Source: Turbatrix aceti
Taxonomy: Eukaryota; Nematoda; Chromadorea; Rhabditida; Panagrolaimidae
Reading direction: 5' to 3'
Assembly (NCBI GenBank): GCA_963969345.1
Contig: OZ017766.1
Coordinates: 10,478,001 to 10,542,000 of the forward strand
DNA length: 64,000 nucleotides
Part shown: positions 1 through 64,000 of the stretch, one piece after another
Layout: each line of letters begins with the position of its first letter
Numbering within the stretch: position 1 is the first letter of the stretch
Notes under the pieces: model-generated
What the model saw: the letters and a program-made list of their open reading frames with translations, nothing else
What the model was told of the DNA's origin: nothing
Database searches by the model: none
Translations under genes and position numbers: made by a program

Positions 1-3000
1 TCAAACACTGATCGAGAAAGTTGTTATTCTCATCAAAAACAACCCGTAAATCAAAAATCATCCTGACGAACAAGGCAGAGTAGCACGTATACTCTGGCTG
101 GGCCAGGTATTTATTTTCTATTAGACAAAATAAATATTATTTTTTGTTTTGGAACAAATGTAAAATTTTTTTTTGAAAAACAAAATAAACGGATTTAAAA
201 AGAAAAAATCAAGTAAGAAGTTTTAAATTTGTTCACGAACAAAGACGAACAAACGTTAACGTTTGCAAACACCAAAGATAAAGGAACAGTCTTTAGTTTT
301 TTTTGTAAAAAAAATTTTACGATGTAGTTTAAAAAATTCAACGAGAGCGAGCATTCATTTTTGCGAAATTTTGTCCCCGGGCAAAAAAACGTAAACTGCG
401 TTTTCACTTTTTTTTGAAACTGTTAAATTTGATCATTGTTGTGTATAATTTTTTGTCAAATGAAATAAATTTGGACACTGTTTTCATAATTTTATCTTAT
501 TTAATTTTAATAAATAATTCGTCTTCGGAAATTAAAATTAATTTAGAAAAATTTGTTTGCCTACGAAAGCGATCAAATTTTTTTATAAATTTATGTTCGC
601 GAACAAACACGAACAAATTATGCAGAAAACCAAATTGGTTCTTGAACGTTTGTCCATCCCAAGGGTTGTCCCGTTCCCCCAAAAAGTTCTATGTCGTTTC
701 ATATTTATTTTGAACGAGTTCCAAAAAAACATGTGACGCCAAAAAAACACATACACATCTAACGTCATGCTTCCTTGCCCGCCTGCAGCGCGTCCGTATA
801 TATTTAAATTAATGCTGCAGTCTCGCCTGCGTGGTCGGCAACCGCCCATGGGGGTGACCGGGCGACAGACGGCAACCAATTTTGTTATTTCCAAAAAAAA
901 AAGTACGTCGATGGCATACGCGTAGGGCATGCATGCATAGGCTATGACTTCGAACCTTCATCAGCATCTCTGACATTCAGCGGACGGAAAAAAAAAGTGA
1001 ACGTCAGAGTGAGTGCAAGCGATGCCCTTGTTGTTAGGTTCGTTGCTAAATAGAAGGGAACGGAAACAAAAAAAAAAGCACGAAGGGCTTACAGGGTCAT
1101 GATACTCAAGACTCGCTTAAAAGCCACAGTCATTTTTGGATAAAACCTTACATATCCCTGGTAATATTTATTTACGTAATTATCAGTGCCAGTCGGGTCA
1201 CGAGAATTCCTTTTTTTCATTGTAAGCAACCAACAGTATTAAACTCAAGTTTTTTGGAAAACAAATACTGTAAAGATTTGTTGTATACAACGTCAAAAAA
1301 TAAACGCATTGGTTTAAAAAAAAAGAAGACAGAAGGCGGGGGAGAAAGAAAAAAAACTAAAAAAAATATTTAGAGTGCTTTTCTTTTGTTCTTTTTACTA
1401 AAAAAAATTTAGTGCTTGTTTTTTGTGCTCAAACACGATAAAAAGAATCCCCAAAGCAAAACCAAAAATCTGGCAAAGTTAAGAATTTCGAAAATGATGA
1501 GAATTTGTAAAAAATAGGGATTTGAATTCAAAAAATGTGGCTCTTTCTTTGACAAAATAAATTTTTTTTCAATCCAACTAACGACATATTTTGCCATAGA
1601 AACCCTTTCCCGTTTTTTTTTGAATGTGCAGATGTTTTATTAAATAAAAAATAAGTCCAATAAGACCATTTTTACGTGTAAAAACCACGTTTTTTAGATA
1701 TTTAAAAATAAGCGAAAAAAATTTTGAAATACATTTTTTTTCGGTTTAGCAAATTCTGTTTCGCATCAGAGTATCTTATCTGTATGGCACCGTTTTGTTG
1801 GTTTTCGACGGCAAATAAAAAATGTGATGCGTGTAATTTCAAAAAAGAAAATGCCGACATAAAACAACAAAATTGAAGCCTAGATTACGGAAAAAACAGC
1901 TGCAACCATAAATACTACAAAAAATGTGAAAGATTATCGCTCAAAAAATTTTCCGAAAAGGTAACAAAAATTTAGAAAAAAATATTTTGCATCACGTCCT
2001 CAAAGACACGTCCTCAATGGCAAAATAAAATAAATCAACTTTTGAAATGAATTAGTTGAACTGTTATCAAATCAAAAATGTAACAATTACAAATAAAAAA
2101 TGGGGTTTGGAAAAAAAAGCTTCTAAAATTTATCCGTTTGTTTGGAACAAAGAACAAACGTTTGTTAATTAAAAAGTGCAATTTATGTACATTTGTTTTG
2201 CTTACTCTGTTTTTGGAATATTTTTATTTTGACACAAAAAAACACGTCCATCAGACCAACAAACATTCGCTGTTTTTCACGCTTTTTTTCATCGGAAGTG
2301 TATAAAAACTTGTGTACATTGGTGACAAAACTGACAGCGTGAACAGAACCGTGAGAAAAAAAAATTAAACAAAAAAAAGTTTGGCAAATTGACAAAAGCT
2401 GACCTTTGATAATGTTTGCATAAAACGTTTATGTGAAAGGCACAGGTCAAAAATCACAAAGAAATGCCAAACAAAAAATTCGTACACAGATGTCAGAAGA
2501 AGGAAAACGTAACCATAGGAATTAAAAAAAAGGGCTTGAAATAATGGCATTCTGGTAAAATAGGACGTAATAGCCCATGCATTCTGTCAGCTATTACGTG
2601 TGCATTGTTCGGTGCCGTTTTTGCCCACATAAACTGCTGCACCTTGTAATAAAAGTGGTGTGCTGCGTGACCGACCGGGAGCAAGAATCACAGAGTCTAG
2701 CCAACAGTCGCTAACGAACACAAACATTTTGAAATGTTTTTTTTGAGAAATCAGGCAAACGCAAACTTTCTGATCGTGTTCGAAAACGAACATCGATTTT
2801 ACTCATTCAGAAAGTTTAGTCACGTATACGCGAACGTTTTCTATTTTTTTTGTGTTCGCGAACAAACGCAAAAATTCATTTGAATTATAATTCAATTTTA
2901 ATTCAATTTTAATTATTTGAAGTTGGATTGAAAATAATTAAAAGTTTTTTAATCATTAAAAAAAGTAAAATTTTATACTATTCAAAACGTTTCTCATATA

Positions 3001-4390
3001 AATATTAAAAAATTCTGTTAACATCTAACAAACTTTATTTGAGTATAGGTTTTTTTTATTTTGCGTGCACACACTTCATGTGATTCTACGTAGACACCGT
3101 AAAAAATTATTATGAGACCAGAAATCGTGCACAGACGTACTAAATATGTAGCAAACATCGCAGTTTCTTTTCCACGAATTAATTCCTTGTTTTTTGTAAA
3201 CCAATTGATGTTTAGTTCCATAAATTATTTTTTTGTCAGACGTTAATTCAGTTATGTAAGTTCCGCAATCCAATTTGAAACAAATTGGTAAAATTTTATT
3301 TGAGGTATTATAAGTTCGGTTTCGGGCCGGAAAGTTGCCCCGATTTTTCAAAACATAATATGTAGTCAAACGTAAAATTATGTATGTATATGGAAAAGTT
3401 ACAAGACGAAAAACAGACCACAGCGACGATGGGAAGAAGAAATCGCGACCAAAACGAATCGAGACATTTACGCCTACGTGGACGTCATTTGTGCCTCCTA
3501 ACATCTGGTCTAATGATAACTAACCACTGAGTAATGGTGAAATAAATAAATAAAAAAATGGAAAAGTTATACAAATTACTAAAAAGTTTTGTTACATCAA
3601 TTTTGTACCTGAAGTATAATAGGGGCCAAAACGGATCTAACCTTTTTATTATTTTTATGTATAGTGTAAACAAACACCAATACACAACTATCGCAAATAA
3701 AAAAACAAATAAGATAATTGATGAGGAGTCGCACATATTTAGATTCGTTGTTTTGACATACATAAATTAAGTCATATTTTGTTACAGTATGAGAAAATAA
3801 GCTTTATTAATCTCAGTGGCAAGAAAAGAACTTCTGTACTTTAGCAATTTTTGTTTGATATTTTCCAAATATGGAAAAAAAAATTTTACTAATCTTTTTT
3901 TGTTTATTTTTATCAATTTGATATTTTTTCAAAAATTTTTTAATTATTAAAAACAACGAAAAAAAATTGTGAATAAAAAATTTATCGTCGTAAAAAAATG
4001 CAAAAATGTTTGTCCGTGTTCAAGTTCACGTTCGTGTTCAATCTATTCTCAAAGCATTGTTTACTTACATATTACACACACAAACACACACACACACACG
4101 CGGAATAAATATCAAACTTTAAAAATGTTCAATAAATATCCGAAGAAAAAAAGAAGAAAAAGAAAAATATCAATTGTATAAACGGTGAAGTAGTGAATAC
4201 GGGAAAAGTTGACAAGCACCATGGTTCATTCATTGTACACGAGTACAATTCAATTCTTACAAAGATGAAAGATGAATACTCCATAGCAAGGACTCAGACT
4301 TACACTTGACATCATCGCTCATCGCTCTTACCGGAATCGTTTCACACCCACCGACCAGCAACCTGACAATTGCGACACTTTCAATATAAA
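1..4390. other. A/T-rich intergenic region, no gene recognised
   Basis: No convincing coding exon was found on either strand. The stretch holds long A and T runs, a CA microsatellite near 4075-4100, and several copies of a dispersed motif built from the words GTTCG, CGAAC and GTTTGC (about 235-270, 588-620, 2760-2790 and 2835-2865). The longest open frame (3076-3504, minus) matches no family I know and is treated as noncoding. Confidence 0.5.
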
Positions 4391-4400
4391 TTTTTTTCAG
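4391..4400 (+). promoter_or_regulatory. Putative spliced-leader acceptor
   Basis: A T-run ending in CAG lies 26 bases before the ATG of the following gene, with no upstream exon needed. This is the usual appearance of a nematode trans-splice acceptor. It could also be the acceptor of an unseen 5' UTR intron. Confidence 0.45.
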
Positions 4401-4426
4401 ATTCCCACCAGCCCACAAATTCCATA

Positions 4427-7400
4427 ATGAAACCCAGCTTTGTACTATATTTCTCTATTCTCACGGTTTTTTGCCCTTTGACCGGAAAATGTTGCCGTCT
4501 AGATCCCAACTTACAAGGCATCTTTTTTTATCAGTCAAACTCCGCCGGCAGCGAAGACAGTCGTTACGAAAAGGTTTGTATGCTATTAGCAATTTTCTTC
4601 ACAAAAAAAAAACCGGAAATTATAGGTTACGATATCAGCTTCGGCAACGAGCAAGTGGGGTGATTGCTACGAAAGCTTGGGTGATGAAACATATATTTTC
4701 GGATTAAAGTATGCAGTTTTTACATGTCTCTATTATCTGTTTGACAACATGTATTTATTTTTTTTAGACGCATTGGCAGAAGTACAACGTGTTACCGGTG
4801 CGTGACTCTCGTACTCAAGGGACCGAATATTATTCAGGTTTCTTTGCAAAACGGTAATTTTTTGAAAGAAATGCGCAATTTTGGAAAACATGAAAAAATT
4901 TTTTTTTTGAGTTGGCTGACGAACGAGGCCAATTTTTTAAAATGGATTTAAGTAATAAAAATTTTGGGTACCAAAACAAAAAAAACGCAGATTGTCGAAA
5001 TTTGCATTTTTCCACCCGGAAAACAAAATTCTGACCAAATTACATATTTATAAAAATAATCTGTTAAAAGTTTGTTTATTTTTGTTTGCGAACACGGTAA
5101 AAAAAAAGTTTGTTCTCTGGTGAACAAAAAAATTGATTTTGATTATTAAATCGACAAATTTTATAATCAAAAAATTGAAAAATATTTTGCAAGAATTTTT
5201 TTTATTTGTTTTTTTTGTTCTTTTGGTAAGCGTTGTTGTTCGTGTTTTCAAACAAAATTAAAAACAAATAGTATTATTTTGAAATCAGCAAAACAACTTT
5301 TTGCCCATCTTTGACTTTTATTCTATAAATCCTAATTAATAATAATTATAATATGAATACACAAACAGCAAAGAATTTATCTTTAGTTTGAACTTTGATA
5401 ATAAACACTACAATCTTTTTCCAAACTACAAAACTACATACATACTTCAACAAACTGCTGAACATCTGATGATAATTAAATTAAAAAAAAAACACGTTCA
5501 AAAATAATAAATATTTCTTAAAATTTTTTTTTTAAATCCGCAGTATATATTTTATTTTATTTTATTTTATTACCCGTTTGGTTTATTGCAGAAGACATCT
5601 GTCACAGCAGCGTGGGCGAAGCCAAGAGGTCGTGCTTTGACGTTGCCGCCATAAGCCCTGGATCGGGGCAACTTTTATTCCGCGAAGAACTGCAACCCTC
5701 CTCCGCATCGTGTGGTCTCGAGGGAATTTATGACGTTGGATACCGGAGATTGGATAGAAAGTGTGATACCGGGAGTGGCAGCATTGTGAGTACATCAAAC
5801 CAAAAAAAAATTCATTTGAAAAAAATGTATTTTTACCTAATTTTTTTTACTAAATTTAGTTTTTTTTTTACGTTTTTAAATGAAAATTTTTGAACGTAAT
5901 TTTTTATATGGAAAATGATATAAAATTTTAAAATTAATTTTTTTTAAATTTAAATTTTAATTTTTTTGTAATTTTTAAATTACAAAAAAATTTTTTTAAA
6001 TACCAAAAAAAAAAATAAAAAAAAATAAATTTTAATAATATTCAAATTTTTTATTTTTCGAAATATTTTTTTTTACTGTTTTTATCAAAATCAAAAAAAA
6101 ATATCAGATGCAAAACTGCGGAACCCAAAATCACTTTCTACTCAACTTCCAAAACTGCACATTTCCTGACTTTGGCATGAAGCTTATCTGTCTCGGCGTC
6201 TGGGACAGCTCCGGGTCCTCCAGGTACACCGCCCTCTTTGACGAAGACCGCAAACAGTATCGATGCGGAATGATGGTAAAAAAGAAAGACGAAACCAGAA
6301 TTTTACTTTCTGCCGATTCTCAGTGTTCTGCACTTTCTTCCACCGAACCAAATCACGCGTTTGAGAATTACATTTTTGTTGAACGTATGCAGGATTCAGA
6401 GAACAAAATATTGGAAATGACAGGTAAAATTTTTTAGGACACCAACGTTCACTCAAGTCAAGCTGCAAGTTTCCTGAATGGCTTCAGGGTGAATACGATG
6501 GATTGAGCGTTCACAGTGATTTTATAAAACATCGGCTGCCGAATTCAAATATTGTGACGTCAGCGTGCATCAAAGCTGAGGGAGAAAAGGTTTTGGTTTA
6601 TTCTGAGGCTTTGTGGTGAGTTTTTTGAAAATAATAGTTTTTTTGACAAAAAAAATTTTTTTACGGAAAATGCACAAAAACATGAATAAAATTGAATAAA
6701 TTGGAAAAAACGTTTCGAATAATGAAAAATAAAACAATTTTATTTTTTTTTGTTAAAAAACAGTAAAAAATGTATATAAATATTTAGGTTGCCAAAAATA
6801 AGCAAAATTTATTTTTGGTTTAATTCAATTTAAAAAAAAATACATAATGAAAAAAATTAAAAAAAAAATATATATTAAAAAAAATCTGGAAAATTAGAAA
6901 ATTTGTTCCTGAATTTAAAAAAATGTTTTTCTTATTTTTTTAATATTTACAATTGCTTGGGAAATTACTATAATTACTGTTAAAATTTAAACAAAATATT
7001 TCTTCAAATAAAAAAAAATAGCAGTCTAATATTTTTTCAAATAAAAAAAAATCTGTGTAAACTAGACTGCGTTTTTTACAACCTGATTCCCGGCCCGACA
7101 AAAAATATCAAAAAAAAATCTTCAGTGACGAAATCCTCGGCTACCACTGTCTATGGTTTCAATCCCGTTCAAACTCAATTATCGAATACAAAACAACACC
7201 CCTTTCATCGACAGACATTTCAATGTGTCACAATAGCAAGTACATGTCCAAGGCTCTGTGGACAACGGTGCTATCCAAGACACCACAGAGCACGTCATGC
7301 GGCTTTTTTGGATCATACGCAACGTACTCCGATAAGCTGGGAAAAGCCAAGGACGACGATGATACAGGGTGTTACGAGCTCTCCCTTGATTGCAAGCGAA

Positions 7401-8487
7401 AGAGTCAGTTTCAGCTCATAGCTAAGCACTGCAAGCTTAACACTACTTTTGATGGTTTGTTTTTTTGTTTTTTTCGTCTCGGGACCATCGATCAACGAAA
7501 TATACATATTTTTTTATAATAAATTTAAAAATAAATATTTTTTAGTCAAAAGTTATACATGTTACGGTACGTGGAAAGAAGGCAATAATCTGTTTATTTA
7601 CGCCAAAAATAATTATCTTCACACCGAAGATGTTTGTTTTGTAAGTTTTTTTTTAATTTAAAAAAACCAAATTGTATTATATCTGTGTTTTTTACTTTCA
7701 GATAAGTCGGTTGTCCGGTACAGTGATGTACTTTTCCATGCTTGGCAGCAATTGCAATCGAAATTTTAACTTTACTGATCATTCGCAGAGCACGCTTGTT
7801 CTCAAGCAATATGGTGAGTTTTGACTTTAATTTATAATTTATACATTTATTTTCATTCGCTTGGCGGAAATTTATCTGTCATTTATCAAAATTGCAGATA
7901 CCGTAAATCCTAAAAAATTAGCAGTTTATCACATTAATGTGAAAAACTAAATATTTTACAAATGTGAAAACTAAAAACTAAATAATTTACAAATTTACAA
8001 ATGCGGATACATGATACATCGAGGCCAAAATTGTAAAAAATTTTTTTATAAAAACCGTCAACAAAAAATATTGTTTAGTGACCTTTATTAATTTTTGGAC
8101 TATACTTTTTAGTACATATAAAAAATGTGCAGAACTTTGTTTTACTGTTTCTGATTATTTTTGATTGCAAATGCAATTATCATTTTTCCACAATTAAATT
8201 TTTTTTTAATGTCATAAAAAAATAGTTGAATTGAACATTTTTACAGCTCGTTAATTCTTTAAATTCATATGACTAAATTTCCAGAAAAATGTCCCTCTCC
8301 TATAACGAGTACAACTTCCAACAGTTCACTGTCTCTTGATTTCTCAACTACCACTGTATCCAATCGTCGTCTTGCTCCTCTATCTGGCAAAACAGTTTCA
8401 CGATTTGTCGAAACTCAGATGGCAGCCCAAGTTACATTCTGCACTCCCCTGCTGATAATCATGGTTTTAATACTTCACCAACTGTAG
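4427..8487 (+). CDS. Secreted, GPI-anchor-like DUF7042/7043/7044/7045-type protein
   Basis: Ten exons: 4427-4573, 4626-4708, 4768-4853, 5592-5785, 6108-6423, 6438-6615, 7126-7454, 7546-7640, 7702-7813 and 8285-8487. They give 580 residues and all phases agree. The product starts with a signal peptide (MKPSFVLYFSILTVF) and ends in a short hydrophobic tail (LLIIMVLILHQL) after a Ser/Thr-rich stretch, which suggests a GPI anchor. The body has repeated cysteine modules of the metazoan DUF7042-7045 type: WGDCYE followed by CYRC, then NFQNC...LICLGVW...YRCGMM, CKFPEWLQGEY, and YTCYGTWKEG near the C-terminus. The biochemical role of this family is unknown to me. Between exons 5 and 6 only 14 bases break the frame (6424-6437); this is either an improbably short GT-AG intron or one missing T in a homopolymer. 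The start is supported by the acceptor just upstream. Confidence 0.82.
5549..5571. repeat. ATTTT microsatellite
   Basis: Four to five copies of a TTTTA unit lie just before exon 4 of the DUF7042-type gene, inside intron 3. Confidence 0.7.
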
Positions 8488-8655
8488 CTTGACTACCGTA
8501 ATTTTTTTTAATTTCAAATTTATTTTTGCATAAATTAAAAATCAGAAAAAAAGGAATGAATGTAAAAAATTATTTATTTTTGTTTGCTTATTTTTTGTTT
8601 TTAAATTGTATTTAAATAATAATTTGCACCGAAATCCAGGAATTTTTTTTGGTTA

Positions 8656-11600
8656 CTAAAAATTGTTTGCAGACGAAACGGCATCGGTATCACTGTTGGC
8701 AGCTGAAATCTTGCTTGTCTGTACAGCTTCGGTAGTTGGAGGCGTTTGATGACTTCCGGCGGATGCCATTTGCTGCTGTTGCTGTTGCATGATGGACGAC
8801 AGTTTTGGAAACGCGGAAATACCAAACAACTGAGGATTCAAATTCATGGCTGATCCCAGAGCAGCGTTGTAATTGGCTGCCATTTCGTTGAGAAAAACAT
8901 TCTGGTCAGGTATACCCGTCGAAAAGGGTGATCCAAAGGGAGGCAAGGGTTTGTGGCCGAGTCGAAACGCGAGATTTGGTCCAAAGTTGAGCATCAGGGC
9001 TGCGGCGGCGGCTGCGGACGACGGGGTCAGGGAGTTGAGGGGGAATCGGGGGAGGCGCTCGAGGTGGCGTTCTCTGAAAATAATGACATAAATCAGCAGC
9101 TTGAAAAAAACCGCAGCATTAAATATTTTTTTTTAAATTACAGTATGCAAGATTTTTTTCCTAAATTTATTTTTGTTGGTCAAATTCATATATTTAGAAC
9201 ACACAAAAATGTTTTTTTGTTAAACATCATTCGTAAAATATGTTAGCAAAAAAATTAATTAAAAAATTGTTCAGGCTAAAATTTTCGGATTTTACAAAAA
9301 ACAAGGTAAAAAATCGTTTTTCGACCGTAAAAACCTGAAAATATGAGTTTTCTGCATACAAAAGAATTTTTGGGAAAATAAAATATCCGTTCCTAAATTC
9401 ATGGCTTGCATAAATTATCTACTTGAACAAAAATCTATTTTTTTAGGTTATTTTTTTCTTAAAACAAAAAACTATTTTTTTTAATTTTTTAACAAAAAAT
9501 TACGTTTTAAACTGCAATTTTCATTGTTTTCCGAAAACAATTTACTGATGTTGTTGAAAAAAAACGTCCTCCATAAATTTTCGTTCCGTCAACCTCCTTT
9601 AAAAAAACTCACAATTCAATTTCACTACTCCGACCTCCAGGATCCCGAAAACCCTTTGCAAAAGGATTCTTTTCAATTTTCAGTTTAGTAATCAATTGAT
9701 TCTGGTAAGCCGTAACCGCCATAAACTGCGTTTCAGTAAACTGGAATGTCTTATACTGTTCCAAAGACAGTTCAACGTGTCCGGAAGACGAAATAGGATC
9801 AGCGGATCTGTCGCGTCGAACGACGTGTATTCTCGGCTGGTATTTGTGCATCGAGTTAAGGACCAACTGCAAAAAATATCAAAAAAAATATTTTTATAAG
9901 CCCAAAAAAAAAACAATTCCCCACGTGTCCAGTTCTGTCAACATCGCTGTTTGTGAGTTTTGCTTTTTCGAATGAAATTACTTGGGATGACAATTGTCGA
10001 CCGGGAAAAGGTGAATCTGGATGAAGGTAGAGTCGTGACTCCGGTGAGGCTTCTGCCTTGCCGGCAGTCAGCCACGAGGATTTGTTATACACGTAGCGAT
10101 ATCTGCGATCATCAACCGGTATTACGTCGAGGAATATGTAATACATGGCGTCGGGATCAGCGCCTTCGAGTCGGATTTTTACTGTTGGGAACATTCTTCT
10201 GAAAATTTAGTTTTTGAAATTTGTAGTATTTAGTTTTTACTGTCTTTTTATTATAATGAACGAATTCAGATTTAAAGACGAAAACTTTTGAATTTACTTG
10301 TTTGGAAATCATAAATTCTTTTTTAGGTTTTTTTGTTTTCGCAAACGAACAATTTCAATTTTTTTTGATCGTTTTCATTTTCGTCCGCAAAAACTTATTT
10401 ATTTATTTTATTTGTTTGCAAACAAAACAAATTTTTCGCAACAGAAAACGCACAAAAATATGAAAATTTAAGGAAACGGTACCAAAATTAAATTTTTTTA
10501 GAAAAAAAATGGCAAAAAAAATAAAAAAAAAGTGATAGAAAATTGTTACAGCAAAAACAAAAAAAGATGATCTCTAAACTAATTTTTTTAGACTAAAAAA
10601 AGTAGTTTCATTGTTTGTTCGTGTTCATTCGCAAACACGGTCAAAAATGTCCGCGTTCGTATGGAAAAAAATTACTGTTCGTCCATTTGAATTGCAATTT
10701 TTGTTCTTTGATAAAAAATTAAAAAACTCCCTAATTACTCAAAATTGAGCCATTCAAAAAATTTTACCTGAAATGCACATTTTTTGCCTCTGTGTATTTT
10801 TACTACAACCGTCAGGTATGCATTTATTTGCGAACCAATAAAAGTATCGATCACATGTTCTTTCAGTACGCAATCTTGTTACTGCACTTTCTCCAAAAAA
10901 CAAAAAAAAACAGAAATCAATTTTTGTCGTATATTATTTCTGTTAACAGTATCTTGTTTGTTTTTTGTTCAAAACTTCACAACCCAACTTTTTGCAGTCT
11001 ATTTTCCCTGATTTTCTAGCCTATGCATTAAAACTGAAGATGTGCGGATGGTCGAAAAAAGGGAGTCGACAGTTGCCTGCCGCCCCCTATCCCGAGGGTG
11101 CAACGTAAACTGTCGCCAGTGTCGCTTTTGTCAAGTTGTCGCCTTACAAAGCGTCAATGTGCCGAAACGTTTGTCATAACTCATAACTTTTGTCGTTGAA
11201 GCGAGTCTCGAGGGAATTTGTTCAAAGAGGACTTTTGACAACGTGTGACAATGGTTTTTGGATTGGGTTGGGTTCTTACTTAGTCGTCAATTGCCAGTAA
11301 ATTTTTTTTGTTTTTGCAAAGTTGATCAAAAATAAAAAAATTTTGTCGAAAAAATCATCCCTTGCATCTGTTTTTTTTTGTGTGTCAACAACAAAAAAAA
11401 GAAGGTTGTTTTATAAATATGTAGTTCAGATGCTAAATTGTACTACATACATGCCTACCAACCAAGCAGCCGAGATTTATGCGCAACGATGCACGCGGGA
11501 ATTGTACATGTTCGAGGGAATTGTCAACCGTTATCTTGTGGTGACATCTGGCCGCCTGAACTGTCGTGAGGCAAGAGAAGAGACACCACTGACAGATACA

Positions 11601-12780
11601 AACAACGACAACACCACCACCAGCACCCAACCAGCTAGCTAACAGCCATCCAGCTCAAGAAGCGTCGAGTTAATCTCCCACTTCCCCCCTCTCTTACTCC
11701 TTGTATGGGCGCATCATCAGTTACGGCACCCTCCAGGCCACACAACAGGCAGGCTTACAACACGAACACAACAAAGGAGGGCAATGTGCCGTGGTTTATG
11801 CCATTTTGGAGGACACAAAAAATGCATAAAGTCCCGTTTTTTACAGTTTTTGTTAAAATGTAATAAATTAGCATGAAATTTGCATTTTTTGAAGCGAAAA
11901 AAAAGATAAGGGTGTCTGGAACGAGTTGGGTCCGTTTTTTGGCACATTTAGACCCGCAATCGCTGGAGATACAAAAAACGCAAAAAAATACTTTTGTAAA
12001 ACTTTTTTGAAAAATATCAGATAACTTTTTCATTTTTCTCGTTTTTTAGACTGAAAACTGAAATTTTCATTTCGCAGACTTTTTTATCAAAAAAATATTT
12101 TTTTTAATTAATAAATTTTTTGGAAATTCGGAACAAACTTTTTTTTTCCAATTTTCGGTAACTTTTAGAAACCTGTTTGTTTCCAACTTCTCAAACATGA
12201 CCAAAATTTTTTGCTCCCGACAAAAACAAATTTGAGTAAAAGGTTGGTTGCCGACACAAATTTCTTTTCTCCTCATTGTGATAATTGAAATTGCACTCGT
12301 TTGTTTGTACCCGTTAAAGAAATAAATAAACACATAGAAATTCAATTCGACTAGTTGCAAAAACCCAATAATTGTTGAGTGTTGGCAAAAAATCGAAATC
12401 GGTCCACTTTTCAAAAAAAAAAATGAAAATGTTCAGTCCGCCTACCGTCCACTCTTTGTAATAATCATTTCGGTACTCAAGTCGTAAAATTTGCTCCACA
12501 ATTCCTTGCATTCGAGTTTACACTCTAAATTTGCCAACTTGGGAGAAGTTCCTGGCGTCGGCCAATTTCCAATTGGTTCACCGACAATTTGTCCGTCTAG
12601 GGTAGCATCGTCGTCGACAACTTCATCGGTCGCCGACGTCGTTGGACTGTTGGCAGTGAACGATCCACTGCTCAAAATGCCGTCAATGGAGAAAAGGGCT
12701 TTTTTGGATGGCGGAGACGAAAGCGGGGATGACGATGATTTTGCTGCCGTTGCTGCACCATCGTGCTGTCTTTTTGACAT
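8656..12780 (-). CDS. mab-9: T-box transcription factor, Tbx20/H15/MAB-9 class
   Basis: Four exons on the minus strand: 12780-12446, 10198-9925, 9866-9613 and 9073-8656, giving 426 residues with consistent phases. The T-box runs from about residue 95 to 285. It contains [58 protein letters not shown] and [15 protein letters not shown], the pattern typical of Tbx20 rather than Tbx1/2/6. The N-terminus has an eh1-like motif FSIDGIL, the Groucho co-repressor docking motif of this class. The C-terminus has an alanine run and six glutamines. The start (MSKRQHDG) follows a splice acceptor by about 38 bases. In C. elegans the related MAB-9 patterns hindgut and tail; I infer an equivalent nuclear DNA-binding role. 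Orthology to mab-9 is by motif reading only. Confidence 0.85.
10199..12445 (-). other. Large first intron of the T-box gene
   Basis: This 2.25-kb intron is far longer than the other introns of the gene (58 and 539 bases). It contains a copy of the dispersed GTTCG-word repeat at 10614-10662 and a less A/T-rich island at about 11040-11240 and 11440-11760. I see no exon in it. Long first introns of developmental regulators often hold enhancers, but no specific site can be named here. Confidence 0.5.
10614..10662. repeat. Dispersed GTTCG/GTTTGC-word repeat, copy A
   Basis: The segment is strongly similar to 42837-42884: both run GTTCGTGTTC, then GCAAA(C/T)ACG, then TCAAAAATGT, then a CGCGTT core. 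Shorter relatives occur at about 588, 5072, 17250, 46770 and 48370. Confidence 0.65.
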
Positions 12781-12818
12781 GTTTTTTTGACTGTGATTCT
12801 GTTGTCGTTGAATATCAG

Positions 12819-12829
12819 CTGAAGGAGTA
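12819..12829 (-). promoter_or_regulatory. Putative spliced-leader acceptor of the T-box gene
   Basis: On the minus strand TTACTCCTTCAG lies 38 bases before the chosen ATG at 12780. It excludes the upstream in-frame ATG at 12840 from the mature transcript and so decides the start. Confidence 0.45.
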
Positions 12830-15800
12830 AAATGAGACAATTAGCGAAAATAGGGTGGTTACTGTATCTGATCTGGTTCCACGAAGTGTGAAAAAAAATA
12901 TTAGACAAAAAAATAAAAAGAGGGTAAAAAATTTTGACAGTATGCGTAAACGAAAAAAAAAGCTTTGTTTCGTCATCTGTATCCAGCTTTAAAGCTTTTT
13001 TTCAAGCATAGAACATCACTAATAAGTCAATGCTTTCAGACATGATGAAAGACGGTCGGCGAAAAACAGGAAAAAAATTGTTGGAAACAACTTTAAAATT
13101 AATCAAGATTTAATTTTAAATTTGAATATTAGGCCCTCCTAAATTTGAACGGATGTCAAAGAAATAACTGAAAAAAAAGGTTTCAATGGTGTAAAAAATT
13201 GAATTTCATAATTTGAAAACAAAAAAATGCCAAAAAATCACAAAACTACTGTTATCTTTTTTTGTTAGAAAAAATGCATAAAAAATGTACTTAACAAACT
13301 TTTTTTTTACATATAGTATTTTTTTCTGTACACATTGTTGTAAACAATAATATCCAATTTCGTAGAGTGCAAAAAAATCTAATTTACAGTACACAAGTTA
13401 ATTTTTTATTATTCTCAACAGTAAAAGAATGGAATCTGATTAAAATAAAATGTGTCAAAAAATGTTCTATGAATAAACTTTGTAGACATGATAGAATTTT
13501 TATTATTATTAATAAACTAATAAATTAATCAGTTTACGGTACAAAACATATTTTTTAAAACCTATACGCTTTTGGCGTAAAAAATGTACTAATAATGATC
13601 AAATTTAAATTAACATTTAAAAGTTTTCTGATAACAAAAAATAACATGCATAAATCCAGAAAAACAATGAGTAAGAAATGATATTGTGTTCCGTCACATC
13701 ACCAAAAAGCGCAACCAATGACACTTTTGCAGTGTGAAGACATCGCGGGTTCTTTCTCCGTCGTCAGCCGTGACCAACAGCAGCCAGCAGCAAGTCGACA
13801 AGCTCCGCCTATTTTTATCAAAATGGCTCACTACCATTCGTTCGTTCGCTGCCGCCTACAGGGTCGTTTATAATACGTTTTACCCCCCAAAAAAAGCTCC
13901 AAATTGTCTGGTCTTGACGCATTTACGTTTGCGCTAATTGATTTTGTTTTTTAAAGTCAAAAATTTGTTGAAAAGTAATGTTAGGGATTTTTTGACTTTT
14001 TATTTTTTTGGAAAGGATTTGACTTACATTAGATTTTCAAAAAAAAGTGGTAAGATTAGAAAATAACTTTTTTTTGTTGCACATAATTACAAAAATGAGA
14101 AAAGATGTTTTTTTTTGAAACAAAAAACTGCTGGCTTCTACACGTAACATTTTTATAGGGTTCGAGAAATTTTAGTGTTTGTAAATTTTATAAAAAAATC
14201 ATTGAATCGAATTCAACGCCTTGACATAAATTTAAAAAAAAAAACAAGAAAAGCAGCCGATTTGAAAAAAAAATCTAAAAATTACGGTCAAAAACCGTTC
14301 TACTTTTCTTCATTCTTCTCCAGAAAACATCCAATAATCGAATGAGAAAAAACAAAAAATCTTAATGACAAATTCAGCTGCCAGGAATCAAAAATCTTTT
14401 TCAATGGAAGATAGCACGGCAGACAGAACCACCAGGAAAGAACTTTTTTCACACAACCATGGCGACCACAGTGTGACACCACCGTATATACATATAAATA
14501 TATCTATTTCTCTCCTTTTCTTCTCTTCTCACTCTAAATATGTGTAATCGAACCAAACGTAAAAGACGTTTACGAGTCGATTCAAACCAAATTGTTCATT
14601 CCCATCAAGCGACATCACATCACGGAAACGGTCCTTTTTTTTACCTCCAAACAAAAATTGCTGTGATGATTGATTTCTCTTTTTCTCCTTTCTGTTATAA
14701 TTTTTTTTGACGCCAAAAATGTTTTTTTTTTGACAAATGGAAAAAAACAACTTTGTCATACGGTAGTGGTAATGCAGTGGTGGCTGCTATACTAAGCCTT
14801 GACTATTGTTTAGTTAGTTGACAGTAATCTGTTTCTGAAAACGATGCTTCTAACATTTTTCTACTTGGCCGGCGGCAAGCATGGTGATTTGGGGGGCAGG
14901 CTTTATCACGGGCTTATCGCCGTCGTTCCCTGATCCCTCGTCTTTCTGTGTCGAGCAATGCTTTTGAAGTCGAAGAAAGGATCATCGGAGGATCAAGAGC
15001 TTGCTTTCGGTGCTTCCGTTCGTCGGCTTATCTGTAGGAGTGTCAATTTTCACATATCACCCACTTTTTTGGCATACTTTTTTTATTTTTTGGAAGAGAT
15101 TGAGTGTGTTGAAATTTTGTCATTTGTCATCAAAGGGTCCTTTTTTTTGCCCGGCAGACAGACAGACAGGCAGGGATTACCAGACTACTAACGCAGTAAA
15201 GCCCATTATGTACAGTCTGCTTGAACTGAATATCAAAGCATGACATCTTACTAAAATCCAAAAAAAATGGTGTATCTTAAATTTAAAAATCTAAAAAAAA
15301 TTCGTTTTTTTGTACTAAAAGTCAAAATTTAGTTACGTTTCAAAACCAAAAAATTGCACAATTTTTGTGACTTTCAAACAATCCAAAATCTATTTTTTTG
15401 TGTCTGAAATTTGTTTTTACTTGATTGCCTGGCCAAAAAAAAAATACTTTTAAAAACGTTTAGAAAAAACTAAAATAAAAATGCTTGTTCAAAATCTTGA
15501 AAACTAAATACAAAAACATGATTCTTGCATTTTGAACTTCAAAAGATTATTACGGTCCTAAAAAAGCACAATGAGCCTCAAAATCATGCTCGGCCCGTTT
15601 TACTGCCTGTTTTGACCTCAAAAATTTTCCTAAAATCAAAACCGCAATCTGCATAACTGTACATGATCACAAATAAATCCACTCGTTGTTTTGCAAGTTG
15701 TCTCTTGGCATTGTCTTGTCATTAGGACCTCTTTTATGATTTTACAATCCCTCCGACTCTCGACTCTCCACTCTTGTAATCTTTGAATTTGAACACCTTT

Positions 15801-17900
15801 TCTTCCCGCGAACGTCGTCCAGGTGCGCGAAACCTGCCTACCTGATTTCGCGCATCACAATCACATATTTTTCGACAAACGTGCCAATACCCGTGTATTA
15901 TACATAATATTTATGTACGCGCGGGTGATATTTTATGACACCGTTGCCCCGAAAAACAATAAAAATAGATACATATTATTATTATTTTATGTATTTATTA
16001 GTACACAATTTCATTTGTCACAAACGAATGAACGAACGATCAGTTATAGTACTACTACTAATATTGTTCGACACCGACACCCGACACCTGACACCTGACC
16101 ACATTCATCATCATGAAAGACGACAACAACACGGCAGCGGCAGCGGCAGATTTTACGCTACTGTGTTTTCCTGTGCACAAAAATCTTTTTCTTTCTCCAT
16201 CTTCTTTTTCTACAATTCTCTGTCTCCTGAACGAACGAATGAATGGATTGGATTGGTGGCAGGCGGCTGCATGATGCGCCTGCCGTCGGTTGCAGCGTCG
16301 TCGTAAAACAACCACCTTTGACTTTTTACGCGCGCGTACATACACCGCCGCCGCCACCGCCGTCACCGTCGCGCCGGCTTGGGCTTTTTTTATGATTCCA
16401 AAGTGATTTGCGGAGTACTTGACGAAAATTTTTTCGCGACAAGTTTTGGTAGTAGGGCAGTAATTGATTGTACTAACGATACTTTAAATTTGGAGAACGA
16501 ACCCACGGATGGGTGAAAAAAGGGATGGGTCCGGGTTACTGTAGCTTTTTTTAATTGTGTCAGAAAAGGTCGGTCGACAAACTTATGTAGATACTTAGAT
16601 AAAAAAATGTAAACGTCGTCATCAATAAAACATTAAAAAATAGTGAACTTCAAAAAATCCAAATTTTATCCAAAAAAATTTTTTTCGTTGTAAGACAATT
16701 TACGATCATTTTTAAGCCCCGAGGCATTATACATTACACAGATGTCCTCTTCCTGATAATCAGCACACCAAATCGGCACTTAAGATTTTTGTGACAAATG
16801 TAAATTTTCTAAATTTCAACCGGGAAGCAGGCAGAGGCAGAAAGACATCTCGCACACTTTGACAAATTACTCACTTGTCCCGGTTGGTGTAAGTGTGTCA
16901 ACTTGTCCTTTTTGGACTGGGTGCATGCCAGCCGCCGCCACCGCTGCCGCTAGGGCGATAAAGCCTTTTTGCCGAATTTGTCCCATCGGAGGTTTTTCGG
17001 GTGGTGCGCGATACATATCTGTTTAAAAGAAGCCTGCCAGAATAGACACCGACTCTTGCCTTTTGTCTGTTGGCCTGAACCGTCTCGGCCCGCAAGCAAG
17101 CAAGAAAACAGGCAGTTTAGAGTGAACAATGAATGCGAAGACAGATTAAAGCAAGATTAAACTTTTGAGATAATAAAGTATCGCTGTGTTTCATATCATC
17201 AGATGCCGCAAAAAAAGGGTGGTCTTGGAAGAAGGAAACCGGGGACAGGCAAACGTTTGTGTTCGTTTGCAAACATTTTTTTAATCACATTTATTTGTTC
17301 GCATTCGTTCGCGAATAAATTTTCCAAGCAAAAAAATAGCATTGGACAAAAATGGCAAATAACATCCATTAATTTTTGCCACAAAAAAAGTGAAAACGCA
17401 GATTTTGCATGTATATGTTACTTTTTTTACTCCGGAAAACAAAATTTTGCACAAAGGTTACAAAAAAGTAATATCCATTTTTCCTGTTTGTTTTTGTGTA
17501 TGTTTCAAAAAATAACCAAATTTTTTGAAACAACTAAATTTGTTCCGTAAAAAAATTCAGTCTGGTGTTCGATTCACAAATAAAAAAATCTGTTCGTCTA
17601 TCCATGGTAGGAAAATTCCAAGAAAACACATTTTCCGCCGTAGAAGAAAAAAATGCAAATTTCTTTATCCCATGGAAAACACGCATATATTAAACTTTTC
17701 TATCATTCTGCTCATCACGTCAGCCAAAAAATTTGTACGCGCAGAATCAATTCATGACTACCATCGTTTCCAATCGTTGGCATCAGTATCGTCGTCAAAT
17801 AATACGTGATCTGATTCTGATCGAGAGAATCCCTCTCAAGTGTTGTTCAAGGCTATACATTTTCTTCCTATTATCATTCCTTTTTGTTGTTGCCTATTTC
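12830..17900. other. 5-kb gene-poor region between T-box and PDZ genes
   Basis: No exon with recognisable protein was found on either strand. The region contains scattered islands with more G/C (about 13700-13880, 14760-15190, 15780-16380, 16890-17110), a CAGA microsatellite at about 15155-15174, and a GTTCG-word repeat at about 17250-17320. It lies upstream of both the T-box gene (minus) and the PDZ gene (plus), so it is the likely shared 5' regulatory region. Confidence 0.5.
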
Positions 17901-19455
17901 ATGACAACGCTACCCTGCTCGACACCTTTCGAGAGAACCACCATCACTATTGATTACGATGAAAATGACGTCTTTGGCATTGATTGCGATGATGAGTTGA
18001 CTGTGCTGGGTGTTGCGAAAGGCACGCCTGCGGACGGGAAGATACTCTTCGGCGACCGAATCGTGGCTATCAATGGAAAACTCGTTAAGGACAAAGATTG
18101 CCTTTATAGGGTTGGTTCCTGCGTTTTCGAAATTTTTTTACGCAAAAAAAATAATTTTTTTGCACAAAAAAATTTTTATTACAAAAAAAGTTTTTTTGCA
18201 CGACAAAAATTTTTTTTGGGCAAAACGTTTTTTTTTTAAGAAAAAAATATTACCAAACAAATTTTTTTTACACAAAAAAAAACTATTTGTTTCACACAAA
18301 AAAAGTTTTTTCATAAAAAAAATTTTTTATCGAAAAAATGTTTTTACATCTAAAAAAAAAATTTTTTTTATCGAAAAAATGTTTTTACATCTAAAAGAAA
18401 AATTATTTTTTATCGAAACAATGTTTTTACACCAAAAACTACAATGTATTTGTTTTATCCAAAAATTTTTTTTCATGCAAAAAAAATTTTCAAACAAAAC
18501 ATTTTTTTCCAAGAATGCTTTTTTACACAAAAATTATTTTTTAGTTTCTCCAAAGAATGTACCCCCAAGTAGTCATCCAAGTCGATCGCCCTCAGTTCAA
18601 AACCTCGGTTCCACCCCAGCGTTTTACACTCTCCGGATTCGTTCCCGACACGAAAGCAAACGATTACTTCATCGCCCACATCACTCGTTTTCACAACCAG
18701 AAACTTGGCCTGGCTGTCAAAACTTCTGCTGGCGATCGGGTGATTGTTGCCGGACTGGACGAAAACTCAACTGCAAGATACTGTCTTGCGGAAGGCGATC
18801 GGATTGTCGACATCAATGGTGAACGCATTTGTACAAAAGATGTCGCAAAAACAAATTTGAAAAAAGCACTTCACGTCGATGGATATGCTTCGCTTCTTGT
18901 TGAAAGAGAAAAATTGATGAAACCTGTTTACCGGGATCCCAAGCTTCCAAAAGACTGCATCAGGATTGCAAATAACGAAATTAGTCAGATTAAATTACGT
19001 CAAATACAAAGACCTCCCAAGCCAAAGCCCATATTGATACGAACCGGCTTTACCGAACGTCTGATGAGGAACATAGGCCTTTACAGATCTTCCAGCGAAG
19101 TCAAGGTATTATACATTTCATATTTTTTTACCAAAAACATTTTTTAGTCCGAAAAATTTTCAATTTTCAAAAAAAAATTTTTTTTCAGTTCAACTTTCGC
19201 CAGTCAGAATCTTTCATTTTGTCGGACGTCAAAGATGCATCAAGACTTACGTCGGTTCCAAATGATCGAAACAATCCTAATTATGAGTTGACAATTTCCA
19301 AAATGCCGAGAAATGTTAGTTAAAATTGATAATATAAAATAATTTATACTTGAATAATTTTGTTTTAGGACAAACCTCAGGTGCCGCGAAATCTATGGTC
19401 TACGTTGCCGGATGCTGTGGCCAAAGGAACCATTCATTCGGGGAGAGAATTATGA
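17901..19455 (+). CDS. Two-PDZ-domain protein of nematode type
   Basis: Four exons: 17901-18110, 18545-19105, 19189-19314 and 19369-19455, giving 327 residues, all phase 0. The first PDZ domain covers about residues 10-95 (ITIDYDEND..FGIDCDDEL, GTPADGKILFGDRIVAING). The second covers about 120-205 (LGLAVKTSAGDRVIVAGL, GDRIVDINGERI). PDZ domains bind short C-terminal peptides of partner proteins, so this is probably an intracellular adaptor. The start at 17901 (MTTLPC) matches the usual beginning of this nematode family. An upstream in-frame stretch (from 17733) would add a hydrophobic segment (LYIFFLLSFLFVVAYF) that could be a membrane anchor or just a pyrimidine-rich leader. AATAAA at 19517-19522 is a likely polyadenylation signal. 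Confidence 0.82.
18319..18440. repeat. Three tandem copies of a ~41-bp A/T-rich unit
   Basis: Inside intron 1 of the PDZ gene the unit containing TATCGAAAAAATGTTTTTAC recurs three times at spacings of 41 and 42 bases. The rest of the intron (18111-18544) is a degenerate alternation of A-runs and T-runs separated by CAC or CAT. Confidence 0.7.
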
Positions 19456-19516
19456 AATTAATGCAACTCAATCAGCATCTGTTTGATATCCGTTTTCGTG
19501 ATTTTTGTGAATTAAA

Positions 19517-19522
19517 AATAAA
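19517..19522 (+). terminator. Polyadenylation signal of the PDZ gene
   Basis: AATAAA lies 62 bases after the stop codon of the PDZ gene. Confidence 0.55.
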
Positions 19523-20131
19523 ACAATGAAAAATTTTATGGATTTTTGTGGATTTGTGGACCGTTTTTGAAAAGAATTTATGTAGTGGATAATATTGTTT
19601 GCTTGCAGCTATTTATGTACTAGTTTGCAGTGATTTTTTTGTTTCCACTGTAAATTCATTTTTAATTCATTCAAACAATAAAATTTTTCAGAATTTTTTA
19701 AAATGCTTTTTTTTTTGTTATTTTTAGCATATTTATTTTGACTTTTTGTATCGACACAGGGTAAAAGAGTCGAGAGTCGATTTTTTACAGAATCGAACAC
19801 ACACCATAACCCTTATTTATGCACACAAAAATATGTAGTACGTATGTACATAGAATCATAAAACATCATGTCAGTTGCCACAGGTGGGCAGGTGAAAGTA
19901 ACCATAAAAATCTAATTTTTTTCCTAATTTATTCTGTTCCGTAAAGAGAAACATTGTAAAATAACACTGGCAAAACGCATTGCAGCAACTTTTTACTTTG
20001 GTTGAATATTTTTTATTTTTTTATCCTAATTATTCTCATCTGCGTAATTGCGTGTGTTTTGAACATAAATCATTTAAATTCACGTTTTTGATTTTGATTT
20101 TAAACAACGTAAATGTGATAAAATTAAACTG
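19523..20131. other. Intergenic spacer
   Basis: A/T-rich spacer between the PDZ gene and the chemoreceptor. I see no gene or notable repeat in it; it presumably holds the chemoreceptor promoter. Confidence 0.5.
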
Positions 20132-20142
20132 TTTCTTTGCAG
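20132..20142 (+). promoter_or_regulatory. Putative spliced-leader acceptor of the chemoreceptor
   Basis: TTTCTTTGCAG ends 10 bases before the ATG at 20153, the expected position for a nematode trans-splice acceptor. Confidence 0.5.
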
Positions 20143-20152
20143 TTCAACAAAC

Positions 20153-21534
20153 ATGAATAACACCTACTATGAATCCTTGGTGACAGCATTAGTAAATTCA
20201 TGTTTATTATCCAAAACACTCTACGAAGATGAATTTATCCTGGCTACAAAATTTGTTTGCTTTTTTCTGGCACTTATTGCCTTAATTCTGCTATCCGTCT
20301 ATTTCTACTGTTGTATAGTGAACAAAAACCTTCATCATAATTTACGATTTTTACTCGCTTTTTTAACAACTGCTTTTATTTTAGTAATATTAATACGACT
20401 TTTTGATTTTTTCCAAACAATGCTTACTGTAATTTCTTATCGTTCAGATAAGTTTTTAATAAAAACTTCAAATGATACTTTCATTTATTGCTATTTTTCC
20501 GAGTCCAGAAATTATTGTAATATGCAATTTCAATCACAAGCTGTTATTGACAAATTTATTATTTCTATATTTTTTGTTGCCGCTATCGAAAGAATAATTG
20601 CTACGATGAAAAATAAGTTTTACGAAAGTTGGAAGCATTGGCCAACTACAATTGCACTTTGGATGTCACCGGTAATTTTTATTGATTTTTTGAATGTACG
20701 GATTAATTTTTTTTTAAACATTTTTGCGATAAAAAAATTTTTTTTTTAAATGTAACATTTTTTTTATATTTTTTTTTGTAATATTTTTTATGTACATTTT
20801 TGCAATGTTCAATTTAACATTTTACGACTGCAATCTTTGATTTTTGTTAGTTTACAAAAACGCATAATTCTTTAATAATTTTGTTGACATTTTTTAGTTT
20901 ATTTTGCCAATTATTTACTTAACATTGTATTTACAATACTTTCCACAATCGTTTTCAAGCCAAGAGCGCGTATCAAGCTGCAATGTGTTTATCGATGGTA
21001 AATGGCATACAAGATTGTTGGAAATAATTATCATCATTACTGTCATTGTCATCGTAGTTGCCATCTGCGTTAAACTTTATGTGATTAATCGCAGAGCTAG
21101 AAAAGTATTTGACAGTGTCAAAAATTCCAAATCCCAATGCCACGTTGCGCAGAGATACCAGCAAATTGAAAACATGCAAATTACCAGTGCAATAGGATTT
21201 CAGATTGTTGGATTTGGATTCATGAAAATTTTCTTTATCCTTGCTGATTCTGTTTTAGAACATATTAGCGCAATTGAAATGGTATCAACCCCGCAAATAA
21301 TTCTATTACAGGTAAGACATTGAAAGTATTAAAATGCCCGCTCAAATTATTTACATATTATACATACATAAAATTGTTTTTCAGAACGTTAAAAAACTTA
21401 TTTTACCGTTGATTTCGATTTTTTATGTCTACGCTGGTTTTCGCTTTTCTAAAAGAATGCGAGATTGCTTCAATCAAAAATTGTTGTCCAAGATAAAATT
21501 ACAATTGAATCGCTCAAATCGTGTTCGACCGTAG
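20153..21534 (+). CDS. Seven-transmembrane chemoreceptor, Sra/Srab/Srb/Sre superfamily (Sre-like)
   Basis: Three exons: 20153-20671, 20898-21311 and 21385-21534, all phase 0, giving 360 residues. About seven hydrophobic segments are visible: residues ~30-56, 64-92, 135-152, 163-190 (split by the first intron, WMSP/FILPIIYL), 210-240, and two near the C-terminus. The motif AAIERIIAT at 143-151 followed by YESW sits at the end of the third membrane segment, where this superfamily has ER and a conserved YE. Members are G-protein-coupled receptors of chemosensory neurons in nematodes. The ligand is unknown. The subfamily is uncertain; Sre or Srab are both possible. A hAT-type MITE begins 36 bases after the stop. 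Confidence 0.78.
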
Positions 21535-21570
21535 TACCTTGTATTTCAGTGCCTACGATTGAGATCTTTG

Positions 21571-22068
21571 CAGAGTTGTTCGATGCTCACCAAATTGCTC
21601 CTGCACACTGCTCGCTCCTGCTCAGCTCACGATCGCGAGCGGAGCGAGCACGAAAAATTGGAGTGCTCAAAGAGCGCGAGCAGAGCGAGCGCGATAAATT
21701 TTTCAAATGAGCACTGCTCACTACAAATTTAGTGCTACAAATACTAAAACACTGGTAGTTTCGATCAAAAATACGATGTTGGGGGTATCTCCAAGCAATA
21801 TGCGGTCTTTCTTTTAGCAAAGGACTGAATTTGTGACTCAAAATTCACTTTTCTTGTGTGAGCCATTTTCGCTCATTGCTCGCTCCTGCTCAACTCACGA
21901 GCGTGAGCAGAGCAAGAGCAGAGGATCTAAGAATAAAAGAGCGCGAGCGGAGCGAGCGCGAAAATTTTAGGAACTCAAAGAACATGAGCAGAGCGAGCAC
22001 GGAAAATTGAATTGCTCAAAGAGCGCGAGCAGAGCGAGCACTGAAAATTGTCGAATTGAACAACTCTG
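21571..22068. mobile_element. hAT-type MITE with GAGC/GCTC subterminal repeats
   Basis: The 498-bp element starts CAGAGTTGTTCGAT and ends in the near-perfect complement (GAATTGAACAACTCTG). The interior is packed with short inverted words (GAGCGCGAGC, GCTCGCTCCTGCTC, GAGCGAGCACG), the subterminal-repeat style of hAT elements. Flanks GATCTTTG and GTGATTTG agree at 5 of 8 positions, consistent with an old 8-bp target duplication. It has no coding capacity, so it would depend on a transposase elsewhere. Confidence 0.65.
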
Positions 22069-22546
22069 GTGATTTGCAATTTAGAATTTCTAAATCAAGC
22101 TACATTGCCAAAAAAACCCTTTTTTAATCGCGGCCAAAAAAACTACAATTTAGTATAGGCGGTAGCATTTATTTATCTGCTTGAAAAAATATACCGCTGA
22201 CAAATTTACCACCCTGCCCAACGTTTTGGGCACTGTAAAAAAATTCTGCACAGCGCACACATAAACATATAGTAAAAAATTTATTCACACAATACCGACA
22301 GATAAACCAAGTTATTATAAAAAATAAGTAAAGCATAAAACAAGGAGATGGCAATTTAGAATACTGTTGTTGTGTTTTCATAACACAAATTCCGGATTTT
22401 ACCAGAAAAAGTTGTCATTGTATAGCACATACATACACACGGGAAATTTAATTTGTGAGCAGTATACATATTTTTTTCTTTTGTTTTGTTTTCCGTTACA
22501 ATAAAAAAAACTGGAATTATAATATTTAGTTAGTTAAAATAATTAT
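22069..22546. other. Intergenic region downstream of the MEGF6-like gene
   Basis: A/T-rich, no exon seen. On the minus strand an AATAAA (22281-22276) and another near 22172 could serve as polyadenylation signals for the MEGF6-like gene ending at 22547. Confidence 0.45.
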
Positions 22547-25500
22547 TTATCTTCTTAATCTGAAGAGATATTCTGGAATGTCTCCTCTACTGGCAATGCT
22601 GTTGGGATCCGCAAATTCCTGTTGACAGGTAGCACCGAGGTAGGCCGGTGCACAGATGCACTGACCCGTTCGTCGATCGCAGGCTGCACCGTTGTAGCAC
22701 TCGCATCGACCCTCGCAGTTTAGGCCAAACCTTCCGGGACGACAGACAGACTTGCATTTTGGTCCGTGGTATCCCAGCGGGCAGAGACACACTCCGGTAA
22801 CCGAATCACAGCCATGGGATTCACAATCGCATGCAAGCGCGCACTGTGGACCATACGTGTTATCAGGGCATTTTTGTTCACATCGTTCGCCGTGGAATCC
22901 GGGGGGACAGAGGCATCTGCCGTTTGCAGGATCACAGGTAGCACCATTTTGGCAGTTGCACACCTGGCTACAGTACCAGCCATAGTAGCCGGTAGGACAG
23001 GTAAATTGACATCGAATACCGTACCTTCCGACGGGGCAGTCGCAACAGCCCTGAACGGGGTCGCATTTGGCTTCGCCGTGGCATTCACAGTCGAGGGTGC
23101 AGTTTAGGCCGTATTTGCCCTGAGGGCATGGCTGGTCGCAGGCGGGCCCGGTATATCCAAGCGTGCATTTGCAATCTCCGGTTGTTGGGTCGCAGTGAGC
23201 CTGATTGGCACATCGGCACTTTTCCTTGCATCCAGGACCGTAACGGCCTTCGGTGCAGACTTGTTCGCAGTTGACACCCATAAAACCAGCGGCACATTTG
23301 CACTGACCGGTGACTGAATCGCAGGATCCGCCGTTTTCGCAATGGCAGATTTTGGTACAGTTATCGCCAAATCGATTGGCAGGGCATTCAAGTTCACAAC
23401 GAGTTCCGACGAAGCCAGAACGACATTTGCATGCTCCGGACACTTCATCACAGGTAGCACCGTTCTCGCACTGACAAATCTCGTGGCAGTCGACGCCGAA
23501 TCGTCCCTGAGGACATCCTGGACGACAGCCGTTGGCATTTGTATTGAATCCAGGCATGCAAAAGCAATGCCCAGAAACAGAATCACAAGTTGCGTTGGTG
23601 CCACACTCGCAGGGCTTTTTGCATCCCGGTCCGTAGAAGCCTTCCTGGCAGATATCCGTGCAGGAGTATCCCGTGTACCCTGGAGGACACTGGCACCTGC
23701 CTGAGACGTGATCACAGGGTTTCTGATTGCTACAGCGACAGGCTTGTGCGCATTGGTGGCCAAAATATCCCTTCAGACATGCTAAAAACATTTTTTTAAC
23801 TCATAAGATTTTAGAAAAAATTCCTTACGTCGATTGCACTTCCGCCCGCGCCAGCCAGGTGCGCACTTGCAATGCCCAGTTACGGCATCACAGGTCGCGC
23901 CGTTGTTCTCGCACTGACAGAGTTCCTGGCATTTATCGCCCCAGTGTCCGTGGGGGCATTGGTGATCGCAGCGTTCGCCCATCCATCCGGGCAGACACTT
24001 GCACGTGCCATCAACTCGATCACAGCCGGCATTGTTGACGCAGTCGCATTTTTGTTCGCATTTTAGACCGTATTTTCCGAACGGGCACGCTAAAAAAATT
24101 TAAAATTTTTTATGATTTTTTTTTTAATTTTTAATTTTTTAAATAACTTTCTTTAATTTTTAAATTTTTTTTTCTAATTCAAAAATTAGTTTTTTTATTT
24201 AAATTTAAAAATATTATTTTTTTTTAATTTGAATTTCAAAATTCTCGTTTTTTTAATGTTGATTTAAAAATTGTGATTTTTTTATTTATCAAATATAATT
24301 TTTTTCTATTTTTAAAAAAAAAACTTACAAAATTCACAAGCAGGACCCATAAATCCAGGTGGACAGGTGCAAGCCCCCGACTCGGGATCACAAGTGCCAT
24401 TGTGCATGCATAGACAGTGACTCATGCAATTCGGCCCAAATAAGCCACGAGGACACGGTGTTTCGCACTTTCGACCCATAAAACCTGGTTTTCGGCAGTC
24501 GCAAAAGCCAGATTCCGCGTCACAAACACCGTCGTTGAAGCACTCACACATCTGTCCACAGCCTGGACCAAAACGATTTGGCGGGCACGGTGTTCGGCAA
24601 TCAGGTCCGGTCCATCCACTCGGGCATTGGCAATCACCGGTCACTGGGTGGCATTTCGCGACGTAAAGTGAGTTTTCGGATTTGTCTGCAAAAAAAATTG
24701 GGTGAAGGGAAAAAATATAAAAAAAATTAGGTGAAGGAAAAAAAAGTGTATAAACGAGCAAGGGAGAAGGAATACGTTTCTCTCGTTGTCTGGCGTGTGC
24801 CTGGTGGTATGTAACAAGGGGATCCTGCGGGGTGGAAAACTTCCGCGCATAAAACGAATAGCGAACCCTATGATGACAATTTCTCAGCTCACTATGAAAT
24901 TTCATGAGTTATATCCTTTTTCCGCTGAGGGTTTTGCAAGTATGAAAATTGCTTGAAAAATTTTTGTATTACCCTGAACGGTCGAAAGTTCTACGTGGAA
25001 ATCTATAATTTTTTTTTTGAAAATTTTGAAATCAAAATAGTTTTTTCATCTCAGAATTTTCATTTTTTTTAATTTTTCGAAAATGTGGAGTTCTAAAAAA
25101 ATTACTGCAAATAGTTCTTTTGTTTTTTTTTTAAATTTTCGTACAAAAAAAATCATTTGCAATAATTTTTTTAGAACCCCACATTTTAGAAAATTCGAAT
25201 GTGGGGTTCTAAACAACAAATTTTCGAAACGCGCGTATATAGCAAAAAAAATAATTTTTTCAATAAAAATTTTGTCCAAAAACTGCACTAACGCGTATAA
25301 ATTTCAATCAAATGATTTGTTGTTTGAAATCGGAATTTACTTACCGATCGCTTTGCAATTGCAAACCTTCTTGCACAACTCTCCATAATACCCATCCGGG
25401 CACGGTCGATCACACTTTTGACCCCGCCATCCTGGCCTGCAGTTGCAAGCTCCGGTGAGTGGATCACAGGTTGCATTGTTTAGACAAGAACAAATTCCCT

Positions 25501-28500
25501 GACAGCCAGCGCCAAATGTGCCCTCGGGGCATTCTGAAAAAAAAATATGATTCAAAAATTTTTTTTGCTGTTTTATAAAACTCACTTTCATCGCAGTATT
25601 TTCCCCGAAAGCCAGGTGGACAGATGCATTCACCGTTCATCGGGTCACAATCCATGCCATCGGTTGTGCAATCACATTTTTGTTCACAACCAATGCCAAA
25701 AGTTCCTCTATCACAGATATTTTCACAATTTGTTCCCGAAAATCCAGGTAGACAGGTACACGTGCCGTTTGTGTGCGAACAGATTCCACCGTTTTGGCAC
25801 TCGCAGATATTCATGCAATCCCTGCCGTATCGGCCAGGTGGACACGGCTCGGAGCAGGTTGCACCGTAAAAACCGATTGCACATTCACAACTTCCATCTT
25901 TGGAATTGCAGACCGATCCATTTTTGCAGGAACATTCGTGGCCACAATTTGGACCGTACATGTTTGTCGGACAAGCTGGAAAAAAAGCAGGTAAATTTGT
26001 TTTGGAAAAAGTGGAGTGCAGGTGAAAAAAGTGTAAGCAAGGAAAATTATTAACCAAAGCAGGAAATGATAGCCCGGAAGAAAAAAAGCATGCAGGTAAG
26101 CAGAAAAAATCCAGGTAAGCGGAAAAAAATCATGTAAGCGGAAAAAAGCCATGTTAGCAAGCGAAAAGCAGGAAAAAAGCTTCTTTAAAAGCACAAAAAA
26201 AAATTCAATTTTCTTACGCTGATCGCAATTTTCACCGGTAAAACCGGCTAGACAAGTACAAGTTCCAGAAACATGATGGCATGATTTTGATGTTTCGCAG
26301 GAACACTGAGATTTGCATTCCATGCCAAAGGTTCCCTTTGGACACGCTAAATTATAAATTCTCAAATTTTAAAAAATTCTTTTCAAAAATACATAAAAAA
26401 ATCCGTGCAAGTAAAAAATCCCAAAACTTACGTCGATCACAGAAATCCCCCATAAATCCAGGTAAACACCGTTTCCGGCATTCACCTGTGCCTGGATCGC
26501 AGTGAGTGACATCAGTGCATTCACATTTTTTGAAACATCCGGCACCGTAGAATCCCAGTGGACACCTTTTTCGGCAATGATGACCGTAATAACCCGGTCT
26601 ACAGGTGCATTTTCCGGATTTTGGATCACAGGTTTCCGTGCCATCTTTTGAACACTTGCAAGATTGTCGACAATTTTGACCATAGGTAAACGGTGGACAG
26701 GGGAGGTTGCAGGTTTCACCGTAGAGTCCAACAGGACAGACACAGTCACCGTAAATCCTATCACACCGATCACCTGTACAGGTAGTCATCCGGCATGGTA
26801 GGTCGCATTTTGGACCGTAGAATCCGGCAGGACAGGTATCGGCATCGTCGCAGGTGGCACCTTTGGGGCAAAGGCATTCACCGGTGACTGGATTGCATTT
26901 TCCGCCTTCGCAGTCGCAAATTTCGTTGCATCCGGCACCATAAGTGCCGTGGGTGCATGGCATCTCACAGATCTCCCCCTGCCAGCCTGGCATACAGTCG
27001 CAGCCGGTCTTGACGCGATTGCAGCGACCACCATGTTTGCAGCTTTTACACGTGTACTGACATCCCAGGCCAAAAGTACCGTATTCGCATTCTAAAAAAA
27101 TTAAATTATGTAAATAAAATGAAATTGCAAAAAAAATGTAAACAAAAATAAATAGAAAAAGCAACAACAAGCAAAAAAATCCAAAATGCCAGAAAAAAGA
27201 ACCTCGAAAGTTAGCAGAGAGCATTTTAAACGGCGACAACTTTTGATGACTTTTAACGCCATCTACGCGTTGTTTTCTCGGCTCGCTTCCGTACTCGTAG
27301 AGTTCGCTGTATTCGTTGGCGTTGGCGTCGATGACGTGATCAAGCTGCTTTTTTCCACTCAATGACTGGGCGAGGTCTGGAAGCAGGTAAAACGTCACGA
27401 AAAAGCACACTACAGGCATTAAAAAAAGCACATTTACATACTAATAAAATTTTTAAATTTTAAAAAAATTTTAAAAACACCTGGACTCCACGTGGACCAC
27501 ACACAGCGCTCAACACGTACAAAAAAACTAAAAAAAAAAAACTAACTTGAATCAGCATGGAGTGCTCCGTCGGGTCCTGCTGTACATTTTGACACCGATT
27601 AAAAGTTTTTCTTTTTGACAAAATTAAAAAAAAACAAACCTATGCAAGTCCTCAAATCCGAATCCAAAACGTATCCGGCAAAACACGTGCACGCGTGACC
27701 ACCGGGAAAATTTTTGCAATGCTGACTGCAATTTCCATTGTTATCGAGACATTCGTTGATATCGTAGCAAGTCTGTCGATCGTCAGCGAGGGCAAATCCA
27801 TCTTTGCAGGTACAGGTAAAGCTGCCTTTTGTATTCTCGCATCCCTGCTCACAGCCTCCGTTGTCGGCGAGACATTCGTCGAGGTCTTCACAAGTTTGAC
27901 CGTCGTAGGTGAGCATGAATCCGGATTCGCAGGTGCATACAAATCCGCCTTCGTTGTTGATGCAGATCTGATCACAGTTGCCGTTGTTTGTCGCGCATTC
28001 GTCAATGTCTGGAAATTGGGAAACGTTTGAGAAGATTTTTTGGGAAAATGTAAAGGTGCGAAAAAAATAAATTCGTGTTTGTGATTTTGGTATAAGTCGG
28101 AGCGTACAAACTGTGAAAAAACTGTGAAAAATAATCTGTGACAAACTAAAGACAAAAATTAATAAAATTTGTAACTAAATATTTAATAAAAAAAATATCA
28201 ATTAAAAAATATTAATATTAGTTTCGTCGCGTTATTTTATACATTTTTAGAAAGTATTCCCTAACATAGAAAAGCAGAATATTTATTTATAATGTATAAA
28301 AATAAAATCCAAAATTTTTTTAAATTAAAATACAAAATCTTTCAAACGAAAATTAAAAAAATATTTTGTTTGTAAATTCAAAATTTTGATCGTTAGTTGG
28401 ATTTAAAAACATTGATTTGGTAAAAAAATTGACATTTTTTAATTTGAAATATTGCATTTTTACAAATTTTTTATCAAAAACTGAATCGAATGATTTTTTT

Positions 28501-31500
28501 GTTTCTGCAAAAAGAAAAAAGTGAAAAAATGCAAATTTCGGCGTACGCAACTTCAAAAAATTTTTGGTTCTGCAAATTTTGTACGGCACTGATAATTATC
28601 GCCAGTTTCACAAAATCAACAGAATTAATTTTGTTGATTTGGTTGACGAAAAAAAACACTAAAAAAATGTATGTATTTTTGATAATTCTGTGGCTTTTTT
28701 TTTTTTTTTTTTCAAACAAACAACACACCAAACAATAAAACTTAAATATGATAATCTCACCCTAAACATCACTCTTCCGTGCATGCGTAAACTGAATAAC
28801 AAAAAAAAGAAATTGAACACACTCAAATCAAATGTATATATTTCACTCGCTCTCACCCTCACAGACGTGTCGATCTATTTGATTCAACAAAAATCCCGTT
28901 CGACACTGACAGCTAATTTCACCGGTTTTCGGATTGAAACAGAGTTCATGGCATTGATTACGATTGGGTATGCAATGAACTTTTCCGGTTGTACCGTGGC
29001 CATAGCCAGTGTCAAGGGGACTCGAATGGTGTTGATAGGATCGATAAACTTGCTGCTGCTGTGGTCGTTGCACAGATCGACCACCCACACCGATACCGAC
29101 ATAACCGTACTCCTGCCAGCCACGTTCTGTCGACAGGCCAATTTTTTAACAAAATCCAAAAAATAAAAAAGAGCCATAAAACCAACCTTTGCAATGTTTT
29201 TCATCCTCCAAAAGACGAAATCCGTCCCGACAAAGACACCGGATGCCACCGTCGGGTTGCCGCAGGCATTCCTGTTCGCATCCACCGTTTTCGACTTCAC
29301 AAGAATCGTTTTTGGGAAGACAGGAGCGTTGATCGGGGGCCAGTCGATGACCTCCGAAACAGCGGCATCGAAAACCGCCGGGAGTGTTCACGCATTCGTG
29401 CTGGCAGTAATCGGTGTGCCCCTGAGCCGCGCATTCATCAACGTCGACGCAGTGCCGTTGATCGAGGCTCAGCTTGTAGCCAGTGAAGCACTGACACTTG
29501 GCTCGACCGTTGTCATTGACGCAGTAATGTTCGCAGCCGCCGTTTCGGTCGTGGCAGGGGTCGATTGCTGGAAAAATTAGTGGATTTGCATTTATTTGAA
29601 TAAAACTTTTTTGTGTTACAAAAAACTTTGAGTAAATATATTTAAAAAATGCTTGAATAAAACTGTTTTTTACGTGAAAACCTGAATTTTATAGATTTGA
29701 AGTCTAAATTGATTTTCAGGCCGCAAAGACAACAAAAAATTCTTTCCGAGATAAAAAAAGGTATTTGTTTAATAATTTGCATTTTTCTGCGCAAAACTTG
29801 GCATTACCCCCGTCAAAATTTTTTTCAGATTTTGATGAAAAATTTGTAAAAAAAAATGAGGGGTCCATTCTCAAAAAATACCGTAATAAATTTTTTTTTT
29901 TGACCCTTCAAATCCAATTTACGAAAAATTTCGTTATAAGAACCTCGTCAAAATATTTCAAAATTTACCGTTAATTTATCAGTAATTAACTTTAATGAGA
30001 CCGTTTTTGTTAATTAAAATAAGGGCGTGATTTTGAAATTAAAACGCACGAGAAATTTTTAAAAATGCCTTTTTTAAGAAATTTGAAAAACGTTGCAAAA
30101 ACAAATGAAATCAAATTATTCAACCCCTGCTAAATTAATATTTTTCATGTTGCCAAGGTTTAATTGTATATTTGCCAAGCGACAAAACACACGAATTTTT
30201 AATAAATATGTAAATCTCGTCTAACCGTGTTTGCCAAAAATTAAAAATTTTTCTCTGGTTTCAGTTAAACTTTTGAAACAAAGACAATTTGCCAATTTTG
30301 TTTTGTCTTTTGTTGACACACAACAATGTGTGTGTATGTATGTATGCTTGTTCCCTTTCGCTACTGCTGCTACAGCTACTTACGGTAACATGAACGCTTA
30401 TTGTCGGCAAGACGATAGCCATGATGACACCGACAGCGGTAAAAGCGATTGTCTCGTTCCTCGCATAAATGGTCACAGCCGCCGTTTCCCGCCTTACAGC
30501 TGTTGTGATCTGCAAAATAGGGTGAATATAAATTAATGAGATGAATGAAAATGCGAAGAAAAAAAGACAAGACAATATTTGTCATTTTTGTATCCTGCTG
30601 TGCGGAGTCAAAAAAAATAATTGGTCAGATCAGAAAAAATATGAACAATACGTTATTCGTCAGCAGTCTGTCGTTTGTCTTTTTTTGTCCCTGTGAACAC
30701 CATAAATGACATACTGTGGCCTCATTGACCTTTTTGCATCAAAACAATTTTTTTGCAAAAACAAAAGAATTTTTTTTCATATATACACAATTTTTTTTTT
30801 CTCAAAAAAAATTTTCCTCACCGACACAGGTGCGTCCATCAGAAGCCAGCTGACGTGCACCGACGCAGTCACAACGATGACCACCCTCTGTGTTAATGCA
30901 TCTAGATTCGCAGCCACCATTGTCAATTAGGCATTCGTCGATATCTGCAATTTAAAATATTTCAAAAAAAATTGTTTCCATCAATCCAAAAACATAAAAA
31001 GAAAAAAACCAACCCAAACAAGTTTTTTGATCGTCTCCGAGCTCGTATCCGGGGAAGCATCGACAGTAAAAAGTACCGATCGTATTGACACAGCTATGGT
31101 GACAGCCGCCGTTATCGACGAGGCATTCGTTGACATCTAAAATTTTTTTTTTAAGTGAAAGGTGAAAAATGAATGTTTTTTAACACAAACCATATTGACA
31201 TTGATTGCCTTGAAATCCCCGTACACAGTGGCACAACTGGGTGTCATTGGATGATGAATCCTGTTTCTGTGAAATGCAGGTGCCGCCATTTTGACACAGA
31301 TCTGATGTGCAATTAGCTAAAAAAAAACTTGGTATTTATGAAGTTTTTTTTGCTGTATATTTTTTATGCTCTGTCCAGCTGGGCTTAGTTTTTTGGCCCG
31401 TATAAAATTTACTTGAGGTACAAAATATGTATTTACGTGCAAAAAACCTTTTTTGCAAATACATAATTTCTGCACAATTTTTTTCTTATAATTTTTTTAC

Positions 31501-34500
31501 ATTTTGAACCGTAATTTTCATTTCGTTTCTGTTTCTGACAAAAAATATATGCAAAACAGAAGAAATAAAATTTTTATTATTTAAAAAAAATCTGATCAAA
31601 CTGGTTCGGCGGCAAATTTTTTATTTTGTTTATTTAGCGCCAATAAAAACATAAAAGTTGTTTTTTTGTGATTGCAGCAATTTCTTTTGTAGTTTTTTTA
31701 TAATAGTATTTGATCCAATTTTTATCTTTTTTTACAGTTTTTACATTTTTTTTCGATTTTTATTTTTCAACGTTTTATCAAAATTTAAATGTAGAAACAA
31801 AAAAAACATAATTTTTACATTTTTTTTGGAAAACTAACATAAGCCCAATTGACCCGTTTTACATCCTGGTCCCCTGTTTAAACAATTCAAAAAATCCTTA
31901 TCACCTGACACCCGACGGCAGGTGAGCGAACAAATTCTGAATATCTTTTTGGCCTTTTTGTCAGTCAAGTGAAAAACAACAACTTTTTCCTTTCTTTTTT
32001 CCCATCAAAAAGCAATCGCTAGTCTTCCCATGAAGATTAGTGAGTGTATCGTCTTTTCTGCACCCCTTCTTTTCCATTCATGGCGACTTTGTAATAAATA
32101 AATTGTGCATGAACATACTAAATTTCTATATTTGCTCTTTTAAAAATATTTCAAACAAGAAACAGTTTTATGCTCCCTGGAACAGAGATTATTACATACA
32201 TACAAACATGATGTTTGAATTTCAGGTGGTATTTTATTTCACCTGTGAGAACGGAGTGCAAAATGCAAGACGACTGTCTGAACTTTTACTTGTAACCAGT
32301 CAGCCAAGGAGGAAGGAAACGAACGAACGCACCTAGCCCGAACGACCCAACCAGACCCGTTTTGCGGGTTTGCTCTTTGACTCATATTTATTTACTTCTC
32401 AAAAACTAAACAAATATTTACCAGTGATGTAGATTTATAGTACTTTACATGTTACAAAACAAAGGTATGACTGTCTGATGGCCGTCAGGTAGGCATGCGC
32501 CTTTTAGAAAATCAACACCAAATAAAATTGAAAATTTAGTTAAAAATGAGTGTTGCCCAAAAAATAATAAATAAAACACGTTAAAAAAAGATATGTGATA
32601 TTTTTTTAAAAAACCAAAAAAATCAAATTATTTTATCGGAAATTTGGTTAAAATTAAATGTTTACCCCAAAAATCTTCTTTTAGTTATTTTCACAGCTTT
32701 TTACCCTAAAAAAAGTTTTTGTGAAAAAATACATAGTTTTACGGGTATCATAAAAAATGTGTTTTTTTGTATTTTTTTGCTAAAAACGTTTGGGAAACAA
32801 TAATAAAAACAAAAAGTAATGATCGTCGTATAATATTTTTTTAACAATACAAAAAAAATTTTGCATGTTTCAGTGAATAATTTTTTTTAAAACACATTTA
32901 CTGCGGTTATTTTCTATTTTTTCAAAAAAATTTTTCATCATTGAAACTCAAAAATCTTTTGTTTTGCATTTTTTTCTGCCCCTTCTTTCCTTTTTGTAAA
33001 TCCCCAAAAAAATCGAACAAACCTCTCTGGCAACCGACTTGACCAGGTACATGCTGCCAGCCAGGACAACAATCCGGTATTGTATGCCTTCTTTTTCTTG
33101 TTACATTTTTGTACGTTTTGTAGTAGATTACTCTGAAAAATCAAAATGCTCATTAACTAATTTGTTAATTAAATACTTAATTAATTAATTAATTATGCGT
33201 GTGGAAGAAGATAAGTAAAACTGATAACTGTCAATTTGAATACTTTCTTGCGTTTTATTGTGTTTGTGTTTGTTTTGCTTATTTTAGATTTTTGATTCGA
33301 TAAAAGGATTCAGTTATTATAATAATAAATATTTCTGGGAGAGAACCCCCACAATAAGTGCCCTCTAATGTGTCACGAAAGGTTGATTGCGCGACAAAAC
33401 AAAAAAAAATTAAAAATCACTCAAATTGCAATAACTGTTGGGTTTGTTTGATGAATGAATGAAATGAAAGAAAGAAATAACGGATATGTATGTAAATGGA
33501 TGGCGCCACTAGGCATTTCCCCCCCAAACCACCTCCCTTGGTTTTTGTTTGCCGTTCAATCATGCGTACAAACATACCATCTTACAAAATTGGGATAGAA
33601 CGGTTTGTATTTATTGTTAATTAGTTCCTGACACGCAGAAGACAAAAATGCATAATAATTCTCAATAAATCACATACTAAGTAGCAATTTGACACTTGAA
33701 TGACGCGGTAATCTCCCCTCTCTTCTCCCGGTTCTTCTTCTTCTTCGTTAAAGTATAAGCTATGTGAACTGTGAAGAACAAACGAGACACGAGAATGCCC
33801 GCGCCCGCGCAAGAGTGCCTTCCTTCTCTTCCTTCATGCATGCTTGGCGCGCATGCACGAGATTTGGAAAAAAATCAAGAACAACGTTAACGTTAATTTG
33901 CATAGAGGTCAAGTTGTCGAGTGGTAACGAGACCTTTTTTGGTGTGAATTGGGTAAAAAAATGATTTTGTAGGAAAAAAAGTAAAATTTGTAAAAAAATC
34001 AAAAAATTCTGCATTTTTTTAAATTTGCATTTCTAATAAATTTTTTGTACTAGTATAATTTAAAAATATGCAAAATTAAATTTTTTATTATACGAAATTT
34101 TTTTTACGAAATAAAATTTTGCTACCAAATTTATCCTAAAAAAAGTTTTGGTACCGTAGCTTAACGGTAATTTTTACTTTTTTTTCTTATTGTAAGAAAA
34201 ATTTCATTTCGTCAAAAAAATTTATAAATTGAAAATTTTTAATTTTGTATGTTTTTAAATTATGTTTAACAATATTTTCTAAATTTAACGAAAAAAATAC
34301 AATTTTGACATTCTATACAATTTTTTGCAGAAACTAGCTTTTGGTCACAAAATGCAGTCGTTTTTTTATACTTTTCAGGCGTCAATATGAAAATTACATT
34401 TTTTTTGTCGTTCCCTGCGTGTTGCAATTTTCCCATTCTTTTGCAACCTGTCGTGTCATCAGCCTAGGCTATGTAGGACGCCATCTGTGCACAGCCAGCT

Positions 34501-35131
34501 AGGCCTAGGACACATACATAACATGACATTTCTGGCGCAAACGGTGTGGCCCCAACAGAATAAAACAAAAAAATCAAAGAAGAAAGGGATCATCTCGGCA
34601 CCCGCGCAGACAGTGCAGTGTGAACGGCCTTGTCCATTCACAAGTCGTCATGACAGTTATCGTGGGCCTCAATCATCTTTCCCCGCGTGCCGATGCCACC
34701 AACTGCGGGGGGGGGGGTTTAGTAAATAGGTTCGGGGTGGGTGCAAAGGATAATACGGAGTTACGGAGCTCTTTCGTGCCGTCAGAGTATTTTATAGTAC
34801 TTATACTATATTTTCTGTCGGAGCGATCGGCATCGTTGATAAATGGGCATTGTCGCATTATAAACTGTCAAATAACGGCCCCGACATATGTAAAAGAAAA
34901 ACCCAAAAAAAAAAGCCGTCTTTAATAAAAAAAAATAAAAAAACTTTACAAATCGCAACAATTTTTTTTTCAAAAAAAAAATGTTTCACTCACTTAGGAT
35001 GACGTACAGTACATTCAGCAAAGAGACCATTGCAACCAGGTTTCCTCGATCGAATGTACTTGGTATATGCCTGCATGCATGGCTGCTTGACGGTGACAAT
35101 TTCAACTTCTTCGTGTGGACATACATTTTCT
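22547..35131 (-). CDS. MEGF6-like giant secreted EMI/EGF protein (5' end incomplete)
   Basis: Eighteen exons on the minus strand: 35131-34994, 33132-33023, 31316-31191, 31136-31014, 30944-30822, 30509-30384, 29567-29187, 29126-28857, 28008-27640, 27579-27547, 27376-27203, 27091-26432, 26346-26218, 25975-25586, 25533-25345, 24685-24329, 24089-23829 and 23781-22547, about 1,730 residues. The first two exons form an EMI domain ([17 protein letters not shown] ... YYKTYKNV ... CCPGWQ). Seven exons then carry about 11 EGF repeats, many calcium-binding ([22 protein letters not shown]). A linker of two exons follows, then about 24 laminin-type EGF repeats, nine in the last exon. It ends EYLFRLRR without a membrane segment, so the product is likely extracellular. 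Every junction from exon 2 onward is phase 1. The first exon begins in phase 2 and lacks an ATG, so a signal-peptide exon upstream of 35131 is missing. Confidence 0.85.
25079..25212. repeat. Imperfect inverted repeat with a third arm, in a MEGF6-like intron
   Basis: AATGTGGAGTTCTAAAAAAA (25082 on) is matched by its inverted copy ending at about 25190 (TTTTTTTAGAACCCCACATT). A direct third copy follows at 25198-25212. The last two arms form a 15-bp perfect stem with a 12-base loop. It lies in the intron 24686-25344. Confidence 0.6.
28695..28712. repeat. Long T homopolymer
   Basis: A run of about 18 T residues in the intron between EGF exons of the MEGF6-like gene; a likely site of sequencing length error. 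Confidence 0.7.
33175..33196. repeat. TTAA microsatellite
   Basis: About five copies of the tetranucleotide TTAA upstream of the second EMI exon, within the intron. Confidence 0.7.
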
Positions 35132-38100
35132 CTGTAATCATTATGTTTAATGGGAATAAATTATGGTGAACACATGTTCTTTGTCTTTTTTTGTCCTTGG
35201 GGGCATATCGTAAGAAACAAAGAAGAAAAATTATACATGCAAAAAAAGTCAACAAAAAATTTTTTTGTTTTTAGTATTAATGTTTGTCTTTAAACATGCT
35301 TTGTTCGATTTTTTTTTGTTCTGTTCTTTGATGGCATGATTCTTAAAATAAATATGTTTCATTAAAACTAGGATAAATTTGTGTGTTTATACAAAATGTA
35401 TCGCACACAATACAAAATTTTCTAAATTTTATACAATTATGTATAAAAATGTCATGATTTTATACATAATTTTTCTTAGAGAGAATACATTATTGTTTTT
35501 TAATGCAAAAAATCAAACATTCCAGAAAAAAACTTTTTTGTGCCATAAATTTAATTTTACGCTCTCACAACATTTTTATGTTGTCCGTAAAACAACAACA
35601 AAAAAATTAAAATTTATTATGCATTTTGTATGTAGTATTTTCGGTTTGTTGCTGTCATTCAAACAGATTAACGGCAACGCGTTCCGTTCTTTCCTTCTTG
35701 CCTGCTTCTTCTTTGCACTTGCACTTGCGCACTTGCGCAACCAACAACAAAGGGATATTAGTGCGGGTAGAGCGAACGAACGAAGGAATAGAAATTGAAA
35801 AGTCAGATAGACCCCAGATATATTCACTTTCTCCCCTCTCCTACAGGAGCTCCGGTGTCCGTTCGATGTCCGCATTACTCACACTTTCAGAGGGATTGGG
35901 ATTTGGATTGGAGGAAGAATGAGATTGACAAAGCCGCGTGCGTGGTGGGGTATAACAAATCTAAGGGAGGGGTGAGTGGTTTCGATTTTGTAGGTGGGGG
36001 TACTTGACATACCGGGAGGGATGTATAACAGTTGTAGTATGTATAATATTTTGTCAAGTGAGCGTACATATGTATTTACTTGAATAGTCAGTCAATAACT
36101 GACAGATTAGGAAATCGATTCTTTCCCCTTTCGAGCCGATGTTTTCAATTAACACCCCAAAAAAACGCTAAAAAAATTTGCCAGATGCTTACAATTTAAA
36201 CAAAAAACATTAAAAATCTCGCCGTTTTTTAAAAATTATCCCCCTAATTATCATAAATATCTATTTATTAGTATTTGACCATAATTTCAATCAAATTTTT
36301 ATTTTTTTATTTACTAAATCACTCGAGCAGGACAACGACAGATCGAACAAAAAAAAATAAGATCACTCATTTTGCCCCCTACCCTATCCCTCATCATTCG
36401 TCATTCATCTCCTTTACAAATTGTTCATTTTCCAAATTAAATAATTTTTATGTGAATGAATACAGGCAAGTTGGCAGGAAGAGAGAAAAATAGAAGATAC
36501 TATGTACATACAAACTAAACTCTCTCTCTCTCTCTCTCTCTTTTCTATCTACTTTTTTTTTCTTTTGATTTCATTTGATTTGATTGAGGGATGGATGGGA
36601 GATGATTGAAGGACAGGAGACATAGGAATCAATTGGTAATATAACATTAAACGAGACAACAGAAGAAAAAGAGGAAGAAGAAAAAGACAAACGAGGAATG
36701 AAAGCAATAATCATAAAATTGTGTTTGTGTCAGGTCAATGAGAGGAAAAAAAGTTGGTTGGTTGTGGTTCACTAAGTCGGCAAAAGAAAATCTATTACGA
36801 TCTATTACCGTCCTAATAATGACACATTTTTTTTATTTTTCATCAGAAAAAAGGTCGAAAAAAGTTTTAGTGTCAAAGAAAAAAATTTTAGTATCAAATA
36901 AAAAAAACTTACTGTCCAAGTCTGAGTTCTTGAAATTCGACATCCACAAGGGATAAATCAACCGGCAGGATAAAAAATAACAGTAAAATCAAATGTCGTA
37001 AAAGTAGTAATTTTAGCTTTGGCACCATAGCGTAAAAACAATAAATAAATATTTTTAGTATATGCAAATACCACAAAAATATTTAATTTTTTTGATAAAT
37101 GTGTTCGTCAGTTGTCAAAGAAGGGATTGAAGCAGTGCCACCAACATTCAATACAAAGTGACAATACAAAGACCACCAGACCCCCTGATGAGCATGGACA
37201 CGATGCTTTTTGCCCGAGGCGCCACGCACGGGAGGAATTTCTTCAGGAATGAATTGCTAGACAGGGCTGGCAAAAGTTGTTCCTAAAAAAGTGAAAAACG
37301 ACTCGTCAAAAGAATTATTATTATTACATACATACTACCCTCACGACTTGACTTTGGGGGCTTGGCTTGGCTTTTGGTCCGGTCAAAAGGGCGTGTATAG
37401 TATACATAATATGTATAATATGTAAAACTGTCAAATGGCCCTTTTTGACTGACAAAAGACAAAGGAAAGGAAAAGAAAAGGCTCCAGAGTTCATATAAAT
37501 AGTTGACTCGCGCAACAAACTGCCAAAGTTGTCCGTTGGACAACCCCAACAACTTATAAATAATTTGACCATAAAACAATGAGGCAGGACAAAAAGAAAG
37601 ATAGATTAATCAACAAACAGGCCAAAAGGGAATTGGACTCGGAATTTTTTTGGGGGAGGGGGGGAGGGAAATGACTGCACGCGCAATTTTACACGGACGG
37701 CGGCTACAATAAAGAAGCCGAAGCCTTTTTGGTGGCCATGGTGTTCGTTCCTCCTTGCTCCTTGGCGCTGACTAGCGATGACTACATAGTACCCCCCCTC
37801 CTTCCTTCCTTCTTGCGCGGCAGCCCCAGCTCCAGCCGCAGAACAACATTCATATGAGCAGTACAAACCACCGGACAATGACTCGTGGCCACGCCTACTT
37901 TTTTGAATATCTTTTCTTGACTGACTGACTGACCTGATCAGAACGAACAGGGGCTGGACTGGCTGATCGAAAGAACGTGGAATGGATTTAGGAAACATTA
38001 TCATCATACAAATAAATATGTAAAAATGAAACAGGTAAATTATAAAAACTTTTATGGATTTTTTTAATACAAGTTTTTTTAGGAAAAAAAATGCAACAAA

Positions 38101-39412
38101 TTTGGATCATTTTTAATACTGGAACAAAAAAATTGAAAAAGAAAAAAAAACTAACACAAAATGCACCAAATTTGTAAAAAATAAATATGTAAAGCAAAAT
38201 ATTTTTTATATTTTATAAAAAAAATTTGGCATAAAATTCGTTGTTTTGAAGAAAATTCGTAAAATAAGCACAAAAAGCTGATGCAAAATACTACCCAAAT
38301 TTTTGAAATCAATTTCTTTTTTCTTTTTTAATTCTTTAAGAATTTTAGATTTAAAAAACCTAACTATAAAACATTTTTTTGTAAATATTCAATCAGGTAA
38401 AAAAATTAACAGCAGACAAAATCAACTGATAAATACAAAATGTACTAAATTTATTGAAAACGAATCCACAAATTGTTTTGGAAGTAAAAAACTGCAAAAT
38501 CAAAAAAAAAGGTGAACAAAATGCACCAAATTTGTAAATAAAAATATAATTTTGATTTTCTGTTTAAAAAACTTAATTTTATTTAAAAAAATAAATAATT
38601 GCACTCGCCAAAAAATTGTCGCTTATAATTATTTTTTTTATCTTTTCAAAAAAAGGCATTGTCGTGATACACACATTTTATAACGGCCAATCCAGTTCAG
38701 ACAAGCTAATTCCCTTATTTTTTTTTGACTATTTTGGTCCATTTTCTGACCAGTCTTCCTCCTTGTTTTGCACTTTAGGGTAGGAAAAAAATGCCTGTCT
38801 GTTCTCATCATGCTGTTGAATATATTTTTTCTTTCTACAAATCAAACACGCATGAAAGCATCAAAATGATCACAATTCAATTGATCTGACTGGCATGAGA
38901 GAGGGAAAATAAAAAAAAATAAAAAAGATTGTCAAGGCTGCACAAGAAACACCCCGCAAAAAAGGCCAAATGCGACACGACGCCTTTCCCTTCTCCTCGC
39001 CTTTGTTCTTTCAAAGCGGCTACAATTTTAGTGAATCAAATGTTGAACTTTTCACACTCTCTTTTGTATTGAAAGGTCAGACACGTTTTCTGTGTGAAAC
39101 AGTGTTGCTTTGAAAAATTAACAACAAAAACAAGATCCCAGCATGAAAAAAATGAGTGTGAAAAAGCAGTTTTAAAAAAAAGGAAAATGATTTTTTTTGC
39201 AAAATTGCAGTTTTTGCTACCGAAAGATTGAAGAAATCATTTTTTCGGATTTTAACTTTAAAAAGTTTGAATAATTCGCACTTAAAAACACAGAAAAGTG
39301 CATAAAAAAGTGTTTGCATGTATTTACCGCAATTTTCCAAATTTTGTTTATTTCATTTGTTAAAAAAATTGTTGGTTACAAAATTTAATTAAGGAATATA
39401 ATATTCAATGTG
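35132..39412. other. 4.3-kb gene-poor region upstream of the MEGF6-like gene
   Basis: No exon could be supported. The missing signal-peptide exon and promoter of the MEGF6-like gene should lie here or further upstream. Visible repeats are a CT microsatellite at about 36519-36540 and G-rich runs near 37650-37670. A minus-strand ATG at 35255 with a hydrophobic start was tested as the missing exon and fails on phase. Confidence 0.5.
36519..36540. repeat. CT microsatellite
   Basis: About eleven copies of the dinucleotide CT in otherwise featureless intergenic DNA. Confidence 0.75.
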
Positions 39413-42400
39413 TTACAAATCAAATTTCTCAACATGATACTGCTGAAGGTCGTCTTCTTCCTCCAAAGCATGTTTGATTTCTAAATCGTCCTCAAAAGCA
39501 GGTTGCCGCTTTCCGGCAAGTTCAACAGTTTCCAAAAATGGCACCAAATCGTTCCAAAAAACGTCAGCTTCTCTGGCGTACGGAAAATTCCACTCAATTG
39601 TAGCGTCAGTTTTTAGCAACACGTAATACTCTCTTTTTTTGGTCCCCAGTTGAGGCCAATTTGGTTTTGATGGATCGCAGCTTTCTTGTGTGGGTCGTCT
39701 GAAATTGTTTCACATTTTTTCTATTTTTTTTTCATTAAAAAAATTGTTCGTACCCCTTTGTTAGAAATCTCAGCGCAAATTTCCACCACAAATTACAAGT
39801 TTCAATGAGGTATTCAGGAGTGCTTCCGAGACAGGTTCCAAGAAGGTTGTCGATTTCGTATTTGAAAGCAAAGGTCGTGCTTTTGTTTTTGATCCGGTTT
39901 TTTATCAATTCTGCTGTTGGGGCCGCGTAGTGCCAATCGTGGAGGAGCTAAAAACAATTGGGCCAATCAATAAATTAATACAAGAAATACTAAGAATTGA
40001 TAAAATCAGGAATTTTACATCAAAAAATGTACATTTAAAAAATGCATTTTTTTTAGTCGACTTTTTGGAAAAAAATATCGATCCAAAAAAAAATTTTGGA
40101 AAAAAATATTGACATCCCCACTTCGACTCTCGAGTCGAAAAAAGTGTCCGGAACGTTATATTTTTTTTCAATTTTTTTAAACAGATCAAAACTTGAAAAA
40201 ATTTTTTTTCCCAAAAAAAATCGTACCAAAATTTTGTATTGTTTTGTACGAATATTTATCAGATTAATTTTTCTTATCAAGTTTTTTACATTGTATTATG
40301 TTTTAATTTTTCAGACGTTTTTAACAAACTTACAGCATAAAAAAATACACAATTTCAGATTATTTAAAAAAACGTTTTTGGTCAATTTAGGAAACTTTTT
40401 TGTTTTTGTTTTTGATCTGCTCAAATACAGAAAAATGGATACTTTTATTAAAAAAATTGGCACTTTTTGAGTAAAAAATCTAAATATTATTTGTGCAAAA
40501 AAACGTGAAAAAAAAGAAAATGTACCAAAATTATAAAATTTTTATGTTTTTTTAAATCTGTTCAAACCTGGCCGTTTGATTTAGAAAACGTTCCTGCTCA
40601 ATTTTCCCCCCTTTTCCTACCTGTCTTCCCTGCTGCCACAAAAGGTACGTATCATTCTTGTCTCCCTTCGACTTGACATACTCATGCCAAATCATTCTTC
40701 GAATAAGTGGTCCATTTTTATAAACATTGTCAGACACCAGCCGGGAAAGCAGCAACTTGAATTCAGCATACGTGTAATTTGTCAAAAATTGATTTACAGT
40801 TTTGTAGTAAATTGACGGAACTTCGGTCGAAATGCCGACGATCATTGGCAAATCTACGGAAAGTGTTAAATCTGCTGCCATTGGTCGAAACGGCGCTCCA
40901 TAAGGTTCGTGGGAGGGTAATTCGTTGACGGCTTCAACGAGTCGATTTATGGGAATCGTTCGAAGACAGTCGGTTGCCTGGATCGGGGACGGCAGATCGC
41001 AGATCACAGACTTGGCAACTGCATGCGTGCTTTTGATTGTGCGATCGTTGTTTGGAGTAAATCGGTTGATCAAACTGTGGCCATTTAGAAGAATCAGGCT
41101 TAGTTTTGTGTTTTCGTCTGGAAATTTTGTCGACGCGTCAAATTTATTATTTCGGTTAAAAAAACGATTTTTATGCATGTATCTTTTTTTTTTCTTTTTT
41201 CTTTTTTTTGTTCGAAAAAACAAATTTCAACATTTGACTTCATTTTATTTTTTAATAAAAAATTAATTTTTTTTTAATAAAGAATTAAAAAATGATAACA
41301 TAATACAGTAAAAAAACGAGTCAGAGTAATAAAGTAAAAAGTAAAAGTAAAGTTAAAAAAAGTATAATAATTATATTTTTTGTTATTTTTTTAAACTAAC
41401 AAAAAATGTCTTTTTTGAAACATGTTTGTAGGTTTTTTTTTTGTTTTATAAAGTTGTTTCAAATTATTTGGTTTGAATTGAAACCAAAAAAAATTCAATC
41501 CAAACCAAATCACCAAAAAAAATTTTTGAACAAAATTTTGTTTTTAGAAATTTTTTAGAAATTGAAAAACCTACTTTTTTTTTAAAATTTCTATTTTTTT
41601 TTAGAACCAAAGTTTTTTTTTCCATTTTTTTGCCTCGATACCAATTTTTTCCAAAATACAGAACACAATGACAAAATGATCTCTAAAAAGATGCTGACCA
41701 ACACGAGATATTTTTCTCATCATGCACTCAAAAAACAAGAACACCGGGGAGGTGACCTATATTTTTTTACACATTCAACATCGTTTTGTGCTGGCTGCAC
41801 ACGGATGCATGCAGGCGGTATGACAAAGATGGTCCGATCCCCCAACTCTTTTAAAAAATCATCCGTCCCCCTTCTCTTCTTCCCCGACTGACCGCAGTTT
41901 TGTTTTACGTTGACGAAAAAGAACAAATTTTTTAAAATTACAGACAAAATTCAACGATGCAGTTCTTTTTTATCCTCTTTGTCTCGTTCCTCATTTCTGT
42001 GCTCTACCTGGCGACTCCTGTCCTTGGACAACTCCTAATTGATGGTGATAACGTAAGTTTTCCTTTTTTTCTCAACCCCCTGAGGCACCAATAATTTTTT
42101 TTCTTCAGCTGGTGCTCTTTTCTGGTGACAACGAAATTCAATCGCAAAAAATTGTTGGATGATTGATTGAAACCAACTCACCTGAATTTTCATTCTGAAG
42201 TGCCAAATGAAGGGCAGCGGCATCGTCGTGTTCGGCAACAAATGTCACTTTCTTTGAAATACTAAAGTTATCTAGATTGTCCAAAATAAATTTTATGGCG
42301 GCGGAAATGTCGGTTATTCCGGGGCTTCTTTTATCTTGGCCGATGAGGGTTCCAAATCCTAGAAAAAAAAATTCGTGCATGCAAAATATTTTGAAAACAG

Positions 42401-43429
42401 AGAAAGCGATCTTTTTTCGCAAACTTTTTAAAGAGAAAAAACTATCAAAAATCACTGAAAAAAAATACATTTTTGTAAGTGAACAAAAACTTTCAAAAAA
42501 TAAAGTAAAAAAAAAGTAAAATTTGAGCCCTAAAAATTTGGTTTCAATTTGACAAAAACGTAATAAAATATATATATTTTTTGTATTTCTGCTTGACGTA
42601 AAATCTAAAAAGTAAATAAAATTTTCATTTTGCGAAAAATCTTCACAATGAACATTTTGCAATGCAAAAAATTCGAACTTTTTTTACTTACAAAAACAAA
42701 ATTATGCCAATTCTATTATTCAAAATTTTTTAGTGATTGTTACAAAAATAAAAAACCCTCAAATAACCCCATAAATTTCTTTTTTTTCGCCCCGAGAACA
42801 AATTTTTGTACAAACGATAAAAATAATTTGTTTGCCGTTCGTTCGTGTTCGTTTGCAAATACGATCAAAAATGTTCGCGTTTTGTTAAACAAATGTCACA
42901 ACGTTCAAACAAAAAAAAACGACTCCCTGACGAACCCAAAAATCCAGTTCGAAATCGAACAATTCCGACAGCTACTTCACGTTTGACTAAGTTTAGGACG
43001 CTTGATTCGTTGAATTGTTCATTGGAAAAAATGACGAGTAAATTTGGTTTCTGAAAAAAAAATTTCTATTGATATTTATCGACAAAAAAATTTTTTTACA
43101 TGTTCAACATTTTTCGGAATCAACAAATCCAGGTGCAGGCAGTCTTCGTCACGATTTCCGTCCACAACCCGATCAATACAGGCCCTGCTCCATCGATCAG
43201 CCGTGTGCATACTTTTCCATTCTTTCACCTCCGCTTGAGCTAACCTTTTTTCCTTAACCGGAGAAATCGCGTAAGGAATGCCCAAAAAACCATTGATTTT
43301 TCCATCACGCGCTTCCGTTGACTCGACGTCGCCCAGCGTGGTTGAAACTTTTATGGCAGTATTGGATCTGATTAATATCGTCAGAAAATACACGTAGACT
43401 AGTAATAGGAATGACGAGAGCGGTGACAT
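39413..43429 (-). CDS. Secreted carboxylesterase-like protein lacking the catalytic serine
   Basis: Six exons on the minus strand: 43429-43100, 43050-42936, 42358-42182, 41117-40621, 39947-39754 and 39698-39413, giving 532 residues with consistent phases. A signal peptide (MSPLSSFLLLVYVYFLTILI) is followed by the type-B carboxylesterase fold: GFLGIPYA, DEDCLHLDLLIP, a degenerate VGIVRFRTGFLGFG strand, ITDISAAIKFILDNL, CLRTIP, and the C-terminal DWHYAAP and WNFPYAREADVFW. The nucleophile elbow, normally GESAG, reads AEHDDA at residues 190-195. The oxyanion HGGG loop is replaced by SNEQFN, and no catalytic histidine context is visible. This points to a non-catalytic family member, perhaps a binding or adhesion protein, but unlike neuroligins it has no membrane segment. 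It is not an obvious pseudogene: no stops or frameshifts were found. Confidence 0.8.
41934..41943 (+). promoter_or_regulatory. Putative spliced-leader acceptor
   Basis: AAAATTACAG ends 13 bases before the ATG at 41957 of the small nested gene. Confidence 0.35.
41957..42162 (+). CDS. Possible 49-residue secreted peptide gene nested in an esterase intron
   Basis: Two exons, 41957-42052 and 42109-42162, joined at a strong donor (GTAAGT) and acceptor (TTCTTCAG), phase 0. The first exon encodes a textbook signal peptide (MQFFFILFVSFLISVLYLA, cleavage likely after VLG). The mature part would be about 25 residues beginning QLLIDGDN and ending QKIVG, with no dibasic processing site and no cysteine. 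It lies on the strand opposite the esterase-like gene, inside intron 42181-41118, and stops 20 bases from an esterase exon. No family is recognised and no polyadenylation signal is close. Chance is not excluded. Confidence 0.42.
42837..42884. repeat. Dispersed GTTCG/GTTTGC-word repeat, copy B
   Basis: This is the best match to copy A at 10614-10662, over about 48 bases. It lies in the intron just downstream of esterase-like exon 42936-43050. Confidence 0.65.
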
Positions 43430-44194
43430 TGAACGACCCAGCTTCGAATTTGCTTGCAGGTGAAAAAGCGAGGCGATCAAAAAGAAAATGCGTTATCGAG
43501 CACTGCTGTTTCTTATCAGTAAGCTTGGCTTTTGGAACGGTCGCGTATGAGTTATTGAAAATCACGGTGATGATAATAATTTGTTTACACTAAATTTAAA
43601 TTACTTATTTCTGGAATTAAAAATCTGTTCTTTTTTGGTGCGTTCAACAAAAACCAAGGCATTTTTGAAACAAAAAAAACTAAAAAAAAAACAAAAAAAT
43701 AGAAAACAATAAAAAAAATTTTTTTGCTTTTTGTATTTTTTTGTATTTGAACAAAACCAAATATTCTTTTTTTATAATGTTTTTAAAATTTTTTTAAAAA
43801 TTATTTTTTTCTTTTATTTTTTTTATTCAAAATTATTTTCAAAATACCAAAAAAAATAATTTATTTTTTGCTTTTTAAACCGTAGTTTTCATTTCTCATA
43901 CTTTTTTTTCGAACTTCTCGAATACAATTTATTTCAATATTCCAAGAATTATTCCGTAAAAATCCCATTTTTTTAAATTTACAAACTTTTCATTGTTTTT
44001 TATCTAAAAATCAATTTTTACTGTTTTTTTAAATCCCAACGTCAAGTTTTTTTAGGTTTCGAATTATTTTCACCAAATCACTTTTTATTACCAATTCAAA
44101 CAAGTTTTTCTGAGACACGCAAATTCAAAACTCTACAGTTTTTTTTGTTTGTTTGCAAATTTTGAGTAATTATTGAATGTTTCGTCATGTCGGA
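43430..44194. other. Intergenic spacer
   Basis: A/T-rich sequence with long T runs between the esterase-like gene and the small secreted protein gene. No gene seen; it should hold the promoter of the esterase-like gene. Confidence 0.5.
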
Positions 44195-45272
44195 TCATTC
44201 ATGGTTGAGTCGACGTTGCCTGAGTGCTAGATAAGTCTGAACTGATCGCTTTCCTCGGCTTCCACATTCACCGAAGGAGCACAGGACGCCGACGCGGGTG
44301 GCCATGCGAGCTTTGAGGTCGTCTCCGATCTGAAAACAGAGAATTACCAAAATATTTATTTGTATTTAAAAAAAATTGCGAAATTGTTTAAAAAAATATA
44401 TAAATATTTTACCTCGTAATCGATAAAGCCGTTGCCATTGACAAATGATTTGTAAGAGTAAATAAGCTTGCCCGGCTGACGAGTGGAAGGATCGTATTCG
44501 TAGGTTTCGACAACCATAGGAGATTTTGAACAGTCCGGAAGTTTGATGTTGAATCTTTCATTTTGATTTTCGAGTTTGTATAACCACCTAAAATTTTTTA
44601 AAACTATTTTATTTTTTTACGAATTTTTTTTTAATGCAAAGGTAATTGAGTTTTTGGTCCGTTCAAACCCGTTAGAATTTTTTAGACATGCAAAAAACCT
44701 AAATTTGGAAAAAAAGAAGTATTTACTAAAACAAAATTATTTTTTTAATAAATAGAAAAATGGAAAATCGGATTTTATTACGGCCTGTACTAAAATTTTA
44801 GATTTTTTTAGAACCGAACAGAAAAAAATTCACACTTTTCGTATGAAAAAATTATTGAATACAAAATTTATTTTTTTTTAATTTCCAATACTTTTTTAGT
44901 TTCTGTAACTCAAGAAAAATTTTCACAAAAAAAATGTTTTTAAGAAATGTGGCGCATTTATTTTCCCGTAAAAATTGAACTTTATGATCGCAAAAAAATT
45001 GAAATTTTTCCGGGTGAAAAACTTGAAAATCTTTTTGTGGAAAAATTTTGGATGTAAGAAAATGCGAAATAAAAATTCTAATAAAAAAAATGAAAGTGGA
45101 AAAAACAAAAAAAAACTCACATTGGCGATTTCTGTCCATCAGGAGAGATAAACTGGCAAAAGACCTTGTGATTTGTGTGTGAGATAATCATAATTTCGAT
45201 TGTACATGACTGAACAAAGCATACACCTGCTGCCAGAAAGACGACAAGCGTCGTCAGTCGCATGCAACCCAT
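44195..45272 (-). CDS. Small secreted protein, copy 1 of a head-to-head paralogous pair
   Basis: Three exons on the minus strand, 45272-45121, 44587-44413 and 44329-44195, giving 153 residues. It begins with a signal peptide (MGCMRLTTLVVFLAAGVCFVQ, then SC). The body contains SPDGQKSPMWLYKLE, LPDC, PGKLIYSY, NGNGFIDYEIGDDL and TRVGVLCSFGEC. The last three motifs match the neighbouring gene at 45693-46552 (GNGYVEYNVHDNF, SRVGVSCQG, LGEC), so the two are paralogues. The pattern resembles a nematode secreted-protein family with a conserved early cysteine, PGK turn and RxGVxC segment. I cannot name the family or its function. The start follows a short AAG-ending tract, a weak acceptor. Confidence 0.75.
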
Positions 45273-45679
45273 CTTGACTTGTTTCACTCTTCTCTATTTA
45301 CACCCCTGTTCAACAGGTATTTATACAAGGAAACTCCTTAATTTCCGACTTGCCCATTTTTTTTCGCTTTTCTTAATGAATGACCGACCCGTTCAATTGA
45401 TGACCTGGTTTTCGTGTCAGTCGAAATTTATTATCAATATTCGTCGTGCGCGATAACAAGATGTACCGTGTCTTTTTCACGCTTTTTGATATGTTTCTCA
45501 CTTTTTCTTGACCGTTCAGGAGGTTGGTCATGATTTTCAAGATGACCAGGATGACCGGTGCATCTTTTATCTCTTTAAATATCCTGAATCCGCCATTAAG
45601 AATGTGGATATAAAAGTTTCCGTTCCGTTGTTCTTATTTTCTTATTTTCTTATTTTCTGTCTATCTTCCCAATTCGCTT

Positions 45680-45690
45680 TCTGCTGTCAG
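45680..45690 (+). promoter_or_regulatory. Putative spliced-leader acceptor
   Basis: TCTGCTGTCAG ends two bases before the ATG at 45693 of paralogue 2. Confidence 0.5.
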
Positions 45691-45692
45691 AA

Positions 45693-46552
45693 ATGATCAA
45701 CAACGGTGTTACGGTTATTTTAAGCCTTATTTTGATCGATATCGTGACGATATCGACCGTCGAGGCCGGGTGTAACTACCAGATCAAGGTGAATTCAAAG
45801 ACGAAGAAAACTTTCTTTGCACAGGTTATCGATCACAATCGTCACGCTCATCCACCGTTAGTTGTTTTTTTTGTACGTAAATGTTTTTTTAACTGTTTTT
45901 GTGGTTCGGTGAAAGTGGAACCACAAAAACTCTTTATGTCTCCTTTTTTTTGATTTTTGTAAAAAAAACATGTATCACAATCACGAAATGATGTGGGACG
46001 GCGACCAGTCTTTTGTTCGAGAAAAATCACTAATTATTCCGGGTTGATTAGTCCCCGACAGAAAACAGCATTACTTTCGTTAAAAACATCAGCATCAGAG
46101 AAACAAAAATTCCACCCCATCCTTCTAAATTTCCACTTGAGACCGAATCGCACGTTGCACGCAGAACAAATCGGCTCTCAAAGCGAAAAATTTTGCTTTC
46201 CGCTTTTTTTAAATTCAAAAAAAAAACAAATTGATTATTTTTGATCAAAAAATTTTTTTTCAGACGTCTGCTTCATCGCGTCAACCAAAAAGAAAGCTTT
46301 CCCGTCAAATCGCCAGGAAACTGTGATGCAAACCCGACAACAGTCCGTATTCTAGAAAACAATAACGGTCACCCCGGACGTAGTCTTCAGGAATCCAAAG
46401 CCAAGTATTCAGGCAATGGCTACGTCGAATACAACGTTCACGACAATTTTGTTCCGATAGTTGCTTCGCGCGTTGGTGTTTCGTGTCAGGGTCTTCTGGG
46501 ACCCTTTAGTCTCGGTGAGTGCCGTGCGTCGTCGCCTCTTCGTCTTGGATGA
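45693..46552 (+). CDS. Small secreted protein, copy 2 of a head-to-head paralogous pair
   Basis: Two exons, 45693-45856 and 46264-46552, giving 150 residues. A signal peptide (MINNGVTVILSLILIDIVTI, cleavage near VEAG) is followed by CNYQIKVNSKTKKTFFAQV, then across the intron PPRLLHRV, SPGNC, NNGHPGRSL, YSGNGYVEYNVHDNF, SRVGVSCQG and SLGEC. It aligns along its whole length with the divergent neighbour at 44195-45272 but lacks that gene's third intron position. A good donor-like GTGAGT at 46515 lies inside the last exon; because the following GEC matches the paralogue I read through it. AATAAA at 46602 is a likely polyadenylation signal. Confidence 0.72.
45895..45930. repeat. Perfect 13-bp inverted repeat in intron
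   Basis: GTTTTTGTGGTTC and its exact complement GAACCACAAAAAC are separated by ten bases, in the intron of small secreted paralogue 2. It could form a hairpin in the pre-mRNA or be the footprint of a small palindromic insertion. Confidence 0.7.
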
Positions 46553-46601
46553 GTTCGTTGAAAAAAGAAGAAGAATGTGAAGGTGAAAAAAAGGTTTTTT
46601 A

Positions 46602-46607
46602 AATAAA
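46602..46607 (+). terminator. Polyadenylation signal of small secreted paralogue 2
   Basis: AATAAA occurs 50 bases after the stop codon. Confidence 0.5.
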
Positions 46608-47202
46608 TGTTAAATTACGTATTTACGGTTGTTTGTATTCTGAAAACTGTTGGGTAAACTTGAAGCGTCAGAAATCTGTCAACATTCAATTTTTTTGTTT
46701 ACTAACAAAAACAAAAATTTTTTTTAAATTTTGATTCAAAAAATTCGAAGGATCGTGAAAATTTTTAACCGTGTTTGCAAACGCACAAACGTTTTTAAAC
46801 ATCTAAAAAAAAAAAAAGAAGACTAATCCGCTTAAAAAAAAGTTTTGAAAAAAAAATCACAAAAATTCAATACCCTAAAACAACGCCAAAAATCATGCAA
46901 AAAGGCGCAAAAACGGACAAAAGAGTGTTGAGTCAAGCAATGACGCAGCCAGCAACCATCATCCTCCCCACCAGTCAGCCAACCAGCCAGCCGGTCGACG
47001 CGTGTCATCACCATGCCCCTCTTGTTTGCATCCTACGGGGCTTTTACACGCCTGCCTACAAACATTCAAACATTTATAAATACTGGACAACTCGACTGAT
47101 TGTTTTTGTTCGCAAACAATTTGTCGCAGTATAATATTGATTTGATCTGTTGCAAAACTTTTTTTTGTTCGAGAGACGACACATGTGTATCCAGCCGCCG
47201 CT
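46608..47202. other. Intergenic spacer
   Basis: Contains a GTTTGCAAAC-type dispersed-repeat copy at about 46768-46800 and a less A/T-rich CAGCC-containing stretch at 46940-47000. No gene recognised; presumably the promoter of the acid phosphatase. Confidence 0.5.
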
Positions 47203-47212
47203 GTGCTGACAG
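47203..47212 (+). promoter_or_regulatory. Putative spliced-leader acceptor
   Basis: GTGCTGACAG ends one base before the ATG at 47214. The preceding tract is only weakly pyrimidine-rich, so confidence is low. Confidence 0.35.
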
Positions 47213-47213
47213 G

Positions 47214-49813
47214 ATGAACATTTTGTCTGCACTGTTGTGTCTTTTTATTTTTATTTTACATGATTTTGAGGGTGTAAATTGTATTCGAAATGGAAAAGAA
47301 CTGGTGTTTGTCCAGGCAATTTGGCGTCATGGGGATCGCGCACCTACGGAATTTCCGTATCCTAACGATTCCTACAACGAAAGTTTTTGGCCCCGGGGCT
47401 GGGGTCAGCTTACTGATGTTTGTTTTTTTTAACTGCAATTACATTTTTATTTTACAAATAAATTTTTCGACAACAAATTTTTTAGAACTTGAAGATGAAC
47501 GAAGATGTTGTCCGAATCGATTTCTCAAAAAAAATTTATTTTATATTTTTTTGCACTTCTGATACAAATTTTTTTTCGTTTTTTTCCAAATTCCAAAAAT
47601 TTATAAAAACGTTAAAAAAACATTTTTCCAAAGCAAATTTTAGGCTGGAGCTGCCCGAATGAAAAATCTTGGTACTCTCTTCAAAACTCGTTATTCCGAC
47701 TTCATAAATCTAAATTATTCTTCCGAAGAGGTTTGTCCACAGTATTGTTCATTTTTGTTCACTTTTACCCCTGCAAAAAATTTAAAGGTCACAATACTGT
47801 CCTCTGACTCTGATAGAGCCATTGTGTCGGCTATTGCATTTAGCAACGGTCTCTTCAACACTACAAATCCAGTTCCTGTTCGCAGCAATGGACCCAACGA
47901 AAATGATCCGGTAGGGAGATAGATTATCACCATGTTTTTCATTATACTAAATATTATTCAGCGATGATGTATTTATGTATGCTGAAATATTTAGTATGCG
48001 TAGGTACTGTGAATCACGTAGGGGATTAAGAACATCGAGGGTAATAAAAAATGGAAAACAAGATTATGTATATTTGGTTTCGAAATTTTTGGGTACAAAA
48101 ACAAATAAAATTATCGCTTATTTATAAAAAAATTTAAATCAAAAAGCAAAAATTTTTTTTTTAATTAAAAATTAAATAAAATAAAAAATAGAAATAAAAA
48201 AACACAATTTTTGTACAAAATCAAAAAAACATTATCTTGGAAACCAAGAAGCATTCTTTTGTGTTCGATCGTCTACAAGTTTGATTTTTTCTGTTCCCAT
48301 TTGTTTATATTATTTTTCTAAATAATTTTCGAATTTGTTCCAAGCAAAATTTTGCGAACAAAAAAATTTTGAAGACAAGCTTTTATCACGAACGAACAAA
48401 ATTATTTGTATGGTTTTTGTTTGCGAACAACGTTAAAAATGTTTGTCTTTGTTCGGTTTCTCAAACAAAAACGTAAAAATTTTGTACACATTTGTTCGTA
48501 AACAAAAAAAAAACTACGTACTCATTATTTTTTAGTACTCTGTTTTTCGTTTTTTTATTGAACTAAATATTTTTTAGAAGCCAAAACACAATCACCAAAA
48601 AAAAAACAAAATCGTAAACTTTTTTAATTACAGCTCCTACGCCCCTCCGCCGTCGAATGTGATTATTACAACGCTGTCTACAAACCAATAGGAAAAAATG
48701 TAACAGCATCAATCAAAACTGAATACTCCGATTTCATATCATTTCTTCAAAGCCCCACAGGTTATGGCGACAAGATTACTGTATCCGACGTTGCTGGACT
48801 GCTCGACATTTACCTGGAACAGGCAATCGGGTTGGCTCAACCCGATTGGGTGTACAAAAAATGGCCCCAATACGAAAATGCTACAAGCCTAGATTTGATT
48901 CGGGAAATTTACCGTCGAACTCGTATTGCCAAATTCAGCGATCCACGGCTCAGTTACGTCAAAGGAGGAACCATTCTCGGCGATTTTGTTTCCCACGCAC
49001 AAAATGTTGCCCAAGAAAAGCAAAAAGAACCTAAAAAAATGTTGCTATACTCTTCGGTAAAAAATTTTCATCGTAATTTGTTCTTTCATTGCTAATTTTT
49101 TTTTTCAGCACGACGGAACAGTTTTGTCGCTGCTTTATGCCCTCGGAATAGCCGACGACGAGCAAGTGCCATTCTCGGGATGTGTTATCATGGAAGTATC
49201 TCGGACAGATGCTGAACAATATGTAGTTGAAGTAAGCGGACAATTGATCTGACCATTTTTCAATTATAAAGACATTTTTTAGTTTTACTACGTGACAAAT
49301 AATACGGCGTCGAGAAAAACAGTTCCTGGATGTTCAGAACAATGTCCTGTTGATGAGTTTGTTAAACTCACAAAATCAAAAGCGTTTTTCAATCAAAATC
49401 AATTTAAGCAGGTTAGAAAAGAGTTTTTTTAGTATATTTTAGTTTAGATAAGAAAAAAATGAAAAAAGAAAAAAAAGAAAAAACGAAAAAAGAAAAAAAA
49501 TTAAAAAGAAGAAAAATTTTAAATAAAAAAATTTATTTTTTTTATTTGAAATTCAAAACGGATAATTTTTTGCTTATCTACAATTTTTTATGAAACAGAT
49601 GTAAAAACAAGTTGTTTCTAGCAATTTTTCACATCGTGATAAAAAAAAATAATATTTATTGTTTTTCTTTTTTTTTATTGTAAAATTTTTTTGTACACGT
49701 AAAAATTTTTCCAGGCATGTCAACGCGACGCATCATCAGCATCACCTGTTTCCACAGCTTTCTACCCAGTATTGTACATTTTTGCAATTCGAGCATTCAT
49801 TTCACACTTTTAA
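47214..49813 (+). CDS. Histidine acid phosphatase (branch-2 histidine phosphatase, pho-like)
   Basis: Seven exons: 47214-47417, 47644-47730, 47788-47910, 48634-49056, 49109-49231, 49283-49411 and 49715-49813, all phase 0, giving 395 residues. A signal peptide (MNILSALLCLFIFIL) leads to the catalytic RHGDRAP at residues 38-44, whose histidine becomes phosphorylated. Then come GWGQLTDAG, SSDSDRAIVSA and the proton-donor HD at residues 280-281 (HDGTVLSLL, directly after an intron). The enzyme hydrolyses phosphate monoesters. The C-terminus has a Ser-rich spacer and a hydrophobic end (FYPVLYIFAI), suggesting membrane or GPI attachment at an intestinal or other cell surface. Intron 47731-47787 is 57 bases, has no stop, and keeps frame if retained. 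The stop codon overlaps an AATAAA (49812-49817). Confidence 0.87.
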
Positions 49814-49817
49814 TAAA
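49812..49817 (+). terminator. Polyadenylation signal overlapping the phosphatase stop codon
   Basis: AATAAA shares two bases with the TAA stop at 49811-49813, so the 3' UTR would be very short, fitting the close convergent neighbour ending at 49911. Confidence 0.55.
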
Positions 49818-49910
49818 ACAGTGAGTCAGATAAAAATGAAACTTGTCATTGCAATTTCACAATTTCACATATGCAAACAACAAACAAAAAAAATATTACA
49901 TAGTAACAGA

Positions 49911-51497
49911 TCATGCAAATTGCCGGGGTATCGCAGCTTCGGGGGTTCCATTTTTTTCCAGAAGCACTGCGTCTGGTTTTGAACTGCTGCTGATCTTTGT
50001 CGGTGGCGGTGGCACGTACTCCACTTTTTTGGGTGGCCCGATGAGTTTGATCATGCGCTGCCTTTGATACCAGTAAATTGGCATCATGAGATGCTTCAGA
50101 ATTCCCCACGGAAAAATGTGCATTAACATGAGCTGAATTTCGTGATTAAAGCATCCGGATGTCATCGACGCGAGTCCAATTGAGTTGACAGCTTCGCGTG
50201 CAAATTTTTCTGGTGTAATTACAAAAATTCCCCCAGATTCGTAGTATGTCATTTTTGTGGCAACCAAAGCAGGTGTCAGGATCTGGACGTTGATGGTTTT
50301 GTACTCCCGATGGATGCACTCGGAGATAAACGAGAGCAGGGCCTTTGCTGCTGAGTAGGCCGCCAGCAGGGGAATCGGGCGCAGACCCTGGCTGCTAGAA
50401 ACCACGACTATCTGGCCGCCACCGTACTTTTCCATCGGTGGAAGTATCGCGGAGAGGAACTGAAAAATTTTTTTTAGAAAGAGATGATTTTTTGCAAAAA
50501 AAACTAAAAAATAAACTTTTTGGCAACTATTTTTAGATTACCATAAAAATAATCTATTTTACATATTCGTTCTAAAAACAACTTTTTTTATTAAAAACGT
50601 TTTGTTTTTAATTCGATACACTTTTTCCAACAAATTTGAAAATGTTTTCAGGGTGTCAAAAAAAATGTAAAAACAGTTAAAAAAAAGTTTTTGCACAAAT
50701 TTGGACGCGTTACACTTTTTGCAACCACTGTATTCAGAATGTATTGGATACGGTACATAATATATTTGTAACATTTTTTTTTAAAAAACGCTTTTTTTCT
50801 TTTTTCATTGTTTTTTTGCAAAAAAAAATCTGAAAAAATTTCACGAGCATTAAATTTTCAAAAAAATCGTTGTAAGACTATTAATTTTTTTTTTGTAATA
50901 AAATTACTTATCATAAAAAAACCAACCTCAGCTGCACCAAGCGCATTTACACGCAGAAGTTGATTATCTGCCTGCGGATTGTCACCGTAGCGTTCCAGAT
51001 GTTCTCGACCAGTTCCAACACTGTTTACTGAAACGAAAAATAATAATTTTTCCCTAAAAAAAATAGGGAATTTAGGTCAACTTACACACAAATCCGACAT
51101 CCAGCGTCGACAAATCGGTTCTCAGCTTATAATAATCCCCATCATAAAAGTCAAATTGATACACCGCAACTTTGGCATCGTATTTTGACTCCAGCTCTGC
51201 TTTGACAGCTTCGAGTTTAGCAGGCGAGCGCCCGATCAAAAAAAACTTCCGAATGCCTCTTTTGGCGAGTTCAAATGTGTATGCTTTGCCGATGCCGTCC
51301 GTGCCACCCGTAACAACGGTCCAGCGTTGCTTGTATTTTTTGAAATTGGGTTTTCGAACCAGTGGAATAATATTGTAGATTATAAATGAGTGAAGAAAAG
51401 CAAAAATAGTTCGAAAAACACGATAACCGACGTAGCACTTGACGATGAGTGTCAACACGCCCAGGGGGGTCAGTGGGTCGCAGAAGAGGGAATCCAT
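49911..51497 (-). CDS. Very-long-chain 3-oxoacyl/steroid dehydrogenase, HSD17B12/LET-767 type
   Basis: Three exons on the minus strand, 51497-51086, 51027-50927 and 50459-49911, giving 353 residues. An N-terminal hydrophobic region (about residues 10-48) should anchor it in the ER membrane. The short-chain dehydrogenase fold follows: the NADP-binding [11 protein letters not shown] at 63-73, the LNSVGTG strand, the catalytic serine cluster VVVSSSQG near 192-194, and YSAAK with Tyr206 and Lys210. Family members reduce 3-oxoacyl-CoA in fatty-acid elongation or act on steroids; C. elegans LET-767 and the STDH proteins are the closest named relatives I recall. The tail is proline- and serine-rich ([15 protein letters not shown]) and lacks the usual dilysine ER-retrieval end. 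Its 3' end is only 97 bases from the convergent acid phosphatase. Confidence 0.87.
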
Positions 51498-54060
51498 ATC
51501 TCAAAAAAAATCATTAGTAATTTTAAACGATTTTGAACAGTTTAGGGGTACACAAGAAACGGTAACGCAAAAAATTATCGAACTAACACAAATTTACATA
51601 TAACAAAAATTCTAAAAATTATTTTTGGTTTTGAAAATCTGTTTAAAAAAAGTAATAAATTTATGATAAAACATGTAAAAAAATAAAAAATTATGCTAAA
51701 CACAACTTGTTTAAAAAATTGTATCTTTTTGAAGTTTTTTACACTTTAATTGCTAAAAAAAGTCGAGTAAATGAAAAATGAAAACTGAATTTTTTTAGCT
51801 GTTTTTGGTTGTTTTTCCGGTTTTTTATTCCAAAAATATCCCTTTTTATGAAAAAATTTGTTACAAATTTTTGAACTCCAAAAGCAAAAAAAGGGATAAA
51901 AAATAGAACCCACAAAATTGTACTAGTATTTGCACGGACCAAAAAAAATCCGATCACCACAAATATTCAAAAATTGCTGGTTCTAACACAAAAAATTTCA
52001 AAATGTTAATTAGAATTTTTAAATTAAAAAACACTGGAAGTAAGAAAAGAAGTCACGCCGTCAAAAAATAAATTGTTTAATTAAAACAACCACGTTGTGT
52101 TACGTCTCTCTTCTCGATCAGACACCTGTGTGCTCACCGTCAAAAAAAGTATTATTCATTGTTTTCCCATCCTATCCTACAATTTGCAAAAACAAACTTG
52201 GAACTCCAAAACCTGTTCCGTTTCCTTCCTACAAGGTACAAATACACATATGTACATACACAAGCAACAAAAACAATCTTTCAAAGTCCACGCTCCTTTA
52301 AAAAAATTATACCTACATATTTAAAACAAGATAGCGTCAACGCAAAATGTGTTAGACACTCTGGAAGACGTCGCGGGTCTGAGGGGAAAGGACAAAGTCC
52401 AAATCGTGTCAGACCATTTTCCTTACCCTGCTTGGCCATGAGGTACAAAAAGTGTGCACAGGTGTGATTCAAAATGTAGATAAAATTTTATTTTATAACA
52501 TAAATTTAACCTTCAAACTGATGAGTTTGTGTGCGCGACAACAATTATTTATCCTCCCCCCTATTTGGTAATTATAGTGCAACGCTAAACACCATGCATG
52601 TGTTTTGCATTTTTTTGCACGTGCCATTTTACGCTCATAACTAGTAAATAGATAAATAACTAATTTCTTTGTTTCCTGTTTGTTTCAGCACAATTATAAT
52701 TTTATAGGGAGACGAAAGGCTTGCAACTTCTAGTTTTTTGATCGTAATTTCGTTTTACGATGGAAATCAAAAAACAAAGATTGATTGGCCAAAAAAAATA
52801 AAGATACGTGCAAAAATAATACAGAAAATTGTTATCCGAAAAAAACAATTACGGAAAAAATGAAGCGCTTGTCGGAAAAAGTATTTTTATTTTTATACAT
52901 ACACTATAAATTTGTTAAAAACGTCTGGAAAACAAAAATTACAGTTCAAAATTTATTTAAAAAATAAAAACAAAGTTAACGGATAAAATTGTTCAAAAAA
53001 CTGCAAAAACCTTTTACAAAAACTAAAACGGACGGCAAAATCAAGTCCAGCCCAAACAAAATTTTTAAAATTTACAAAGTATGAACACAAATGTTCCACA
53101 ATTTTTTTCACAATCCATGAAAACAAAATTCCAATCGCAAAAAAAATCTAAAAATGAATGCAGTTTTAAACACATAAAAAACTTTTATTAAATACAAAAT
53201 AACAAACTATTCGCTGAACTGACTCAACGAACACATGAGCAAGTTCTTGAGACATTTCATGCATCGTGAGTTACATATGAGAGGCACTGGCCGACCGACC
53301 TAACCCCTCACCTCACTGCGACTGTTCCGTCTTGCCTCCATGAGTACTACGCCTATTGTCACACAGCCCAGCAGCCCCGCGTTACACGGCAGTCGACACC
53401 GATCGACGTAGACGCCGCCGACGCCGACACGAGATGCATATCTTAGGAGATTTGACATACATTAGGATCACGCTATAGATAATGGAGTCTCCAAAAAAAG
53501 TTAGTATGAACGTTACAAACTTTCCCGAGGTAAATATTCTTTTGTCGGTGACAATTTTTTCCTACGTTTTTGAACATTTTTGAGCAAACAAAAAATACAA
53601 AATTTTTAGTTTTTACATGCAAAAAAACAAAATGTAAGAAATACAAAAAAAATTTGAGAAAAATTTATTTACAAATAATATCAGGAAAAATGTTGTACTA
53701 AAATTTGGTTTACATTTATTTATATCTGACTTTGAGGGAGGCTCAAATAAATAAACGCGCATGACCTCGGATGAATGCATGAGTGATGACCTCAAAGCCG
53801 TTCGTTGGTAGATTGTATGTATGAACAGAATAGAGGAAAGGGGCACTTAACGCCAGATTACGCGAGGTTGTGGGGTCGAGGATTCGTTGCATGAATTCGT
53901 TGCGTCAAACGATAGGGCGGCGTGTCAGAGACTACACGTCAAATCCAAGCATTTTGACAAAAATTAAAAAGTATTAACGTTTGAAACGCTGGATTATGAG
54001 AAGTTTAGAAAACAATGGAGTGTACAAAATGCTGGGTAATTACTGGAAAAGTTGTGGGAC
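51498..54060. other. Intergenic region left of the transposon block
   Basis: No gene recognised. The first part is A/T-rich; a less A/T-rich patch lies at 53280-53450 with GACGCCG words. It ends at the CAGTG terminus of the hAT element. Confidence 0.5.
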
Positions 54061-54070
54061 CAGTGCTGTC

Positions 54071-54155
54071 GGGTACCCGACCCGAACTCGGACCCTACCC
54101 GAAATACCCGAAATTTCGGGTCGGGTACCCGAAAATTTCGGGTTCGGGTTGCAAA
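54071..54155. repeat. GGGTACCCGA-word subterminal repeats of the hAT element
   Basis: Self-complementary words (GGGTACCCGA, ACCCGAAA, TTTCGGGT) recur about eight times in 85 bases. They resemble the transposase-binding subterminal repeats of hAT elements. Confidence 0.65.
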
Positions 54156-54263
54156 AAACAACAAAAAATCCAATGAAAGATAAGCTCCTCACGCAAGACA
54201 AGCTATTTGGTGCGTTTCAGCGCAAAGAATTTTGCGAAGATTTTGGGGGAACGTTGTCCTACA

Positions 54264-54600
54264 ATGTCTCTTGTCACTTGGCTTCCGAAAGACGATTTGT
54301 TGGATTTTTTTACGAATGTCGACGGTAAGTGGAAATGTACATGTTCGCACTACCAAGCTTACCGTCAGCAGCGATGGCAGTACAAGCTCTCGTCGCAAAC
54401 ATCTGGCTGCCCATCGAACGAAAGAAACCGATGAAGCGCGCGTTCTGTTTCTCCAGCCGCGAAAGATCGGTTACGGCTGTGCGCACGCTTTCGACTCTCG
54501 GAGCGAAAGTCTAGGAAACTTCGCTGCTTGCCTCTTGGTCGCCCTACTTTTTGGTTGTGTCCTCATATTTGTCTCCCATTTTGCCCCCATGATTCTTTGA
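54264..54600 (+). pseudogene. hAT transposase, BED zinc-finger exon with a frameshift
   Basis: From the ATG at 54264 the frame reads DDLLDFFTNVDGKWKCTC, the start of a BED finger (aromatic pair, then the first cysteines). From about 54340 the match continues in another frame as TKLTVSSDGSTSSRRKHLAAH, giving the GSTS and the H...H of the finger. One base must have been gained or two lost between them. The second frame ends at 54600. BED fingers bind DNA in hAT transposases. Confidence 0.6.
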
Positions 54601-54674
54601 TTATTTATTTGTCGCGTAACGCGCTATTGAATTACCAATAGGTTTAATTACCCAAGTTTGAAGCTTCGGATAAA

Positions 54675-54679
54675 CTCTC
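54675..54679. repeat. Left target-site duplication of the gypsy element (CTCTC)
   Basis: CTCTC directly precedes the LTR at 54680; the same five bases follow the other LTR at 60202-60206. Confidence 0.85.
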
Positions 54680-55259
54680 TGGCACCGAGCTCGATGGATG
54701 CCACGCTATGCGGGGGAGGAGGTGGTAGGCCGCAAGAGTCGTCCGGAGTACCTTTATTCAACAGATCAAGGAACTTCCTCAGAGGAGGAAGTTCGAACGG
54801 TGCCGGAATCAATACAAGACAATTAAACAAATCAATCACACTGATACGCAGGGGGACACAGCGTCCTTCGAGTCGAGTCGCCGATTTCTCGCAGGGCTTG
54901 GGGACGAGGGGAGTAGAGAAGAGGCGAGTCGACCTGTCTGCTTCGTTCAGTCGCGGGAGGAATGATCAGGGTGGTGGCGGCGACCAGCTCGGTCGCGCCA
55001 GGCGAAACGGCGGCCGTCCTTGTTCCCCGGCCAGGGGTAGTTGCGCTGCTCTCCGGGCTCAGCCAAGTGGACTCGGGCCATAGACTCCCAGAGGTCCTCC
55101 TCATCGGACGGGAGGGCGCGTCGTCGCTTGGCAAGATGAGGCGAGTCCGGACGCACGGAGACGAGCACGCGAGGATCGCTTGAGTCCACCTCAACAGAGG
55201 GGGCTCTGATGCGGGGGCGCTTGACCGGGCGGGAGACTACCTTGACCGCCCCGGTGTCA
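54680..55259 (-). repeat. 3' LTR of the gypsy element
   Basis: 580 bp, TGACACC...GGTGCCA on the minus strand, with AATAAA at 54758-54753. Its first 313 bases also encode the end of the gag-pol protein. Confidence 0.92.
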
Positions 55260-58200
55260 ATCCTTCCCCCAGCTGACGACTGCCGAAGGCGGGACCGGTG
55301 CTGAAGAGTTGCACTGAAGCGACCATGAAGCAGCGTCAGCTCTTTGAATCCATTCACCGCTTCCTGAGCCTCATCCGCCAGATTGCTGATTCCCGGTCCA
55401 TAAAAACGGGTGCTGGCGCGGAGCGCGTGGCGAACATCGGCAATGTCGTGGTACAAGTCAGCCAGCTTCCGGTCCATTTCGAGGGTAAGCTCCCGCTGTC
55501 GTTTCTTGATGCGGGCACTTTCGCGGTTCAGTGCTGGGGTATCCATGTCCTCGATGTCAACTGGCACGCGGACTTCCTTGAACACTCGGATCGCGACGCT
55601 GCGAGGTTGAGGCCGCGGTGGGGATTCACCGCCAGCAAGCATGTTGACTTCTGAAACCGACTCGTCGTGAATTTTTTGGATCGGGATGGTTTCTGCTCCT
55701 CTGATCTGGTCACGGTGTCTCACATGAGTCACCCCTTTCACTTCAACGCGGTAAATTACGTTTCCCACTTTTCGGACAACCGTCCCTTTTTCCCACCACA
55801 CATGACCGGGCTTCACCATTTGTGTCCAAACCATCTGGCCCGGGTCGAATTCCTTGCCGCATACCGCATTGATAGTAAAAATTGTTCGTAGGTCCCTTCC
55901 GTAAACCTTTCTCGCCGGTGTGTCTTCCCCATCTTTGAGCTTAGTGACGCGGTGTAGATACAATGATGTGAGCACCGCTTCCTCCAGGCTGTCGCCATTG
56001 TTGAGTCTCTTCGTGACCCCTTCTTTGAACGTACGAACGGCTCTCTCCGCTGGACCATTTGAGCTGGGATGATATGGCGGTGATTTGAGATGCTTGATGC
56101 TGCGGGCCAGGCAGAATGCCTCGAATTCTCGGCTTGTAAATCCAGTACCGTTGTCCGATACCAGTACCTTTGGTAATCCATGACGGCTTATGACCTGCCT
56201 CAGGGCTGCTATTGTGTCTTTCGTTGACGTGGACTTCGTTTTCACGACTTCAATCCAGTTGGACCAGACGTCGACCAGCACGAACCAAAAGTGGTGATGA
56301 AAAGGTCCTGCGTAGTCCACATGGACTCTTTCGAAAAACCCTTCCGATGGCTTCCAGGCCGTCAATGCCGCCGCCGGGTTTTTCTTGTTCTTGTTGCACG
56401 CTTCACACCCTTTGGCAATGTCCTCGATATCCTTGGCCAGTCCCGGGTACCAGAATTGGTCTCTCGCTATCATCAGCATTTGGTCACGTCCCACATGGGC
56501 GTCGTGGAGAAGTTTCAGGGCCTCTGCTTTCAGGCTCTGCGGGATGACCAAGCGGTTATCCATCCAAAGACATTGCCCATCGCTCCATAACTTGTCTTTG
56601 AACTGCCGGAACGGTAGTAGCGCTTCGTCATAGTGTTCCTTGTCCGGCCAACTGGTCAGTGTCTGCTGTGCTACCAGCCGCAGGGTGTCGTCTTTCTGGG
56701 TTTCTTCAGCTATTCTTGAGATGTCAAACGGGGACTTCAGTATCTGATCGGCCACCTCATTCACTGACTCCAGCATGAACTCCTCAATCCTTGTGGGCAG
56801 CGTTCCCTCTGGATTCGGGAGCCTGGACAGTCCATCCGCGTTGCCGAACTGCTTCGTGTTGCAATACTGCAGATCAAATTCGTATTCCAGTAGTATGAGG
56901 GCCCATCTTGTCAGTCGTTTCGTAGCCACGGTTCCCAAGCCCACCTTAGGCCCGAAGATGCCCAGCAGCGGCTGATGATCGGTTATCAACGTGAACCTGT
57001 GGCAAAGCAGAAATTCTCGAAATTTCTCGACCGAAAATACGATCGCTAGGGCCTCTTTCTCGATTTGTGGGTAGTTGAGTTCTGCCGCTTTCAGTCGACG
57101 CGAGGCAAATGCTATCGGTCGTTCCGTGCCCTCCGTTTCTTTGTGGTAGATCACTGCACCTACTCCATATGGACTTGCATCTGCTGCCACAAACAGTTCT
57201 TTGCCCGGATCGAAGTGGGCCAACGATTTCTCTGAGGTCAGCTCGTTCCGTATCTCCGCAAACGCCCGTTCATGAGCCTCCTCCCACTGCCATTCTTTCT
57301 TTCCTCTCAAGCCTTGCAGTGGATTCAGCTTCGTTGCCAAACTTGGCACGAATCTCGCGTAGTAATTCGATAGGCCAACAAACGCTTCCAATTCTTTCTG
57401 ATTTGTCGGGGGTGGCATCTGCTTCATGTCCTCGCATCTGGATGGGGAAATTTGCACACCCTTCTCACTTATCCGATATCCGAGGAATGTCGCTTCTTTT
57501 CCCAGGAATTGACATTTCTCCGCCTTCAGTCGAAGACCATTTTCCTGCAGTCGGCCCAACACCGCTCTCAAAGCCTTGTTGTGATCTGCTACCGACGTTC
57601 CCATGACCACAATGTCGTCGACGTATACCATGACTCCGGGAATGCCGCTCAAGATCTTTTCCATGGTCCCTTGGAAGATTGCCGTGGCTGACGTGATCCC
57701 AAACGGGAGCTTGGTGTACTGGAAGAGGCCTTTGTGCGTGTTAATCGTCACCAGCGATTGTGACGCAGCGTCCAAGGGGAGCTGGTGGTACGCATCTCGG
57801 AGGTCCAGTTTGGAGAAGATCTTTTTTCCTGTGCATTCCGTCAAAAGCTCCGTGACAGTGGGAAGAGGGTACACTTCCTCGTCGAGAATCCGATTCAGTG
57901 TTATCTTGAAATCCCCGCAAATGCGGTACTTGTCTGGCGATTTCTTGACCGCTACAATTGGCGTGGCCCAGTCCGACGATTTGACTGGTCGGAGGATTCC
58001 TTCTTCGACCTTTTTCTGGATGTCTCCTTCGATTTTTTCTTTGATGGCGTGGGGAACTTTCCTGGCACGGAAAAATTTTGGTCTGGCGCCCTCTTTGACG
58101 TGCAACGTGACTTCGATCTGACAGCTGGCCGGTGTGTCAGAGAACACCTCCTGGTGATCTTCCAGTAAGCTTGCCAACTCGTTGTCTCCACTTTCTTCAA

Positions 58201-59509
58201 TTTCATTGATGGTGTCCTCAGTTGGCCCTGTTGCCCGGGGGCGCTGGATCTTGAATTCCTCCATCATGTCTCTTCCCAACAGATTTGTGATGCCGATTTG
58301 CGCGACTACTATCGGTACCACTTTCCTGATTCCGCCGTGCTCCACCTCTGCGCGGATTTCTCCAAGGATCTCGATGAATGATCCTTCAAAATTCCTTAGG
58401 GATCTTCCTGACTTCCACACCTGTGGTCGCCCGAGGTTCTCCCATGTTGCCTTCGTGATGATGGTGCAGACTGCTCCGGAGTCGTACATCATCCTGATGA
58501 GCTGCCCATTTACCTTGACGCGAATCATGTAGGGTGGGATGTCCTCGATGGCTCCGATGATGGCCAAGACCGAGTTGATCGCGTTGCTGGTCTTCTGAGT
58601 TTGGGCTGGCTTCCTGCAGTTCCTTGCAATGTGTCCCGGTATGCCACAGTTGTAGCATGTGCGTTTTTCCTCCGCCCTGTTGTCTGTCGTGCTTTGCGAG
58701 TTTCTAAATCTCTTCTGACGGTCCGCTATCTTGCACACTGCCGCTGAGGTCTCTTCTTTCCCCGAGGTGGGAAACTTGGCACGTTTCATTACTTCTGCCT
58801 TTGCATCATACGTCTTCATTAGCATGAGCAAGTCTTCGACACCATTGATTTCATTCGACGGCAGCATGAGGAATGTACGAAGCTCCTCATCGTCGATGCC
58901 CCTGACAATGGTCAAGATGATGTCCTCTTCTTTGAAATCTCGGGTTTCTGCGTAGTCGCACAGTCTGGATAGTTGGAAGACATCCGCCACAAACTCATTT
59001 CGGGATTCTGTGTTCCCTTGTCGCCTGTCGAGGAGTGCCATTCTGGTAGCCAACCGGCTCCGAGCCTTCTTGAAAATCCGTTCCAGGGTATCCAGGACCT
59101 CCTTGACCTCCAACTGGTGCAAGCGTCGAGGGTGAACTCTGCTGATCATGATGTTCAGTACGTCATCTGTGAGGTTTTCGACTATCAACTGACGTCGTTC
59201 ACCTTGATCTCGGATTCCCAGGTTGTGAATGCAGCTGTCATAACGGAACAGCCACATGTCGAAGTCACTCTCTTTGCCTAACGTCGGCAGTTTTGCGTGT
59301 CGGCGAAAGCTGCTTGCTTGATGCATTGAGCTTGCCGAGCTGCGACTTCCCCTGTCACCTGACTGGGTTTGCTGCCCATCTTCGCCTCGTACTGGATCTG
59401 GATCATCGTTGACGCTGTCTGTGCTTTCTGGCGGGTCTGTCTCCATGAACACCGTGTCGTCGATTGTGGGGTCAGTCGCCGCCGCTTGACTTCTTGTGAT
59501 CATAGGCAT
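54947..59509 (-). CDS. Gypsy gag-pol polyprotein, intact single frame
   Basis: From the ATG at 59509 (MPMITRSQ) the frame gives 1,520 residues without stops; it is open back to 59620 but without another ATG. In order: a gag capsid-like region (residues ~75-260); a CCHC zinc knuckle CYNCGIPGHIARNC at ~285-298; an aspartic protease DSGA at ~343; reverse transcriptase with YVDD at ~629-632; RNase H (ADASPYGVGAV, ~775); an integrase HHCC region (HDAHVGRD...CEAC); and a DD35E core with Asp1065, Asp1119 and Glu1155. A GPY/F-like segment (VEVKGVTHVRHRDQI) follows. The protein then continues about 200 residues past the integrase with a charged coiled coil, and its last ~104 residues are encoded inside the 3' LTR. 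No gag-pol frameshift is needed. It is probably still competent. Confidence 0.92.
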   Translation of the reverse strand: MPMITRSQAAATDPTIDDTVFMETDPPESTDSVNDDPDPVRGEDGQQTQSGDRGSRSSASSMHQASSFRRHAKLPTLGKESDFDMWLFRYDSCIHNLGIRDQGERRQLIVENLTDDVLNIMISRVHPRRLHQLEVKEVLDTLERIFKKARSRLATRMALLDRRQGNTESRNEFVADVFQLSRLCDYAETRDFKEEDIILTIVRGIDDEELRTFLMLPSNEINGVEDLLMLMKTYDAKAEVMKRAKFPTSGKEETSAAVCKIADRQKRFRNSQSTTDNRAEEKRTCYNCGIPGHIARNCRKPAQTQKTSNAINSVLAIIGAIEDIPPYMIRVKVNGQLIRMMYDSGAVCTIITKATWENLGRPQVWKSGRSLRNFEGSFIEILGEIRAEVEHGGIRKVVPIVVAQIGITNLLGRDMMEEFKIQRPRATGPTEDTINEIEESGDNELASLLEDHQEVFSDTPASCQIEVTLHVKEGARPKFFRARKVPHAIKEKIEGDIQKKVEEGILRPVKSSDWATPIVAVKKSPDKYRICGDFKITLNRILDEEVYPLPTVTELLTECTGKKIFSKLDLRDAYHQLPLDAASQSLVTINTHKGLFQYTKLPFGITSATAIFQGTMEKILSGIPGVMVYVDDIVVMGTSVADHNKALRAVLGRLQENGLRLKAEKCQFLGKEATFLGYRISEKGVQISPSRCEDMKQMPPPTNQKELEAFVGLSNYYARFVPSLATKLNPLQGLRGKKEWQWEEAHERAFAEIRNELTSEKSLAHFDPGKELFVAADASPYGVGAVIYHKETEGTERPIAFASRRLKAAELNYPQIEKEALAIVFSVEKFREFLLCHRFTLITDHQPLLGIFGPKVGLGTVATKRLTRWALILLEYEFDLQYCNTKQFGNADGLSRLPNPEGTLPTRIEEFMLESVNEVADQILKSPFDISRIAEETQKDDTLRLVAQQTLTSWPDKEHYDEALLPFRQFKDKLWSDGQCLWMDNRLVIPQSLKAEALKLLHDAHVGRDQMLMIARDQFWYPGLAKDIEDIAKGCEACNKNKKNPAAALTAWKPSEGFFERVHVDYAGPFHHHFWFVLVDVWSNWIEVVKTKSTSTKDTIAALRQVISRHGLPKVLVSDNGTGFTSREFEAFCLARSIKHLKSPPYHPSSNGPAERAVRTFKEGVTKRLNNGDSLEEAVLTSLYLHRVTKLKDGEDTPARKVYGRDLRTIFTINAVCGKEFDPGQMVWTQMVKPGHVWWEKGTVVRKVGNVIYRVEVKGVTHVRHRDQIRGAETIPIQKIHDESVSEVNMLAGGESPPRPQPRSVAIRVFKEVRVPVDIEDMDTPALNRESARIKKRQRELTLEMDRKLADLYHDIADVRHALRASTRFYGPGISNLADEAQEAVNGFKELTLLHGRFSATLQHRSRLRQSSAGGRIDTGAVKVVSRPVKRPRIRAPSVEVDSSDPRVLVSVRPDSPHLAKRRRALPSDEEDLWESMARVHLAEPGEQRNYPWPGNKDGRRFAWRDRAGRRHHPDHSSRD

Positions 59510-59621
59510 GGCTTGATCACCCCCCGCCCACTTTTCAGAAAATAAAGAGCAATTTGTACCAACCTGAATTTGGGTTCTCTTCGATGGCGTGCGTTGCTGT
59601 CGTTTCACTCTCGTCACCAAT

Positions 59622-60201
59622 TGGCACCGAGCTCGATGGATGCCACGCTATGCGGGGGAGGAGGTGGTAGGCCGCAAGAGTCGTCCGGAGTACCTTTATT
59701 CAACAGATCAAGGAACTTCCTCAGAGGAGGAAGTTCGAACGGTGCCGGAATCAATACAAGACAATTAAACAAATCAATCACACTGATACGCAGGGGGACA
59801 CAGCGTCCTTCGAGTCGAGTCGCCGATTTCTCGCAGGGCTTGGGGACGAGGGGAGTAGAGAAGAGGCGAGTCGACCTGTCTGCTTCGTTCAGTCGCGGGA
59901 GGAATGATCAGGGTGGTGGCGGCGACCAGCTCGGTCGCGCCAGGCGAAACGGCGGCCGTCCTTGTTCCCCGGCCAGGGGTAGTTGCGCTGCTCTCCGGGC
60001 TCAGCCAAGTGGACTCGGGCCATAGACTCCCAGAGGTCCTCCTCATCGGACGGGAGGGCGCGTCGTCGCTTGGCAAGATGAGGCGAGTCCGGACGCACGG
60101 AGACGAGCACGCGAGGATCGCTTGAGTCCACCTCAACAGAGGGGGCTCTGATGCGGGGGCGCTTGACCGGGCGGGAGACTACCTTGACCGCCCCGGTGTC
60201 A
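59622..60201 (-). repeat. 5' LTR of the gypsy element
   Basis: 580 bp, matching 54680-55259 throughout, with TG...CA ends. Minus-strand transcription would begin here. Confidence 0.92.
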
Positions 60202-60206
60202 CTCTC
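60202..60206. repeat. Right target-site duplication of the gypsy element (CTCTC)
   Basis: It matches the five bases at 54675-54679. Confidence 0.85.
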
Positions 60207-60769
60207 TTATCACTCGGAGACTCATCTCGGGGTACAAGGTCACTGGGAGCACTACCGAAGGCCAAGTTAGTGTTTCCCATACTTTTTGGTGCATCGGGCC
60301 GAGTGATCCATCCCCTCGGGCACCCCCCACGTGTGGCAGAGCAGGCGACGACACCGTCGACGGTCCAGGACAAGCAGACGAATCCGACGACAACTGTGCC
60401 AGGCCCCGTCCCGGTGAGTTTTTCTGGGTTTTGATTGGGTTGTTTTATCTCTTGGTCCATTGGACAGGCAAATTGGGGCCAAAAAGGGCGTTTTTTTGTG
60501 CGTCGAGTTTTTAGGCCAGCAAGCGCGGGTGTTTTGGTTTTTAGGTAACCGTGGTCTGACGAGACACGGAGTACAGTTGGCGCGAGTTAGGTAGACGCAG
60601 GCATGAGAGCGGCGGCATCAACACGCAGTTGGGTAACAGCGCTTCGCATAGTGCAGGTTACGGTTTTGGTTTTAGGCATCGTGTTCTTGTGAGACGCGAT
60701 TACGGTACGCAAATTCTTGGCTAGCGCATCAGGCGGGGTCAGTTTTCACGTGTTTTTTTTTCAGCCACG
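60207..60769. other. G/C-rich segment between the gypsy element and the hAT core
   Basis: Open on the plus strand up to a good splice donor (GTGAGT at 60414), then intron-like T-rich sequence, with an acceptor (TTTTTTTTCAG) at about 60755-60765. By position it should belong to the hAT element, but I recognise no conserved protein in it. Confidence 0.35.
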
Positions 60770-61024
60770 ATGGTCAACAGGGCGGAGCGCATTGCGCGGT
60801 TGATAGCCCGCATCGCGGAAGTCGAGCGCAGCTTTCAGGAACTTCGCGTGCAGGCAAACGGCGATAATCCATTATCGCCGTCTCAGCTCTACTATCGCGC
60901 GCAGCGCATACGGTATAGAATCACGGAGCTTCAGGAGGCGCTTGACGAACTGGTCGGCAAGATCGAGAAGAACCCAGGGAATGCGATGCTGTCCCAGCGC
61001 ATCATCGCAAGCAGACCAAATTGA
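60770..61024 (+). CDS. 84-residue open frame, unrecognised, coiled-coil-like
   Basis: The ATG follows an acceptor-like T-run and CAG by five bases. The product is rich in Arg, Glu, Leu and Ala with heptad-like spacing (RIARLIARIAEVERSF, YRITELQEALDELV) and ends SRPN. The last part overlaps, in another frame, the sequence that leads into the hAT core (RKQTKLTEFQP), so it may be a shadow, a damaged hAT exon, or part of a gag-like gene. No family is recognised. Confidence 0.3.
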   Translation: MVNRAERIARLIARIAEVERSFQELRVQANGDNPLSPSQLYYRAQRIRYRITELQEALDELVGKIEKNPGNAMLSQRIIASRPN

Positions 61025-61105
61025 CCGAGTTCCAGCCAATTCAAATTGCTTTCGGCAGGTCAGCTCATCTAATGACGTTGGCAACTCAAGGAATCAGTTT
61101 CAAAG

Positions 61106-61111
61106 CCGTGG
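61106..61111. repeat. Target-site duplication of foldback 1 (CCGTGG), left copy
   Basis: CCGTGG is repeated at 61951-61956. Removing the element and one copy rejoins the hAT frame. Confidence 0.8.
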
Positions 61112-61950
61112 CACAGCATTCACTTTCGCGTCAATCGAGCGTGAAAATGCATTCATTCGCGCATATAGTGTTGACTTTGGCAGCTTCGCGCATTGGCATT
61201 TTTAAATTGTTAGTGACGGCATCTGCTATAATGATTAGAGCAAGTCCTGAGCTTTCAAACAAGCCACTGACGGCACGAAAATGTTGATTTTTGGCACAGC
61301 TATAGTGATTTCCAGTTTCGATTTTAAATCGTCGATTGCGGCCGTGTATGGCAATAACTAAACAATCTGGTCAGCAGAAAGTTCCATCAGGTTGGTATCT
61401 GTCGATATAGCTAAGGGCCGTTTGCTGAACATCGAAGGGGACCGAGATTCCTCACATAAACTGTTTTACCCTATAAAAACGATCTGTTTGCTTTTTGTGC
61501 TCATGCAAAATTGGAGAACTTTCTTTTTAGGAGTGCGTGTTTTTGATAATTTGTGCAAATGCGTGCGCATTTTTATAGGGTAAAACAGTTTTTGTGAGGA
61601 ATCTCGGTCCTATTCGATGTTCAGCAAACGGCCCTTGGCTATATCGACTGACACCAACCTGATGGAACTTTCTGTTGACCCGATTGTTCAGTTTTAGCCT
61701 TACACGGCTGCAATCGACTGCTCAAATTTTTTACTTGAAAAGGCTGCAACTATGGCAAAACTGAACATTTTTAGGTCATCGAGGGCTTGTTTGGAAGTTC
61801 AGGACATGTCTTATTCAATACCCTAGATGCCGTCTCTAAGAATTCAAAAATGCCATTGCACGAAGCTGCCAAAGTCAACACTATAAGTGCGAATGAACGC
61901 GCTCATTTTTTTTTCGATTGTCGCAAAATAAGGGGAAAGTGAATGCTGTG
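61112..61950. mobile_element. Foldback/MITE element 1, 839 bp
   Basis: Starts CACAGCATTCACTTTC and ends in its complement. The two arms, each about 370-380 bases, are imperfect inverted copies of each other along their length. For example GGGCCGTTTGCTGAACATCG in the left arm is matched by its inverted copy near 61615-61640, and TATAGGGTAAAACAG by CTGTTTTACCCTATA. A short unpaired centre of about 90 bases separates them. It has no plausible gene. Its termini are shared with the element at 62627-63609. It is flanked by CCGTGG. Confidence 0.82.
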
Positions 61951-62276
61951 CCGTGGGTTCACCTCTATTTGAAGATGTTTTGAAAACATACCATTTACAC
62001 TTCAAAGTGAGTTTGTCTTTTTGAAAAGCGCGTTTAGCAATGCTAATTTTTTTTTAGATGGCAACACGGCACGAAATCAAGGAGAGCGTCATCCTGCTTA
62101 GCCACACCATCAAGGATAACCACAAAAATGCCCTATCGGGTGTCGAGGGCTGCATCGCGTTCGACGAAACCTCCAGTGGGTCCCTGTGACTTTCGAGGTA
62201 ATATTGGATTGGATTTTTATGTTGACAACGATGACGTTGTTTCAGCACTACCGTCTCATGGATCGACGACAATTTT

Positions 62277-62281
62277 GAACT
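62277..62281. repeat. Target-site duplication of the solo LTR (GAACT), left copy
   Basis: GAACT is repeated at 63821-63825 immediately after the LTR terminus. Confidence 0.8.
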
Positions 62282-62620
62282 TGACACCGGGGCGGTCATG
62301 GTCGTCTCGCATAAGAGCCCCCTCTGTTGAGGACGACTCACGCGATCCGCGCTTGCACGTCTCTGTGCGTCCGGACTCGCCTCATCTCGCCAAGCGGCGA
62401 CGCGCTCTCCCTTCTGATGAGGACGACCTCTGGGAGTCGATGGCCCGAGTCCACTTGGCCGAGCCCGGGGAGCAGCGCAACTACCCCTGGCCGGTGAACA
62501 AGGACGGCCGCCGTTTCGCCTGGCGCGACCGAGCTGGTCGCCGCCACCGCGATCATCATTCCGCCCGTGACTGAACGAACGTCGACTCGCGTGTGCGCCT
62601 GCCCTTGTCCCCAAGCTCTA

Positions 62621-62626
62621 CCAGAG
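62621..62626. repeat. Target-site duplication of foldback 2 (CCAGAG), left copy
   Basis: CCAGAG is repeated at 63610-63615. The intact gypsy LTR has a related single sequence (GCGAGA before AATCGG) at the same place. Confidence 0.8.
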
Positions 62627-63609
62627 CACTGCATGCGCCTTTGCCTCAATGGACGAAAAAGAGCGCGCGCGCGCGTCGAATGAATCGTGTTCAAAAAAAG
62701 GCCCTGAAGCCAGTAATAGAGTTTTTTGCTTACGGTCACTTGGGTAGGCTTAGGCATTTCCCAAAGATTGTTTTAAGCCATCGGCGGTCATTGTCGGATT
62801 TTTTTGTGCAATGTTACAGACATTGGAAGAACATGAAATTTCCTGAGACTGTAACTCACCAGAACATCTGTGAATTTTTGAAAATCGAACGTAACTTTTT
62901 TCATTACGTCTATAAGAAGCAAATTACGTGAGATGTGCCGTAGCATTATAGTAGTATGCGAGATCGAACCCAAAATAGAATACGTGCTTCATAATGCGCA
63001 CGCGCCTATTGTCGTATATGAAAAAAACGTTCATTATTGCGTTCCTTCTGCTGGTACTTGCATATCAGAAAGCAAAATGAATATAAAAAATGAAAAAGAA
63101 CCAAAGAAATCAGATGGATAAGAAAAGATACACTCTCTTAGATTCCGACTTTTGGCTAAAATTCATTCGCTGCAGGAACATCGAATAGAGCTTTTTTTCT
63201 GCTTTTCTTCAAAATTCTCCCTTGTTGTTCACCGCGCGTGCGCATTTTTTATCATTTTGCGTTCGATCTCGCATACTACTATAATGCTACGGCACATCTC
63301 ACGTAATTTGCTTCTTATAGACGTAATGAAAAAAGTTACGTTCGATTTTCAAAAATTCACAGATGTTCTGGTGAGTTACAGTCTCAGGAAATTTCATGTT
63401 CTTCCAATGTCTGTAACATTGCACAAAAAAATCCGACAATGACCGCCGATGGCTTATAACAATCTCTGGGACATGCCTAAGCCTACCCAAGTGACCGTAA
63501 GCAAAAAACTCTATTACTGGCTTCAGGGCCTTTTTTTGAACACGACACCTTCAAAAAAATGCACGCGCGCGCTCGATTGAGCAGAAATAAGGCGAAAGCG
63601 CATGCAGTG
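62627..63609. mobile_element. Foldback/MITE element 2, 983 bp
   Basis: Starts CACTGCATGCGCCTTTGCC and ends in the complement of CACTGCATGCGCTTTCGCC, flanked by CCAGAG on both sides. Long inverted arms (about 62688-62985 and 63250-63543) match closely, for example GATGTGCCGTAGCATTATAG and its inverted copy. The centre of about 270 bases contains no gene. It interrupts the solo LTR; deleting it restores the LTR alignment. Confidence 0.85.
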
Positions 63610-64000
63610 CCAGAGATCGGCGACGTGACTCGAAGAACGCTGTGTCCCCTGCTTATTAGTGTGATTCATTGTTTAATTGATTTGTATTGACTCCGGCATC
63701 GCTCGAACTTCCTCCCCTGAGGAAATTCCTTGGCCTGTGGAATAAAGATACCCCCGGACTATTCTCGCGGCCTACTACATCCTTCCCCTGGAAGCTTGGC
63801 ATCTATCGAGCTAGGTGCCAGAACTTCATCATCGTCGGTTGCCGATGAAATCTCTGGCGGGCAACAGTGCCACCGGAGAATTCTCCATCGTCGACGAAGT
63901 TATCGAGGAAGTCGTTGCAATCACTCGCGACGGTGCAAGCAACGGAGCGTTGGCCTGTCGGCTTTTGAATATTCCAAGGTATGTCCTGAAAACTGATTAT

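Follow-up and report, generated by a model that had tools for sequence, protein, structure and literature searches.

A truncated hAT relic carrying nested insertions in the Turbatrix aceti genome

The end of a 64,000-bp stretch of Turbatrix aceti DNA (the window, C1:10478001-10542000, in a 59.9-Mb genome of 28 contigs) carries hAT-like pieces separated by other repeats, which raises the question of whether these pieces belong to one element and what has come to lie between them. We are highly confident that the locus, read as a whole, is a dead hAT element that lacks its right part and carries later nested insertions. The sequence-only reading had described four such insertions. We counted five, because the target of the gypsy element proved to be the LTR of another retroelement, a BEL/Pao-like fragment (54436-54679 plus 60202-60981) that had been overlooked. 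The four exact target duplications listed earlier were all found, CTCTC at the gypsy element, CCGTGG at foldback 1, GAACT at the solo LTR, and CCAGAG at foldback 2. No duplication was seen around the fifth insertion, the BEL/Pao-like fragment, and its 3' part was absent too.

We directly observed the insertion boundaries and duplications, the empty site of the gypsy element, and the order in which the hAT pieces stand. The locus is an ordinary transposon graveyard in which the nesting is real and the main steps are legible; the nested cluster is well preserved and is a clean case of stratigraphy. No tRNA was found in the window, and an Rfam search over 53000-64000 gave no match. Among literature titles and abstract openings, no publication on the locus or on either foldback family was recognised. 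The features are as follows.

54061..54435, plus strand: hAT left end, with terminus CAGTGCTGTCGGGTACCCGA, subterminal repeats of the GGGTACCCGA type, and after them a BED region split between two frames
54436..54679, plus strand: first part of LTR-B, the BEL/Pao-like LTR, its initial ~21 bp missing or unrecognisable; 90-93% to 12 aligned places
54680..60201, minus strand: gypsy-type element, LTRs at 54680-55259 and 59622-60201, CTCTC at 54675-54679 and 60202-60206
60202..60981, plus strand: rest of LTR-B (to 60281) and 700 bp of 5' internal region, cut off at ~60981; over 780 bp, 86-87% to 13 places elsewhere
61003..61111, plus strand: hAT piece B (HRKQTKLTEF...ISFKAV), its final six bases being the first CCGTGG; 60982-61002, just before it, left unassigned
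61112..61950, no strand: foldback 1, 839 bp, between CCGTGG copies, one imperfect inverted repeat from end to end
61951..62281, plus strand: hAT piece C, ending in GAACT, with a TGA at 62187 and two apparent introns
62282..63820, plus strand: solo LTR, related to the gypsy LTR, with foldback 2 inside, between two GAACT copies (the second at 63821-63825)
62627..63609, no strand: foldback 2, 983 bp, with ~350-bp arms, between CCAGAG copies
63821..64000, plus strand: hAT piece D, continuing to ~64077 (L009:577), where similarity is lost

The hAT relic and its relatives

The CAGTG terminus starts at 54061, directly after TGTGGGAC. When the five window hAT pieces were searched singly against Pfam, none matched a hAT profile, and the sole match was a weak one to SWIM (E 0.071), under its cut-off. 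No Pfam BED match was obtained for the window pieces, in which the BED region is frameshifted, or for L057, a relative elsewhere in the genome. The pieces were identified as hAT through elements of the same genome that combine a hATC domain with 8-bp duplications and CAGTG...CACTG ends, along which they align in a single order.

Three of these relatives, L057, L058, and L060, had CAGTG...CACTG ends with exact 8-bp duplications and a hATC match above the cut-off; the window copy ends before that region. L057 and L058 were 99.7% alike over 3.5 kb. Six short copies of 417-488 bp (L036-L041) carried parts of the first ~155 bp of the hAT relic and its ends, and five of the six had exact 8-bp duplications; with L039 as the exception, such duplications were present in 8 of 9 relatives whose ends are of this type. 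The relatives share with the hAT superfamily their ends, duplications, core order and hATC domain, whereas the window copy differs in being truncated, frameshifted, stopped and interrupted. A search for proteins matching 260 aa of joined L057 exons returned none at E<=0.001 among 412 candidates.

The window pieces were then compared with L057 and L060 at the protein level. The BED-finger pattern, C-x4-C and H-x3-H, was visible by eye in both relatives. The two halves of the window BED region aligned to them in different frames, with the frameshift near 54333-54350: identity was 10/24 to L057 and 8/27 to L060 for the first half, and 14/30 and 17/30 for the second, whose last five residues the aligner placed elsewhere. 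Piece C matched at 46/73 and 36/69, and piece D at 42/67 and 35/60. Piece B was short and weak (10/34 and 5/34) and directly precedes piece C on L057. DNA comparison found no second copy of the hAT core pieces, so contiguity was judged from proteins about 60% alike.

The claim that the hAT-like pieces stand in order on one strand was borne out, since the plus-strand order is that of the genomic relatives. Because the pieces are collinear on these relatives, the relatives run unbroken across the positions of foldback 1 and the solo LTR, in the first case by way of the weak piece B. The further claim, that excision would restore an open hAT frame, held in part: the hAT sequences on either side of these two insertions do adjoin in the relatives, the piece before foldback 1 being short and weak, but the frame is broken by the BED frameshift and by the in-frame TGA at 62187 in the core. 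These two lesions mean that the hAT gene is dead.

The right end of the element was sought in 20 kb, C1:10541501-10561500 (L009 plus L042; the first 500 bp lie within the window). The hAT similarity ends inside the core at ~L009:577, about 77 bp past the window, and blastn of the three longer relatives gave no match after that point in L009 or L042. Neither the right-end patterns nor TGTGGGAC was matched exactly in this region, so the matching terminus and 8-bp duplication expected on rightward extension did not appear there in exact form. TGTGGGAC with one mismatch occurred at three places, none beside a pattern-recognised terminus. The right end and the element's own duplication were not found because the element is truncated.

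Just beyond the lost similarity a minus-strand gene has its stop codon (L009:655-657), and a neighbouring exon of that frame was Fringe-like (28.3 bits vs a cut-off of 21). A deletion beside this Fringe-like gene may have removed the right half of the hAT element. The region L009:655-9566 (C1:10542155-10551066) appears to hold a cluster of several related minus-strand genes, and a Fringe-like match was obtained in two of the three frames scanned from it.

The gypsy element and its host

The gypsy-type element is intact in structure. Its two 580-bp LTRs have zero differences, and its gag-pol frame (54947-59647) is unbroken over 1566 aa; scanned as three pieces, the frame gave Pfam matches to a PNMA-like gag, CCHC, protease, RT, RNase H, and integrase. 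Two further places carry a pair of LTRs 97% like those of the window element, again spaced 4942 bp apart. In domain order (gag-protease-RT-RNase H-integrase), identical LTRs and a 5-bp duplication, within the 4-6 bp of the group, the element agrees with Ty3/gypsy, and nothing unusual was seen in it.

The sequence-only reading had placed this insertion in the hAT element itself, and the order of pieces in the window alone fits that account. However, at other copies the sequences that flank the gypsy element here run together as an uninterrupted LTR. Wherever else 60202-60981 is matched over 780 bp, in 13 places, a match to 54436-54679 lies alongside, so the CTCTC target belongs to the BEL/Pao-like LTR, which is continuous and gypsy-free at 13/13 comparable places. 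In 12 of the 13, which were aligned, about six bases are shared by both halves, so that the target is present once, and in 7 of these 12, read letter by letter, a single CTCTC was found. Direct insertion of the gypsy element into the hAT is thereby refuted, and we give it practically no chance.

The host LTR was characterised from its other copies. These have 350-bp TGT...ACA LTRs, with matching 5-bp flanks in all four pairs printed, and copy L029 contains a DUF1759 gag (35.1 bits vs a cut-off of 25.4), which we take to link its family to BEL/Pao. The gag, the LTR length and the 5-bp flanks in these copies agree with BEL/Pao, whereas the window holds a 5' fragment only, which stops before the DUF1759 region. 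A BEL/Pao-like retroelement would have entered the hAT coding region, where today only its 5' fragment is left.

Two other accounts of this junction were weighed. The first is that the locus joins two separate hAT relics by rearrangement, the terminus and BED region coming from one and the core from another. Only the terminus/core junction lacks a duplication, the BEL/Pao-like fragment there is cut at both ends, and piece B beside it is weak, as such a joining would have it. However, on the scale of L057 the two parts are within a few codons of being continuous, which chance joining would hardly produce, and we consider this account very improbable.

The second is that the fragment was never inserted by an integrase and was instead copied in as filler DNA where the hAT had been broken. 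The fragment has no duplication and has lost both ends, yet the hAT coding sequence around it is nearly complete, and 12 bases at its right junction (60987-60998) are found again in other copies, upstream of their 3' LTR, possibly by chance. The same picture would result from a later deletion inside a normal insertion, and since local alignment of this junction with the copies gave scores of 30 to 42, against up to 41 for shuffles, the junction similarity may be fortuitous. Filler DNA has a modest chance of being right, and a retroelement insertion later reduced to its 5' fragment is the reading that we prefer.

The foldback elements and the solo LTR

Foldback 1 is an inverted repeat over its full 839 bp at 74% identity, and the ~350-bp arms of foldback 2 are 92% identical. 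For foldback 1, scoring covered 40 of 101 candidate places, the window's own among them, and every one of the 40 matched at 95% or more; the window copy was 98-99% like its nearest copy. Exact 6-bp duplications were present at all 14 loci read, the window's own among them; two of these loci have identical flanks and so may represent one event. For foldback 2, an internal 34-mer had 40 exact sites, and 38 of the 40 candidates scored (of 305), again including the window's own, matched over 974-985 bp at 99-100%; the other two were interrupted. Both families, with their 6-bp duplications and the 40 sites of one of them, look recently amplified.

The longest open frame wholly inside the foldbacks was at most 106 aa. 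A longer partner of foldback 2 was sought by its 20-base terminus with one mismatch allowed, which gave at least 100 sites, and none was seen among the exact matches listed. Among the 78 exact terminus matches listed, one was a lone end with 367 bp of a foldback 2 copy (L075), and the others lay at the ends of scored copies. This 367-bp end (in L075:1-3200) is near an unrelated 1.25-kb near-palindrome. A further repeat, with the foldback 2 terminus bearing one mismatch (CACTGCATGCGCCTTCCCCT), accounted for 21 of the 100 matches listed (e.g., C1:937711).

Both foldbacks were probably moved by a cut-and-paste transposase supplied from elsewhere, and foldback 1 would have interrupted the hAT coding region in this way. 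A bolder version, that a still-active transposase of an undescribed superfamily moved both families, would draw on their CAC(A/T)GCAT termini, 6-bp duplications, near-identical copies and the 40 sites of one family; we regard it as improbable. In the Tm1 foldback elements of root-knot nematodes, as reported in PMC3169594, some members have a putative transposase and some do not, and the duplications are 8-10 bp. The window foldbacks resemble Tm1 in their long inverted arms and transposase-less members, but differ in their 6-bp duplications, CAC(A/T)GCAT termini and the lack of any transposase-bearing member among those found.

Compared piece by piece, the solo LTR was 83-93% like that of the gypsy element. 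Its parent LTR element probably interrupted the hAT coding region, and LTR-LTR recombination would then have left the solo LTR. Integrase presumably placed both this element and the gypsy.

Order of events

The hAT element arrived first, the BEL/Pao-like fragment must be older than the gypsy element, and the LTR element is older than foldback 2. The gypsy struck the BEL/Pao-like fragment later, and foldback 2 likewise struck the solo LTR or its parent. The gypsy and foldback 2 look the youngest: the gypsy because its LTRs are identical, and foldback 2, which looks about as recent, because it is 99-100% like its other copies. Of the order proposed by the sequence-only reading, the hAT coming first, foldback 2 following the LTR element and the gypsy being recent all stand, but foldback 2 looks about as young as the gypsy, and nesting neither ranks the arrivals of foldback 1, the LTR element and the BEL/Pao-like fragment nor dates the truncation.

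The seeming host of the gypsy element is itself a hidden insertion, visible only through other copies in the genome, and a lone window therefore misleads. The apparent recent burst of the foldback families is the part worth following.
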